This document shows positions 1 to 53,538 of a stretch of 53,538 nt of DNA, piece by piece. The DNA comes from Bacteroidia bacterium (GTDB lineage Bacteria > Bacteroidota > Bacteroidia > AKYH767-A > 2013-40CM-41-45), in NCBI GenBank assembly GCA_020852075.1, contig JADZBN010000100.1, forward strand, positions 1 through 53,538, read 5' to 3'. Positions within the stretch are counted from its first letter, which is position 1. Every line of letters begins with the position of its first letter. The position numbers were made by a program, and so were the translations under genes. A model generated the notes under the pieces. That model saw only the letters and a list, made by a program, of their open reading frames with translations. It did no database searches and was not told the DNA's origin.

Positions 1-744
1 CGGACTGCAGGAGCATACTTCCGGTCGTTCAGTCATTTTGAATGGAAAGAAATCGGTGAACGGACATCGGTTCTCCTGGGTTTGAAGAAGGATCCGTATG
101 ACACCTATGAAATAATTTCAGGGATCAGTGATCGTTTCCAACTGGAGCCCATATACTTCTTCCTCCTTGGAGATTACGGGGAATTTGACCGAAATATTTC
201 TGTCAGTAAGAAAAAATTCCAGTCCCTGATAAAAGCAATTGCAGATTATCATGCAGTTGGAATTCATCCATCCTATTCTTCTATGGAACAGCCAAACCGG
301 TTAAAACTCGAACAATCCAGGCTGATGAAGGTGGTCAAAAAAGACATTACCAAAAGCAGGCAACACTTTCTGAAAATTAATTTTCCGCTGACATACAGAA
401 ATCTTGTTGATTGTGACATTACCGATGACTACACCATGGGCTTTGCCCAGGAGCCGGGATTTCGTGCAGGAACATGCACCGCTTTTTATTTTTATGACCT
501 CGATAATGAGCAACCTCTTCCCCTGAAAGTTCATCCTTTTGCTGTCATGGATGCGACGCTGAACCTCTATATGAAAATTTCTCCCGGAGAGGTGATGAAA
601 TATGTGGAACCGCTGATCCGGAATGTTAAAGCCGTTGACGGGACCTTCATCACCTTATGGCATAATGAGAGCCTGAGCGGGAAAAAGCCATGGGAAGGAT
701 GGGAAAACATTTATGAAGAAATCGTGCGTTCCGCCGTTCATTAA
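1..744 (+). CDS. Polysaccharide deacetylase family protein, 5'-truncated
   Basis: The reading frame is open from base 1, so the N-terminus lies outside the window; a TTG at 82 is inside the frame and is not the true start. The visible 247 residues match the C-terminal part of Bacteroidota NodB-like polysaccharide deacetylases, metal-dependent hydrolases that remove acetyl groups from cell-surface glycans. Supporting stretches are FFLLGDYG, a metal-ligand-like GIHPSY (residue ~80 from base 1), SRQHFLK, DITDDYTMGFA, the PGFRAGTC segment, and a late TLWHNESLSG motif. The stop at 742-744 lies just ahead of the acyltransferase gene on the same strand, so the two are probably co-transcribed. Family assignment is good; the exact substrate is unknown. 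Confidence 0.8.
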   Translation, partial: RTAGAYFRSFSHFEWKEIGERTSVLLGLKKDPYDTYEIISGISDRFQLEPIYFFLLGDYGEFDRNISVSKKKFQSLIKAIADYHAVGIHPSYSSMEQPNRLKLEQSRLMKVVKKDITKSRQHFLKINFPLTYRNLVDCDITDDYTMGFAQEPGFRAGTCTAFYFYDLDNEQPLPLKVHPFAVMDATLNLYMKISPGEVMKYVEPLIRNVKAVDGTFITLWHNESLSGKKPWEGWENIYEEIVRSAVH

Positions 745-763
745 CAGCAACAGGTCCGGGATC

Positions 764-1687
764 GTGATACGTTATCTTAAACATACGGAAATAAACAGGA
801 AAGCATGGGATGCCTGTATACAGCAATCTCAAAATTCGTATGTGTATGCATATTCCTGGTACCTGGACATAGTTTCTCCGGGCTGGGATGCTCTTATCGG
901 AAATGATTATGCCGCCGTTTTTCCCCTTACCCACCGAAGCCGGTTCGGTTACAGGTATCTGTTTCAGCCGGCTTTTACTCAGCAGCTTGGATTATTCTAC
1001 ACCGGTGAGAATTATAAAGACAGCATCCTGGATTTTATTGGAACTATTCCTCCCGAATTCCGGCTCATACAGATCCAGCTAAATGATGGAAATCCGTTCA
1101 CCGGCAATTTACCGCCGGAATTTACATGCAATAAAAGGCGAACTTATCACCTGATGCTGAACAGGGATATTGAAACCATCAGGAAAGCGTATTCGGAAAA
1201 CCTCCGGAGAAACATAAAAAAGGCCGGCAGGGAGGGACTTACCACACCGGAACGGGTTGACGTAACGGATATTATCCGGTTATTCAGGAACAACCGGGGG
1301 AAAAGACTGAGCCACCTGGGTGAACGGGAATACGGAATGTTACAGAAACTCCTGGACGGGGCGGCCCAAAAAAACCTGATCCTGTCATCCGGAATTTATA
1401 CTCCTGAAAAAGAACTTTGTGCCGGTGCCGTATTTCTGAAATCACGGGAAAAGTACATTTTCTTTTTCTCGGCCGTGAATGAAACAGGAAGGAGTAAGGG
1501 CGCCATAAGTTTTCTTATTGATTATTTCATTTCCATCCATGCCGGTGAAAGCGTCCTCCTCGATTTTGAAGGCTCCATGGATCCAAACCTGGCCCGGTAT
1601 TACAGCAGTTTTGGTTCACAGGAAGTTGTATATTTACAACTCAAACGCAACACTCTACCTGCAGCCATTCGATGGCTGAAAAAATAA
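764..1687 (+). CDS. FemAB/GNAT-like acyltransferase
   Basis: A 307-aa protein resembling the peptidoglycan-bridge/cellulose-biosynthesis acyltransferases (FemAB or BioF2-like, GNAT fold) of Bacteroidota. The middle part has a typical polar helix followed by basic residues (AYSENLRRNIKKAGREG), and the C-terminal half carries a second GNAT-like unit (ELCAGAVFLK, KGAISFLIDYFI, LLDFEGSMDPNLARYYSSFGS). I place the start at GTG 764, which gives the usual family opening MIRYLKHTEI; an ATG at 713 would add 17 unusual residues and overlap the deacetylase by 32 bases. With its neighbour it suggests a cell-surface glycan or peptidoglycan modification unit. The substrate cannot be read from sequence. Confidence 0.7.
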   Translation: MIRYLKHTEINRKAWDACIQQSQNSYVYAYSWYLDIVSPGWDALIGNDYAAVFPLTHRSRFGYRYLFQPAFTQQLGLFYTGENYKDSILDFIGTIPPEFRLIQIQLNDGNPFTGNLPPEFTCNKRRTYHLMLNRDIETIRKAYSENLRRNIKKAGREGLTTPERVDVTDIIRLFRNNRGKRLSHLGEREYGMLQKLLDGAAQKNLILSSGIYTPEKELCAGAVFLKSREKYIFFFSAVNETGRSKGAISFLIDYFISIHAGESVLLDFEGSMDPNLARYYSSFGSQEVVYLQLKRNTLPAAIRWLKK

Positions 1688-1700
1688 TTTCTTATCCCTT

Positions 1701-2348
1701 ATGGTCCATAACCTGAGTCTGGCTTCTTCCATTGTGAACCAGTTCGTCGCAGAGATCCGTGACACGCATATTCAAAATGACCGGATGCGGTTCCGCAGAA
1801 ATCTTGAACGACTGGGAGAAATATTCGCCTATGAAATCAGTAAACTGATGGTATATGAGGTTAAGGAAATCACTACTCCTCTTGGCATTGCCAATGTACC
1901 CATGCTGATTGAACAGCCGGTGATTGGAACCATTCTCCGTGCAGGGCTTCCCCTGCATCAGGGAATACTGAATTATTTCGACCAGGCATGCAATGCGTTT
2001 ATCAGCGCCTACAGGAAGCACCACAAAGACGGTACTTTTGAAATAAAGCTTGAATATGTTGCCAGTCCCCCGCTGAAAGACCGGATATTGATCCTTTGTG
2101 ATCCGATGCTTGCCACAGGCTCCTCGATTGTAAGCACCTTTAAAGCGCTCATGGACAAAGGCAACCCGAAACACACCCACATCGTAAGCGCCCTTGCAAG
2201 TATCCAGGGAGTGGAATATGTAAAAAGCCATCTTTCGGAAAATGTTACCATCTGGGCAGGTGCTGTGGATGAGGAGTTGACTGCACAATCATATATCGTT
2301 CCGGGGCTGGGAGATGCAGGTGACCTTGCCTACGGAGAAAAACTCTGA
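1701..2348 (+). CDS. upp: Uracil phosphoribosyltransferase
   Basis: Converts uracil and PRPP to UMP in the pyrimidine salvage pathway (cytosolic). The 215-aa length is normal for Upp. The PRPP-binding loop LILCDPMLATGSS is at residues ~130-142, an EQPVIGTILRAGLP segment sits upstream of it, and the C-terminal uracil-binding GLGDAGDLAYG is intact. It lies 13 bases after the acyltransferase stop in the same direction. Start ATG 1701 gives the usual short N-terminus. Confidence 0.95.
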   Translation: MVHNLSLASSIVNQFVAEIRDTHIQNDRMRFRRNLERLGEIFAYEISKLMVYEVKEITTPLGIANVPMLIEQPVIGTILRAGLPLHQGILNYFDQACNAFISAYRKHHKDGTFEIKLEYVASPPLKDRILILCDPMLATGSSIVSTFKALMDKGNPKHTHIVSALASIQGVEYVKSHLSENVTIWAGAVDEELTAQSYIVPGLGDAGDLAYGEKL

Positions 2349-2391
2349 TCCGTCACCGCTCCGTTTCATGTATCCCAAATCTCCGGATCAT

Positions 2392-2399
2392 TACTTTTG
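2392..2399 (+). promoter_or_regulatory. Bacteroidetes -7 box
   Basis: TACTTTTG matches the TAnnTTTG -7 consensus. It ends 5 bases before the GTG at 2405, so if used it would give a leaderless or nearly leaderless message; otherwise it would serve the ATG at 2484. No clear -33 element is visible. Confidence 0.4.
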
Positions 2400-2404
2400 T
2401 TACG

Positions 2405-2983
2405 GTGGATGAATTCCTGAAAATATTATCTCTGATTCTGATCAGCAGTGTAAAATTTGCAGTCGGTCCTCCTCTGGCATACATGAATGAAAAATATGAC
2501 TTTACCTGGCTCGAAACCAACCTGTATGCAGTAATGGGAGGTATGATAGGAGTCATTGTATTCATGCATGTCAGTGAATGGTTGTTTGATATCTGGGAAA
2601 CGCTCCGGTTATATTTTTTCAGAAGAAAAGAAAGGCGAAAATTGCGCCGTAAGCAGTTGTTTTCTCCGCCTGTGGCCGACGCGAATGAACAGTTTGAAAT
2701 TCATTACCAATATGTCGGATCCCCTCCTCCGCACCGGAAAGTTTTCACACCACGGACCCGGCGAATGGTCAGGATATGGAAGAATTACGGTCTTATTGGC
2801 CTTGCCGCTCTTACCCCGGTCTTATTTTCCATTCCCATCGGAACTTTTTTTATGACCCGGCTGGAGAAAAACAGGAAAAAAATTCTGTTATACATGTTTA
2901 TCTCCATAACCTGCTGGTCGCTTCTCATAACCACAGCATTTGAAATTTTTCATGCCCGCTCTATTCATGAAATACTGAAATGA
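2405..2983 (+). CDS. Multi-pass membrane protein of unknown function
   Basis: A 192-aa protein with about four hydrophobic segments (residues ~5-25, 40-60, 128-148, 163-183) separated by a very basic cytoplasmic linker (FFRRKERRKLRRKQ) near residue 75. The C-terminal part (GLIGLAALTPVLFSIPIGTF) faintly resembles small multidrug-export-like membrane proteins, but I would not assign that function. Start GTG 2405 is used because the first membrane segment begins at once; ATG 2484 would remove it. Its stop overlaps the next gene by ATGA, so translation is coupled with the nucleotidase gene. Confidence 0.7.
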   Translation: MDEFLKILSLILISSVKFAVGPPLAYMNEKYDFTWLETNLYAVMGGMIGVIVFMHVSEWLFDIWETLRLYFFRRKERRKLRRKQLFSPPVADANEQFEIHYQYVGSPPPHRKVFTPRTRRMVRIWKNYGLIGLAALTPVLFSIPIGTFFMTRLEKNRKKILLYMFISITCWSLLITTAFEIFHARSIHEILK

Positions 2984-3675
2984 AAATGTACCGGCATATT
3001 TTTTTTGATCTGGATAATACCCTTTGGGATTTTAAGAAAAACTCCCGTGAAGTATTAACTGAACTTTATCATACGTTTCAATTGCACGCACTCGGGGTAC
3101 CCACCCCTGAAATATTCATTAATGCATACGAGGAACGTAATGGAATGATGTGGGAACAATACAGGCTGGGAAAAATCAACAAACCCGCCCTTCGCGACCA
3201 CAGATTCAGACTCACTTTCTGGGATATGGGACTTGACGCCTCCCTTGCGCCCAGGGAATTAGGTGCAGAATATATCAGGATTAGTCCTACCAAACCGTAC
3301 CTGATTCCTCATACCCATGAAATACTTTCCTACCTGAGTGAAAAATACACCCTTCATATCATTACCAACGGGTTTGCAGAAGCCCAAAGCGTAAAACTCA
3401 GGGTATCGGAGCTGGAAAAGTATTTTACCGAAATAATCATAAGCGAACACACGGGCTTTAAAAAACCCGATAAAAGTATTTTTGAATATGCCCTGGGCAA
3501 AGCAGGTGCCGTTGCAGAACAAAGTCTGATGGTAGGAGACGGACTGGAAGCGGATATTCTTGGAGCCATGGTGGCCGGTTTGGATACAGTGTTTTTTAAT
3601 CCCGAAAAGATCCCACATGATTCAGTGCCTACCTGGGAAATCGAATCGCTCAGCGAATTGAAAAATATTCTATAG
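2980..3675 (+). CDS. yjjG: YjjG-family noncanonical pyrimidine nucleotidase (HAD)
   Basis: A 231-aa HAD-superfamily phosphatase that by family removes phosphate from pyrimidine nucleoside monophosphates, including damaged ones (house-cleaning role). HAD motif I is FFDLDNTLWD (residues ~8-17, nucleophile Asp10), motif II is HIITNGF (~residue 125), the motif III lysine is in GFKKPDKSIF, and motif IV is VGDGLEADILGA. The start overlaps the upstream membrane-protein stop by four bases. Together with upp upstream it makes a loose nucleotide-salvage group. Confidence 0.85.
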   Translation: MKMYRHIFFDLDNTLWDFKKNSREVLTELYHTFQLHALGVPTPEIFINAYEERNGMMWEQYRLGKINKPALRDHRFRLTFWDMGLDASLAPRELGAEYIRISPTKPYLIPHTHEILSYLSEKYTLHIITNGFAEAQSVKLRVSELEKYFTEIIISEHTGFKKPDKSIFEYALGKAGAVAEQSLMVGDGLEADILGAMVAGLDTVFFNPEKIPHDSVPTWEIESLSELKNIL

Positions 3676-3681
3676 ATTGCA

Positions 3682-3729
3682 GATACAGGTCATTGAAGGA
3701 ATAATGAATGACCCTAAATGGAAGGTATC
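3682..3729 (+). repeat. Composite inverted repeat after yjjG
   Basis: GGTCATT (3688-3694) pairs perfectly with AATGACC (3707-3713), and outer arms GATAC (3682-3686) and GTATC (3725-3729) pair around it. There is no T-run after it, so it is not a standard terminator; it may be a 3'-UTR structure or a protein site. Confidence 0.35.
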
Positions 3730-3791
3730 TGATAAAATTCTTTAGGATATAAAACTTCAACTATTCCGTACTCCGTTTTTAGGATGAGTTC

Positions 3792-3827
3792 CAATAAAAA
3801 AGCCATCCCGTTTTTTCAGGATGGCTT
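3792..3827 (-). terminator. Rho-independent terminator of the minus-strand small exported protein
   Basis: Nine-base arms AAGCCATCC (3800-3808) and GGATGGCTT (3819-3827) form a perfect hairpin. Read on the minus strand it is followed by a T-run (complement of 3796-3800). It ends transcription of the gene at 3849-4154. Confidence 0.85.
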
Positions 3828-3848
3828 GATTGGTAAATTACCGGATTA

Positions 3849-4154
3849 TTAACGTACAGCTTCCGGTTTTGTTTTCTCAATTTGTGCAGGTGTTTCGGAA
3901 GCCTGAGCCTTCTCTGCACCAGCTTTTTCACAGGCTGCTTTCTGCGCCGGAGTACATGATTTTTCGGCACTGTTGTTCTTACAACATGCTTTTGTTGCCT
4001 TCACACAGCAGGAATGACCCGATTTGTGTTCTGCAGGATTTACTGTAGTCTCTTTCTTGATTTCATTAGGTGTCTTCGCAGGCTCGTCAGCAAAAGACAG
4101 CATGGTGATGAAACACAGCACGGATAAAGTGGCCAGGATTTTTTTCATAGTCAT
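3849..4154 (-). CDS. Small exported Cys/Lys/Ala-rich protein
   Basis: A 101-aa protein with a Sec signal peptide (MKKILATLSVLCFITMLSFA, cut after SFA) and a low-complexity mature part rich in Lys, Ala, Glu and Cys. Six cysteines are in the mature part: the pair in HSCCVK, the pair in KACCKN, and single residues in KSCTP and AACEK. There is no lipobox. Such small exported CC-containing proteins could bind metal or be oxidised to disulphides in the periplasm, but I do not recognise a named family. The start may be ATG 4154 or, two codons in, ATG 4148. It has its own promoter and terminator. Confidence 0.7.
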   Translation of the reverse strand: MTMKKILATLSVLCFITMLSFADEPAKTPNEIKKETTVNPAEHKSGHSCCVKATKACCKNNSAEKSCTPAQKAACEKAGAEKAQASETPAQIEKTKPEAVR

Positions 4155-4178
4155 AGAATGGTTGGAAATTTCAGTTTT

Positions 4179-4211
4179 TAAAGATACGGAATAAACGGTT
4201 TCCGGTCACAA
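4179..4211 (-). promoter_or_regulatory. Promoter of the small exported protein
   Basis: On the minus strand, TTTG (4208-4211) is followed after 21 bases by TATCTTTA (4179-4186), close to the Bacteroidetes TTTG / TAnnTTTG pair. The predicted leader is about 20 nt. Confidence 0.6.
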
Positions 4212-4331
4212 AAATTGAATACAATTCTTACCCGGGTAAAGAAGCGTGAATTTTCTAAAAACACTGAAATTAACAAAGATTAACGGATTGGTAGCTACAA
4301 GCGGTGATTCCTTTTGTATTTTCACGGCTTT

Positions 4332-5564
4332 ATGCACATCCTTGAAAACCTCAAAGTTGCCTCCCGGAGCATTCGCAGCCAGTTGTTGCGGACCATCCTT
4401 ACAGCCCTCATCATTGCCATAGGCATCATGGCTCTGGTTGGTATTCTTACCGCCATTGATGCCATAAAAGGTTCCATCGCAAGTAATTTTTCCAACATGG
4501 GCGCCAATTCATTTACCATCCAGAACCGGGGTATGCATATCCGGGTAGGAAACCGCGGCCATAAACCAAAAAACTTCAAGCCCATTGAATACCACCAGGC
4601 AATACGATTTCAACGTGAATACAGATTTCCGGCTACGGTTTCCATTTCCACCAGAGCAAGTGCCATTGCGACCTTACGGTTTGATGATAAAAAATCAAAT
4701 CCTAACATCATGGTAATGGGCGGTAATGAAAACTATCTCATTACGGCAGGTTACCAGTTGGAAAAAGGAAGAAATTTTTCTCCCCAGGAGGTTCAGTACG
4801 GATCTAATGTGGTTATTATCGGAAAGGATATCGTAGAAAAACTTTTTCCAGCCACAGATCCGGTAGATCGGATCATTTCAGTAGGTAGTATCAAATACCG
4901 TGTTATCGGAGTGCTGAAAGAAAAGGGAAGTGCCATGGGCTTTGGAGGTGATAAGATCTGCATCCTTCCCCTGTTCAATGTGAAACAGAATTATTCCAGG
5001 CCCACTCAGTCTTTTGCAATCAATGTCAGCGTCAGTGATGTTAAAACGATGGATGCAGCGATCAGCGAAGCGACCGGTTTATTAAGAACCATTCGCGGCG
5101 TCCGGATCGGTGAGGAGGATACCTTTGAAATAACCAAAAGTGACAGTATTGCGAACCTTGTTATATCCCAGATGAGTACGGTCACCATTGCTGCGACGGT
5201 TATCGGATTTATAACCCTGCTTGGCGCCGCGATCGGACTGATGAACATCATGCTGGTTTCCGTCACTGAGCGTACGCGTGAAATAGGAATCCGGAAAGCA
5301 CTGGGTGCAACTTCCTCAGAAATTAAACGTCAGTTCCTTACCGAGGCGGTGATGATCTGCCAGGCCGGAGGAATATTGGGAATAGTTCTTGGGATTCTGA
5401 CGGGAAACGGAATGAGCCTGTTGCTCGATTCGGGATTTATCGTACCCTGGCTGTGGATTGTATCAGGGCTGCTTACCTGCCTACTGGTCGGTATTATATC
5501 CGGATATTACCCCGCAAGCAAAGCCTCACAACTTGATCCCATCGAGGCGCTTCGTTACGAATAA
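4332..5564 (+). CDS. ABC transporter permease, MacB/FtsX type
   Basis: A 410-aa inner-membrane protein with the MacB layout: N-terminal transmembrane helix ([19 protein letters not shown], residues ~22-40), a large periplasmic domain (~residues 50-275, including [13 protein letters not shown]-like and [14 protein letters not shown] segments), then three C-terminal helices of the FtsX domain with the characteristic [17 protein letters not shown] loop (~residue 310). It would form the membrane part of an efflux or lipoprotein-export ABC system; no cognate ATPase is adjacent. ATG 4332 gives the usual [10 protein letters not shown] opening; a TTG six codons upstream is less likely. Confidence 0.9.
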
Positions 5565-5565
5565 A

Positions 5566-5595
5566 AAAAGCCGCCTTATGGTAAAGACAGCTTTT
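5566..5595 (-). terminator. Terminator of the rpsF-rpsR-rplI operon
   Basis: On the minus strand AAAAGCTGTC and GGCGGCTTTT pair over ten positions (two G-U wobbles) around a ten-base loop, followed by more T. The wobbles work only on the minus strand, so it serves the ribosomal operon ending at 5618 rather than the permease. Confidence 0.75.
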
Positions 5596-5617
5596 ACATT
5601 CCTTTAATACATCCGGG

Positions 5618-6064
5618 TTATTCAGCTACCACCTCGAAGGTAACTTTTGCTTTAACGTCTTTATGCAGGTTCACTACTGCGGAATACGTTCCGAGTGTCT
5701 TGATGTGTTCTGTTTCAAGGTGGATCTTTTTGCGATCTACATTGACTCCATGCTTTGCCAACGCGTCAGCAATCTGTAAAGAGGTAACGGATCCGTAAAT
5801 TTTTCCACTATCACCAACTTTTGCACCGATGCTGAGTGTAATGCTTTCCAGTTGTTTTGCAACTGATTCAGCGTCGCCTTTGATCTTTTGTGCCTTGTGG
5901 GCGCGCTGTTTCATGGTTTCACCCAGGATCTTACGATTCTGATCGTTGGCAATTATGGCGAGTCCACGCGGAATCAGGTAATTCCTGGCATAGCCCGGGC
6001 GCACTTTTACAATTTCATCGGCATACCCGAGATTGTCCAAATCTTGTTTCAGAATAACTTCCAT
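5618..6064 (-). CDS. rplI: 50S ribosomal protein L9
   Basis: A 148-aa protein with the L9 N-terminal signature MEVILKQDLDNLGYADEIVKVRPGYARNYLIP written here in parts: VILKQDLDNLG, then VKVRPGYARNYLIPRGLA, followed by the long connecting helix (MKQRAHKAQKIKGDAESVAKQ) and the C-terminal domain (GKIYGSVTSLQIADAL). It is a structural part of the large subunit near the L1 stalk. Last gene of rpsF-rpsR-rplI, 11 bases after rpsR. Confidence 0.97.
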   Translation of the reverse strand: MEVILKQDLDNLGYADEIVKVRPGYARNYLIPRGLAIIANDQNRKILGETMKQRAHKAQKIKGDAESVAKQLESITLSIGAKVGDSGKIYGSVTSLQIADALAKHGVNVDRKKIHLETEHIKTLGTYSAVVNLHKDVKAKVTFEVVAE

Positions 6065-6075
6065 TTCCTTGCCTC

Positions 6076-6345
6076 CTATTTTAAAAGATCTGTTACATAA
6101 GGCATGAGTGCAAGGTGGCGTGCCCTTTTAATCGCCTGACCGACCCTGCGCTGGTACTTCAGAGAGGTACCTGTAAGACGGCGGGGTAAAATCTTGCCCT
6201 GTTCATTAACCAGCTTCATAAGGAAGTTGGCATCCTTGTAATCAATATACTTAATGCCGTTTTTTCTGAACCGGCAGTATTTTTTCTTTGACGTATCAAC
6301 CGCAGGCGGATTGAGGTAACGTACTTCGTTGGATTGTGTACTCAT
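6076..6345 (-). CDS. rpsR: 30S ribosomal protein S18
   Basis: An 89-aa S18 with the typical core [19 protein letters not shown], then [19 protein letters not shown] and the C-terminal [14 protein letters not shown]. It binds S6 in the small-subunit platform; its gene is next to rpsF as in most bacteria. Gaps of 11 bases on both sides support one transcript. Confidence 0.97.
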
Positions 6346-6356
6346 TGGGTTCTGGA

Positions 6357-6716
6357 TTAAGCGGCTTTTTCTTCTTCTTTTTTCAACGCGGCATTTTTGC
6401 GTTTTTTCTCGTTGTAGGTAATGGCGTGTTTGTCTAACCGGACGGTGAGAAAGCGCATAATACGTTCATCGCGTTTAAACTCGGTTTCGTACCTGGTAAT
6501 CAGGTCACCCGGTGCTTTGAACTCAATGAGATAATAGAACCCGGTATTTTTTTTCTGGATCGGGTAGGCCAGTTTGCGCAATCCCCAGTTGTTCTCATGA
6601 ACAATTTCGGAACCGTTATCGGTGAGGATTTTCTTGAATTTGTTGACAGTATCCATCATCTGTTCCTCCGAAAGAACAGGCGTCATGATGAAGACCGTCT
6701 CATACTGGTTTAACAT
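6357..6716 (-). CDS. rpsF: 30S ribosomal protein S6
   Basis: A 119-aa S6 with the opening [17 protein letters not shown], the RNA-binding [15 protein letters not shown] and the [14 protein letters not shown] strand. The C-terminus is a Lys/Glu-rich tail as in other Bacteroidota. First gene of the rpsF-rpsR-rplI operon, with a good promoter upstream. Confidence 0.97.
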
Positions 6717-6757
6717 GTTGTTTTTGAATGGATTTTACGGAGTTTTTTAATGGGTTG

Positions 6758-6787
6758 CAAAGATAGGAAAAAGGGATTTATATCCAA
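6758..6787 (-). promoter_or_regulatory. rpsF operon promoter
   Basis: Minus-strand TTG (6785-6787), 19-base spacer, then TATCTTTG (6758-6765), a full match to the Bacteroidetes -7 box. The leader to the rpsF ATG would be about 35 nt. Confidence 0.75.
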
Positions 6788-6880
6788 TAAGTACTCATTA
6801 ATAATGCCGGTAACAGGATTGAAAACACATTTGGCCGCTAAAACCACATTAAAATATTATGAACACATGTTGATAACTTC

Positions 6881-6910
6881 TTGACTTGAGCTTCATATAA
6901 CTTATCTTTG
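6881..6910 (+). promoter_or_regulatory. paaZ promoter
   Basis: TTG (6881-6883), 19-base spacer, TATCTTTG (6903-6910). It predicts a transcription start near 6916 and an unusually long leader before the paaZ start at 7062. Confidence 0.7.
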
Positions 6911-6917
6911 TGAACGC

Positions 6918-6991
6918 ATTTCCCTGTTTTTTCAGGAATTCCCCTGTTGGAATTTAATGTATTGAAAATGAGCCTTTTGGAGTATTTTCAA
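6918..6991 (+). repeat. Inverted repeats in the paaZ leader
   Basis: Three structures are visible: TTCCCTG with CAGGAA around a T6 loop (~6920-6938); AATTCC (6937-6942) with GGAATT (6949-6954); and TTGAAAAT (6962-6969) with ATTTTCAA (6984-6991). The first two share bases 6937-6938, so they compete. Whether they act in RNA or as protein sites is unknown. Confidence 0.45.
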
Positions 6992-7061
6992 ACATTTTAA
7001 TTGAAACAGATAGGCAGGAAGGGCAATGCTGGTCCAGGAACAAATAAACCGGAAGAAACCA

Positions 7062-9110
7062 ATGCTCTCCAAATTGAAAAATTACGCCTGTGGCGCCTGG
7101 ATGGAGGGAGAAGGAACCGGGGCTACCCTGTATCACGCCGTTACTGGTGAGGCAATGTTCCAGGCAACATCCAACGGGCTGGATTTTAAAGCGATGTTGG
7201 AATACGGGCGTACCATCGGAGGACCGCCTTTACGCAGAATGACTTTTCATGAACGCGCAAGAATGCTCAAAGCGCTTGCCATGTACCTCAATGAGAAGAA
7301 AAAGATTTTTTACGACCTCTCCCCGGCCACCGGCGCAACCAAACCCGATTCATGGGTAGATATTGACGGCGGAATCAGTACCGTTTTCGTTTTTGCCAGC
7401 AAAGGCAGAAGGGAATTGCCCGACGAACCCTTTTATGTTGACGGGAATATGGAAATGATTTCCAAGGGCGGAACCTTTGTGGGTCACCATATCTGTGTTC
7501 CTCTGGAAGGTGTAGCCGTCCACATCAATGCTTTCAACTTCCCCATGTGGGGTATGCTGGAAAAAATTGCTGTTAACCTTCTTGCCGGTGTTCCCTGCAT
7601 TGTAAAACCTGCAACTTCTACCTCTTTTCTTACCGAGGCTGTCGCACGGGAAATCATCACATCAGGAATTCTTCCCGAAGGTTCCCTTCAGTTGATCTGC
7701 GGAAGCACCGGCGATTTGCTGGATCATCTCACCTGCCAGGATGTGGTCACCTTTACAGGTTCTGCCACTACCGGCAGAAAGCTGAAAAGTCAGCCTGCAA
7801 TCATTGAAAATTCTGTTCGCTTTAATATGGAAGCGGATTCTCTCAACTGCTGTATCCTTGGCCCGGATGCAACACCGGACACCGAGGAATTCAAACTCTT
7901 TATCAAAGAAGTCACCAGGGAAATGACCCTGAAAGCAGGACAACGCTGCACGGCCATCCGGCGGGCTCTGGTTCCGGAACATCTTACAGAAGAAGTAATT
8001 CATTCCCTCCGTGAAAGATTGAAAGGAACCGTAATCGGGGATCCGGGAGTAGAAGGTGTAAGAATGGGACCGCTTGCCAGCAAGGGACAGGTTAAGGATG
8101 TAAAAGAAAAAGTGCGGCAATTGATGAATGCCAGTGAGGTAGTGTACGGTGACCTGGACCATGTGGATGTTGTCGGGGCCGACAGCGAAAGAGGAGCCTT
8201 TATTTCATCCATGCTCCTGTATTGTAATGATCCGCTTCACCGGATGGAGCCCCATACCATCGAAGCATTTGGACCCGTAAGTACAGTAATGCCCTATAAA
8301 AATGTAACGGAAGCCGCCGAACTTGCCAAAATGGGTAAAGGCAGTCTGGTCGGTTCGGTCTTTACCTATGATAATCATTTTGCAAAAGAAGTCGTATTGG
8401 GGTCTGCTGCCATGCACGGAAGGATGCTCATCCTGAACCGGGACTGTGCAGCAGAATCCACCGGTCACGGTTCGCCACTCGCTCACCTGGTACACGGCGG
8501 ACCCGGACGTGCAGGCGGCGGCGAAGAAATGGGAGGAGTCCGAGGTGTTCATCATTACATGCAGCGTACCGCCCTTCAGGGATCACCCACAACGCTTTCA
8601 ACAATCATGAATACCTATCTCCCCGGAGCAGCCATCCGGGAAGATGTTGTACATCCTTTCAGAAAATATTTTGAAGAAATACAGGTTGGCGATACACTGA
8701 TCACTCATAAGAGAACCGTAACGGAAGCTGACATTGTAAATTTTGCGGGGATCAGCGGGGATTATTTTTATGCTCATACCGACGAAACATCGCTCGAAGG
8801 TTCCATCTTCGAGAAAAGAGTTGCACACGGCTATTTTATCATATCTGCCGCTGCCGGTTTATTCGTGGATCCCAGGAAGGGTCCGGTGCTTGCCAACTAC
8901 GGGCTCGACAACCTCCGGTTCACCCAACCCGTATATGTAGGTGATACCATACAGGTTCAATTAACATGCATGAGGAAGACCCAGAAGGACAAACGTGAGG
9001 GGCAACTTAACCAGGGTGTGGTGGAGTGGTATGTAAAAGTAACAAATCAAAAAAGTGAAACAGTCGCCCTGGAAACAGTGCTGACGCTGGTTGCCTGCAA
9101 AAAACAATAA
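7062..9110 (+). CDS. paaZ: Bifunctional oxepin-CoA hydrolase / 3-oxo-5,6-dehydrosuberyl-CoA semialdehyde dehydrogenase PaaZ
   Basis: Opens the oxepin ring of activated phenylacetate and oxidises the resulting aldehyde. The N-terminal aldehyde dehydrogenase domain (residues ~1-515) has the NAD-site segment TFTGSATTGRKL, the general base Glu257 (FNMEADSLN) and the nucleophile Cys296 (KAGQRCTAIRR), matching E. coli Glu256 and Cys295. The C-terminal MaoC-like (R)-hydratase domain (~540-680) carries GISGDYFYAHTDE and VAHGYFIISAAAGL. I start at ATG 7062 because this gives 682 aa and near-identical numbering to the 681-aa E. coli enzyme; ATG 7026 would add 12 residues. It stands 12 kb from paaABCDG and has its own promoter. 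Confidence 0.95.
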   Translation: MLSKLKNYACGAWMEGEGTGATLYHAVTGEAMFQATSNGLDFKAMLEYGRTIGGPPLRRMTFHERARMLKALAMYLNEKKKIFYDLSPATGATKPDSWVDIDGGISTVFVFASKGRRELPDEPFYVDGNMEMISKGGTFVGHHICVPLEGVAVHINAFNFPMWGMLEKIAVNLLAGVPCIVKPATSTSFLTEAVAREIITSGILPEGSLQLICGSTGDLLDHLTCQDVVTFTGSATTGRKLKSQPAIIENSVRFNMEADSLNCCILGPDATPDTEEFKLFIKEVTREMTLKAGQRCTAIRRALVPEHLTEEVIHSLRERLKGTVIGDPGVEGVRMGPLASKGQVKDVKEKVRQLMNASEVVYGDLDHVDVVGADSERGAFISSMLLYCNDPLHRMEPHTIEAFGPVSTVMPYKNVTEAAELAKMGKGSLVGSVFTYDNHFAKEVVLGSAAMHGRMLILNRDCAAESTGHGSPLAHLVHGGPGRAGGGEEMGGVRGVHHYMQRTALQGSPTTLSTIMNTYLPGAAIREDVVHPFRKYFEEIQVGDTLITHKRTVTEADIVNFAGISGDYFYAHTDETSLEGSIFEKRVAHGYFIISAAAGLFVDPRKGPVLANYGLDNLRFTQPVYVGDTIQVQLTCMRKTQKDKREGQLNQGVVEWYVKVTNQKSETVALETVLTLVACKKQ

Positions 9111-9160
9111 TCCGAAAAAACATCTTCTGTATATAATTTTAACCAAAAACCACCACGGTC

Positions 9161-9613
9161 ATGTTACTTTATGAAACCTTAGATCGCTTTGAAAAAAAGT
9201 TCGGATACCTTAAAAAGAAAGGGCTCCGGATCAATGGTCTCAAGATGGTTGACCCGAAACGTAAAAAGCACGTCATTGACGTAAGCCGGCCGCTTGTGTT
9301 TGACAACAGGCTGCTGCCGAAAGTTTTTGAAGGATTGGAAATTAAGGCTGTAATCCACGGAGATCTTCCCGTTGAATTCAAGGTTGACCGGAGCAAACCC
9401 GACTGGCAGAAGAAAGAGTATATCTGGGCACCCGAACGCTTCGAGCATTTTGTTGACAGGTGTTGTAACGATATCAAAAAGCAACTGGGCAACATGGGTA
9501 TGTCGAGGGAGGATGTTCTTTCTGCATTGTGTTTCGGTGATTTTGAAGCTCACAAACAAAAAATCGAAGCCATGGTAAATGAAGGCAAATTGCCCGCGTA
9601 CGGGAAAAACTGA
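9161..9613 (+). CDS. Conserved-looking hypothetical protein
   Basis: A 150-aa soluble, Lys-rich protein (start ATG 9161) that I do not recognise. It has no signal peptide or membrane segment. Two cysteine spots occur: adjacent cysteines in VDRCCND (residue ~103) and one in SALCFGDF (~residue 129). Composition and codon use look like the neighbours, so the gene is probably real. It follows paaZ by 50 bases in the same direction and may be on the same transcript, but a link with phenylacetate cannot be shown. Confidence 0.6.
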   Translation: MLLYETLDRFEKKFGYLKKKGLRINGLKMVDPKRKKHVIDVSRPLVFDNRLLPKVFEGLEIKAVIHGDLPVEFKVDRSKPDWQKKEYIWAPERFEHFVDRCCNDIKKQLGNMGMSREDVLSALCFGDFEAHKQKIEAMVNEGKLPAYGKN

Positions 9614-9621
9614 ATATCTTC

Positions 9622-9647
9622 TTAGAAATTGAAATTAGAAATTGAAA
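9622..9647 (+). repeat. Tandem 13-bp direct repeat
   Basis: TTAGAAATTGAAA occurs twice in a row (9622-9634 and 9635-9647) in the gap between the unknown gene and the frameshifted methyltransferase. Likely slippage, no assigned role. Confidence 0.6.
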
Positions 9648-9753
9648 AAGGTAAAATTCTGCTTTTACTTTTAAATAGCATAGTTCAGTTTACAGTCTCT
9701 TCGTATGCATCAAGTCCTCACATAACCAACTTCCCCGGAAAAACCACATCCGC

Positions 9754-10468
9754 TTACCGGATCTTTCTGAACAGATAATTTGGGTTTTTCATCACCAGTT
9801 CATACCGACCGGTTGCAAGCATTTCTTTCACCACCCGTTTTACCTCCCAGTCCGTATCATCCGCAGAGTCGTCAAATAGAATAAATCCTCCTGTTTCAAG
9901 TACGTCATCGGTGTTCTCGAAATCCTGCTTCGCGCCCGCATAAAAATGATCACCATCAATGTAAACAAAGCTGACCGGCCCTCCGAGGGTGAAGGATGAT
10001 CCGTAAATATCCTGCGTTGTTCCTTTTGCCTTCCACAGATCAAAGAATTTTCCTGAAAACATTTTAATGGACCGCGGCAAGTTGACACTGCTGAAGATAT
10101 TCAGGTTGTGCTTGTAGGAATTCAGAATCCATTCATTGAACTGCATGTATTCAAAATCTGTATCTCCGATCTTATTGTGTGTTATCCGGATCATAGTCCC
10201 AGGCATCCACACTGTAAAAAATGTTTTTCTTTTTATATTTCCTCATAAAATAGCAGATCATATTTGTGGATAATCCACAGAACGCCCCAATCTCCATTAT
10301 TGGAGCATCAGATGAAAGATTCCGGATCACATAGTCGAAGCAATATGTGTTTCCCGGATGCAGCATCCCGGCATTACAAAATCCCAACCAGCGGGTAAAA
10401 TCATCCTGGTAAGTTTTTATGGGATGTATCAGTCGTTTGACCCTGGGGACGATCGTTTGAACTTTCAT
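9754..10468 (-). pseudogene. Frameshifted class I SAM-dependent methyltransferase (TylF-like)
   Basis: Two overlapping minus-strand frames together make one methyltransferase of about 236 aa. The N-terminal frame (10468 to about 10172) contains the SAM-binding strand and glycine motif PIMEIGAFCGLSTNMI and ends with FYSVDAWDYDPDNTQ then a stop. The second frame (from about 10180 down to 9754) continues with NKIGDTDFEYMQFNEW, PVSFVYIDGDHFYAGAKQDFEN (acidic metal/SAM motif) and GGFILFDDSADDTDWE. The shift falls around the ACACACAAT run near 10165-10182 and needs one base removed (or two added). It is either a decayed gene or a sequence error; programmed shifting is not supported by any obvious slippery heptamer. 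Confidence 0.8.
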
Positions 10469-10966
10469 GATTTAAAAGATTAAATTTTTTTATCAAATGT
10501 AAAATATTTTCTGGCCCATAAAAATCTTAAAATAAAACATCCACAATGAACAGTACTTTAATCTGGCTGTTGGTTTTTGTTCCCGGGTGAACAATATGCA
10601 CTTGTTCGCGGCGGCGGGTCCAACAATGATAACCTGCGTATCCACCGCGTATTTCGCCGGAAAGTAATTCCGGTAAGCTAATAAGGACTGAACGAACTCA
10701 ACACCATTTTTTAATGTACACTACGGCAGTGACCCGGACCGCGCCGGCAGTGCAACCAGGAACGACACAGAAGCTTTTGAAACTGAATTGATCTCCACAT
10801 ATTGATGAAAGGACCTGTGTCTCCCCATTCCATATTCAGGTAAAGAACCTTGAGAGAATTTGTTTAGTACCCTTTCATGTATTTTCTTCGGGTACTCTGG
10901 CCGGATAAAATTTCAGAACCACGGAAATCCTTACTTTTGGTCCGGAAACATATATCCGAACAGATT
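10469..10966. other. Gap with possible gene remnants
   Basis: About 500 bases with no intact gene. In one plus-strand frame (10580-10678) the translation reads FPGEQYALVRGGGSNNDNL and ends KVIPVS before two stops; RGGGS and a following IPVS are features of exodeoxyribonuclease VII large subunit (XseA), though the distance between them is shorter than in intact XseA. A second open stretch in another frame (10692-10805) reads YGSDPDRAGSATRND and also ends abruptly. These could be remnants of a decayed gene; the evidence is weak. The end of the gap carries the promoter for the next gene. Confidence 0.3.
10932..10939 (+). promoter_or_regulatory. -7 box of the enoyl-CoA hydratase-family gene
   Basis: TACTTTTG matches TAnnTTTG and lies 27 bases before ATG 10967. 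It sits inside the longer frame that starts at 10877, which argues for the downstream start. The -33 element is not clear. Confidence 0.5.
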
Positions 10967-11731
10967 ATGAAAGACGGAACAGTAAGTACCGGGATCAGGA
11001 ACGGCATTGCTTCAATAGAATTTTTCCATCCTCAGAGCAATTCATTGCCGGGTGTATTACTCAGAAAACTTGCAGGAGAAATCGAGGCTGCCGGAAACAA
11101 CAGTGAGGCAAGGGTTATTGTTCTCCGCAGCGGTGGTGAAAAAGCATTCTGTGCAGGCGCTTCCTTTGACGAACTGGTTTCCATTGAGAACATAGAGCAG
11201 GGAAAATTTTTCTTTTCCGGTTTTGCCGCGGTCATAAATGCCATCCGGAAAGCACCAAAGTTTGTGATTGCCAGGGTACAGGGAAAAGCGGTTGGTGGTG
11301 GCGTAGGACTGGCATCCGCAGCAGACTATACGCTGGCCACCGAAGCGGCATCCGTTAAACTCAGCGAACTTGCCGTGGGTATAGGGCCTTTTGTCGTAGG
11401 ACCTGCCGTTGAACGAAGGATCGGAACTGCCGCCTTCACCGCACTTTCGATAAATGCCACAGAATGGCAACGGGCTTCCTGGGCGAAGGAGAAAGGATTG
11501 TATCATTCTGTCTTTGCCACCATATCCGAACTGGATGAAGCAGTAAATGTTCTCGCGCATAAACTTTCGCAAAGCAATCCTGATGCCATGATGTTATTGA
11601 AAAAAATTTTCTGGACCGGTACCGACCACTGGGATGCATTGCTCAGCGAAAGAGCGGAGATAAGCGGAAAGCTTGTACTTTCTGATTTTACACGCAAAGC
11701 CATTGCGGGATTTAAAGCCGGCATAAGGTAA
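10967..11731 (+). CDS. Enoyl-CoA hydratase/isomerase family protein
   Basis: A 254-aa crotonase-fold protein. The oxyanion-hole segments are EKAFCAGASFDEL (~residue 60) and QGKAVGGGVGLASAADYTLA (~residue 105). At the position where hydratases carry the second catalytic acid the sequence reads ELAVGIGPFVVGPAVERRIG, so the usual Glu/Asp is replaced and the reaction (hydratase, isomerase or other) is uncertain. ATG 10967 gives the normal family length and follows a good -7 box; ATG 10877 would add 30 non-conserved residues. The nearby paa genes suggest a role in the later beta-oxidation of phenylacetate or other acyl-CoAs. It ends 8 bases from the convergent barrel gene. Confidence 0.8.
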   Translation: MKDGTVSTGIRNGIASIEFFHPQSNSLPGVLLRKLAGEIEAAGNNSEARVIVLRSGGEKAFCAGASFDELVSIENIEQGKFFFSGFAAVINAIRKAPKFVIARVQGKAVGGGVGLASAADYTLATEAASVKLSELAVGIGPFVVGPAVERRIGTAAFTALSINATEWQRASWAKEKGLYHSVFATISELDEAVNVLAHKLSQSNPDAMMLLKKIFWTGTDHWDALLSERAEISGKLVLSDFTRKAIAGFKAGIR

Positions 11732-11739
11732 TCAATCCT

Positions 11740-13449
11740 TTAGAACGAATACGTAAACCCGCCCAGCAGGTTCAGGCGCTCGGAAGGATACTGGTACCAG
11801 CGCTGGTAGCGCGAAAAGCCAAGGTTGTTCAGGTTGAGAAACACGGAAAGTATCTTGCTGTACCGGTATTCAAGCGCCAGATTGCCATCCACATATCCGT
11901 TGACCTTTTCTGAAAAATATCCCGATATTCCGGTTTTACGGACATAATATTTACCCCGCGCATACACCGACGCTGTCATGAGTACTTTGTCCCGCAGGTT
12001 ATAGCTCAGAATAAAGGATAGGTCATTCAGAGGTTTCTGCCATGCCTTCTCTTCAAGATCCATGTTATAACTGTATTGGTTCACATGCAGTGACAGATTC
12101 AACTTCTCACCGGCCCGGTATCCCAGCTCGGCATGCAGGTTCATCTCACTTCCGTCGTCATATACTACATTGAATTTATTAAAATAGGTACTATCATTGA
12201 CATACAACATCATATCCCTCATTTTACTGTATCTTACCCACGCAGCAAAGAAAAAATTACCGGTAATATTTCCCTTCAACCCTCCGTGTAATTGAATACT
12301 TTCGGTGGTATTCAGTGGAATCACGGCCGATGTGATAAAAGGGTTTTCTCCTGCCATGGTTGCATAAGTGTTCTTTATGACTTTCCCGTCAACACCTGCG
12401 AATGCCGAGAGGATATGTTCTGAAATCGGGACATTGAGTTCCGCAACAGGAAAAAGGTGGGCTTTTGACCGGTCATTCTTCTCTGCTTCAAAACGGAAGC
12501 CAAGCTCCAGGTGAGCCCTGTCCTTAGTCAGCAGTAATGTTGGTTTGAAACTGATGAGATTCCTGCTCAGGTCTGACAGCTCCGTCAGCGGTTGGTAAGA
12601 AGCATCACTCTTTTTAAAATAGTTGAAGGATGCATCTGCATTCAGAAAATAATCGTCAATCTTTTTCCCTCCGTTCAAATCAAGATGAAAATCAGTTTCA
12701 GTAACGTCGTACAGGTCGCTAATGGTACTGAATCCGAATCCTGCACCGTATTTCAATCTGTCATCATCGAGGTTATTGCTGGCAATTCCTGCATCAAAGC
12801 CAAAAGTGCTGAATCGTTGCTTGGAATCTGCTTTGTTGATAATGGTATCATCGCTGTTGTAACCATAATAATGCACCATGTCACGGTTGTAACTAAACTT
12901 TCCGTCAAATGTGGCATTTTCAAGGAAATACTTTCCGGTCAGACCGGCAACATTACTGCTGAATCCGGCATCTCCCACACCCGTCAAACTGGGAGATCCT
13001 GAAAAATGTTTTGCCATCAGGCCTAGTGCACCTTTTTTTGACCGCAGGGAGTTCACATACAGTTCACCGTTATAGGTGGTATAATTCCCTAATCCGAGTT
13101 TTACCAGGTTCCTGTAAAGCTTTTGCAGGGATTCATCCTTCAACCGGACTGCTTTTATCGTTGCGGCTTCGTAGTTTGTCTCAAATTTCCTTGCATCTAT
13201 CTGGTATTTTAAGACAGGGGGTGTTGCTGAAGAAGTATCGCCCAGGGGCAGGTCGGAAATCCTGTAACTTTCACCCAGTACAGGCCGGTAATCTTTCACA
13301 ATAATATACTCCTTATTTCCCAAATCTTCTTTATCCTTACCTTTTTCCTTATGTGCAAAGAGCAGTTGCGGAGTGCACCACAGCGCCAGAAGAAGGCAAA
13401 TTCCGGATACATGCCTGTTCTGAAACTTGTATGATAATACGTCCGCCAT
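11740..13449 (-). CDS. TonB-receptor-like outer-membrane barrel protein, partner of the TPR protein
   Basis: A 569-aa protein with a signal peptide (hydrophobic ICLLLALWCTPQLLFA, residues ~17-32), a short periplasmic part with the segment EYIIVKDYRPVLGESYRISD (~residues 47-66), and then alternating beta-strand sequence to a C-terminal aromatic residue (LLGGFTYSF), the usual end of an outer-membrane barrel. It lacks the plug domain of full TonB-dependent receptors, so TonB-dependent transport is doubtful. It starts 18 bases after the 1028-aa TPR gene and is certainly on the same transcript; this pairing is frequent in Bacteroidota, but I know no established function. Confidence 0.75.
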   Translation of the reverse strand: MADVLSYKFQNRHVSGICLLLALWCTPQLLFAHKEKGKDKEDLGNKEYIIVKDYRPVLGESYRISDLPLGDTSSATPPVLKYQIDARKFETNYEAATIKAVRLKDESLQKLYRNLVKLGLGNYTTYNGELYVNSLRSKKGALGLMAKHFSGSPSLTGVGDAGFSSNVAGLTGKYFLENATFDGKFSYNRDMVHYYGYNSDDTIINKADSKQRFSTFGFDAGIASNNLDDDRLKYGAGFGFSTISDLYDVTETDFHLDLNGGKKIDDYFLNADASFNYFKKSDASYQPLTELSDLSRNLISFKPTLLLTKDRAHLELGFRFEAEKNDRSKAHLFPVAELNVPISEHILSAFAGVDGKVIKNTYATMAGENPFITSAVIPLNTTESIQLHGGLKGNITGNFFFAAWVRYSKMRDMMLYVNDSTYFNKFNVVYDDGSEMNLHAELGYRAGEKLNLSLHVNQYSYNMDLEEKAWQKPLNDLSFILSYNLRDKVLMTASVYARGKYYVRKTGISGYFSEKVNGYVDGNLALEYRYSKILSVFLNLNNLGFSRYQRWYQYPSERLNLLGGFTYSF

Positions 13450-13467
13450 CAGTTCTGCATATCTGTA

Positions 13468-16400
13468 TTAATTGGTAGTATCCTGTTCCACAGGCAGGTT
13501 TTTCAGTATTTGTTCCATGGCATCTTTGTCCCTAATCTGTTCGGCGGTAATCAGAGATACCAGCTTTTCTTTTGCAATGGATTTCAGGTCATCGGGATCC
13601 GAGGGATCTTTTTGATAATTTTCTACTATACTCTTGTAGGTTTCTTTCGCCTGAAATGTATCCTTTTGAGCAAGGTAATTATCACCGAGGAGAATGAACC
13701 CTTTTGCAACCCAGTAATCATACGACGGGACCTGTTTCTGAATTTCAAAAACCATCTTCTGACATTCTTTATAATTTCCCATTTTATACTCTATCACTGC
13801 AAGATAATAGCGGCTTTCTGCAGTCATTTCACTGTTTGTTCGCTTTGCCACAATGGTGAATGCCGTTTTTGCTTTGGTAAAATCTTCTGATGCAAAGGCA
13901 CATTTCCCTGTAATAAACTCTGCCTCGTTGATAAGATCTTTATCGGGCGAACCGGATTCCAGTACCTTTCCTGCGGCCTCCATGCCCCGGCTGCAGTCCT
14001 GAAGTCTGGCTGCCGCGTGCATTTGCCCGGCCTGTGCGGCCAGGATATTATCTTTTACCTCGGCTATCTTCTCCAGCAGGGTATAATTTTGCAGCGAAGC
14101 GTTAAAATCTTTACTTCGGTACTGAATCCAGGCAGCATTCAGCAGGGACTTTTCGGTGAACGGACCTTTGGGGCTTTGGATTACAATCAGGTATCCGGCA
14201 AGCGCCTTGTCATAATCCTTATTTCTAAACATGCAATCCGATTTGTAATAGGCTGCATTGATTTTAAAAATACCATCGGGGAAACTGCTGAGATATGAAT
14301 CAAAATCCCTGACCGCACCCGTGCAATCACCCTGGGTATAGCGTAATTCTGCGGCTTCATAGGTGAGTGAATCCTGAGCGGCTTTCGACAAGTCAGCATC
14401 CGGAATACTTCTGGCATAATCCAGGTACTCATTCACTCTGTTCTGACTGACCGATATATTTTTAATCTGCATCAGAGCCTCACGGGATTCAACGGTATTG
14501 GGGTAGGTGGAAACAATATTTTTATACGCTTTCAGCGCTTTATCATCCTGCCGTGTATTGAAATAAACAAGGGCCTCTCCAAGTTGCGCTTTTCTGAGAT
14601 AACTGCTGTTGGGATAATCGGAAATGATTTTCCGGTAATATTCCAGTGCCTGTTCATTTTTCCCAAGTATCAGGCTCCCCTGTCCTGCTTCATACAAGGC
14701 ATCATCATAATAAGGAGATTTTGGGAACTTGTCAAAAATCCGCCGGAGGGTTGAAATTTTTTCTGTGACCTTACCCTGAATTCCCAGTATTTCCGCTTTC
14801 TGAAAAATTGCATAATCGGCAGATTTTGCATTTGCAGCGATGGCTGCATTGTAGTATTCCATGGCCCCTGCCTGGTTTTTCAGCATGAAATAACAATCCC
14901 CTATTCTGAGGTTCGCATCATTCAGCCGCTGATTATCGGTCGCCGGTTTATCAGAGACATATTTTCTGAAAGCTGTTTGTGCGCCGGCATAATTCTCCAA
15001 TTTGAAAAGACAATATCCAATATTGTAATTGGCAAGGTTGTATTCCTGCAGTTTCAGTGCCGCAGGTGTATAAAGAAATTCATTGTATGCCTTCACCGCG
15101 TCCTCAAATTTATTCATCTTATAAAATGATTCACCTTTCCAGTACCAGGCTCTGGCAACAAGAACCTGGTTAACAGGATAAGCCAGGGAAGTGGTAAACA
15201 TCTGCACGGCATCTTCCGGTTTATTATCAAGATAACATTCGAGTCCGCGATAATAGGTGACTTTCTGGGTGGCGGCTTTCAGGGCATCGGTCTTGTTGGG
15301 TATCGCCTCCAGTGCTGTTATAGCATCCTTATAGTTATGCGTACTTTCGTAAATAGAGACAAGCAATTCATTCGCTTCATTGATATGAAGGCTGTTTGGA
15401 TATTTCTTTATAAAGAGCCGGAATGCCTCCAGAGCGGAGGACTGAAATGAAAGTTCATAAGAAAGCCGGGCATAATTAAATTGCGCTTCCTCATCAATGT
15501 AAGTATCGAGGTCCGGTGATACTGCAGAGTGAAACGCGTTCCGGGCAGCAGCTTTATCGCCGGTTTTCAGGAAACAATCAGCAAGAAGAAAATAAGCGTT
15601 CTGCGACAGCGAATCATTCAGGTTTGTCACCTTTTGAAAGCAGGGAATGGCTGGTTTATAGTCACCCGTTTTATAATAGGAAAATCCAAGCTGATAATAA
15701 TCGTCCCTCCCGGCATTTGGAGAATTTTTTTCGTAATCAAGAAGGTAAGGAATCGCCTCCCTGTAATTTCCGGTTTTGAAAAATGACTCGGCAACCATTC
15801 TTGAAATTTCAAGGCCGTTGTGAGTTTCCGTACTATCCAGGGCGGAACCTCCGTATTTCAGCACCTCATCATATTTTCCCTGGCGATAATAGATCTGCGT
15901 TATGTAATAGGGGACAACGGGAGCAAACGCTTCTGAATCCCTGAGTTTCAGGAAAGATTGAAGGGCTGTTTCATAGTTTCCGTTTACGTACTCCATGTGG
16001 CCATAATAATACTGTGCTGCGGTTGCATATTTACTGTCACCGTCTTTCACAGCAAAGAAAGCCTTCGACGCCTTGTCATAATCCCCTGACATATAATAAC
16101 AGTAGCCCAGCCGGAAATTCACCTCATCTTTCCGGTTTCCGTTCAGCCATTCCGGATCCAGTTGTGCCAACCATTCTACTGCTTTTTTATATTGTCTGAG
16201 TCGGTAATAATATGTGCCCAGGGTATAAACAGCATCCTGGAATTTCGGACTTTCAGGATACTGTTTCATGAACTGAAGCAACCGGTAAGGTGCATCCTTA
16301 TGAAACAATTCTGCTGCGCAACAGGCGGCAAAAAATTCTGAATTGCCTCTGGTTTCCAGGGAAATTTCCTGGCGTGACGAAAGGATTTTTTCAAATGCTG

Positions 16401-16554
16401 CCTGTGCGGCTACATATTTCTGTTTTGAATACAGATCGTATCCTGTATGATACGTTCTTTCGGCATCTGTATAAACCGCCGTTTGCTGGGAATACACCGG
16501 TAAACAAAAAAGCAGGAAAAATCCAAAAAACCATTTGGACATATTGAGGCGCAA
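13468..16554 (-). CDS. Large periplasmic TPR-repeat protein
   Basis: A 1028-aa protein with a Sec signal peptide (KWFFGFFLLFCLPVYSQQ, cut after VYS) and no lipobox, followed by tetratricopeptide repeats over almost the whole length. Repeats show the classic pattern with AAQAAFEKIL, YKKAVEWLAQL, YETALQSFLKL, YDEVLKYGGSAL, YKPAIPCFQKV, YAGAQTAFRKYV and many more, often ended by P-N/D. It should form a long superhelical scaffold in the periplasm. Length and repeat content recall the TPR parts of gliding/T9SS proteins such as SprE/PorW, but it is not a lipoprotein and I do not equate them. It leads a two-gene operon with the barrel protein at 11740-13449. Confidence 0.85.
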   Translation of the reverse strand: MRLNMSKWFFGFFLLFCLPVYSQQTAVYTDAERTYHTGYDLYSKQKYVAAQAAFEKILSSRQEISLETRGNSEFFAACCAAELFHKDAPYRLLQFMKQYPESPKFQDAVYTLGTYYYRLRQYKKAVEWLAQLDPEWLNGNRKDEVNFRLGYCYYMSGDYDKASKAFFAVKDGDSKYATAAQYYYGHMEYVNGNYETALQSFLKLRDSEAFAPVVPYYITQIYYRQGKYDEVLKYGGSALDSTETHNGLEISRMVAESFFKTGNYREAIPYLLDYEKNSPNAGRDDYYQLGFSYYKTGDYKPAIPCFQKVTNLNDSLSQNAYFLLADCFLKTGDKAAARNAFHSAVSPDLDTYIDEEAQFNYARLSYELSFQSSALEAFRLFIKKYPNSLHINEANELLVSIYESTHNYKDAITALEAIPNKTDALKAATQKVTYYRGLECYLDNKPEDAVQMFTTSLAYPVNQVLVARAWYWKGESFYKMNKFEDAVKAYNEFLYTPAALKLQEYNLANYNIGYCLFKLENYAGAQTAFRKYVSDKPATDNQRLNDANLRIGDCYFMLKNQAGAMEYYNAAIAANAKSADYAIFQKAEILGIQGKVTEKISTLRRIFDKFPKSPYYDDALYEAGQGSLILGKNEQALEYYRKIISDYPNSSYLRKAQLGEALVYFNTRQDDKALKAYKNIVSTYPNTVESREALMQIKNISVSQNRVNEYLDYARSIPDADLSKAAQDSLTYEAAELRYTQGDCTGAVRDFDSYLSSFPDGIFKINAAYYKSDCMFRNKDYDKALAGYLIVIQSPKGPFTEKSLLNAAWIQYRSKDFNASLQNYTLLEKIAEVKDNILAAQAGQMHAAARLQDCSRGMEAAGKVLESGSPDKDLINEAEFITGKCAFASEDFTKAKTAFTIVAKRTNSEMTAESRYYLAVIEYKMGNYKECQKMVFEIQKQVPSYDYWVAKGFILLGDNYLAQKDTFQAKETYKSIVENYQKDPSDPDDLKSIAKEKLVSLITAEQIRDKDAMEQILKNLPVEQDTTN

Positions 16555-16581
16555 CGTGTTAGGTAGTCAACGGATATCATG

Positions 16582-16589
16582 CAAAATTA
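16582..16589 (-). promoter_or_regulatory. -7 box of the TPR/barrel operon
   Basis: Minus-strand TAATTTTG, a match to TAnnTTTG, about 27 bases before the TPR gene start. No clear -33 element. Confidence 0.5.
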
Positions 16590-16674
16590 TTGGAAAGCCT
16601 CGGCAGGCCGGTTTTTTACGGTTGTAGTTACCAACATAGTTTTAAACACAAAAAAACGGATGACATCAAACTTA

Positions 16675-16708
16675 TTGTATCATGCTGCGTTAAACCCTCT
16701 TAACTTTA
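16675..16708 (+). promoter_or_regulatory. Possible promoter of the lipoprotein gene
   Basis: TTG (16675-16677), 23-base spacer, TAACTTTA (16701-16708). It lies 32 bases before ATG 16741 and inside the longer frame from 16579, which argues for the later start. Confidence 0.45.
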
Positions 16709-16740
16709 CAACATCCAACGGAATCAATCACGGAAAACTC

Positions 16741-17619
16741 ATGAAAAAGAAACTATTTTTTTCGCTTCTGCTTTCTACCCTTTGTGTGGGAAGCATTTTT
16801 GTTTCCTGCAAGAAAGACAAACAGGAAGACCTGGAATACGACACACAGACCTCACAGGACAATGCACTTGCAGAAGGAATCTTCAACGACGTAAACAATA
16901 TTGATCAGCAAGCCGTGGATAATGGCTCCGGAGGCCTTTCTACCTATCGCAGCGGTGAAAACCATGAAGGTGCGGGAATACTGAGTACCTGTGCGCAGGT
17001 CAGTGTTACCCCTGATTCAACCGGAACCGGAGGTACACTTACTGTAGATTTCGGATCCACGAATTGTCTGTGTTATGATTTACGTTACCGAAGAGGTGTA
17101 ATAAACGTACACTATTCCGGACTATACCGTGATTCCGGTACGGTTATTACTACCACATTTACGGATTACTATGTCGGCTTTGCGCCGGCCTATATGTTTC
17201 ATGTGGAGGGTACTAAAACAGTAACCAATGAAGGGCATAATTCCGCAGGCCACCTGGTGTATTCAATCAGTGTGAACGGACAAATCACTAATTATAACAA
17301 CGAGGTGATGACATGGACCTCCAACCGGCAACGCGAGTGGACTGAGGGTGAGAATACCACAGGCTGGTCAGGTTGGCTTGATGATGTTTATGTAATAACA
17401 GGATCTGCAAACGGGACGAACTTTGAAGGCAATGCATATACGGCAAATATCACATCCGGCCTGGAAGTGGCACTTGATTGCCGTTGGATCCGGAAAGGCA
17501 TATTCGAACTTACACCTGCCGGAAAACCTACCCGGACACTGGACTATGGAAACGGAGGTTGTGACTCGCTTGCTACCGTTTCTGTGAATGGTATTTCATT
17601 CAACATCGTTCTTCGTTGA
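16741..17619 (+). CDS. Lipoprotein of unknown function
   Basis: A 292-aa protein. ATG 16741 gives a clear lipoprotein signal peptide (KKKLFFSLLLSTLCVGSIFVSC, lipobox FVSC, followed by KKDK); the extension up to 16579 would bury it. The mature part is Gly/Thr/Asn-rich beta-type sequence with a central DYYVGFAPAYMFHVEGTKTVTN segment and a CNGC-free end; conserved-looking cysteines are in STCAQV, STNCLCYDL, LDCRW and GGCDSL, perhaps forming disulphides. Probably outer-membrane anchored. I do not recognise the family. Confidence 0.75.
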   Translation: MKKKLFFSLLLSTLCVGSIFVSCKKDKQEDLEYDTQTSQDNALAEGIFNDVNNIDQQAVDNGSGGLSTYRSGENHEGAGILSTCAQVSVTPDSTGTGGTLTVDFGSTNCLCYDLRYRRGVINVHYSGLYRDSGTVITTTFTDYYVGFAPAYMFHVEGTKTVTNEGHNSAGHLVYSISVNGQITNYNNEVMTWTSNRQREWTEGENTTGWSGWLDDVYVITGSANGTNFEGNAYTANITSGLEVALDCRWIRKGIFELTPAGKPTRTLDYGNGGCDSLATVSVNGISFNIVLR

Positions 17620-17644
17620 AAAACCGGTTATTCAATTGTTGAAT

Positions 17645-17681
17645 AAAGGCCCGAACCCAGTCGTTCAGGGCCTTTTGTTTT
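17645..17681 (+). terminator. Terminator of the lipoprotein gene
   Basis: AAAGGCCC (17645-17652) and GGGCCTTT (17668-17675) form the outer stem, extended inward by GAAC/GTTC, followed by TGTTTT. Strong rho-independent terminator on the plus strand. Confidence 0.85.
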
Positions 17682-17683
17682 AG

Positions 17684-17691
17684 TAATTTTG
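17684..17691 (+). promoter_or_regulatory. -7 box just before the 65-aa ORF
   Basis: TAATTTTG ends four bases before ATG 17696 and directly follows the terminator tail. If used, the message would be leaderless or nearly so. Confidence 0.45.
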
Positions 17692-17695
17692 CCGT

Positions 17696-17893
17696 ATGTA
17701 TATCCTTAAAGTGAAAGGCACGGCACGGATACCGGATTATGTGCAGTTGCGTGACGACAACTTTACCTTGTTGGCCTATTTCCGGGTTGACCGTCCTGAG
17801 AAAGCCCTGGCTAAGGCCGGACTTGGTGACCGGGAAGAAGAGGTAATGAAAAGAGTCATTGAAATTCCTTATGGAAAAATTCAGAAACTCTGA
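17696..17893 (+). CDS. Small conserved-looking protein upstream of ftsE
   Basis: A 65-aa soluble protein (TARIPDYVQLRDDNFTLLAYF, then VDRPEKALAKAGL and a C-terminal VMKRVIEIPYGKIQKL). No signal, membrane segment or catalytic motif. Codon use matches its neighbours, and the gene is 19 bases before ftsE, so the two probably share a transcript. Function unknown. Confidence 0.65.
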   Translation: MYILKVKGTARIPDYVQLRDDNFTLLAYFRVDRPEKALAKAGLGDREEEVMKRVIEIPYGKIQKL

Positions 17894-17912
17894 ATCAACC
17901 CATCAATAAAAT

Positions 17913-18608
17913 ATGTCTGAAAAAATAATCGTCTCCGTCCAAAGTGCTGATATTTTTCAATCCAGCAGCCTGGTACTGTCTTCCGTAACACTGGATATTG
18001 AGCAGGGGGAATTCGTTTTCCTCATCGGTAAAACAGGAAGCGGAAAAAGTTCTCTGCTAAAACTCCTGTATGGGGATCTGGAACTGAAACAGGGAACTGC
18101 CTCTGTTGCAGGCTTCAGCCTGAATCATCTCCGTACAAAGCAGATCCCATTTCTCAGGCGGAAGCTGGGTATTGTATTCCAGGATTTTCAACTGCTCAGC
18201 GACAGGAGCGTCAGCGATAACCTGATGTTTGTGTTGCGGGCTACAGGATGGAAAGACAAGGCAAAAATGAAGGCACGCATAGATGAGATCCTGGATATGG
18301 TTGGACTGAGCACCAAAGGATTCAAGATGCCGCATGAGCTTAGCGGAGGTGAACAGCAACGTGTGGTGATTGGACGTGCATTGCTCAATGATCCTGAACT
18401 TATTCTTGCAGACGAACCAACAGGAAACCTTGATCCTGAAACCTCGGACGGAATCATGAAGTTATTGCTCGATATCAGCCGTAGCAGCCGTGCAGTACTT
18501 ATGGCTACTCATAATTATTCTCTCATTGAAAAATACCCGGCAAGAATTATTAAATGTGAAAACGGAAAACTGATTGACAGCAAGGCACTGTATGAAAACG
18601 TCAGTTGA
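17913..18608 (+). CDS. ftsE: Cell-division ABC ATP-binding protein FtsE
   Basis: A 231-aa ABC ATPase. Walker A is [14 protein letters not shown] (residues ~33-46), the Q-loop is IVFQDFQLL, the signature is [17 protein letters not shown], Walker B is [12 protein letters not shown] and the switch His is in MATHNYSLI. Sequence is closest to FtsE, which with FtsX activates peptidoglycan hydrolases at the septum. ftsX is not adjacent, as is often the case in Bacteroidota. The 3' end overlaps the convergent glycosyltransferase by eight bases. Confidence 0.85.
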
Positions 18609-19722
18609 AAAGCGATAACACCTTTTTTGCGTTATTCAAATTACTGAATCCGTCTTCCAGAATTCTTTTTCTGTTTGCAATTTCATCAGAATTCATTTCT
18701 CCGGTTGACATTATCTCCAAAATACTGTTACGCATATCTTCGGCGGTATCTGCAATGAGGCAAAGGCTTTCCAGTCCGGTATCCTTAACCATCGGAGTAT
18801 TCACCTGGCCTCTCCGGCCGCAGAATAGTGCAGCAAGCAATTTTAATTTTATACCGGTTGACTGAAAGGTGGGAAGAACATTACATTGAGCCTCCGCAAT
18901 AAGGCGGTAAATTTCTTCGGGTTTTTTCGCTGGCAAAAGTTCTATGTTTGATTTTCCGCGTACCGCTTTTTGAAGTTCCTGTGAAGGTTTGGATCCTGCA
19001 ATTACAAGCCGCACTCCGAATCCACTGAATACCTTGTTTACCAGCCAAAGCGCAGCCTCATTGTTTTCACCAACACTCAGATTGCCGTGATAAAAGGCAA
19101 AATCCCCTTTGCCCGGGTTAACCTGAACACTTTCATGCGGATGAAAAGCAGGAACATACATCACGTGTGGAAAATTTTCCATGAAATGCCGTTTATCATT
19201 CTTCGAGATGGCCGCAATACCCTGTGCATAGCTTAACACCGATTCATGTTTTTTCAGCTTCATCGCCTCATTCAGAAAATAATATCGCTTAAAGATATTC
19301 CTCTCGACCCTGCCAAGGTTCTCATAATATTCGTGTTCCACGTTATGGGTACGTACAACAATTTTCCTGTGTCGCATTTCCGGATTTTGGAGCAGAAAAG
19401 TTGAATGAAGGCCCTCCATCAGGACCGGGTAATTATCGTTTAGCAGCCGCTCTTTCAACTCTTCGGATTGCCTGCTTAATACGATAAAGGGCAGGGTATT
19501 AAACAGAAAACTTTTTGAATTTTGCCTGGGATAATAATGCACGGATTCACACAGGGATTCCAGTTCCGCGGAAGGGGGTCTGCCATATGCAAAACAATGC
19601 AGATGAATCTTCACTCCCAGGGCATGAAGGCTCCTGATTTTGTAAAACACGTCAATCACACCTCCGTAATCCGGAGGATGAGGTACATCAAATGCAATAA
19701 TATGCAAGGGCTCAGACAACAT
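18601..19722 (-). CDS. Glycosyltransferase (GT4-like)
   Basis: A 373-aa cytosolic or membrane-associated glycosyltransferase. The N-terminal Rossmann part begins HIIAFDVPHPPDYGGVIDVFYK (a donor/acceptor loop typical of GT-B enzymes), and the C-terminal half has RLVIAGSKPSQELQ, IELLPAKKPEEIYRLIAEAQCNVLPTFQSTG and KLKLLAALFCG, the usual GT-B nucleotide-sugar region. ATG 19722 is chosen because the conserved N-terminus begins there; ATG 19782 would add 20 residues inside the upstream gene. It overlaps the upstream glycosyltransferase by 11 bases, so the pair is translationally coupled. Confidence 0.8.
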   Translation of the reverse strand: MLSEPLHIIAFDVPHPPDYGGVIDVFYKIRSLHALGVKIHLHCFAYGRPPSAELESLCESVHYYPRQNSKSFLFNTLPFIVLSRQSEELKERLLNDNYPVLMEGLHSTFLLQNPEMRHRKIVVRTHNVEHEYYENLGRVERNIFKRYYFLNEAMKLKKHESVLSYAQGIAAISKNDKRHFMENFPHVMYVPAFHPHESVQVNPGKGDFAFYHGNLSVGENNEAALWLVNKVFSGFGVRLVIAGSKPSQELQKAVRGKSNIELLPAKKPEEIYRLIAEAQCNVLPTFQSTGIKLKLLAALFCGRRGQVNTPMVKDTGLESLCLIADTAEDMRNSILEIMSTGEMNSDEIANRKRILEDGFSNLNNAKKVLSLFN

Positions 19723-20842
19723 CTCTGAAAATTGATTCCAGTTTCTTTTCTTCCTGTTCCCAGGTAAGGATTCCGGCTGCAAGTTTTACATTTTTCTTCC
19801 ACGTGTCAAGCCGTACCGGGTCCCTGAAAATTTCACGCATGTTCCATGCAAGCTGTTCAGGTTCATGTGAAGTTGCAACGATACCAATGTTAAATTTTTT
19901 TACGATTCCTGCGACTTCTGGCAGGTTGGAAACCAATACAGGGATCCCGGCATGTATGTAGTCAAAAAGTTTATTCGGCAAGGAATACAGGTAATTCATA
20001 TTGGTTCCTTTATCCAGCGACAATCCTGCATCCGCAAGGCGGGTCAACTGGCGAAGAATTTCAGGGGATTGCCTGGGAATAAATATCACGCTTCCTTCCA
20101 GTTTCATGGTAACCGTCTGTTTTTTCAGATATTCAATCACATCTCCCCCACCGGCAAATACCAGCATCAATTCTGGCGCATACATCATCGCTTCAAGGGC
20201 TTCCTCCGCACCCCTTTGAATATTGATCCCGGCTCCCTGGAAGATAAGCACTTTTCTGTCTTCGGGTATTCCAAAATCCGAACGGGATTTGCCGGGTACT
20301 ACCTCTGGTGCAGGCATTGGTATGTTCCGGACCACTTCCGGAACAATTCCGTATTTATTCCGGTAAAGTTCCGCAATGGAATCATTTACGGTAAACATGT
20401 GTTTCAATCCGGGCACACATTTTTTTTCTATCCATAACCAGAAATTCCTGACATGCCGGCGATGAATCAGTTCGGGGACTTCCGTAAAATATTCATGGCT
20501 GTCATAATACAATTCTGAACGTTTTAACCAGGCAGAAATCCGGCAAGCGGGCAGCGTATCCAGGTCATTCGCCACAATGACATCTGCTTTATGGCAAAGC
20601 AGGAAAAAGAACAGCCGAATATTATACACTGCGTAAAAAATAGGACCCCTGTCAAACCAAAGCCTGAAACGCTTCACCCGGTACGGACGCTGAGGCATAG
20701 GGGGGCTTATTTTACGTATCCTGCCCACAAGGCACACCTCTAATCCCTTCCGACTTAAAAAACTTGCAGTTCTGTGTACCCGCTGATCCGTTACCAGATC
20801 ACTGATCACGGCAACAATTGCGTGCTTCGTCTTCGTCTTCAT
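19712..20842 (-). CDS. Glycosyltransferase (GT4-like)
   Basis: A 376-aa GT-B enzyme. The N-terminal domain reads AIVAVISDLVTDQRVHRTASFL and contains DVIVANDLDTLPAC and ELYYDSHEYFTEVPEL; the C-terminal domain has RKVLIFQGAGINIQRGAEEALE, LMLVFAGGGDVIEYLK, and NYLYSLPNKLFDYIHAGIPVLVSNLPE, the usual E-x7-like donor-binding region. It likely adds sugars in cell-surface polysaccharide or glycolipid synthesis together with the next gene. First gene of the pair; acceptor unknown. Confidence 0.85.
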   Translation of the reverse strand: MKTKTKHAIVAVISDLVTDQRVHRTASFLSRKGLEVCLVGRIRKISPPMPQRPYRVKRFRLWFDRGPIFYAVYNIRLFFFLLCHKADVIVANDLDTLPACRISAWLKRSELYYDSHEYFTEVPELIHRRHVRNFWLWIEKKCVPGLKHMFTVNDSIAELYRNKYGIVPEVVRNIPMPAPEVVPGKSRSDFGIPEDRKVLIFQGAGINIQRGAEEALEAMMYAPELMLVFAGGGDVIEYLKKQTVTMKLEGSVIFIPRQSPEILRQLTRLADAGLSLDKGTNMNYLYSLPNKLFDYIHAGIPVLVSNLPEVAGIVKKFNIGIVATSHEPEQLAWNMREIFRDPVRLDTWKKNVKLAAGILTWEQEEKKLESIFRDVV

Positions 20843-20983
20843 AATTCCCGGCTACCTGGCATTTGCATTTTGCAAGGCGGATAGCCAACTATCAGGCATT
20901 CGTTTGGGATGGCATATTACCATATTATTCTCTAAACTCATCAATACGTTGAATTATTCGGCAAAACATGAAATAACACCTTC

Positions 20984-21014
20984 TTGCCCTCAACGATCAA
21001 AAAGCGTAAATTTG
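20984..21014 (+). promoter_or_regulatory. paaA operon promoter
   Basis: TTG (20984-20986), 20-base spacer, TAAATTTG (21007-21014). It leaves a leader of about 100 nt before paaA. Confidence 0.7.
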
Positions 21015-21063
21015 CAGGTAATGAGCTGGTTTTTAATAAAAAATCAGGTCAACGGACGGAATT

Positions 21064-21080
21064 GTGAATTGCCAGTTCAC
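21064..21080 (+). promoter_or_regulatory. Palindrome in the paaA leader, operator candidate
   Basis: The 17-base site GTGAATTGCCAGTTCAC is symmetric at seven of eight paired positions around C21072. A further TTCAC half-site lies at 21116-21120, next to the start codon. It lies downstream of the predicted start site, where a repressor could act; the factor is unknown. Confidence 0.35.
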
Positions 21081-21121
21081 GAATCGTCACCAAAGGAACA
21101 ATTAATCCATACGAATTCACG

Positions 21122-22072
21122 ATGAAAAATCTAACGGAACAGGAAAGAGAAAAAAAATTCCAGGAACGGATTGACCGGGGTGAAATTATCGAGCCCAAAG
21201 ACTGGATGCCGGAACGGTACCGCAGCCAGCTTATCCGCATGATGAGTCAGCATGCGCATTCGGAAATCGTGGGCATGCTTCCTGAAGGAAACTGGATTAC
21301 CAGAGCCCCCAGTCTGAAACGGAAGGCTGTTCTGCTTGCCAAGGTTCAGGATGAAGGCGGCCACGGCCTCTATATTTATAGCGGGACAGAAACACTGAAC
21401 ATTTCCAGGGAGGAGTTGGTTGGAGAGTTTCTTTCAGGCAAGGCCAAATATTCAAGTATTTTTAACTATCCGACTCTTACGTGGGCAGATATCGGAGCCA
21501 TTGGATGGTTGGTTGACGGAGCAGCCATTGTAAACCAGACAGCGCTGGCCAAGTGTTCTTATGGTCCTTATGCCCGTGCGATGGTAAGAATTTGTAAGGA
21601 AGAAAATTTTCACCACAAACAGGGTTATGAAATCCTGGCAACCTTAATGAAGGGTACGGAAGGACAAAAAGCCATGGCACAGGACGCAGTGAACCGGTGG
21701 TGGTGGCCATCCCTGATGATGTTCGGACCTTCCGATAAAGATTCACCCAACAGTGCCGAACTCATGCGATGGAAAGTGAAACGGTTTTCCAATGATGACC
21801 TGCGCCAGCGGTTCATTGACCGTACCGTACCACAGGCAGATAACATTGGAATTAAAATCCCCGACCCGATGCTGAAATTTAACGAAACCACATCCCATTA
21901 TGAATATGGACCGATTAACTGGGAAGAATTCTACAATGTAATTAAAGGGAATGGAATCTGTAACCGGGAAAGAATGAAAGCAAGACGGGCTGCACATACG
22001 GATGGCAGATGGGTCCGGGAAGCGGCAGAAGCGTATGCAAAAAAACAGACTGCAAAAGGAATTGAAGCATAA
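21122..22072 (+). CDS. paaA: 1,2-phenylacetyl-CoA epoxidase subunit PaaA
   Basis: Catalytic di-iron subunit of the ring-epoxidase that converts phenylacetyl-CoA to its 1,2-epoxide. 316 aa, normal length. Ferritin-like iron ligands are visible in [21 protein letters not shown] (ExxH) and [12 protein letters not shown] (ExxH), and the [11 protein letters not shown] and [20 protein letters not shown] segments are typical of PaaA. First gene of paaABCDG. Confidence 0.97.
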
Positions 22073-22099
22073 TTAATACAGATAAACACAAACTGAAAT

Positions 22100-22384
22100 A
22101 TGAATTCAACTGAATGGCCATTATGGGAAGTGTTCACCCAGAAAAAATCCGGGCTGCCGTTTGAACATGCCGGATGTATACATGCACCGGATAAAGAAAT
22201 GGCGTTGCTGAATGCGCGTGACGTATATTCCAGAAGAAATGAAGCCACCTGCCTGTGGGTAGTCCCATCGGGTGCAATTGTAAGCAGTACACCGGATGAT
22301 ATGGGCTCATTTTTTGAACCGGCCAATGATAAAATTTACCGTCATCCGAATTTTTATAAAACACCAGGGGCAAATTTTGACTGA
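22100..22384 (+). CDS. paaB: 1,2-phenylacetyl-CoA epoxidase subunit PaaB
   Basis: A 94-aa subunit (WPLWEVFTQKKSGLPFEHAG, then HAPDKEMALLNARDVYSRR and CLWVVPSGAIVSS) that bridges the PaaAC dimers in the epoxidase complex. Length and sequence are standard. Lies 27 bases after paaA. Confidence 0.95.
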   Translation: MNSTEWPLWEVFTQKKSGLPFEHAGCIHAPDKEMALLNARDVYSRRNEATCLWVVPSGAIVSSTPDDMGSFFEPANDKIYRHPNFYKTPGANFD

Positions 22385-22419
22385 TATTACCCGGCTGTTA
22401 CAGAATAATACAATTATTT

Positions 22420-23175
22420 ATGAAAAATGATGCCCTTTTTGAATATTGCCTGAGACTCGGCGATACTTCTCTGATACTATCACAAAGGCTTGGCGAATGG
22501 TGCGGACACGGACCGATACTGGAAGAAGACATTGCACTCACCAATATTTCCCTGGATCTTCTGGGACAGGCGAGATCTTTTCTTACCTATGCCGGCGAAA
22601 CGGAAGGCAAAGGAAGAAATGAAGATGACCTTGCGTTTTTCCGCGACGAAAGGGAATTCAGGAATTTCCTGCTGGCTGAACAACCCAATGGGGATTTTGG
22701 TGTAACCCTGTTGCGCCAGTTTCTTATATGTACACAGCAATATTTCCTGTACCAGGAATTATCCAACAGTAAGGATTCATCCCTGTCTGCACTGGCAGCC
22801 AGGTCATTCAAGGAGACGACCTATCATCTGCGTCATTGTTCAGGCTGGGTTCAGCGTCTGGCTACCGGAACAGAAGAAAGCCGTCAACGTATGCTCGATG
22901 CACTGGACTCCCTGTGGCGTTACACCGGTGATATGTTTGATACGGACGAATTGGAAAAAGGGCTTATAAAAAGCGGAATTGCACCTGATACTGATTTAAT
23001 CAGAAAGAAATGGGATACCAGGGTACGTGAGGTTTTTTCAGAAGCTTCATTGTCCATTCCTGAAAATGTATTTCAGATAACAGGAAGCCGGCAGGGAAGA
23101 CATACCGAACACCTTGGTCACCTGCTTGCAGAAATGCAGGTTGTTCCCCGTTCGTATCCCGGAGCCGTCTGGTGA
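22420..23175 (+). CDS. paaC: 1,2-phenylacetyl-CoA epoxidase subunit PaaC
   Basis: A 251-aa ferritin-like structural partner of PaaA. Typical segments are LGDTSLILSQRLGEWCGHGPILEEDIALTNI split here as SLILSQRLGEWCGHGP and EEDIALTNISLDLLGQAR, then FLICTQQYFLYQEL and SFKETTYHLRHCSGWV. It stabilises PaaA and contacts the reductase. Stop overlaps the paaD GTG start. Confidence 0.96.
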   Translation: MKNDALFEYCLRLGDTSLILSQRLGEWCGHGPILEEDIALTNISLDLLGQARSFLTYAGETEGKGRNEDDLAFFRDEREFRNFLLAEQPNGDFGVTLLRQFLICTQQYFLYQELSNSKDSSLSALAARSFKETTYHLRHCSGWVQRLATGTEESRQRMLDALDSLWRYTGDMFDTDELEKGLIKSGIAPDTDLIRKKWDTRVREVFSEASLSIPENVFQITGSRQGRHTEHLGHLLAEMQVVPRSYPGAVW

Positions 23176-23717
23176 AAAACCAATTGTATGTGGTGAAGAC
23201 AGATATCCGTATGAATGACGCAAAAGGAAATATGGCGGAGGAAAAAAAGATATGGTTATTGCTTGAAACCATACCCGATCCTGAAATTCCTGTAATTAGC
23301 ATCGTGGATCTGGGAATCGTGCGTGAAGTAACTGTTCAGGACAATACTGTTGAAATTTCAATCACTCCGACCTACAATGGTTGCCCGGCCATGAAAGCCA
23401 TCGAGCAGGAGATCCAAAAAGTTCTTAAAGAAAAGGAATATTCCACCGTTCATGTGCGCAGGGTATATTCACCTGCATGGACAACTGACTGGCTGAATGC
23501 AAATGCGAAAGATAAACTGCGTACTTATGGCATAGCTCCTCCCCTTTCTGCCTCTTCCGGTACTGTCATTACAGGTGGATTTGCACGTGTCATTGCCTGC
23601 CCTCATTGCGGATCAAAAGACACGGTATTGGTCAGTCAGTTTGGTTCCACAGCCTGTAAGGCATTATACAAATGCAGTGATTGTCTGGAACCTTTTGATT
23701 ATTTCAAGTGCCATTGA
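23172..23717 (+). CDS. paaD: Phenylacetate degradation protein PaaD (DUF59/FeS assembly-type)
   Basis: Needed in other bacteria for a functional epoxidase, probably in maturation of an Fe-S or metal centre. The N-terminal MIP18/DUF59 domain has IPDPEIPVISIVDLGIVREV and TPTYNGCPAMKAIE, and AWTTDWLN; the C-terminal zinc-finger-like part has CPHCGSKDT, FGSTACKALYKCSDC and PFDYFKCH. GTG 23172 overlaps the paaC stop (GTGA) and would couple translation; ATG 23211 or ATG 23232 (161 aa, closer to the 165-aa E. coli protein) are alternatives. Confidence 0.92.
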   Translation: MKNQLYVVKTDIRMNDAKGNMAEEKKIWLLLETIPDPEIPVISIVDLGIVREVTVQDNTVEISITPTYNGCPAMKAIEQEIQKVLKEKEYSTVHVRRVYSPAWTTDWLNANAKDKLRTYGIAPPLSASSGTVITGGFARVIACPHCGSKDTVLVSQFGSTACKALYKCSDCLEPFDYFKCH

Positions 23718-23788
23718 AGTATTGAATGACACAATATTGACTTTGCGTTTTTTTTCTGTTCTTCGCTGGAAATTAAATCACCATCAAT

Positions 23789-24565
23789 ATGCCCTCCATT
23801 ATTTTCACCCGTGAAGGTGCTGTGGCTAAAATAGTACTCAACCGGCCGGATAAGTTCAACAGTTTCAACAGGGAGATGGCGCTGCTTCTTCAATCTGTCC
23901 TGAAGGAAGCTGCATCCGATGACAGTATCAGATCCGTGTATCTGACCGGTGAAGGGAAAGCATTTTGTGCAGGTCAGGATCTTTCGGAAGCCATTCATCC
24001 GGATGGACCGGGGATCCAAAAAATCGTAAGGGAGCATTACAATCCGGTCATAAGGAGTATCCGGAATCTTGAAAAACCGGTCGTTTGCGGAGTGAATGGT
24101 GTGGCTGCTGGTGCAGGGGCCAATCTTGCCATAGCATGTGATATCTGTATTGATTAGCGCAGTGCCTCCTTCATTCAGGCTTTTAGTAAAATCGGGCTGG
24201 TTCCTGACAGCGGCGGGACATACTTTCTTCCGCGACTCATTGGATGGCAAAAAGCCACAGCTCTGATGATGCTGGGAGATAAAGTAACCGCAGACGATGC
24301 CCTTCAGATGGGAATGATTTACAAAGTGGCGGATGATGATGCACTTCAGACCGAAGGAATGGCCATTGCCACCACTCTTGCAGGGATGCCTACACGCGGC
24401 TTGTGGTTTACCAAGAAACTGTTGAATGAATCCCACCACAATGACCTGGAAGCACAGTTAACGTCAGAGGAACGCATGCAGGCCGAAGCGGGCAAAACCA
24501 TTGACTATAAAGAAGGCGTTCAGGCATTTCTTGAAAAGCGAAAACCACATTTTACCGGAAGGTAA
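23789..24565 (+). pseudogene. paaG: PaaG (2-(1,2-epoxy-1,2-dihydrophenyl)acetyl-CoA isomerase) with an in-frame TAG
   Basis: One reading frame of 258 codons aligns with PaaG throughout but is broken by TAG at 24155-24157. Before the stop: NRPDKFNSFNREMALLLQ, GKAFCAGQDLSEAI (oxyanion hole) and NGVAAGAGANLAIACDICID. After it, without a frame change: RSASFIQAFSKIGLVPDSGGT, which holds the catalytic Asp (equivalent to E. coli Asp136), and KATALMMLGDKVTADDALQMGMI to a normal FLEKRKPHFTGR end. The codon at the stop should be a small residue (E. coli DIVIAARSA). A single nonsense mutation or a base-call error explains it; the preceding Asp is also unusual. ATG 24266 could restart translation only for the C-terminal third. 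Confidence 0.9.
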
Positions 24566-24582
24566 ATACGGAAGGTCATAAA

Positions 24583-24608
24583 AAAACCCCGTCTGATGAC
24601 GGGGTTTT
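24583..24608. terminator. Bidirectional terminator between paaG and hup
   Basis: Perfect eleven-base arms AAAACCCCGTC (24583-24593) and GACGGGGTTTT (24598-24608) with a TGAT loop. The minus strand ends with a longer T-run, so it serves HU best but also the convergent paa operon. Confidence 0.9.
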
Positions 24609-24625
24609 CAATTTTCGCAGGTTGA

Positions 24626-24898
24626 TTACCTGATCCGGGAAGCGAGTTCAGCACCAGCCTTGAATTTTGCCACCTTCTTGGCAGCAATTTTAATCGGCTT
24701 GCCGGTCTGCGGGTTACGACCGTTACGGGCAGCCCTCTTAGCTACGGTGAAAGTTCCGAAGCCAACAAGCGCAACGCGATCACCTTTCTTCAAGGTTTTG
24801 GAAGTAACTGTCATGAATGCTTCCAGTGCACGACCTGCATCGGCCTTTGTGATCTTCGCTTCGGATGCCATAGCATCAATCAGTTCAGCTTTGTTCAT
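24626..24898 (-). CDS. hup: DNA-binding protein HU
   Basis: A 90-aa histone-like protein that bends and compacts DNA as a dimer. The HU signature is [22 protein letters not shown] (in parts: [10 protein letters not shown] and [12 protein letters not shown]), with the N-terminal [11 protein letters not shown] and a normal end. Strong promoter and terminator; single-gene unit. Confidence 0.96.
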
Positions 24899-24939
24899 TG
24901 TTTAATAGTTTTTAGTGGTTTAGTTATTAATGACGCCGC

Positions 24940-24971
24940 CAAAAGTAGTATGGCACAATGCCGGATGCAAA
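24940..24971 (-). promoter_or_regulatory. HU promoter
   Basis: Minus-strand TTTG (24968-24971), 20-base spacer, TACTTTTG (24940-24947): a full match to the Bacteroidetes promoter pair. Leader about 35 nt. Confidence 0.8.
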
Positions 24972-25238
24972 TTCCCTGAGAGTAAAACAGTTGATTTGTT
25001 AATAATTATACTCGTTTGTTGAAAACTTTTAATCAACCCCGCACTCATAGCGGGTTCGCAACTGTTCTGTTTCCGAATCGCAGGAGTACAGCACATTTCA
25101 TCAATTGCAGTATTGCAAACTCAGTTGCAGTGCAGCTTTCATTCGATGGCGAACAACAAAACCGGGATATTCGTTTGCATTACAGCATGACAGGTATGGC
25201 ACGTTTAACCTCAGAAAATTTCAGGGATTAAACTCCGG

Positions 25239-25273
25239 TTTGCATTCTTTATTAAGGCAATCGCTTATCTTTG
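25239..25273 (+). promoter_or_regulatory. dnaX promoter
   Basis: TTTG (25239-25242), 23-base spacer, TATCTTTG (25266-25273), 17 bases before the dnaX ATG. Confidence 0.7.
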
Positions 25274-25290
25274 TTACATAGAATCCGACC

Positions 25291-27051
25291 ATGGAGAATT
25301 TTATTGTTTCTGCCAGGAAATACAGGCCTTCCACCTTTAGCACGGTGGTAGGTCAGCCGTCCATAACCCAGACATTAAAAAATGCAATCATCAATCATCA
25401 CCTGGCGCAGGCATTCCTTTTTACAGGCCCGCGCGGAGTGGGAAAAACCACCACCGCACGGATTCTTGCCAAGACCATCAATTGCGAAAACATCTCTGCC
25501 TCGGCGGAGGCATGCAATTCCTGTCCTTCCTGCCTGACCTTTAATTCGGGACAATCACTGAACATTTATGAACTGGATGCAGCGTCCAATAATTCCGTGG
25601 ATGACATCCGAGCACTGGTGGATCAGGTACGATATCCTCCGCATCTCGGGAAATACAAGGTGTACATTATTGATGAGGTTCACATGCTCAGTCAGAGTGC
25701 ATTTAATGCCTTCCTGAAAACGCTTGAAGAACCGCCGTCCTATGCCATTTTTATCCTTGCAACTACCGAGAAGCACAAGATTATTCCCACCATCCTTTCC
25801 CGATGCCAGATTTTTGACTTCAGCAGGATCAGTGTGGAAGACATCGCAAAGCACCTCGCAGTAATTGCAACGAAGGAAAATGTGAATGCGGAAGAAGACG
25901 CTCTTCATGTGATTGCCCAGAAAGCAGATGGTGCCTTGCGGGATGCCCTAAGTCTGTTTGACCAGTTGGTAAGTTTTGCGGGTAACCACCTTCGTTACAG
26001 GGATGTAATCACTAACCTGAATGTTCTGGATTACGATTATTATTTCCGCATAACGGAAGATCTGCTGGCGGGAAATATGTCTTCGGTATTACTTGTGTTT
26101 AATGAAATTCTGAACCACGGTTTCGACGGACATAATTTTATAAATGGTCTTGCTTCCCATTTCCGTGACCTCCTTGTTTGCAAGGATATTGAAACCCTTG
26201 TATTACTGGAAGTCAGTCAGAATATCCGGGAAAAATATAAAATACAATCTGGTAATTGCGGCAGTTCCTGGCTTCTCGAACTGCTGGAGATTGCCGACAA
26301 GTGTGACATGGGTTACCGCACTGCGAAAAATCAGCGGCTGCATGTAGAACTTGCCCTGATCCGGATGTGTTCTACAGGAAAAAGCAACAATACCATTACG
26401 GAATATTCCAAAAAAAAAGCTGAGTCCGCAGCAGGTAATAATAGTCCCGCCGGAATAAAAGAAGGTGCCGCTGCTGTTCCTTCAGATCCGGCTGTTAAAA
26501 CTACTCCTGCCGGAGGTCAGAGCAAATCACCCCAGCCTGTTTCGGCTACACCACAGCCACCACCCGTTACATCATCCCCTGCATCAAGAGGTACAAAGAC
26601 CATTTCCATAAGCAAGGGGTTGTATAAAAGCACTGAAAATGGAAGTAACCAGGCAGCCGAAAGCCTGCCTGAACTTTCAGGAAAATTCACCCAGCAGGAA
26701 CTTGAAATTGCCTGGAATGATGTTGCAACCAGTGTGGAAAAACAGGGAAAAATCAGTCTTCATACGGCCTTGGTGAAACGAAAACCTGAGCTCAGGGAAA
26801 ATAATAAGGTTCACTTTGTCCTTGACAGCGCTGCCATTGAAAAGGACTTTTCTGAAATGAAATCTGAATTACTGGCCTTTTTAAGAAAACAACTTTCAAA
26901 CACCCAAATTCAGGTGGAGACGGTGGTTGAATTGAGAACGGATGATACATCCACTCCATACACTCCTTCTGAAAAATTTCGCAAGATGGCGGCATCCAAT
27001 CCAGCTATGCATGAGTTGAGGAAAAGATTTGATTTGGATATTGAATATTAA
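25291..27051 (+). CDS. dnaX: DNA polymerase III subunits gamma and tau
   Basis: Clamp-loader ATPase of the replisome, 586 aa. Walker A GPRGVGKTT is at residues 46-54, four zinc-binding cysteines are at 65, 75, 78 and 81, and the Walker B/DEAH-like DEVHMLS is near 126, followed by the sensor-1 ATTEKHKIIPTILSRC. A low-complexity Pro/Ser/Ala linker (~residues 385-450) leads to a shorter tau-like C-terminal domain. No slippery A-rich frameshift site for a separate gamma was noted in the expected place. Start ATG 25291 follows a good promoter. Confidence 0.95.
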   Translation: MENFIVSARKYRPSTFSTVVGQPSITQTLKNAIINHHLAQAFLFTGPRGVGKTTTARILAKTINCENISASAEACNSCPSCLTFNSGQSLNIYELDAASNNSVDDIRALVDQVRYPPHLGKYKVYIIDEVHMLSQSAFNAFLKTLEEPPSYAIFILATTEKHKIIPTILSRCQIFDFSRISVEDIAKHLAVIATKENVNAEEDALHVIAQKADGALRDALSLFDQLVSFAGNHLRYRDVITNLNVLDYDYYFRITEDLLAGNMSSVLLVFNEILNHGFDGHNFINGLASHFRDLLVCKDIETLVLLEVSQNIREKYKIQSGNCGSSWLLELLEIADKCDMGYRTAKNQRLHVELALIRMCSTGKSNNTITEYSKKKAESAAGNNSPAGIKEGAAAVPSDPAVKTTPAGGQSKSPQPVSATPQPPPVTSSPASRGTKTISISKGLYKSTENGSNQAAESLPELSGKFTQQELEIAWNDVATSVEKQGKISLHTALVKRKPELRENNKVHFVLDSAAIEKDFSEMKSELLAFLRKQLSNTQIQVETVVELRTDDTSTPYTPSEKFRKMAASNPAMHELRKRFDLDIEY

Positions 27052-27775
27052 CCGATAGCAAGGATTGAAATGAGGCTTTCCGGGCAATAACCTACCCCGG
27101 CAAAAACTCTTCCGGAGAATTTCTTATACATTTACAATACTAATTTGAAAGCGGCCGGACTTGGGCAAATACTCCGGCTCCATTGCTTCGGGCAAACCTC
27201 AAGATTAAAAATCAATTACCCTGAATTTATTGATCTCCAATATGTGTTCGCATACCGGATATCAGGAGAAATAGCAGCATATACACTTCAAAAAACTACG
27301 GCTATTAGGTCACAAAAAACAATTTAACCCTTTTATCCATGCATAGGTACCGGCCGCATTAGCCGACAGGTTACACCAAAAAATATAATACATTTAATTA
27401 TTCATCATATTTGGAAGTTACCCCGTTGCATTATTCATGTTTTGCTTCACTTATTTTTCCTGTAGTGCTGCAATCCTGTTGCTGAATCCGTGAAGGAATG
27501 AAATTTGTTCCGGTTTCAGTTTATCTATGTAAAATCCGCTGAATGGGGTATAATTCATGCCTTAGGTCTTTCCATTTTTTGCGCTCATTTCAGGTTTCTC
27601 AGTCGCGCCAAAATTGCCAATAAACATCCGTGTTACTTTATATTTCTCTTTGGGATTTATCCATTTTCAAGGCATGTTCCACTCAATCACATAACTATCT
27701 GTTGGTCAATATATTATGAATAATCCCATACACCATAACCGGTAGGTAAATACTGCATTTCAGACGGGGAAACTC

Positions 27776-27806
27776 TTGATAATCCAGATCATATTTTGTA
27801 TATTTA
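27776..27806 (+). promoter_or_regulatory. Probable gyrB promoter
   Basis: TTG (27776-27778), 20-base spacer, TATATTTA (27799-27806). It predicts a start near 27812, just before the hairpin at 27819, and a leader of about 95 nt. Confidence 0.5.
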
Positions 27807-27818
27807 CAACATATTGAA

Positions 27819-27848
27819 AGCTGATAATGAATCAGCTATTTTTTATTT
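27819..27848 (+). terminator. Terminator-like hairpin in the gyrB leader (attenuator candidate)
   Basis: AGCTGAT (27819-27825), loop AATGA, ATCAGCT (27831-27837), then ATTTTTTATTT. The seven-base stem and T-run look like an intrinsic terminator, but it lies after the likely gyrB promoter and 60 bases before gyrB. Read-through control is an inference; it could instead be an ordinary terminator for dnaX if the promoter lies downstream of it. Confidence 0.5.
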
Positions 27849-27906
27849 CAGGCGCGGGATGAACCATTCCTGAAAGGGGCGGGGGAAATAAACCGAAACA
27901 ATACGA

Positions 27907-29910
27907 ATGAGTGATCTTATTAACGACAAAGTGAGCAAATCTGAACCTGTTTCCGACCTTACGGCAAAGAAAAAATCCCAGGAATATTCAGCAGAAAGCA
28001 TTCAGGTACTGGAGGGGCTTGAAGCCGTACGAAAGCGGCCGGCCATGTACATTGGTGATACGGGGATCAAAGGCCTTCACCACCTGGTTTATGAGGTCGT
28101 GGATAACTCCATTGACGAGGCCCTGGCAGGTTATTGCCGGAATATTGATGTAATTATCCGGCAAGACAACAGCATTACCGTGCAGGATGACGGAAGAGGA
28201 ATTCCCACGGATTTTCATCCAAAGGAAAAGAAAAGTGCCCTTGAAGTTGTAATGACAGTCCTGCATGCCGGGGGAAAGTTTGATAAGGACTCTTACAAGG
28301 TTTCCGGTGGTTTACACGGAGTAGGCGTTTCCTGTGTGAATGCGCTTTCTTCACATCTTAAGGTGGAAGTACACCGTGAGGGAAAAATATTTATACAGGA
28401 ATATAGTTGTGGTAAGCCCTTGTATGAGGTCAGGGTAGCAGGTGAAACTCAAAAAACCGGGACCATTACTACATTTACTCCTGACCATTCAATTTTTACG
28501 TCCGTAGTTTACCTATATGATAACCTTGCCACCCGGCTGCGTGAACTTGCGTTTTTGAATAAAGGCATCCGCTTGTCCATCACGGATGAGCGTACTTCCG
28601 AAGGCGATGACAAAAATCATTCGGAAAGTTTTTTCAGTGAAGGGGGACTCAGGGAGTTTGTTGAATTTCTGGATGCCAACCGGGAAAAGCTGATCCAGGA
28701 GCCTATTTATATGGAGGGTGAACGATCAGGAATACCGGTAGAGGTAGCCATGCAATACAATACCTCGTTCAATGAGAACGTACATTCTTACGTAAACAAC
28801 ATTAATACCCACGAAGGTGGAACGCACCTTGCGGGCTTCCGCCGTGCACTTACCCGTACGCTGAAATCCTATGCGGAAAAGTCAGGAACACTCGAAAAAC
28901 TCAAATTCGAGATCAGCGGGGATGATTTCCGCGAAGGCCTCACAGCCATTGTATCCGTAAAGGTAGCCGAACCCCAGTTTGAAGGACAGACAAAAACCAA
29001 ACTTGGGAATAACGATGTCATGGGTGCAGTTGACCAGGCCGTGAGCGATATGCTCAGCAATTACCTGGAGGAACACCCACGTGAAGCAAGACTTATTGTT
29101 GACAAGGTTATCCTCGCAGCAACTGCACGCCATGCAGCCCGTAAAGCAAGGGAACTTGTCCAGAGAAAAAATGTCCTTTCAGGTTCAGGTCTTCCCGGTA
29201 AACTTTCTGACTGTTCCGACAGCGATCCCGAAGTATGCGAATTGTTCCTTGTCGAGGGAGATTCTGCGGGCGGCACCGCCAAACAGGGGCGTGACCGTGG
29301 TTTTCAGGCCATACTTCCGCTCCGTGGTAAAATCCTGAATGTGGAAAAGGCCATGGAGTATAAAATTTATGAAAACGAAGAGATCCGGAATATTTTCACG
29401 GCGCTTGGAGTTTACAGGGACGATAGCAGGGAAGGCAGGCCACTGATCATGGACAAGATCCGTTACCACAAGATCGTTATCATGACCGATGCCGATGTGG
29501 ACGGAAGCCATATTACCACCCTGATCCTTACATTCTTCTTCCGGCACATGAAAGAAATGATCGAAGAGGGTTACCTCTATATTGCCACTCCCCCGCTCTA
29601 CCTTGTTAAGAAAGGTAAAGATCAGGTATATGCATGGACAGATGAGGAAAGGCAGAACGCAGTACGCGAACTTGCAGGCGGAGGAAAAGAAGATAACGTA
29701 AATGTACAGCGATACAAAGGGCTTGGTGAGATGAATGCGGAACAGTTGTGGGAAACCACCATGAATCCTTCAACCAGGACGCTCCGTAAGGTCACCATTG
29801 AAAGTGCCGCAGAGGCAGACAGGATATTTTCCATGCTTATGGGCGATGATGTTCCTCCGAGAAGGGAATTCATTGAAAAGAACGCCAGATACGCAAAGAT
29901 TGATGCCTGA
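27907..29910 (+). CDS. gyrB: DNA gyrase subunit B
   Basis: ATPase subunit of gyrase, which supercoils DNA. 667 aa, without the ~170-residue insertion of E. coli GyrB. GHKL ATPase motifs are EVVDNSIDEA (residue ~58), QDDGRGIP and SGGLHGVGVSCVNALS; the TOPRIM domain has EGDSAGGTAKQGRDR, PLRGKILNVEKA and MTDADVDGSHI; the C-terminal RYKGLGEMNAEQLWETTMNP is intact. ParE is possible by homology, but this form fits GyrB of Bacteroidota better. Confidence 0.93.
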   Translation: MSDLINDKVSKSEPVSDLTAKKKSQEYSAESIQVLEGLEAVRKRPAMYIGDTGIKGLHHLVYEVVDNSIDEALAGYCRNIDVIIRQDNSITVQDDGRGIPTDFHPKEKKSALEVVMTVLHAGGKFDKDSYKVSGGLHGVGVSCVNALSSHLKVEVHREGKIFIQEYSCGKPLYEVRVAGETQKTGTITTFTPDHSIFTSVVYLYDNLATRLRELAFLNKGIRLSITDERTSEGDDKNHSESFFSEGGLREFVEFLDANREKLIQEPIYMEGERSGIPVEVAMQYNTSFNENVHSYVNNINTHEGGTHLAGFRRALTRTLKSYAEKSGTLEKLKFEISGDDFREGLTAIVSVKVAEPQFEGQTKTKLGNNDVMGAVDQAVSDMLSNYLEEHPREARLIVDKVILAATARHAARKARELVQRKNVLSGSGLPGKLSDCSDSDPEVCELFLVEGDSAGGTAKQGRDRGFQAILPLRGKILNVEKAMEYKIYENEEIRNIFTALGVYRDDSREGRPLIMDKIRYHKIVIMTDADVDGSHITTLILTFFFRHMKEMIEEGYLYIATPPLYLVKKGKDQVYAWTDEERQNAVRELAGGGKEDNVNVQRYKGLGEMNAEQLWETTMNPSTRTLRKVTIESAAEADRIFSMLMGDDVPPRREFIEKNARYAKIDA

Positions 29911-29920
29911 CTATGGCAAG

Positions 29921-29948
29921 AAAAAATCCCGGTTAACCGGGATTTTTT
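29921..29948. terminator. Bidirectional terminator gyrB / methyltransferase
   Basis: Perfect twelve-base arms AAAAAATCCCGG (29921-29932) and CCGGGATTTTTT (29937-29948) with a TTAA loop; T-runs occur on both strands. It separates gyrB from the convergent methyltransferase. Confidence 0.95.
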
Positions 29949-29955
29949 AGTTTAT

Positions 29956-30807
29956 TCAAACTGCTTTTTCTCCTGTAATAACAATCCCTCCCATAGGCAG
30001 CCTGACATTTCCATCCTGACATCTTTCTTTCACTGTGACATAAACTTTTTCACGGATTTTTGTAACGGTGTTCTCATCAGCTTTTGAAAGAACCGCAACA
30101 AATGGAGCTGAAAGTTCGGTTAAGCTTTCCCAATACTTTTGAGCGGTTTCGAAATCACCGGTCCCGTCAATTACTTTTTCAGAAACATTCATTAATCCGG
30201 TACTGGTGAAAATATTTTTCATTAATCCGGGTGCGGCGCAACGGAACATTCCCGGGGCGCCCGGTGGTGGCGGCTGAACTTCAATAAATTGAGAAATAGA
30301 CTGCAACATAATAGTGATCCAGGGATTGGATTCCGGCCCCGTCCACACCGAGGCGCATATTTTTCCTCCGGGTTTCAGAACACGCACCATTTCAGACAGG
30401 GCCATTTTCATGTCAGGAAAAAACATAAAACCCATGCGGCAACTGACATGATCAAATGTACTATCCTCAAATGGAAGTTCTGAAACATCCGCTACCAAAC
30501 AATCGTAGTTTCTGATTCCTTTAGCAACAGAATGTTCTTTTGCCACTTCCAGCATTCCTTCAGAATTATCAATCCCGGTTACTTTACCATTGGGCATCAT
30601 CTTAGCCATTGTAAGTCCCGGCTCTCCGGTTCCGGTCGCAACGTCCAGGATATGCTGCCCATCACGGGGCGAAAGCATCCTGATGATTTCCTCTCCGAAA
30701 GGTTTCAGAAATCTCATTGTCCAGTTATCCCATTTTTTCCATCCGGGTGAAAAATGGTTCCACGATTCTTTCTGCTGATCGCGGATTTGTTCGAGTTTTG
30801 TTTCCAT
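29956..30807 (-). CDS. Class I SAM-dependent methyltransferase (UbiE-like)
   Basis: A 283-aa cytosolic methyltransferase. SAM motif I is ILDVATGTGEPGLTMA (~residue 48), then VTGIDNSEGMLEVAKE, DVSELPFEDSTFDHVSCRMGFMFF and VLKPGGKICASVW, the order found in UbiE/COQ5-type enzymes. The substrate is unknown. ATG 30807 gives the conserved start METKLEQIRDQQKESW; ATG 30900 would add 31 unrelated residues covering the upstream control region. Single-gene unit. Confidence 0.8.
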   Translation of the reverse strand: METKLEQIRDQQKESWNHFSPGWKKWDNWTMRFLKPFGEEIIRMLSPRDGQHILDVATGTGEPGLTMAKMMPNGKVTGIDNSEGMLEVAKEHSVAKGIRNYDCLVADVSELPFEDSTFDHVSCRMGFMFFPDMKMALSEMVRVLKPGGKICASVWTGPESNPWITIMLQSISQFIEVQPPPPGAPGMFRCAAPGLMKNIFTSTGLMNVSEKVIDGTGDFETAQKYWESLTELSAPFVAVLSKADENTVTKIREKVYVTVKERCQDGNVRLPMGGIVITGEKAV

Positions 30808-30852
30808 GTTTTCGGGGTTAAATGAAGTGTAATTTACAGGTAAATTTTGAAA

Positions 30853-30873
30853 AATGCCAGAATAGTTGGCATT
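30853..30873. promoter_or_regulatory. Inverted repeat upstream of the methyltransferase
   Basis: AATGCCA (30853-30859) and TGGCATT (30867-30873) with a seven-base spacer, about 50 bases upstream of ATG 30807. Size and place fit a dimeric regulator site; no -7 box of good quality is seen next to it. Confidence 0.35.
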
Positions 30874-31063
30874 AACTTCAACAAAAAAACCCATGGCCAA
30901 TGAAACATGAAATCAGATGGTCAACAACAATGCAATCTCCAATCCGGATCTGAATACCACTCCAGCGGAAATATGGTTCGCAGCATTCCTTTTTCTTGCA
31001 AAATCCGCAATCAATTCCATCGTACTTTCTGTGAATGGCATACGATCAAGAAGTCAGCGTTTA

Positions 31064-31096
31064 CAAAAAGTATCCGGACTCTGAAGGATCCGGATA
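31064..31096 (-). terminator. Terminator of the amidohydrolase gene
   Basis: TATCCGGA (31071-31078) and TCCGGATA (31089-31096) form a perfect eight-base stem; on the minus strand it is followed by CTTTTTG (complement of 31064-31070). It starts seven bases after the amidohydrolase stop. Confidence 0.8.
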
Positions 31097-31102
31097 AACC
31101 GG

Positions 31103-32290
31103 TCAACTTCCCAGCTCACAAACCGCCAGCCAGGCCATAAGGCCCATGCCGGTTTCCAGGGCGGCTTCATCAATATCGAAGGTGGGAGTATGAACCGATG
31201 AAGTGATTCCTTTATTTTCGTTGCGGATACCCAGGCGGTAAAAACAGGACGGCACTTCCTGCGAATAAAATGAAAAATCTTCGGCAGCCATCCATATTTC
31301 CAGCTCTTCCACATTCTCCTTCCCAAGGTAATGCTCCGCAAAACCACGAAGCCGGCCTGTAAGATTTTCATCATTGACCAGGAACGGGTAACCCCTCCTG
31401 ATTTCAAATTCGCACGCTCCTCCCATGCTCTCCGAGATTCCTTTCGCCACCTGCTTCATGAGCTGATGCGCCTCATCTCTCCAGGATTCATTGAGTGTGC
31501 GAAAGGTTCCTTCCATATACACTTCATCCGGAATGACATTGGTGGCTCCTTCTGCAATCACCTTTCCAAAAGAAAGAACCGTGGGCAGGGAAGGCTTTGC
31601 CTTCCGTGACACCAGTTGCTGAAGTGCGACAAGAACCTGTGCAGCAATCATTACCGGGTCAATGGTGAGATGGGGCATAGCCCCGTGTCCCCCTTTGCCC
31701 TTTATCCGTACGTAAAGCTCATCGGTACTAGCCATGTACAGCCCTTTCCTGAAGCCCACCTTTCCGGCATTGATCTGCGGCATAACATGCTGTCCGATCA
31801 TGGAAGCGGGCCTGGGATTTTCCAGCACTCCTTCTTTAATCATCATGGAAGCCCCACCGGGGAGTTTTTCTTCACCAGGCTGGAAAACCAGCTTTATGGT
31901 TCCAGTGAAATCATTGCGCAGATCGTTCAGAATTTTTGCTGCACCAAGCAGGGAAGAAGTGTGGACATCGTGGCCGCAGGCATGCATGACACCTTCATTC
32001 CTGCTCCGGTATGCCACCTTGTTTTTCTCAACAATGGGAAGAGCATCCATGTCCGCCCGAAGAGCAATAGTCTTTGATGATGGATCTTTCCCTTTGATCT
32101 CAATAACCACCCCGGTACCGGCCATTCGTTTATGTTCAGTAAGTCCGAGATTGTCAAGTTGCTGTTCAATGATTTTCTGTGTTTCAAATTCATGAAAAGA
32201 CAATTCCGGGTGCATGTGCAGGTGTCTGCGCAATTCAACAATCTCAGGAAAATATTTTTTAGCCAGTGACTTTATCGGTTCTGTCAGCAT
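31103..32290 (-). CDS. M20-family amidohydrolase (N-acyl-amino-acid hydrolase type)
   Basis: A 395-aa zinc-dependent peptidase-family enzyme of the IAA-amino-acid/hippurate hydrolase type, which removes acyl groups from amino acids or small peptides. Metal-binding and active-site segments are ELRRHLHMHPELSFHE, ALRADMDALPI, MHACGHDVHTSSLLGAA, FQPGEEKLPGGASMM and the dimerisation GKGGHGAMPH; the C-terminal AAEDFSFY and SSVHTPTFDIDEAAL complete the site. It starts 45 bases after the propeller/barrel gene on the same strand. Substrate not assignable. Confidence 0.92.
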   Translation of the reverse strand: MLTEPIKSLAKKYFPEIVELRRHLHMHPELSFHEFETQKIIEQQLDNLGLTEHKRMAGTGVVIEIKGKDPSSKTIALRADMDALPIVEKNKVAYRSRNEGVMHACGHDVHTSSLLGAAKILNDLRNDFTGTIKLVFQPGEEKLPGGASMMIKEGVLENPRPASMIGQHVMPQINAGKVGFRKGLYMASTDELYVRIKGKGGHGAMPHLTIDPVMIAAQVLVALQQLVSRKAKPSLPTVLSFGKVIAEGATNVIPDEVYMEGTFRTLNESWRDEAHQLMKQVAKGISESMGGACEFEIRRGYPFLVNDENLTGRLRGFAEHYLGKENVEELEIWMAAEDFSFYSQEVPSCFYRLGIRNENKGITSSVHTPTFDIDEAALETGMGLMAWLAVCELGS

Positions 32291-32335
32291 GCGTAGTGAA
32301 CATTAGCACCAGGTATATCTATAAAAAAGAACGTA

Positions 32336-35300
32336 TCAGAAATCAAGGCCGAGAGAAAAATAAAATTTATACGGCAACACCACCCTGTTTTCCACTCCCC
32401 AGGCCCAGTCGGTACGCAGGAAGTACCCCAGTAACCGGGCACGCAGGCCGAAGCCAAAACCTCCCACAATCGGTTCGTTCTGGCTGGTAAGAGTGATCAG
32501 GAACGGCTGGTTGAAGATCGTTTGTGTATTCAGGGTGCTTGTGGAGTCGTAAGGATCCAGGCCGTTCCACGCAGAACCGATATCTCCGAAACCAATTACC
32601 TGGAATGTGTTGAAGAAATCCGATTTGATAGGCCGGTTAAACAGGTAACGGAATATGGGTATCCGGAGTTCTGAATTGATTAATGCAAAAGTATTTCCAT
32701 TTCTTATATTCTGATCAAAGCCTCTCATGTTTGTCGCCAGGGCCTGGAAATAATAATTCTGTGAGTAATCTATGGTAGTGTTGTAATTGAATTTCGGAGA
32801 GAACCAGTTGTCTGTTGCTCCCAGAAAATAAATAAGTTTCTCCTTACCGAATGAAGTGCTGGTAGCGAAACGGTTGGCCCATATAATTTCCCGGTGGATT
32901 TTCAGGTAATGCCTGACGTCAGCACCGATGATCACCATACCCGTGTTTTTCCTGTCGGCCTGCTTGTAGTACTCTCCGAAAATTTTCAGGCGTGTTCCGT
33001 TATACAGGTTCAACCCCATATTCAGGGTATTATCCAGCACGTATTCCAGTCTGCCGTTCACCCAGTGCAGGTAATCATTCGGTATCGTAAGTGAATTATA
33101 ATCCGTAGCAAGCACGGTCAGCCTGTCGTTCCGGTATGCGGCGGAACCTCTGATGCTGGAAACATCACTGAAGGGCCAGCTTGCACCAAAGCGGATTTCA
33201 TGTGAATGTAGCTTGGCGCCATATTGCGGCAACAGCAATGCCTGACGGTAAAATGTTATGGATTTATCAAGCCGTTTTTTGAAATTCTCGTAGCTCAGGA
33301 AATATTCATTTGCATCCAGGTTGAATGCCAGCCTGAAGCCTCCGGTAATTCTGTAATCATCAAGCAGATCACTGATCCCGAGCTTGAAAAATCCGGTGAG
33401 GCCGGGGTTGTAATAGATGGCACCACCACCCGTAAATAGCTGGTAACTCTGGTTGAGAAGGGTATTGCCCAGTTGTCCCTGGAAATAATCGGAGGCAAAT
33501 GCTGTCTCATAGTTCCGCTGTTTGGGAAGCGTACTGAAACCCGTATCGCTTTGCGGTGATTTTGTTTCCCTGTCCGGAAGGAAAGAAGAACCCGGCCCCG
33601 ACTTTTCTTTTCCGGTGTTTTTCTTTTTTGATTCGGGGAAGTCACTTTGAAAAACATAATTGTCTATATCCACTGCGTTCGAGTCGGACTGAACGGCGGG
33701 TGTTTCCGGAGGCCCTTCACGGATAACCTGTTCCGGACCGGGAGATCCGGCAGGAGGGTGAATGTCCTTACGCATCTCCTCATTTCTGAATAATGTTTTC
33801 GGAATAAGGTTCCCTGTATAGTTATCTGAGCGGGTTATTCTGTCCACTTTCATTCTGTACCGGCCATTGTAATAAAACACCTGGCTGATCCGGTTCCTCG
33901 AAAAATTCACATCCTGGGAAATGATGTTGCGGGGGTAATTGGTCAGGGGTTGATTGCTAACAATCATCCTGTAGTGTACGGTTGTATCCACATACGACAA
34001 TACACTATCCAATTGCGCCAGATACCGGTTCCGGATCCCGCTTTCATCACTCAGATAAGCAATATGAGAAGAATCATAGGGCATCGGTTCGGTTTCGTCT
34101 GCGTATGAAGTGCTTGTAATCCTTTTGAGGACATTTGATTTTCCTATGTAATCAAAATAAAATATATCGAGATTACTGTTGCGAGGGAGTATCCTGCCTT
34201 GTTCCACATTAAGTGTGTCATTCACCCTGTTGGATGAAAAAACAATCCCGGATGAATTGTTTATAAAGCGGGGATTGAAGTCATCATAAAAATCTTTAGT
34301 AATCTGTTCATAGGTCCTGGTTCTGAGATTATAAACAAAAATATCACTTTGTCCTTTCTGAACAGCAGATAAAACGATGGATTGACCGTCATCAGAATAT
34401 GAGAAATCAAGTACTTTTTCAAAATTGAAGAGTTTGCCTTCTTCGAATTTTTTTGTAGCAAGCGTATAGGTTCCGAGCCACATCTTTCCCTTCCGTTCAC
34501 GGATAACAGCCAGCAGCTGGCCGGTGGGGTGCCATGCTGTTACCGGGAATGAGAGATCAGTAGTTTGCGTATACGAGCGGTATCCGCCTTTAAGGATCTT
34601 TCTGTTTTTTTTCTTTTCGGAATCGTAGAGTTTCAGTTTATACTTACCGATGTCATTGGTCACGTACGCGGTGTATCTTCCATCAGGGCTGGTATGCAAC
34701 TGATCATACACAAGAAATGATTTAGGCTTTTTAACAATTCCGAAATTGGTAAGAGTATCTCTTCCGGAATCAGAATTCAGGTACAGATTCCGGACATATT
34801 CTGTCCAGTTCGAAGTCAGTTCTTTCAGGGAAACGCCCAGCACATATGAAAAACCACTTTCGATATTCCTGTTGATCCGTGTCATATACAGGAGGTTCGA
34901 AACGGAAGATTCACTATAGGTATCCACAATGTATTTCCACATTGAATGTCCGGCATACATGGCATCCAGGCCATGGAGGTGATTGAATGACCTGTACTTT
35001 TTACTTACTACGCCGTCACGCATCCGGTTGTCTATGTCTGTATCCCAGGGTTTTGAAATATAGGAGATCAGACCGTAAAGATACCAGTCGGGTAGCGTCA
35101 GCAGGGCGGAATTCTGGATCCGGTCTTTCACATCACCACCGTACATAATCTGGTCAATCAGAACACGGGCAATGCCCGCCCTGATCTGTTTTCTCATGGA
35201 TTCATGATCGCCTGTAAAATAAAGGATCACTTTATTTCCCACACTCTGGGTAAGGCCTCCGGTATTATTATTGAGTTCGTCTGATTGAAGACCGACGTTT

Positions 35301-35635
35301 GATTGTTTGGCATCGCTCAGTTTATTATAAATAATAAACTGAATCCTGCCATCAAGTTTATAATCCAGGAGTTTTTCGATTTCATCGAGTTCCTGCTGTG
35401 CAGACCTGCCGGTAAATTCCGCGTGTTCAAATCCACCCAGATAATAATAGGTATCATAATTGGGGAATTTCATGAATGACCAGAACCGGTCTTCATACTG
35501 AACCCTGTTTTTACCAAATTTCATATCATACCCGTTATAAAACTGGGCAGAAGAAGCTGAAGGATACAGGCTAAGCAGGAAGATATTGAGGCAAATCAGG
35601 GGTACCTTTGCAATCAACCGGTTGAGGAGGCTCAT
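32336..35635 (-). CDS. Exported protein with TolB-like propeller and outer-membrane barrel
   Basis: A 1099-aa protein with a Sec signal peptide (ICLNIFLLSLYPSASSAQ, cut after SSA). Residues ~35-280 resemble a gluzincin/peptidase-MA-like domain but with no clear HExxH; residues ~320-570 contain WD40/TolB-like strands (TSPDGRYTAYVTND, PVTAWHPTGQLLAVI, DFSYSDDGQSIVLSA, GIVFSSNRVNDT). A Pro/Ser/Lys-rich linker (~residues 640-710) leads to a C-terminal surface-antigen-like barrel of about 380 residues ending KFYFSLGLDF. This propeller-plus-barrel layout is seen in Bacteroidota, but the function is not established. It heads a unit with the amidohydrolase. Confidence 0.75.
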   Translation of the reverse strand: MSLLNRLIAKVPLICLNIFLLSLYPSASSAQFYNGYDMKFGKNRVQYEDRFWSFMKFPNYDTYYYLGGFEHAEFTGRSAQQELDEIEKLLDYKLDGRIQFIIYNKLSDAKQSNVGLQSDELNNNTGGLTQSVGNKVILYFTGDHESMRKQIRAGIARVLIDQIMYGGDVKDRIQNSALLTLPDWYLYGLISYISKPWDTDIDNRMRDGVVSKKYRSFNHLHGLDAMYAGHSMWKYIVDTYSESSVSNLLYMTRINRNIESGFSYVLGVSLKELTSNWTEYVRNLYLNSDSGRDTLTNFGIVKKPKSFLVYDQLHTSPDGRYTAYVTNDIGKYKLKLYDSEKKKNRKILKGGYRSYTQTTDLSFPVTAWHPTGQLLAVIRERKGKMWLGTYTLATKKFEEGKLFNFEKVLDFSYSDDGQSIVLSAVQKGQSDIFVYNLRTRTYEQITKDFYDDFNPRFINNSSGIVFSSNRVNDTLNVEQGRILPRNSNLDIFYFDYIGKSNVLKRITSTSYADETEPMPYDSSHIAYLSDESGIRNRYLAQLDSVLSYVDTTVHYRMIVSNQPLTNYPRNIISQDVNFSRNRISQVFYYNGRYRMKVDRITRSDNYTGNLIPKTLFRNEEMRKDIHPPAGSPGPEQVIREGPPETPAVQSDSNAVDIDNYVFQSDFPESKKKNTGKEKSGPGSSFLPDRETKSPQSDTGFSTLPKQRNYETAFASDYFQGQLGNTLLNQSYQLFTGGGAIYYNPGLTGFFKLGISDLLDDYRITGGFRLAFNLDANEYFLSYENFKKRLDKSITFYRQALLLPQYGAKLHSHEIRFGASWPFSDVSSIRGSAAYRNDRLTVLATDYNSLTIPNDYLHWVNGRLEYVLDNTLNMGLNLYNGTRLKIFGEYYKQADRKNTGMVIIGADVRHYLKIHREIIWANRFATSTSFGKEKLIYFLGATDNWFSPKFNYNTTIDYSQNYYFQALATNMRGFDQNIRNGNTFALINSELRIPIFRYLFNRPIKSDFFNTFQVIGFGDIGSAWNGLDPYDSTSTLNTQTIFNQPFLITLTSQNEPIVGGFGFGLRARLLGYFLRTDWAWGVENRVVLPYKFYFSLGLDF

Positions 35636-35682
35636 AATTGCAGGAACCGGGAAAATTATCCCGGAAACAAGGCGAATGTACT

Positions 35683-35690
35683 TATTTTTG
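35683..35690 (+). promoter_or_regulatory. -7 box of the MBL-fold hydrolase gene
   Basis: TATTTTTG matches TAnnTTTG and lies 59 bases before ATG 35750. No clear -33 element. Confidence 0.5.
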
Positions 35691-35749
35691 CAGAGAAAAC
35701 ATCGCCGGTACCCCGTACATTATCCGGGCTCCGCATCCATTGGAAAGCT

Positions 35750-36394
35750 ATGATCCGGTTACAGTCATTCACCTTCAATCCATTTCAGGAAAATACCTAC
35801 CTGTTATGGGATGATAGCAGGGAATGTATAATTATTGATCCGGGCTGTTATACAGTAGCAGAAAAACAGATACTTGCTTCATTTATTGAGGATGAAAAGC
35901 TGAAGCCCGTGCGGTTACTGAACACACATGCCCATATTGATCATATCCTGGGCAATGCTTTTGTATGTTCCAGGTATGGCATTCAACCTGAAATTCATCC
36001 GGGGGAAATGGATATCCTCCGGGCGGCTCCGGTTTACGGTGAAATGTGGGGGATACAGGCAGAACCTTCACCGGAGCCTTGCCGGATTCCGGATCCGGGA
36101 GACCGGATACATGCGGGGAAATTCAGTCTGGAAATCCTGTTCACTCCCGGTCATAGCCCGGCCAGCGTAAGCTTTTATTCTCCTGATGACCGGCTACTGA
36201 TCGGCGGTGATGTACTGTTTTATGAAAGTATTGGCCGGACCGACCTTCCAGGCGGTGATTATGATACCCTGATCTGCAGCATCCGTGAACGGTTATTTGT
36301 GCTTCCACCCGAAACGAAAGTATATGCAGGTCACGGACCTGCAACGAGTATCTCTCATGAAATGGAATTCAATCCATTTCTTTCAGTCCGATGA
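35750..36394 (+). CDS. MBL-fold metallo-hydrolase (glyoxalase II-like)
   Basis: A 214-aa metallo-beta-lactamase-fold hydrolase. Metal ligands are visible in LLNTHAHIDHILGN (HxHxDH, residues ~60-66), FTPGHSPASVSFY, LLIGGDVLFYESIGRTDLPGGD and KVYAGHGPAT. Closest to small hydrolases annotated as glyoxalase II or YcbL-like thioesterases; substrate unknown. It is divergent from the propeller/barrel gene and its 3' end overlaps the PAP2-like gene by twelve bases. Confidence 0.88.
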   Translation: MIRLQSFTFNPFQENTYLLWDDSRECIIIDPGCYTVAEKQILASFIEDEKLKPVRLLNTHAHIDHILGNAFVCSRYGIQPEIHPGEMDILRAAPVYGEMWGIQAEPSPEPCRIPDPGDRIHAGKFSLEILFTPGHSPASVSFYSPDDRLLIGGDVLFYESIGRTDLPGGDYDTLICSIRERLFVLPPETKVYAGHGPATSISHEMEFNPFLSVR

Positions 36395-37075
36395 TTCCGA
36401 TGGGTCCGGCTGTCCGTATCCACGGTTCAGTGCAGGACTGAATTTCCATTTACAGAACCGGTAAGCCAGCCAGGTTGCGGGAGGCGCTGCAATAATATCA
36501 ATGGTATAGTGGACATGCTGAACGAGCAGCAGAATACTGACCGTTACCACAAATAAGGTGAGGATATTTCTGGCCTGCCGATGATGGACAGAAAGCAGAA
36601 CGGACATCAAGGTGGTAACATGACCTGAGAAAAAAAGGTCTTTGGAAATTATTCTGCCTCCATCGGTAAAAAGCTGAACAAAGGGTTCCCGAAGGGGCAT
36701 ATATCCTGCCGGAGGATCGAGAGGTAAGAGGTAAATGGTCACGATCCGGGTGAATGTAACAATCAGATAGGTCTGAACCATCAGAAGAATATTTCTGGGT
36801 TGATTCCGGTTAATTACCAGACCCGTCAACAGGGTCAGGTATTGAAAAAAGAAGATGGTCCAGGAGATGTCTATTGACGGCAACAGGTTTAATAGCGGAT
36901 CGCTCAGTTGTTTTCCCGGCCTCGATTCGATAAAATCAAAAAAGTAACGTACGGTAAAACCAAATATGAGTAACAAGGTCAGGGAAATCAACAACTGGAT
37001 TCTCCATGCAGGAGACTTCCACTCCTTTGACCAGGCCTCACGAACAGTAGCCGTAACCGGTAATTCAGAAGCCAT
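36383..37075 (-). CDS. PAP2/sphingomyelin-synthase-like membrane phosphatase
   Basis: A 230-aa protein with about six membrane helices. The phosphatase motifs of the PAP2_C/sphingomyelin-synthase-like group are present: DLFFSGHVTTL (motif 2 His, residue ~151) and HVHYTIDIIAAPPATWLAYR (His and Asp of motif 3, ~residues 187-191). It would act on phospholipid or sphingolipid-like head groups in the inner membrane; the exact lipid is unknown. Starts three bases after kmo, so it is the last gene of the kynU-kmo unit. Confidence 0.8.
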   Translation of the reverse strand: MASELPVTATVREAWSKEWKSPAWRIQLLISLTLLLIFGFTVRYFFDFIESRPGKQLSDPLLNLLPSIDISWTIFFFQYLTLLTGLVINRNQPRNILLMVQTYLIVTFTRIVTIYLLPLDPPAGYMPLREPFVQLFTDGGRIISKDLFFSGHVTTLMSVLLSVHHRQARNILTLFVVTVSILLLVQHVHYTIDIIAAPPATWLAYRFCKWKFSPALNRGYGQPDPSESSD

Positions 37076-37078
37076 TTG

Positions 37079-38428
37079 TCAGATTTGAGACAGGATCATG
37101 TCTTCCACTTCTTTTGAATCCCATTTGGATTCTATCCCGCGAACTTCCATAATACGATCCATGATCCGGTCCTGGTTGTATCCGTTTTTCAGGGCAAGGC
37201 TGTATGGAATATTACTGAATGTCACCTGGGAATACAGCGGCAGCCACTTTGTGGGATGCTTGCGATGTATGTGTGCTTCAATTTTTTTCCGGAGCAAAAA
37301 AGACGGGTCACCTACTTTATCACGCATTTCAATAAAATTTTCATAGGCGAGTTGGGCAATTGCATCCGCATTTTCCTTGCGTGCAGCCTGGTAGGCCGGC
37401 AGGATTTTTGACCAGTCGTCTTTCATTTCATCCATGATTCCATCGAGTACCGTACAGTCCTCAAAACCACAATTCATACCCTGACCGTAGAAAGGAATAA
37501 TGGCATGCGCGGCATCTCCGATCAGTGCCAGTTTTTGCTTGTAACACCATGGGAAACATTTAATGGTGACAAGCGATCCGGTCGGATTCGCAAAAAAGTC
37601 ATGGAGAAGATCCGGCATCAGATGAAATGTATCAGGAAAAACACGTGTAAAAAAATCCCGGCAATCCTGGTCATTTTGTATCGCATGGAAAGATTCTTTC
37701 CCCGATACAGGTAAAAACAGCGTACAGGTAAAACTTCCGTCAAGGTTGGGCAGTGCAATCAGCATGTAACCGCCCCTGGGCCAGATATGCAGGGCATTCT
37801 TTTCCATCAGAAATGTCCCCGACGGGCCTGCCGGAATCAGCAGTTCTTTGTATGAATGATCAATGTAATGCTGGGAATATTCAAACCGGTCAGTTGCCAC
37901 CTGCATCTGCAGGCGGGCTGCTGAAAATGCACCATCCGCTCCGAAGACAAGGTCTGATTCAACGATGGTTTCCTTACCGGTCTCATGCAGTTCAAATTTT
38001 GCCCTGGCATGATCAAGATCAATGTGGGTACAACGGTGGTTAAAAAATATCTTCACCCCGTTTTTTTCTGCCAGGTTCATCATCTCGCAGTTCAGCAGTC
38101 CGCGGGAAGCGGCATAGATCGCCTGATTCTTTTCGCCATAAGGTTGAAAGGTTAACGCACCATTCGTACCGTGCATCATTCTTCCGTACATGGGAATTGC
38201 CACTTTCCGTATATCTTCAGCAATACCGACACCTTCAAGGCCCTTCCATCCCCTGTCGCTAAGTGCAAGATTAATGGACTTCCCTGCAGAAATAGAAAAT
38301 TGCCGCATATCCGGCCGCCGTTCATACATAGTCACCTTATATCCTCTTCGGACCAGATAAATGGAAAGAAGGCTTCCTACCAGGCCTGCCCCAACAATTG
38401 TTACCGTGTGTATTTTTGTATCAGACAT
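37079..38428 (-). CDS. kmo: Kynurenine 3-monooxygenase
   Basis: FAD-dependent hydroxylase converting L-kynurenine to 3-hydroxykynurenine with NADPH and oxygen. 449 aa. The FAD-binding glycine motif is VTIVGAGLVGSLLSIYLVRRG (in parts: IVGAGLVGSLLSIYL, then VTMYERRPDMR), the conserved KSINLALSDRG follows, and the second FAD motif is LIGDAAHAIIPFYGQGMNCGFEDC. C-terminal helices for membrane or substrate contact (EVRGIESKWDSKEVE) are present. 21 bases after kynU in the same operon. Confidence 0.94.
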   Translation of the reverse strand: MSDTKIHTVTIVGAGLVGSLLSIYLVRRGYKVTMYERRPDMRQFSISAGKSINLALSDRGWKGLEGVGIAEDIRKVAIPMYGRMMHGTNGALTFQPYGEKNQAIYAASRGLLNCEMMNLAEKNGVKIFFNHRCTHIDLDHARAKFELHETGKETIVESDLVFGADGAFSAARLQMQVATDRFEYSQHYIDHSYKELLIPAGPSGTFLMEKNALHIWPRGGYMLIALPNLDGSFTCTLFLPVSGKESFHAIQNDQDCRDFFTRVFPDTFHLMPDLLHDFFANPTGSLVTIKCFPWCYKQKLALIGDAAHAIIPFYGQGMNCGFEDCTVLDGIMDEMKDDWSKILPAYQAARKENADAIAQLAYENFIEMRDKVGDPSFLLRKKIEAHIHRKHPTKWLPLYSQVTFSNIPYSLALKNGYNQDRIMDRIMEVRGIESKWDSKEVEDMILSQI

Positions 38429-38449
38429 GATCTCTGTTTCCCGTTAGTA

Positions 38450-39733
38450 TTACACCAGTGTACCGAGGATGGCAGCAAACCGATACACATCCATAAAACT
38501 GTTATATAAAGGTACCGGTGCCACCCTGATTACATCCGGTTCCCTCCAGTCGGTAATGCAACCTGCATCCGTTAATTTTTCAAACACTGACCTCCCATTC
38601 CGAACAACCATGGAGATCTGGCATCCCCTGCTTTCAGGATCCCGTGGAGTAATGATAGTAACAGGCTGACCGGAATCCGTTTTCTCCTTTGCGGTATTGA
38701 TATCATCAATCAGAAATTCAAGATACGAAGTAAGCAGGCGGCTTTTGGCATAGAGCCTTTCAAGGCCGGCCACTGAAAAAATATCCAGGGAAGCTTTCAG
38801 TGCTGCCATTGGCAGGACAGGGGCGTTGCTCAACTGCCATCCCCTTGCGCCTTTTGCGGGTATAAAAGTTCGTGGAAAAGAAAACCTTGTTTCAGGGTCA
38901 TTGCCCCACCAACCGGCAAAGCGGGGAAGGGAGGAATCCGTTGCATGTCTGTTATGGATAAAAATCCCGGATACGCCGCCAGGTCCCGCATTCAGGTATT
39001 TGTAACTGCAGAAACATGCATAGTCCACATCCCATTCATGCAGTTTCAGGGGAACATTCCCGGCTGCATGTGCCAGGTTGAAACCGGCCGTTGCACCTGC
39101 ATCATGTGCGGCTTTTGTAATTTTATCCAGTTCAAAAAACTGACCGGTATAATAGTTCACAGCTCCGAGCATCACCGATGCGATTGTGTCCCTGTTTTTT
39201 TCAATGGTTTTTTGAATGTCTTCAGTACGTAAAATATATTCACCAGGCCGCGGCCTGAGGAAAATCAGTGCATCTTCGGGTGAATACCCGTGAAATAATA
39301 CCTGGGACTGGAGTGCATACAAATCACTTGGGAAGGCATCGTATTCGCAGAGAATTTTATAGCGTTTTCCCTGAGGCCTGTAAAACGAAACAAGCAGGAG
39401 GTGCAGGTTCGTGGTAAGGGTATTCATCGCAACTACCTCATCCTTTTCAGCACCCATCATTTCAGCCAGTTGTAATGTGAGGCTGTCCTGATAGTGGTAC
39501 CAGGGCGTTGCTGCATGGAAATGGCCTTCCACACCGTATGAGGCCCATTCTTCAAGTTCGTTCAACACGTATTCCTGCGTGGAACGGGGCTCGAGTCCCA
39601 GAGAATTCCCTGTAAAATAAAGCGCATCCCTGCCATGAATCACGGGAATATAGAACTGGTTCCTGAAGTCTTTCAGTGAATCCTGTTCGTCCATGGAAAG
39701 GGCATATTGCTCTGAATTTTCGAAGGGTACCAT
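38450..39733 (-). CDS. kynU: Kynureninase
   Basis: PLP enzyme that cleaves kynurenine or 3-hydroxykynurenine to (3-hydroxy)anthranilate and alanine. 427 aa from the start used here. Typical segments are YFTGNSLGLEPRST, MNTLTTNLHLLLVSFY, the PLP-lysine region FCSYKYLNAGPGGVSGIFIH and FAGWWGNDPETRFSF. ATG 39733 is chosen because a TACATTTG -7 box lies 19 bases upstream, inside the longer frame from 39793. First gene of kynU-kmo-PAP2. Confidence 0.95.
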   Translation of the reverse strand: MVPFENSEQYALSMDEQDSLKDFRNQFYIPVIHGRDALYFTGNSLGLEPRSTQEYVLNELEEWASYGVEGHFHAATPWYHYQDSLTLQLAEMMGAEKDEVVAMNTLTTNLHLLLVSFYRPQGKRYKILCEYDAFPSDLYALQSQVLFHGYSPEDALIFLRPRPGEYILRTEDIQKTIEKNRDTIASVMLGAVNYYTGQFFELDKITKAAHDAGATAGFNLAHAAGNVPLKLHEWDVDYACFCSYKYLNAGPGGVSGIFIHNRHATDSSLPRFAGWWGNDPETRFSFPRTFIPAKGARGWQLSNAPVLPMAALKASLDIFSVAGLERLYAKSRLLTSYLEFLIDDINTAKEKTDSGQPVTIITPRDPESRGCQISMVVRNGRSVFEKLTDAGCITDWREPDVIRVAPVPLYNSFMDVYRFAAILGTLV

Positions 39734-39751
39734 CCTGTAATGTGAAGGATG

Positions 39752-39759
39752 CAAATGTA
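39752..39759 (-). promoter_or_regulatory. kynU -7 box
   Basis: Minus-strand TACATTTG, a full match, 18 bases before ATG 39733. The -33 element is weak. Confidence 0.5.
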
Positions 39760-39851
39760 ATGAAGTGGCAGCATGTATCCGGGGTTTTTCCATTGGGGGA
39801 TACCGGATTCATTCCGCAGCAACTGGATTCGGGAGAATTCGAATTGTTGGG

Positions 39852-39859
39852 TATTTTTG
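39852..39859 (+). promoter_or_regulatory. hemL -7 box
   Basis: TATTTTTG, 41 bases before ATG 39901; it lies inside the longer frame from 39676 and supports the downstream start. The -33 element is weak. Confidence 0.5.
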
Positions 39860-39900
39860 CAACCCAGATTCATCAATTTATCCTTAACAGTCAAGCCGGT

Positions 39901-41220
39901 ATGCAACGATCACATTCAGAATCACTGTTTAAAAAAGCCAAAGAATATTTTCCGGGCGGGGTTAATTCTCCGGTTCGTGCATTCCAGGCGGTAGGCGGAA
40001 CCCCGCTTTTCATTGAAAGAGGCGATGGCTGTTACATCTGGGATGCTGATGGAAACCGGTTTATTGATTTTTGTTGCTCGTGGGGGCCGTTGATTCTCGG
40101 ACACAACCACCCAAGTGTCAGGATGGCAATAACAGATGCCGTTCAATCAGGAACATCCTTTGGCGCACCCACAAGGAAGGAAAATGAACTTGCGGAATTG
40201 ATTCTGCTTCACAACCGGTTTATTGAAAAAATACGGTTTGTCAGCAGCGGTACGGAGGCGGTAATGTCTGCAATACGGCTGGCGAGAGGATATACCGGAA
40301 AGTCCGTCATTATAAAATTTGAAGGCTGTTACCACGGACACGCCGATTCTCTCCTTGTTAAAGCGGGTAGCGGGCTTTCCACTTTTGGGATTTCCAGTTC
40401 GGCAGGCATTCCAGATTCCGTTGTAAAAGACACGATGGTACTCCCGCTGAATGACCGGCGGGCCTTGGAGGTGGCATTTTCAGATTATGCTCAAGACATT
40501 GCTGCTGTTATCATAGAGCCGGTCCCGGCCAATAACGGGTTGATACTTCAGAGCAGGGAATACCTTTCCTTTTTACGGGAGATTACCCGCAAACACCAGT
40601 CACTGTTGATTTTTGATGAAGTAATTTCGGGTTTCAGAATCGGGTTTGAAGGAGCTGCGGGGCACTACAATATTTCACCGGATATCCTCACCTATGGAAA
40701 AATCATCGGCGGAGGCATGCCGGTTGGTGCATACGGTGCATCCTCAGACATTATGTCCCATATTTCTCCCGACGGTACTGTTTACCAGGCAGGAACCCTT
40801 TCAGGCAATCCGGTTGCCATGGCGGCAGGAGCGGCGCAACTGAAGGAATGTATCGCAGAAGGGTTTTATGAAAAACTTGCATCAAGAACCGCTGTATTCC
40901 GTGATTCGCTGAATGCATTTGCTGAAGAAAAAAAGTACATTTTCAGGGTATTTTCCATCGGCAGTATTTTCTGGTTTGCGTTTACAGGGAAGAGCAGCAT
41001 TGACAATGCTGAGGACATTGATCCTGAAAGCATGAAATATTTTCGTGTACTTCACCGGGAACTTCTTGAAAAGGGCATTTACCTGGGTCCGTCGGGTTAT
41101 GAGGTGGGATTTGTCTCCGATGCCCACAATGAAAAAATTCTTTCCGAAGCATCATATAAAATTATGGATGCACTCGGGAGGGTTTTCAGCGAATTACCTG
41201 AAGGGATTGCCAAAGTTTAA
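39901..41220 (+). CDS. hemL: Glutamate-1-semialdehyde 2,1-aminomutase
   Basis: PLP enzyme making 5-aminolevulinate in the C5 pathway of heme synthesis. 439 aa from ATG 39901, beginning with the typical SESLFKKAKEYFPGGVNSPVRAF (in parts: LFKKAKEYFPGGVNSP). PLP-site segments are SSGTEAVMSAIRLAR, YHGHADSLLVKAGSG, LIFDEVISGFR and YGKIIGGGMPVGAYG with the Schiff-base lysine at residue 267 (E. coli Lys265). The stop overlaps the convergent repeat-protein gene by 27 bases. Confidence 0.96.
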   Translation: MQRSHSESLFKKAKEYFPGGVNSPVRAFQAVGGTPLFIERGDGCYIWDADGNRFIDFCCSWGPLILGHNHPSVRMAITDAVQSGTSFGAPTRKENELAELILLHNRFIEKIRFVSSGTEAVMSAIRLARGYTGKSVIIKFEGCYHGHADSLLVKAGSGLSTFGISSSAGIPDSVVKDTMVLPLNDRRALEVAFSDYAQDIAAVIIEPVPANNGLILQSREYLSFLREITRKHQSLLIFDEVISGFRIGFEGAAGHYNISPDILTYGKIIGGGMPVGAYGASSDIMSHISPDGTVYQAGTLSGNPVAMAAGAAQLKECIAEGFYEKLASRTAVFRDSLNAFAEEKKYIFRVFSIGSIFWFAFTGKSSIDNAEDIDPESMKYFRVLHRELLEKGIYLGPSGYEVGFVSDAHNEKILSEASYKIMDALGRVFSELPEGIAKV

Positions 41221-41616
41221 GAACGTCCAGATAAAACTTCCGTTTTTCTTTTTATCCTTTTCATGAATTTCCTTTGCGACCATCACCCAGCCCTTGTTTC
41301 CGGTCTTCATCAGCCAGGTAACAGCAGTAGCGGCACCATCGCAGGCATCAACAAAAGCAGCAAGTTCCCTGTTCCCTGAGGTCAGAAGCCAGGCCTTAGC
41401 CTTGTCATTGGCAAACATGGCATCAACGGCTGCGGCGAGAGGCCTGTGATGGTTTTCCAGAAGCCACTTAAAAGCGGGCTCATCCCCCTCACAGGCATCC
41501 CAGAATTCAACCAGCTCGCGGCAGTTATTTTCAAGAAGCCATTCCCTGTGTTCCTTTTTGCCGGTCCGGATCAGCAGGATCAGATGCTCGAATTCATCTT
41601 TTTCGTAATTATTCAT
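41194..41616 (-). CDS. Protein with exact 25-residue repeats
   Basis: A 140-aa soluble protein with four copies of a 25-residue unit. Tryptophans stand at residues 26, 51, 76 and 101 (WLL/WLM), with Arg/Lys at 33, 58, 83 and 108, Leu at 35, 60 and 85, and Asp-Ala at 40-41, 65-66 and 90-91. Each unit reads W-L-L-x-x-x-x-R-x-L-A-x-x-x-D-A and is probably a helical hairpin, so the protein would form a small solenoid, perhaps for protein binding. The C-terminal tail is basic (HEKDKKKNG). I do not recognise a named family. It starts two bases after the UbiA-like gene and overlaps hemL at its 3' end. Confidence 0.75.
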   Translation of the reverse strand: MNNYEKDEFEHLILLIRTGKKEHREWLLENNCRELVEFWDACEGDEPAFKWLLENHHRPLAAAVDAMFANDKAKAWLLTSGNRELAAFVDACDGAATAVTWLMKTGNKGWVMVAKEIHEKDKKKNGSFIWTFLNFGNPFR

Positions 41617-41618
41617 AC

Positions 41619-42485
41619 TTACAGAACAGCTAAATATACAAAAAAGAGTTGCAGTATCATGGTGCCATCAACGAAAAACTTCGAATAATATCTTGATTGT
41701 TGGGTCTTTGCCCAGACAATCCAAATCATGGCAACAACGAATGAAGCATCCAGTGCCAATACCACCGGCCATTCCATCCAGCCATTCCGGTAAAGGATAT
41801 GTCTGAAAAGTATGCTCAGCAGAAGGATTAATATTCCGATCATTTTTGTTGCACGTACCCCGTACACCACGGGTATGGTTCTCACACCCCATTTTCTTTC
41901 CTTATCCAGGTCACGTATTTCAAAGGGTATGCACAATCCGTAAATAAAAAGTGCCCGGGATATAGCCTGAAGAAATACAGGACCGGGTGCAATGTCGAGC
42001 CGGTATTCGAAAAGTGGTACCAGCACGGTAACGAGAGCATAGGAAGCTGACAAAAACGGAAGCTTAAAATGTAAAAATTCACGTAGCCGCCTTACTTTCC
42101 CCTTATACGGCAGCAATGGCAAAGAATACATCATGCTAAAAAGACCGCTGACAATGAAAATAAACAGAATGTGTGCAGGAATATAAATCAGAGAATACAG
42201 CAGCAGCAGAATACAAATCCCTCCCGAAACTTTTTCCGAACGTGAAAGTCCGAGGGAACGGAAGGAGGCAATCATTGCGTTGAGCGACCTCAGGGAAATA
42301 TTATTGGAATGATGGTGAAAGTTGTAATACAGGCAGGTGGATGAAAAGATAAAAACCGCTGTGGGTGAAAGCGCAACTGGTATAGAATTAATGATGCAGG
42401 TTGCAAAATACAATGCAAGTACACAGGCAGCTATATAAATGTTGCCAAAAACAAGAAAATCAATCAGCCTCTTTAACAGATGCAA
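41619..42485 (-). CDS. UbiA-family prenyltransferase-like membrane protein
   Basis: A 288-aa protein with about eight membrane helices. The second Asp-rich motif of UbiA prenyltransferases is recognisable (FEIRDLDKERKWGVRTIPVVYG, in parts: IRDLDKERKWGVRTIPV, residues ~200-216), but the first (NDxxDxxxD) is replaced by YYNFHHHSNNISLRSLN near residue 55. It may be a diverged lipid-modifying enzyme or have lost that activity. In a unit with the exported protein upstream (33 bases) and the repeat protein downstream (2 bases). Confidence 0.7.
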   Translation of the reverse strand: MHLLKRLIDFLVFGNIYIAACVLALYFATCIINSIPVALSPTAVFIFSSTCLYYNFHHHSNNISLRSLNAMIASFRSLGLSRSEKVSGGICILLLLYSLIYIPAHILFIFIVSGLFSMMYSLPLLPYKGKVRRLREFLHFKLPFLSASYALVTVLVPLFEYRLDIAPGPVFLQAISRALFIYGLCIPFEIRDLDKERKWGVRTIPVVYGVRATKMIGILILLLSILFRHILYRNGWMEWPVVLALDASFVVAMIWIVWAKTQQSRYYSKFFVDGTMILQLFFVYLAVL

Positions 42486-42518
42486 CCGGATAATATTACA
42501 AAAGAAAATGATCCGTTA

Positions 42519-43118
42519 TTAATATATCAGGGTAAAGGTAACAATACCTGCGGCGAACCCGGCAAGCCCGCCAAGCAATGAATTCCGGATTTTCCGGTCA
42601 CGCGCCTTTCTTTCATATCCTTCTTTGTATTCACTAATCTGAAGATATGCAGGATCTGAAACTTTTTGCTTTTTCATATTGGGTGAAAAAGAACCTACCA
42701 CGGTAGAATACAGTGGGGGCCCGAGCAGTCCGTAAAATGCACCCAGCGCGGAGCCAAAGCCAAATGCAAATGCAATTCCGGTATTCAGGTGGTTCTTAAA
42801 ATACCGGTCGGCATCCTGTTCTCCCGTGATAAACCAGCGCATTTGCTCTGCGGTGAAATCCACCGGGTCAAGCGTATCACGGACATAAATAACCTTTTCC
42901 GTTCCGTCGTGGTATTTAATACTGTAAACCCTTTCGGGATCCATCGTTCTCAACCTGCTTTTCTGGGAATTCAGGGTTCTGTATGCTATGGTATAATCCT
43001 TCAGTTCCACTGATTTGACGATCAGGGTTTTTCCATTTATCAGAACAAGCGTGTCCTGGGCATTCCCCGTATGAATCAGAACTGAAAACAGTATAATGAG
43101 AAGGTAAATCCTGTACAT
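42519..43118 (-). CDS. Exported/membrane protein of unknown function
   Basis: A 199-aa protein with a signal peptide (YRIYLLIILFSVLIHTGNAQ, cut after GNA), a small beta-rich domain (DTLVLINGKTLIVKSVELKD, then TMDPERVYSIKYHDGTEKVIYV) and two Gly-rich hydrophobic segments near residues 112-130 and 182-199 that may insert in a membrane. ATG 43118 is used because it starts the signal peptide and follows a TAGTTTTG box; ATG 43286 would add 56 residues. I do not recognise the family. Confidence 0.65.
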   Translation of the reverse strand: MYRIYLLIILFSVLIHTGNAQDTLVLINGKTLIVKSVELKDYTIAYRTLNSQKSRLRTMDPERVYSIKYHDGTEKVIYVRDTLDPVDFTAEQMRWFITGEQDADRYFKNHLNTGIAFAFGFGSALGAFYGLLGPPLYSTVVGSFSPNMKKQKVSDPAYLQISEYKEGYERKARDRKIRNSLLGGLAGFAAGIVTFTLIY

Positions 43119-43138
43119 GATCGTGTTGTGTAAAGTTC

Positions 43139-43146
43139 CAAAACTA
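43139..43146 (-). promoter_or_regulatory. -7 box of the exported-protein/UbiA/repeat unit
   Basis: Minus-strand TAGTTTTG, 20 bases before ATG 43118; -33 element not clear. Confidence 0.45.
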
Positions 43147-43307
43147 CAATTATTTTCAAGAGTACGTCCTTTCCGGAAGGGTGTTTCACCACCTCCTTCC
43201 ATCTGGTGTAAAAGACACGGTGGGATGCCGGAAACCCTTCTGGTATGATGAAATGCATCCGGTCCCCTGAATGCGGTTGAATTCAAGAAAAAGTAGCGTT
43301 AAATCAC

Positions 43308-43315
43308 TACCTTTG
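43308..43315 (+). promoter_or_regulatory. gcvP -7 box
   Basis: TACCTTTG, 25 bases before ATG 43341. The short leader leaves no room for a glycine riboswitch. Confidence 0.55.
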
Positions 43316-43340
43316 CCATCCGTAAAATTTCCTGTAACCT

Positions 43341-46205
43341 ATGCCAATCCTTGATTTTGCATCACGCCATATCGGACCCGATGCTGCAGACTTAGATCAA
43401 ATGCTGAAAAAAACCGGCAATGATTCGCTGGATCAGCTAATTCAGGAAACGGTGCCTTCCAGTATCCGTCTTTCAAAGCCCTTAAACCTTCCCCATGCAC
43501 AAACCGAACTTCAGTTTCTGAAACAATTGCGGTCGGCTGGAAGCAAAAACAAAAACTTCGCGACTTTCATCGGACTGGGATATTATGGTACGGTAGTTCC
43601 GGGTGTTATTTTAAGAAATATCCTCGAAAATCCCGGTTGGTACACCGCCTCTACCCCATACCAGGCAGAAATTTCCCAGGGCCGCCTCGAGGCTTTGCTG
43701 AATTTCCAGACCATGGTTCTGGATCTTACCGGCCTTCAGATTACCAATGCATCCTTACTGGATGAAGCCACGGCTGCTGCAGAGGCCATGCACATGTTTT
43801 TTGCGACACGGCCTAAAGAAAAGGTACAACAAAACGCAAACCGGATATTTGTAAGTGAAGGTTGCTTTCCCCAGACTATTGATGTACTCCGGACACGGTC
43901 GGAGCCACTGGGTATTGAAATTGTTACAGGCGATCCATTCAGTACAGACCTGGATGATGGTTATTTTGGTGCCATCCTGCAATATCCCGGAATGAATGGT
44001 GAAGTCGCGGATTTCAGTTCCTGGACCACCAGCGCACACCACAGAGGAATCCAGGTTGCTGTAGCAGCCGACCTCATGTCACTCCTCTTACTTACGCCTC
44101 CGGGAGATTGGGGTGCTGATGTGGTTTTCGGAAGTTCACAAAGATTTGGTGTACCGCTTGGTTATGGCGGGCCTCATGCGGCATATTTCGCTGCAAAGGA
44201 AAGCTATAAACGGGAAATGCCTGGCCGTATCATTGGCGTTTCCGTGGACAGCCATGGTAACAGGGCTTTAAGAATGGCGCTTCAAACCCGGGAGCAACAC
44301 ATACGCCGCGACAAGGCCACCTCCAATATTTGTACTGCCCAGGTTCTCCTTGCTGTGATGGCCGGTATGTATGCAGTCTATCACGGGCCTGATAACCTGA
44401 AATCCATTGCAGAAACCATCCATAAAAATGCCATGCGTCTGGCAAAAGGGATTGAATCTCTCGGATACCGCCAGCTGAATAAAGTGTATTTCGACACCCT
44501 GCTTATCCACAGCAGTAACAGACTTGAGAAAATCAGGCAATCAGCCCTGGATGCCGGAATCAATCTGAGATATGCAGACAACGAACATATTGCAATCAGC
44601 CTGGATGAAACCACCGATGATGATGTAATACAGAAGCTATTGGATGTTTTTGCAGGTGCGGCCGGAAAGAAATTAATTCCCATACCGGATGTTTCCAGTG
44701 ATGTAATTGGCAGCGTGTTCGCAAGAAAATCATCTTACCTGACTCATCCTGTATTTAATCAGTATCATTCCGAAACGGAAATGCTCCGTTACATCAAAAG
44801 CCTGGAAAACAAAGATCTTTCTCTTACCCACAGCATGATTCCTCTCGGATCATGCACCATGAAACTGAATGCCACATCTGAGATGCGGCCTGTAAGCTGG
44901 TCTTCCTGGAGCGATATTCATCCATTTGCCCCCACGGATCAGGCCGGAGGGTATCAGCAGATTATCGGAGAACTTGAACAATACCTGTGTGAGATTACCG
45001 GTTTCCATGCCGTTTCTCTCCAACCCAATTCCGGCGCACAGGGAGAATATGCAGGCCTGATGGTTATCCGCGCCTGGCAACACAGCCGTGGTGAAACCCA
45101 CCGCAATGTGGTTTTGATTCCTTCCAGCGCCCATGGTACCAATCCTGCCAGTGCGGTAATGGCCGGCATGAAAGTGATCGTGGTTGCCTGTGATGATATG
45201 GGGAACATTGATATTCCCGATCTCAGGCAAAAAGCAGAAAAGTACAAGGATAATCTCTCAGCGCTGATGGTGACCTACCCTTCGACTCACGGCGTTTTTG
45301 AAGAAGGCATCCGGGAAATCACTTCTATCATCCACCAGGCCGGCGGGCAGGTATATATGGACGGTGCCAACATGAATGCCCAGGTTGGCCTGACAAATCC
45401 CGCTACAATCGGTGCGGATGTATGTCATCTGAATCTGCATAAGACCTTTGCCATCCCGCATGGGGGTGGCGGCCCGGGTATGGGACCCATTGCTGTCGCT
45501 TCACACCTTGCACCATTTCTTCCATCGCATCCTGTAGTCCGTACAGGGGGTAACACAACTGCTGTATCCGCTGCACCCTGGGGAAGCGCCAGCATTCTTC
45601 TGATTTCCTATGCCTATATCCGGATGCTGGGAAGCCGGGGGGTAACAGATGCTACCAAATATGCCATACTGAATGCAAATTATATTAAAGCCAGGCTGGA
45701 AGGAAAATTCCAGATACTATATACCGGGTCGCATCACCGTGTGGCGCATGAGATGATTGTGGATTGCCGGCCATTCAAGGCGTCTGCGGGAATTGAAGTT
45801 GAAGACATTGCCAAAAGACTGATGGACTATGGATTTCATGCCCCGACCATGTCCTTCCCTGTTCCGGGTACAATTATGATTGAACCTACAGAAAGCGAAT
45901 CCAAAGACGAACTTGACCGGTTCTGTGATGCACTGCTTTCCATTCACGGGGAAATTAGCGAAATTGAAACAGGGGCTGCTGACCGTCAGGACAATGTGCT
46001 GAAAAATGCACCGCATACCCTTGGGAGTATTACCTCCGATACCTGGAAACACAGTTATTCCAGACAGAAAGCAGCGTTTCCCCTTCCCTATCTTCTGAAT
46101 AATAAATTCTGGCCCGCGGTGGGAAGGGTGGACAATGCCTATGGTGACAGGAATCTGATTTGTGCCTGCCCTCCCGTGGAATCATACCTTGAAGCAGTGG
46201 TATAA
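43341..46205 (+). CDS. gcvP: Glycine dehydrogenase (decarboxylating), P protein
   Basis: P protein of the glycine cleavage system: PLP-dependent decarboxylation of glycine and transfer of aminomethyl to lipoyl-H protein. 954 aa, single-chain form. N-terminal half begins [17 protein letters not shown] with [25 protein letters not shown]-type segments (here [17 protein letters not shown]); the C-terminal half has [46 protein letters not shown] and the PLP lysine in [20 protein letters not shown]. gcvT and gcvH are not in the window. Confidence 0.97.
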
Positions 46206-46242
46206 TCCACTGGATTCCTTATATTTAAAGGCACTCCCCGGT

Positions 46243-46273
46243 TTTGACTTATGAGGATTTAATTCTACATTTG
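46243..46273 (+). promoter_or_regulatory. Promoter of the first T9SS cargo gene
   Basis: TTTG (46243-46246), 19-base spacer, TACATTTG (46266-46273): the clearest promoter in the window. It lies downstream of a possible start at 46244, so ATG 46304 must be the real start. Confidence 0.8.
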
Positions 46274-46303
46274 AAATCCCAAAACTTCCAAATTCAATCG
46301 AAC

Positions 46304-48067
46304 ATGAAAAAAATTTACACGCGAATTTTTTTGTTGGTACTGTTTGCATCAATATCCATTCAGATGCCGGCAATAGCAGGTCACAGGAGCGGAAAACAAA
46401 TTGACATACAGAATGCATCCGGGCTGAGGGTTGCCACTCCGGCCCCACAAATACATGCAACCGCTTTTTATTCAGAGGATTTTTCTGCGGGCCTTCCGGC
46501 TACATGGACTGCTGTTGATAATGCAGGCCACGGAGTCAACTGGAAATATACAGCGACCGGTATATTTCACCTGGGTTCACCGGCGGGATTAGATACCCTC
46601 AGTACCGTAGGTACCAGTGCTGCCAATGGATACATGATGTATGACAGTGATTCTTCAGGCGGTGGGGTTGGAGGAGAAAATGCCGACCTCACCTCCGGAG
46701 TCATTGATTGTTCCTCACATACTTCAGTTATTCTCACATTCAACCAGTTGCTTGTTCATTATGCAGAATCCGCAAAGGTCTATGTGAGCAATGATGGTTC
46801 TAACTGGACGGAAGTATATGACGCATCAGCCGGTTTATCTCAGGGACAAGCCACCCCGAATCCGGACTTTGTAAATCTTGACATATCATCTGTTGCAGCA
46901 GGACAGGATACCGTTTACATCCGCTGGAATTTCACCGGTGATTATGATTACTGGTGGATGATTGATGACGTTCAGTTGTATGAACCGGATCCGAATGACG
47001 CAGGCGTAATTGCCATCTCACAACCCGTTTCTTCCTGCACCGTTCTTTCAAATGCTGAGACCGTAACTGTTGAGATATTTAATTTTGGCAGTGCGAGCAT
47101 TGACAGTTTTGATGTATCCTATGTTCTTGACGGAGGTACGGCGGTAACTGAATTAATTACAGACACCATCCTGCCGGGTTCATCACATACCTACTCCTTT
47201 ACTGCAACCGCTGACCTTTCTGTTCCGGGGAATCACACGATTGCTGCTTATACAAGTGTCAGTGGCGATTCCATCAGCAATAACGACACCACTGCAGCAT
47301 CCCTCTACAATGGTCCTCATGAGATTACCGGTACAACTCCCTACACCATGGGTTTTGAAGCCAATGAGGATCTCAGTGGCTGGAATTATGAAGATGCAAA
47401 CAACGATGGTAACTTCTGGTCCATTGCAACAACACTCGCACATACCGGAAGTGAATGTGCCAGAATGTCAACTCCCAATGCGTCTGTTGGTGCAGACGAC
47501 TGGTTATTTTCAACCTGCCTCAACATGTATGATACGGCATCGTATGATCTTCAGTTTTATTACAGAACCTTTAGTACAGCCACACAGGCGAATATGGAGG
47601 TCTGGCTGAATACGGCTCCCAATTCCGGTGCAGCCATTCAGTCGCTGGTTCCTACCACACTGGTAACCAGCCTTGCCTATCTCCCCAGTCTGACCAATTT
47701 TACCGTTCCCTCTTCAGGAACCTATTACATTGCTTTTCATGTTACCAATGCCGACTCCACAACTTCCCTGCGTATTGATGACATTAACATCTCATTAGCC
47801 AGCGGTAGCAGCATTCACGAAAAGAATTTAGGTTCCCTTAGTATTTATCCGAATCCGGGGAACGGACTGTTTTATGTGAACAGTGCCTCTGGTACCAATT
47901 TCGTTCTGAGCGTAAGTAATTCTTTAGGTGAGATTATCAGGCAGGAGCAGGTTCAGATCCTGAAAAATCATGTTCTTGATCTCTCCGGCCAACCTGCCGG
48001 TATTTACCAGGTTCGCATTCTGAATAATGCCGGTCAGTCCGTCAAAAACCTGATCATTACACGGTAG
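46304..48067 (+). CDS. T9SS-secreted adhesin-like protein, first of two tandem copies
   Basis: A 587-aa secreted protein. Signal peptide KKIYTRIFLLVLFASISIQMPAIAG; an N-terminal choice-of-anchor J/cleaved-adhesin-like domain (EDFSAGLPATWTAVDNAG ... VYVSNDGSNWTEVYDA ... WWMIDDVQLYEP), a CARDB-like domain (VSSCTVLSNAETVTVEIFN, GNHTIAAYT), a second adhesin-like domain (GFEANEDLSGWNYEDANNDG ... YYIAFHVTNADST ... RIDDINISL), and a C-terminal type A sorting domain (LSIYPNPGNGLFYV ... LDLSGQPAGIYQVRI). It is exported by Sec, crosses the outer membrane by the T9SS and is cleaved or anchored at the surface. Confidence 0.85.
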   Translation: MKKIYTRIFLLVLFASISIQMPAIAGHRSGKQIDIQNASGLRVATPAPQIHATAFYSEDFSAGLPATWTAVDNAGHGVNWKYTATGIFHLGSPAGLDTLSTVGTSAANGYMMYDSDSSGGGVGGENADLTSGVIDCSSHTSVILTFNQLLVHYAESAKVYVSNDGSNWTEVYDASAGLSQGQATPNPDFVNLDISSVAAGQDTVYIRWNFTGDYDYWWMIDDVQLYEPDPNDAGVIAISQPVSSCTVLSNAETVTVEIFNFGSASIDSFDVSYVLDGGTAVTELITDTILPGSSHTYSFTATADLSVPGNHTIAAYTSVSGDSISNNDTTAASLYNGPHEITGTTPYTMGFEANEDLSGWNYEDANNDGNFWSIATTLAHTGSECARMSTPNASVGADDWLFSTCLNMYDTASYDLQFYYRTFSTATQANMEVWLNTAPNSGAAIQSLVPTTLVTSLAYLPSLTNFTVPSSGTYYIAFHVTNADSTTSLRIDDINISLASGSSIHEKNLGSLSIYPNPGNGLFYVNSASGTNFVLSVSNSLGEIIRQEQVQILKNHVLDLSGQPAGIYQVRILNNAGQSVKNLIITR

Positions 48068-48093
48068 AATCCTGTAAGGCCCCCGTCAAGTCT

Positions 48094-48120
48094 AAAGGCA
48101 ACCCACGGGTTGCCTTTTTT
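48094..48120 (+). terminator. Terminator of the first T9SS cargo gene
   Basis: AAAGGCAACC (48094-48103) and GGTTGCCTTT (48108-48117) with a CACG loop and a T-run. Strong plus-strand terminator, so the two cargo genes are separately transcribed. Confidence 0.9.
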
Positions 48121-48234
48121 AATAAACAGGCCGGACCGGGATAATTTCTGTAATCCTTTTTCTGCCTCTTTCCGGAACCATACTCCCAAAAAATGAAATA
48201 TACATTCTGTAACAGTTAAAATAGCCTGCTTTTG

Positions 48235-48264
48235 TTGTAAATTCACCGTAAAACGGTACATTTA
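48235..48264 (+). promoter_or_regulatory. Promoter of the second T9SS cargo gene
   Basis: TTG (48235-48237), 19-base spacer, TACATTTA (48257-48264), 38 bases before ATG 48303. The perfect inverted repeat ACCGT-AAA-ACGGT (48245-48257) sits in the spacer and could be an operator. Confidence 0.55.
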
Positions 48265-48302
48265 CCGGCCTTAACTCTTATAAAAAATCTAACCAGAAAA
48301 TT

Positions 48303-50123
48303 ATGAAAAAAATGTACATGCTTTTGGTCGTGGCTCTTGCGGGAAGCCTGACAGTTTCAGCGCAACTTGCCCGCAAAGGAGGGAATCATAAGAACCATGT
48401 GTATATGCCGTCACAGGCAACCCAGCCGTTGTTTCGCCATGCCCATCAGGGAGTGAACCATATTTCAACGGCATTCTGGTCCGATGATTTCAGTGACACC
48501 AGCCACTGGACTATCAGCCACGAACCGGGTACCTCCGGTGACTGGGTAATTGGAACCAACGGCCCGAGCGGACCTTTTGCCATTACAACAATAGCCTCTG
48601 CAACCGCAGTGAATGGTTTTGCATTGTTTGACTCAGACCTGCTTTGTACAGGCAATCAGATTGGAAACCTCACCACTAGAAATCCAATAGATTGCAGCAC
48701 ATATACTGGTGTCCGTCTGAGCTTCACCCAAAATTACAAGAGATTTTTTGATTCTACATACGTTTACATCAGCAATGACGGAACCAATTGGACCCGCTTT
48801 GAAGTAAACGGAAATTACGTGATGAACGATGCTAGCCAAAATCCGGATTTTAAACTCCTGGATATTTCATCTGCCGCTGCAGGACAGGATTCGGTATATA
48901 TCCGTTTTCAGTATTACAGCCCGACCAGCAATGATACTTCTGGCGCCGGTCAGGCAGGTTGCGGTTACTCGTGGCAGATTGATGATGTAAGCCTCTCCGA
49001 TGTACCTGCAATAGACGCTTCTATTCTGACACCGACTTATTCGGGGGAATATACCCTGATACCCATTAACCAGGCAGAAGCATTTTCACTGGAAGGCAGG
49101 ATATTCAACAACGGAAGTTCAAGCCTACCGGCTTCCACTATTTCATTCAATGTGTACCTTAATAATATCAGTAACCTGGTGTACTCCGGCTCTTCTTCCG
49201 CTGCAGGATCCATCCCTCAGGGAGATACCTCGGCCGTCCTGACCGCAGGTCCATACGTGCCGGCAGATACCGGCCTGTATGTCATTCAGGAAATTGTAAG
49301 TGTCACAGGGGATGGTGACAACAGCAATGATACCTCGTTTACCTTTGTTTATGTAAACGATTCCATCTATGGACGGGATTACACAGCAATTGACGGTACT
49401 GGTTATTTGGGTGGCTTTGGGTTTAACAACAATACCGGATCTCTTGGCCAGGTTTATCATGTGTATCAGGCATCCCAGTTTACCACTATTTCTTTCTACC
49501 TGGATGGAGCCACCCTGGGCGACCAGGTTTCTGTGTCTGTCTATAATTTTACAGGCGGTGCACCCGGTACGATGATCACATCCTCCACACCCTACACGAT
49601 TTCTTCAGACGATACCGGTGGTGCGTTTATTACTATTCCTCTTAACGGCCCCGTAAATGTTGTTCCAGGAGACTACTTTGTTACACTTGACCAATTGAGT
49701 ACAACTAATGTTTCCCTGGCTGGCAGTTTCGGAATTTATACACCCGGTATGGGATTCTTTAGTGTTGCCGGAGGAGCATGGACTCCCATTGAAGCAGCCG
49801 GTTTCAAGTTGTCATTTATACTCCGCGTAAACAACCCTTCTTCCACATTTGTTGGTGTGAATCCTGTTAATCCGGACCGGGCTTATACGGTATTCCCCAA
49901 CCCGTCAAAAGGCATAGTTTATATCATGGGGGACAACGCCGGTGAGAAAAACGTATTGGTGAATGTTTTAAATTCAGTAGGCCAGGTTATCCTGAGCCGG
50001 AATTATTCCGCCTTTAACAATGTGAAACTGGATCTCAGCACACAGCCTGAAGGAATTTATACTGTTCAGATCCAAACATCTTCCGGTACTTACAACAAGA
50101 CCGTTGTAATCAGTACTAAGTAA
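48303..50123 (+). CDS. T9SS-secreted adhesin-like protein, second tandem copy
   Basis: A 606-aa secreted protein with signal peptide KKMYMLLVVALAGSLTVSAQ, an N-terminal adhesin-like domain close to that of the preceding gene (VYISNDGTNWTRFEV, DFKLLDISSAAAGQDSVYIRF, YSWQIDDVSLSD), a middle domain not shared with it (QFTTISFYLDGATLGDQVSV ... PGDYFVTLDQ), and the type A sorting domain (YTVFPNPSKGIVYI, LDLSTQPEGIYTVQI). Tandem duplication followed by domain change is likely. Ligand unknown. Confidence 0.85.
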   Translation: MKKMYMLLVVALAGSLTVSAQLARKGGNHKNHVYMPSQATQPLFRHAHQGVNHISTAFWSDDFSDTSHWTISHEPGTSGDWVIGTNGPSGPFAITTIASATAVNGFALFDSDLLCTGNQIGNLTTRNPIDCSTYTGVRLSFTQNYKRFFDSTYVYISNDGTNWTRFEVNGNYVMNDASQNPDFKLLDISSAAAGQDSVYIRFQYYSPTSNDTSGAGQAGCGYSWQIDDVSLSDVPAIDASILTPTYSGEYTLIPINQAEAFSLEGRIFNNGSSSLPASTISFNVYLNNISNLVYSGSSSAAGSIPQGDTSAVLTAGPYVPADTGLYVIQEIVSVTGDGDNSNDTSFTFVYVNDSIYGRDYTAIDGTGYLGGFGFNNNTGSLGQVYHVYQASQFTTISFYLDGATLGDQVSVSVYNFTGGAPGTMITSSTPYTISSDDTGGAFITIPLNGPVNVVPGDYFVTLDQLSTTNVSLAGSFGIYTPGMGFFSVAGGAWTPIEAAGFKLSFILRVNNPSSTFVGVNPVNPDRAYTVFPNPSKGIVYIMGDNAGEKNVLVNVLNSVGQVILSRNYSAFNNVKLDLSTQPEGIYTVQIQTSSGTYNKTVVISTK

Positions 50124-50140
50124 TTGATCAGGTAACATTC

Positions 50141-50169
50141 AAAAAGCCCCGCTGATAGCGGGGCTTTTT
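50141..50169. terminator. Bidirectional terminator between the T9SS gene and mlaF
   Basis: Perfect twelve-base arms AAAAAGCCCCGC (50141-50152) and GCGGGGCTTTTT (50158-50169) with a TGATA loop; serves the converging genes on both strands. Confidence 0.93.
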
Positions 50170-50191
50170 GTTTAACAGGGTTTAAAAAAAC

Positions 50192-50953
50192 TTAGTTTTT
50201 CCCATATTTCTGTTTTACCCCCTTGGCAAGTTTGCTGGCAAATATGAAATCGTTGAGTTCCTGATTATCGGTCTGAAGGATATCGTTAACCGTACCTTCC
50301 CACCATTTTTTCCCCTGATGGAGAAATATTATTTTATCACCGATTTCAAGCACAGAATTCATATCGTGAGTATTTACAATGGTGGTAATATTAAATTCTT
50401 CCGTAATTTCCTTGATCAGGTTATCAATTACAATGGAAGTTTTGGGATCAAGACCTGAATTGGGTTCATCACAAAAAAGATAACTGGGATTTGGGGCAAT
50501 GGCGCGCGCGATCGCCACCCGTTTTTTCATACCTCCGCTTAGTTCAGAAGGGCTCAACTGATTTACTTTTTCAAGATTCACACGTTTCAGGCAAAAATTC
50601 ACCCGTTCCCTTTTATCCTGAATACTCAGGTCTGTAAACATATTCAGCGGAAACATTACGTTTTGTTCCACAGTGAGGGAATCGAATAGTGCACCGCCCT
50701 GAAATACCATTCCGATTTCCTGACGGAAAGGTTTTCGCTCTGCCCGGCTCAAACCGGAAAACATCTTCTTGTCATACAGCAATTCCCCGTCATCAATTTC
50801 CACCAGCCCTACCATACATTTCATAAGAACCGTTTTGCCGGATCCGCTTCCACCGATCACAAGATTGATATGTCCTTTTTCAAAACAGGTACTTACCCCG
50901 CTCAGAATCATCCTGCCGCTGAAAGATTTTGAAATATTGCGGAGTTCAATCAT
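50192..50953 (-). CDS. mlaF: Phospholipid ABC transporter ATP-binding protein MlaF-like
   Basis: A 253-aa ABC ATPase for MlaE-type phospholipid transport across the envelope. Walker A is LVIGGSGSGKTVLMK (~residues 32-46), the Q-loop is IGMVFQGGALFDSLTV (typical of MlaF), the signature is LSGGMKKRVAIARAI, and Walker B is LFCDEPNSGLDP. Its start overlaps the mlaE stop by four bases (ATGA). An MlaD protein is not adjacent. Confidence 0.9.
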   Translation of the reverse strand: MIELRNISKSFSGRMILSGVSTCFEKGHINLVIGGSGSGKTVLMKCMVGLVEIDDGELLYDKKMFSGLSRAERKPFRQEIGMVFQGGALFDSLTVEQNVMFPLNMFTDLSIQDKRERVNFCLKRVNLEKVNQLSPSELSGGMKKRVAIARAIAPNPSYLFCDEPNSGLDPKTSIVIDNLIKEITEEFNITTIVNTHDMNSVLEIGDKIIFLHQGKKWWEGTVNDILQTDNQELNDFIFASKLAKGVKQKYGKN

Positions 50954-51690
50954 GTAAGGATCAATTGGGTGAGAATATAATCGAATACAAGGATCAGTAT
51001 GCTGCTGTAAACAACGGCATTGGTACTGGATTGTCCCACTTCCAGTGCCCCACCTTCGGTATGGTAGCCATGATAGGCGGCAACCGAGGTAATCAGGAAA
51101 GCAAAGGTGACGGTTTTAATGAGGGCGAATACAATGTTGAACGGAACGAATGAATCCTGGATACCATTAATATAATCGGCAGAACTGATCACCCCGGCAA
51201 GTGTACCGGCAATCCATCCTCCAAAAATCCCAAGAAACATGCTGATAATTACAACAAAAGGAAAAATCAGAATGGCTGCAACGACCTTTGGAAGGCTGAG
51301 GTAGGAGGCAGAGTTAATACCCATGATTTCAATGGCATCAATTTGTTCGGTTACGCGCATCGTACCAATTTCCGAAGCAATACTGGAACCGATCTTTCCT
51401 GCCAGCACCAGGGACATCATCGTAGGTGAAAATTCCAGTATGATGGAGTCCCGTGCCACAATGCCCACAGCCGACATAGGAACGAGAGGATTCACGAGGT
51501 TGTAAACCGTCTGAATTGTAATGACCGCACCCATAAATACCGATGTAAGGGCCACAATGCCAAGGGAGCCGTAACCGAAATTATCCAATTCACGGAGTAG
51601 TTGTTTCCAGTAAATTGAAAGCTTCTCCGGACGGCTCAGCATCTCCTTAATAAACATCCAGTACCGTCCGAGGTGAAAAAGCCAGTTCAT
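50950..51690 (-). CDS. mlaE: Phospholipid ABC transporter permease MlaE
   Basis: A 246-aa permease with five to six membrane helices and the MlaE core: GSLGIVALTSVFMGAVITIQ, then EFSPTMMSLVLAGKIGSSIASEIGTMRVTEQIDAIEIMG (in parts: LAGKIGSSIASEIGTMRVTE) and AAYHGYHTEGGALEVGQSST. Inner membrane. A TATTTTTA -7-like box (51701-51708, minus strand) lies just upstream of the start. Confidence 0.93.
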   Translation of the reverse strand: MNWLFHLGRYWMFIKEMLSRPEKLSIYWKQLLRELDNFGYGSLGIVALTSVFMGAVITIQTVYNLVNPLVPMSAVGIVARDSIILEFSPTMMSLVLAGKIGSSIASEIGTMRVTEQIDAIEIMGINSASYLSLPKVVAAILIFPFVVIISMFLGIFGGWIAGTLAGVISSADYINGIQDSFVPFNIVFALIKTVTFAFLITSVAAYHGYHTEGGALEVGQSSTNAVVYSSILILVFDYILTQLILT

Positions 51691-51831
51691 AGTTTGCGGA
51701 TAAAAATACTAAGAATTGACCATGACCACATACGATGTTTCGGAATTGGCACCCGTTCCTTCCATCTGCATTGTTCATAAGAGACCGATTCTGAAAAGAG
51801 AGTATATATGTTTTTCTGAAAATATCATCTC

Positions 51832-51839
51832 TATCTTTA
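51832..51839 (+). promoter_or_regulatory. -7-like box of the 48-aa lipoprotein gene
   Basis: TATCTTTA ends four bases before ATG 51844, predicting a leaderless or nearly leaderless message. Confidence 0.4.
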
Positions 51840-51843
51840 CAGG

Positions 51844-51990
51844 ATGAAGTACCTGAGATCGTACCGCCTATTGTTACTTCTTGCAGGCCTGCTGCTGTTT
51901 TGCTGTGGTTCGTGTTCTATTTTTAAGAAAAAGTGCGATTGTCCTAAATTTGGCAAAATCCATCCCAGGGAGGAACGGAAAGCCTCCTGA
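51844..51990 (+). CDS. Small 48-aa lipoprotein
   Basis: ATG 51844 to TGA 51990. The N-terminus is a compact lipoprotein signal (KYLRSYRLLLLLAGLLLFCC, with Cys at residues 19, 20 and 23), followed by SIFKKKCDCPKFGKIHPREE, a short basic tail with a CDCP motif. The likely lipidated cysteine is in GSC (residue 23) or just before it. The short length hides it from length-filtered gene calling. It lies directly upstream of feoAB in the same direction, but no function or link with iron can be shown. Confidence 0.65.
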   Translation: MKYLRSYRLLLLLAGLLLFCCGSCSIFKKKCDCPKFGKIHPREERKAS

Positions 51991-52006
51991 CACTTGAGAA
52001 AAAATA

Positions 52007-52033
52007 AAAATATCCGCATTTTTCGAATATTTT
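52007..52033. repeat. Inverted repeat upstream of the feo -7 box
   Basis: AAAATATCCG (52007-52016) and CGAATATTTT (52024-52033) pair at nine of ten positions around a seven-base spacer. It covers the place of the -33 element; no T-run follows, so it is not a good terminator. Confidence 0.4.
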
Positions 52034-52036
52034 AAG

Positions 52037-52044
52037 TACCTTTG
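52037..52044 (+). promoter_or_regulatory. feoAB -7 box
   Basis: TACCTTTG, 28 bases before the feoA ATG. The -33 element is poor, as expected for an activated or repressed promoter. Confidence 0.6.
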
Positions 52045-52048
52045 ACCC

Positions 52049-52069
52049 TATTTAAAATCATTCTAAATA
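52049..52069. promoter_or_regulatory. Palindromic operator candidate of feoAB
   Basis: Half-sites TATTTAAAAT (52049-52058) and ATTCTAAATA (52060-52069) around C52059 are inverted copies with one mismatch in ten. The site starts four bases after the -7 box and covers the predicted transcription start, the place for a repressor. A Fur- or DtxR-type iron regulator is the likely factor. Confidence 0.6.
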
Positions 52070-52072
52070 AAA

Positions 52073-52324
52073 ATGGATAGATCCATCCGGCTTTTGTCTG
52101 ACCTTAAAAGAGGCCAGAAAGGAATGATTGATTCCTTTACGGATTACGAACTTTCCTTAAAATTACTGGAGATGGGTTGTATCCCCGGTGAACCGGTTGA
52201 AGTCATCCGCATTGCCCCGATGGGGGATCCGATTGCCATTACTGTTTCCGGTTACATATTGAGTCTTCGAAAAAGCGAAGCTGTATTTGTGAGAGTCCGG
52301 ATTACAGGGGCTGATACAGACTGA
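52073..52324 (+). CDS. feoA: Ferrous iron transport protein A
   Basis: An 83-aa SH3-like cytosolic protein that works with FeoB in Fe(II) uptake. Typical segments are LSDLKRGQKGMIDSF, LKLLEMGCIPGEPVEVIRIAPMGDPIAITVSG (in parts: KLLEMGCIPGEPVEVIR) and LSLRKSEAVFVRV. ATG 52073 directly follows the palindrome. feoB follows after 41 bases. Confidence 0.93.
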   Translation: MDRSIRLLSDLKRGQKGMIDSFTDYELSLKLLEMGCIPGEPVEVIRIAPMGDPIAITVSGYILSLRKSEAVFVRVRITGADTD

Positions 52325-52365
52325 TTTCATTCCCTTCCCTGAACCGAATCCATACCTTCTCTGCC

Positions 52366-53538
52366 TTGCCGGAAAAAATAAAGATCGCATTAATCGGCAA
52401 TCCCAACAGCGGAAAGTCCACTGTATTCAATGCCCTCACCGGACTGAACCAGAAGATTGCCAATTATCCCGGAGTGACCGTAGATAAACGGTCCGGTACT
52501 ACAACTCTCAGGCGGGAAAATGGACAAACATTTACTGCCGAAATTATTGACCTCCCCGGGACTTATTCGCTGTATCCCAAATCCCCGGAGGAGCAGGTGC
52601 CCTTTCAACTTTTGTGTGATCCTCACAATAGCATACACCCTGATTTAACCCTTGTGGTTGCCGACGGAACAAACCTGAAGCGGAACCTGTTCCTCTGTTC
52701 GCAGATCATTGATCTGAAAATTCCGGTAATCCTTGTTGTAAACATGATGGATATCGTCAGGTTTAAAGGGATTAAAATAGATTTTGACAAAATTTCCTCG
52801 GCCCTTGGCATTCCGGTTATTCCCATGAACGGAAGAAAAATGGAAGGATTAAAGGAATTGAAGTCCTGTATGGGAAAAAACCTTACCGTCCCGATGAAAG
52901 ACTTTCTGGATGTCAGGGAATTTTCTCCGGGAGTAGTTGACGGCATCCGTGAACTGGTAAAAGTCAACAGCAGCTATAATGCCTTTCTGGTGGCCAATAA
53001 CCTTGACCTGATTTCCAATTTCGAAATTCACGAATGGAAGAAAGATAAAATCAGGGCAATATGTTATGATGCGGGGTTCAATCCTCCTCAAATGCAGGCG
53101 AAGGAAACCCTGGAGCGGTATAAAGTGATTTCACGGATTATCCAGGATGCGGTAATGAATCCGGGCGCTCCCGTTCATACATCCTATACCTACAAGATTG
53201 ACTCCCTCCTAACACATAGAATATGGGGCTATGTCATTTTCCTGATCATCTTGTTCCTGGTCTTCCAGTCCATTTTTGCCTGGGCTACGTATCCCATGGA
53301 TCTGATTGATTCTGGATTCAGTTGGCTGAATACCCGGGTACGGAATACATTACCTGCAGGAATTCTTAACGATCTGATGGTGGATGGCATCCTGGCCGGA
53401 TTGAACGGGATCGTGGTTTTCATCCCTCAGATTGCCGGGGTGGTCTTTTTTGTAAGTCTTCTTGAAGACACCGGCTATATGGCGCGGGTAAGTTTTATCA
53501 GGGATAAAATGATGCGAAAATTCGGGCTCAACGGCAAA
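52366..53538 (+). CDS. feoB: Ferrous iron transport protein B, 3'-truncated
   Basis: The first 391 residues of FeoB run open to the window end. The G domain has G1 GNPNSGKSTVFN (residues ~11-22), G2/switch I region ANYPGVTVDKRSG, G3 DLPGTYSLYP and G4-like NMMD; it is followed by the GDI helical domain and the first membrane helices (GYVIFLIILFLVFQSIF, GIVVFIPQIAGVVFFVSLLEDTGYMAR). TTG 52366 is the only usable start in frame after the feoA stop, giving PEKIKIALIGNPN. Inner-membrane Fe(II) channel/transporter. Confidence 0.93.
   Translation, partial: MPEKIKIALIGNPNSGKSTVFNALTGLNQKIANYPGVTVDKRSGTTTLRRENGQTFTAEIIDLPGTYSLYPKSPEEQVPFQLLCDPHNSIHPDLTLVVADGTNLKRNLFLCSQIIDLKIPVILVVNMMDIVRFKGIKIDFDKISSALGIPVIPMNGRKMEGLKELKSCMGKNLTVPMKDFLDVREFSPGVVDGIRELVKVNSSYNAFLVANNLDLISNFEIHEWKKDKIRAICYDAGFNPPQMQAKETLERYKVISRIIQDAVMNPGAPVHTSYTYKIDSLLTHRIWGYVIFLIILFLVFQSIFAWATYPMDLIDSGFSWLNTRVRNTLPAGILNDLMVDGILAGLNGIVVFIPQIAGVVFFVSLLEDTGYMARVSFIRDKMMRKFGLNGK

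Follow-up and report, generated by a model that had tools for sequence, protein, structure and literature searches.

An almost symmetrical sequence lies immediately before feoA in the window (the whole stretch of 53,538 nucleotides that was analysed), which raises the question of whether it is an operator for an iron-responsive repressor and, if so, which protein would occupy it. The original prediction described ten-base half-sites around a central C with a single mismatch at 52049-52069, and both the coordinates and the letters proved exact. The half-sites TATTTAAAAT (52049-52058) and ATTCTAAATA (52060-52069) flank a C at 52059 to form a 21-base near-perfect palindrome, TATTTAAAAT-C-ATTCTAAATA, which reads TATTTAAAATCATTCTAAATA as a whole box and has 52055(A)/52063(C) as its sole mismatched pair. 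Inside it, positions 52052-52066 (TTAAAAT-C-ATTCTAA) form a 7-1-7 core with AT-rich arms and one mismatch, which is the dyad arrangement of a Fur box; the classical Fur box is the 7-1-7 sequence TGATAATnATTATCA. The features of the promoter region are as follows.

52037-52044, + strand: predicted -7 promoter element TACCTTTG (TAnnTTTG), placed from its sequence, the element position in PMC9723704 and the spacing in relatives
52049-52069, no strand assigned: predicted Fur-type operator (box) TATTTAAAATCATTCTAAATA, placed from symmetry, conservation, recurrence and the motif printed for Riemerella anatipestifer
52073-52324, + strand: feoA (FeoA domain, PF04023), an open reading frame with a domain match
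52366-53538, + strand: 5' part of feoB, listed with a TTG start codon and continuing past the end of the window

As had also been claimed, the palindrome follows the -7 element by four bases (ACCC separates it from TACCTTTG), which places it, like a Fur box, in the predicted promoter of an iron gene, and feoA starts at 52073, three bases past the palindrome. Because the TAnnTTTG element of F. psychrophilum is placed at -12 to -5 (PMC9723704), feoAB transcription is predicted to start at 52049, the first base of the palindrome. In that case the palindrome would extend from +1 to +21 of the transcript, which agrees with its earlier description as lying over the feoAB start site. Two other features of this region are a second imperfect dyad, AAAATATCCG-N7-CGAATATTTT, at 52007-52033 over the expected -33 region of feoA, and a small lipoprotein-like ORF before feoA (51844-51990, 48 aa, containing KKKCDCPKFGK), which has relatives (E < 0.01) in nine of the 11 feo loci of the family, itself included, as well as in L048/L049.

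Symmetry by itself is within chance for the window and would not carry an operator claim. Palindromes with 10-base arms, a one-base centre and at most one mismatch occur four times in the window, compared to 2.45 expected from 20 second-order Markov sequences of the window, while shuffling the 82 AT-rich bases at 51991-52072 yields one such palindrome in 1.4% of 5000 trials. The significance of the palindrome derives rather from its being conserved and recurrent. Perfect or near-perfect inverted repeats are also found elsewhere in the window, at 24582-24609, 29921-29948, 35316-35343, 48093-48118 and 50142-50168, and some of these, with arms rich in G+C and with runs of T, could be terminators.

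Conservation was examined in 41 feo loci, comprising 30 that were Bacteroidota by title (out of 58) plus the 11 of the family, and our script recognised feoA in 28 of them. A box with ≤4 mismatches was present just before feoA in 16 of these 28 loci, the window included, and in all 16 it ends 0 to 12 bases before the ATG with a shuffle p of ≤0.011 each; the other 12 have no box at this threshold. Of the 13 loci in which the script did not recognise feoA, five (L026, L027, L052, L053 and, in an unusual place, L080) also match within the 800 bases upstream at ≤4 mismatches. Three pairs of loci (L048/L049, L055/L056 and L057/L059) are nearly identical to each other. Box-bearing feo loci occur in Ohtaekwangia, Adhaeribacter, Saprospiraceae and Bernardetiaceae records. 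A lack of conservation upstream of feoAB in related genomes had been named as evidence against an operator. At ≤3 mismatches, the box is conserved in seven of the 11 family genomes (G000, G002, G006, G007, G008, G009 and G010) as well as outside of the family, but a good feo box is absent from the remaining four (G001, G003 with a best match of 5 mismatches, G004 and G005). The promoter arrangement is conserved as well, since, of 12 loci that were selected for having a box, 10 have a -7 element (TAnnTTTG or TAnnTTTA) whose first base is 11-16 bases ahead of the box, the two without it being L048 and L049. A different dyad, resembling TTGAAACTGAGTCTCAA, is found ~580-660 bases upstream of feoB in feo loci of Opitutae/Verrucomicrobia (L069, L070, L073-L078, L081, L082, L084, L085, L087 and L090).

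Another expectation of the original prediction was that copies of the palindrome should be found near other iron genes of the same genome, and this was borne out. The pattern TATTTARAWTNAWTYTAAATA with ≤2 mismatches occurs at five places in this genome, compared to 0 for the reversed control: before feoA, between sufA and sufB, before a porin gene, 280 bases before a multiheme cytochrome gene and on contig C120, where no iron link is evident. Across the 11 family genomes, 37 places were found, compared to 8 for the control, and the 37 were grouped by eye from their neighbourhoods. An iron, heme, Fe-S or related gene adjoins 22 of them (feoA at 6, sufB at 5, porin/Rieske at 4, a TonB receptor at 4 including one double site, multiheme cytochrome at 2 and ric/ScdA at 1). 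Recurring or iron-linked settings account for 25 places when three without an independent iron link are added, namely a double site at an outer-membrane barrel gene and a site at a LuxR-type response regulator gene. The other 12, the C120 copy among them, have no such neighbour, and about 8 such places are expected from the control. Domains were sought with Pfam in feoA and in 39 of the 63 listed neighbour genes and later in more, including the four other family sufB genes; the sufB boxes lie beside a sufA/erpA-type gene and a SufB domain was found in all five. The family porins with a box are related to one another, and an imelysin gene, which was specifically looked for, lies 3' of the porin in one operon only (L147). 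In this genome, a molybdopterin-type gene comes after the multiheme cytochrome gene, and scores below cut-off suggest the Qrc or alternative-complex-III type.

Extending the search to the class gave a strict motif (≤1 mismatch) in 125 of 295 genomes, with 0 for the control in the rows shown. By ORF call, 23 of the 26 class sites examined are intergenic. A neighbour domain of Fe-S_biosyn (5), TonB plug (3), HmuY (2), heme oxygenase (2) or HemA (1) was found at 13 of the 26 loci, although the suf and heme oxygenase loci are not independent, because a single family (f30) supplied all five suf (Fe-S_biosyn) loci and a single genus both heme oxygenase loci. Two further class loci have the same porin as this genome (L182 and L194) and one has a distant relative of it (L181), and the remaining loci have regulators or genes without a known iron role as neighbours. 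The base frequencies in the 26 sites indicate a free centre, the other positions being imposed by the search itself. With respect to promoters, TAnnTTTG was found within 70 bases at 15 of 27 other box sites. At six of these its first base is 12-21 bases ahead of the box, an arrangement shared with feoA, while at the other nine the element begins 15-47 bases downstream of the first base of the box, which is then upstream of the promoter core or overlaps it; in L198 and L201, the box ends ~25 bases before TAnnTTTG.

A lead on the protein that would read this box comes from one publication. In a search of open PMC papers, the core of the palindrome was found only in PMC5609570, which fits the earlier comment that less is known of the Bacteroidota site. 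There, the Fur box of R. anatipestifer was predicted with RegPredict as ATTTAGAATTATTCTAAAT, and purified R. anatipestifer Fur produced gel shifts on four promoters, among them that of sprT, which has a poor box in the published table (the abstract prints an E. coli-type box instead). The R. anatipestifer box and the box studied here are the same 19-base dyad, in the same phylum and <100 bases from the start codon. Their targets are also alike, as those of R. anatipestifer include TonB receptor and HmuY/HmuR-type genes and an imelysin gene is among its Fur-regulated genes (PMC5609570). The two systems differ in that feoAB and suf carry the box here, whereas the R. anatipestifer box table has no entry for feoAB, and loss of fur does not derepress it there. 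In the tabulated values, feoA and feoB of the R. anatipestifer wild type are up at low iron (1.52 and 1.33) and lower in the iron-replete fur mutant (-2.25 and -2.22) (PMC5609570).

The genome itself contains one Fur-family match (contig C141; L016:822-1310), which scores above the PF01475 cut-off and is encoded between genes of the RelA/SpoT and STAS types, with purA next to the STAS gene on its far side. Its best NCBIfam matches are Fur models, all below their curated cut-offs. Each of the 11 family genomes likewise has one Fur locus, including G001, G003, G004 and G005, which encode Fur yet lack a good feo box. The G004 locus reads through a run of Ns; co-loss of the box with a broken fur gene was rejected as an explanation for this genome, since the break is the run of Ns. 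In the class, a box is present in 5 of 21 Fur-less genomes and in 120 of 274 others, which is the expected direction but not significant (p 0.11; counts read by eye, one Fur-less genome having been found by elimination). Four of the five Fur-less genomes with a box are 65-78% complete, and the other, G039 of the class sample, is 99% complete and has no Fur match and one box. Nine genomes of genus g57 (one of them assigned by elimination) have a DtxR match, no Fur match and no box.

From these comparisons of sequence, we consider that the palindrome most likely serves as the operator of a repressor that responds to iron, and specifically of the genome's one Fur-family protein, with a probability of roughly 0.78. 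We infer Fur binding, repression by binding and iron as the signal. When iron is sufficient, metal-loaded Fur would sit on the box over the predicted start and block RNA polymerase, whereas iron scarcity would vacate the box and allow feoAB to be expressed; the same box would serve a set of iron-uptake, heme and Fe-S genes. The metal response of this Fur is nevertheless not assured, because of the NCBIfam scores below cut-off and a Gln at a Glu metal-ligand position, and the signal may vary within the phylum, as the P. gingivalis Fur orthologue senses hemin (PMC4222909). The original proposal of a good Fur or DtxR operator candidate is thus supported by conservation and by recurrence at iron genes, and Fur is favoured over DtxR because of the identity with the Riemerella Fur box, the presence of boxes without a DtxR match and a different spacing upstream of dtxR genes. 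The predicted operator is ordinary in kind, well supported and spread more widely than the one paper found. It would give a Bacteroidota lineage that has been little studied a concrete, testable iron operator, and the box printed for one species is indicated to be widespread among genomes of the class, where it accompanies feoAB, suf, heme and receptor genes.

A very different account would have the palindrome arise by chance in an AT-rich leader, or act as an RNA hairpin. Palindromes of this kind are indeed expected ~2.5 times per window, but the sequence and position of this one are conserved and the motif recurs. Moreover, no stable fold was obtained for the feo leader RNA (z -0.26), on which ground a leader hairpin was rejected, and at nine of the 15 other box sites that have a TAnnTTTG close by, the box comes before the element and lies outside the predicted transcript. 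A DNA operator is indicated by these last two observations together, and we regard the chance or hairpin account as largely refuted and very improbable. Somewhat more weight can be given to the idea that another iron- or redox-responsive regulator (of the Rrf2/IscR/RirA type or other) owns the box and Fur has a minor part. Suf and Fe-S genes are in the motif set, one Rrf2 protein is encoded in this genome, and across the class the box shows no significant association with Fur. Furthermore, genes with a box in R. anatipestifer still respond to iron when Fur is missing, as exemplified by hmuR (7.89 vs 8.44), and the suf genes of that species are iron-responsive in both strains (PMC5609570). Together with the failure of fur deletion to derepress R. 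anatipestifer feo, this makes another regulator possible. Against it, the Fur gel shifts were obtained on R. anatipestifer promoters assigned this box (PMC5609570), and Rrf2 was found in only two of the 11 family genomes, on which basis Rrf2/RirA/IscR was rejected as the binder. Overall, we give such a regulator an outside chance.

The remaining candidate is a DtxR/MntR-family protein (encoded on contig C151), which would bind the operator and repress feoAB with iron or manganese. A DtxR-family protein is encoded in this genome and in nine of the 11 family genomes, and the site found upstream of dtxR genes has the same outer letters as the feo box, TTAG...CTAA, in keeping with the general consensus of DtxR/MntR-type operators. 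The two differ, however, in their spacer, which is 4 bases at dtxR genes and 5 in the feo box. TTAGR-N4-YCTAA occurs exactly in 7 of 11 regions upstream of dtxR genes, compared to 0.012 expected from shuffles, within 160 bases upstream of dtxR/mntR (L165, L166, L168, L169, L171, L173 and L174), and these sites are probably the operators of the dtxR/mntR genes themselves. Inexact N4 sites are present with one mismatch in L172 and with three in L017, L167 and L170, this genome's own dtxR is among those without an N4 site, and an exact N5 site was found in none of the 11 regions. Conversely, N5 fits better than N4 in 19 of 20 feo regions and ties in one, these regions having been selected for a box and the best N5 match in L053, L059, L061 and L063 not being the box itself. 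The suf rows of this comparison are whole loci, and in L145 and L148 the best N5 match is again not the box. The window's own feo region does not fit TTAGR-N4-YCTAA, its best N4 match having 2 mismatches and its best N5 match 1. The own dtxR gene also lies directly before an Nramp (mntH-type) gene, and its best NCBIfam match is MntR, below cut-off. In addition, G007 and G008 have feo boxes and no DtxR match, and box presence in the class is independent of DtxR (18 of 51 genomes without vs 107 of 244 with, p 0.28; also read by eye, with 31 DtxR-less genomes found by elimination). DtxR as the binder is accordingly disfavoured by the spacing and by the box-bearing genomes without a DtxR match (18 in the class, some of them incomplete), and we judge it quite improbable.

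Returning to Fur as the preferred binder, its residues suggest how it might read a box unlike the classical one. In B. subtilis, the box is decided by a position occupied by Arg in Fur but by Asn in PerR (PMC8638851), and in MgFur, Arg57, which follows a conserved Tyr, contacts a guanine (PMC4506495). The corresponding residue is Asn66 in all ten complete family Fur proteins, whereas this column has Arg in the solved Fur chains 6d57, 4ets, 2w57 and 8j6w and Asn in the PerR chain 2fe3. A second position, Gln118 in all ten aligned family Fur proteins, is Glu108 in Fur chain 8j6w and Asp in PerR, so that the PerR Asp104 signature is absent from all ten. The box shares an odd-centred dyad, AT-rich arms, one free base and placement in iron-gene promoters with the classical Fur box, quoted as GATAATGATAATCATTATC (PMC5609570), but its half-site is TTAGAAT rather than TGATAAT. 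Asn in place of the base-reading Arg would explain the T instead of G at half-site position 2 (TTAGAAT).

The PerR box is TTATAATnATTATAA, and its half-site is one base different from that of the present box. Asn at the box-deciding residue of B. subtilis PerR (PMC8638851) is a further likeness, while the iron, heme and Fe-S neighbours seen here and the missing Asp104 signature set the two apart. Tentatively, and a little short of even odds, we suggest that Fur of this lineage reads a shifted code (Arg to an invariant Asn, T for G at half-site position 2 in TTAGAAT), and that Fur and MntR/DtxR share TTAGA...TCTAA and are separated by a spacer of five vs four. The residues alone do not predict the box, because G001 has the same Asn and Gln and its feo box is missing. 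Even so, the proposal ties a residue to a base in a prediction (Asn66 and TTAGAAT), and its spacing rule, a difference of one base, may keep two metal regulators apart.

Two further observations concern other regulators near the box. FNR-like sites (TGATnnAAATCA), as judged against the general FNR consensus, were seen 48-50 bases before the feo box in L019, L020, L024, L048 and L049, with shuffle p values of 0.008-0.12 each, and are centred ~41 bases before the predicted start, which is the place of a class II activator; before the window's own feo promoter there is none beyond chance (p 0.41). Lastly, in two genomes that belong to different families, a LuxR-type response regulator gene starts within 20 bases of a box (L146:2517-2537 and L202:1501-1521), and it is possible that this box-adjacent gene encodes an iron-controlled regulator.
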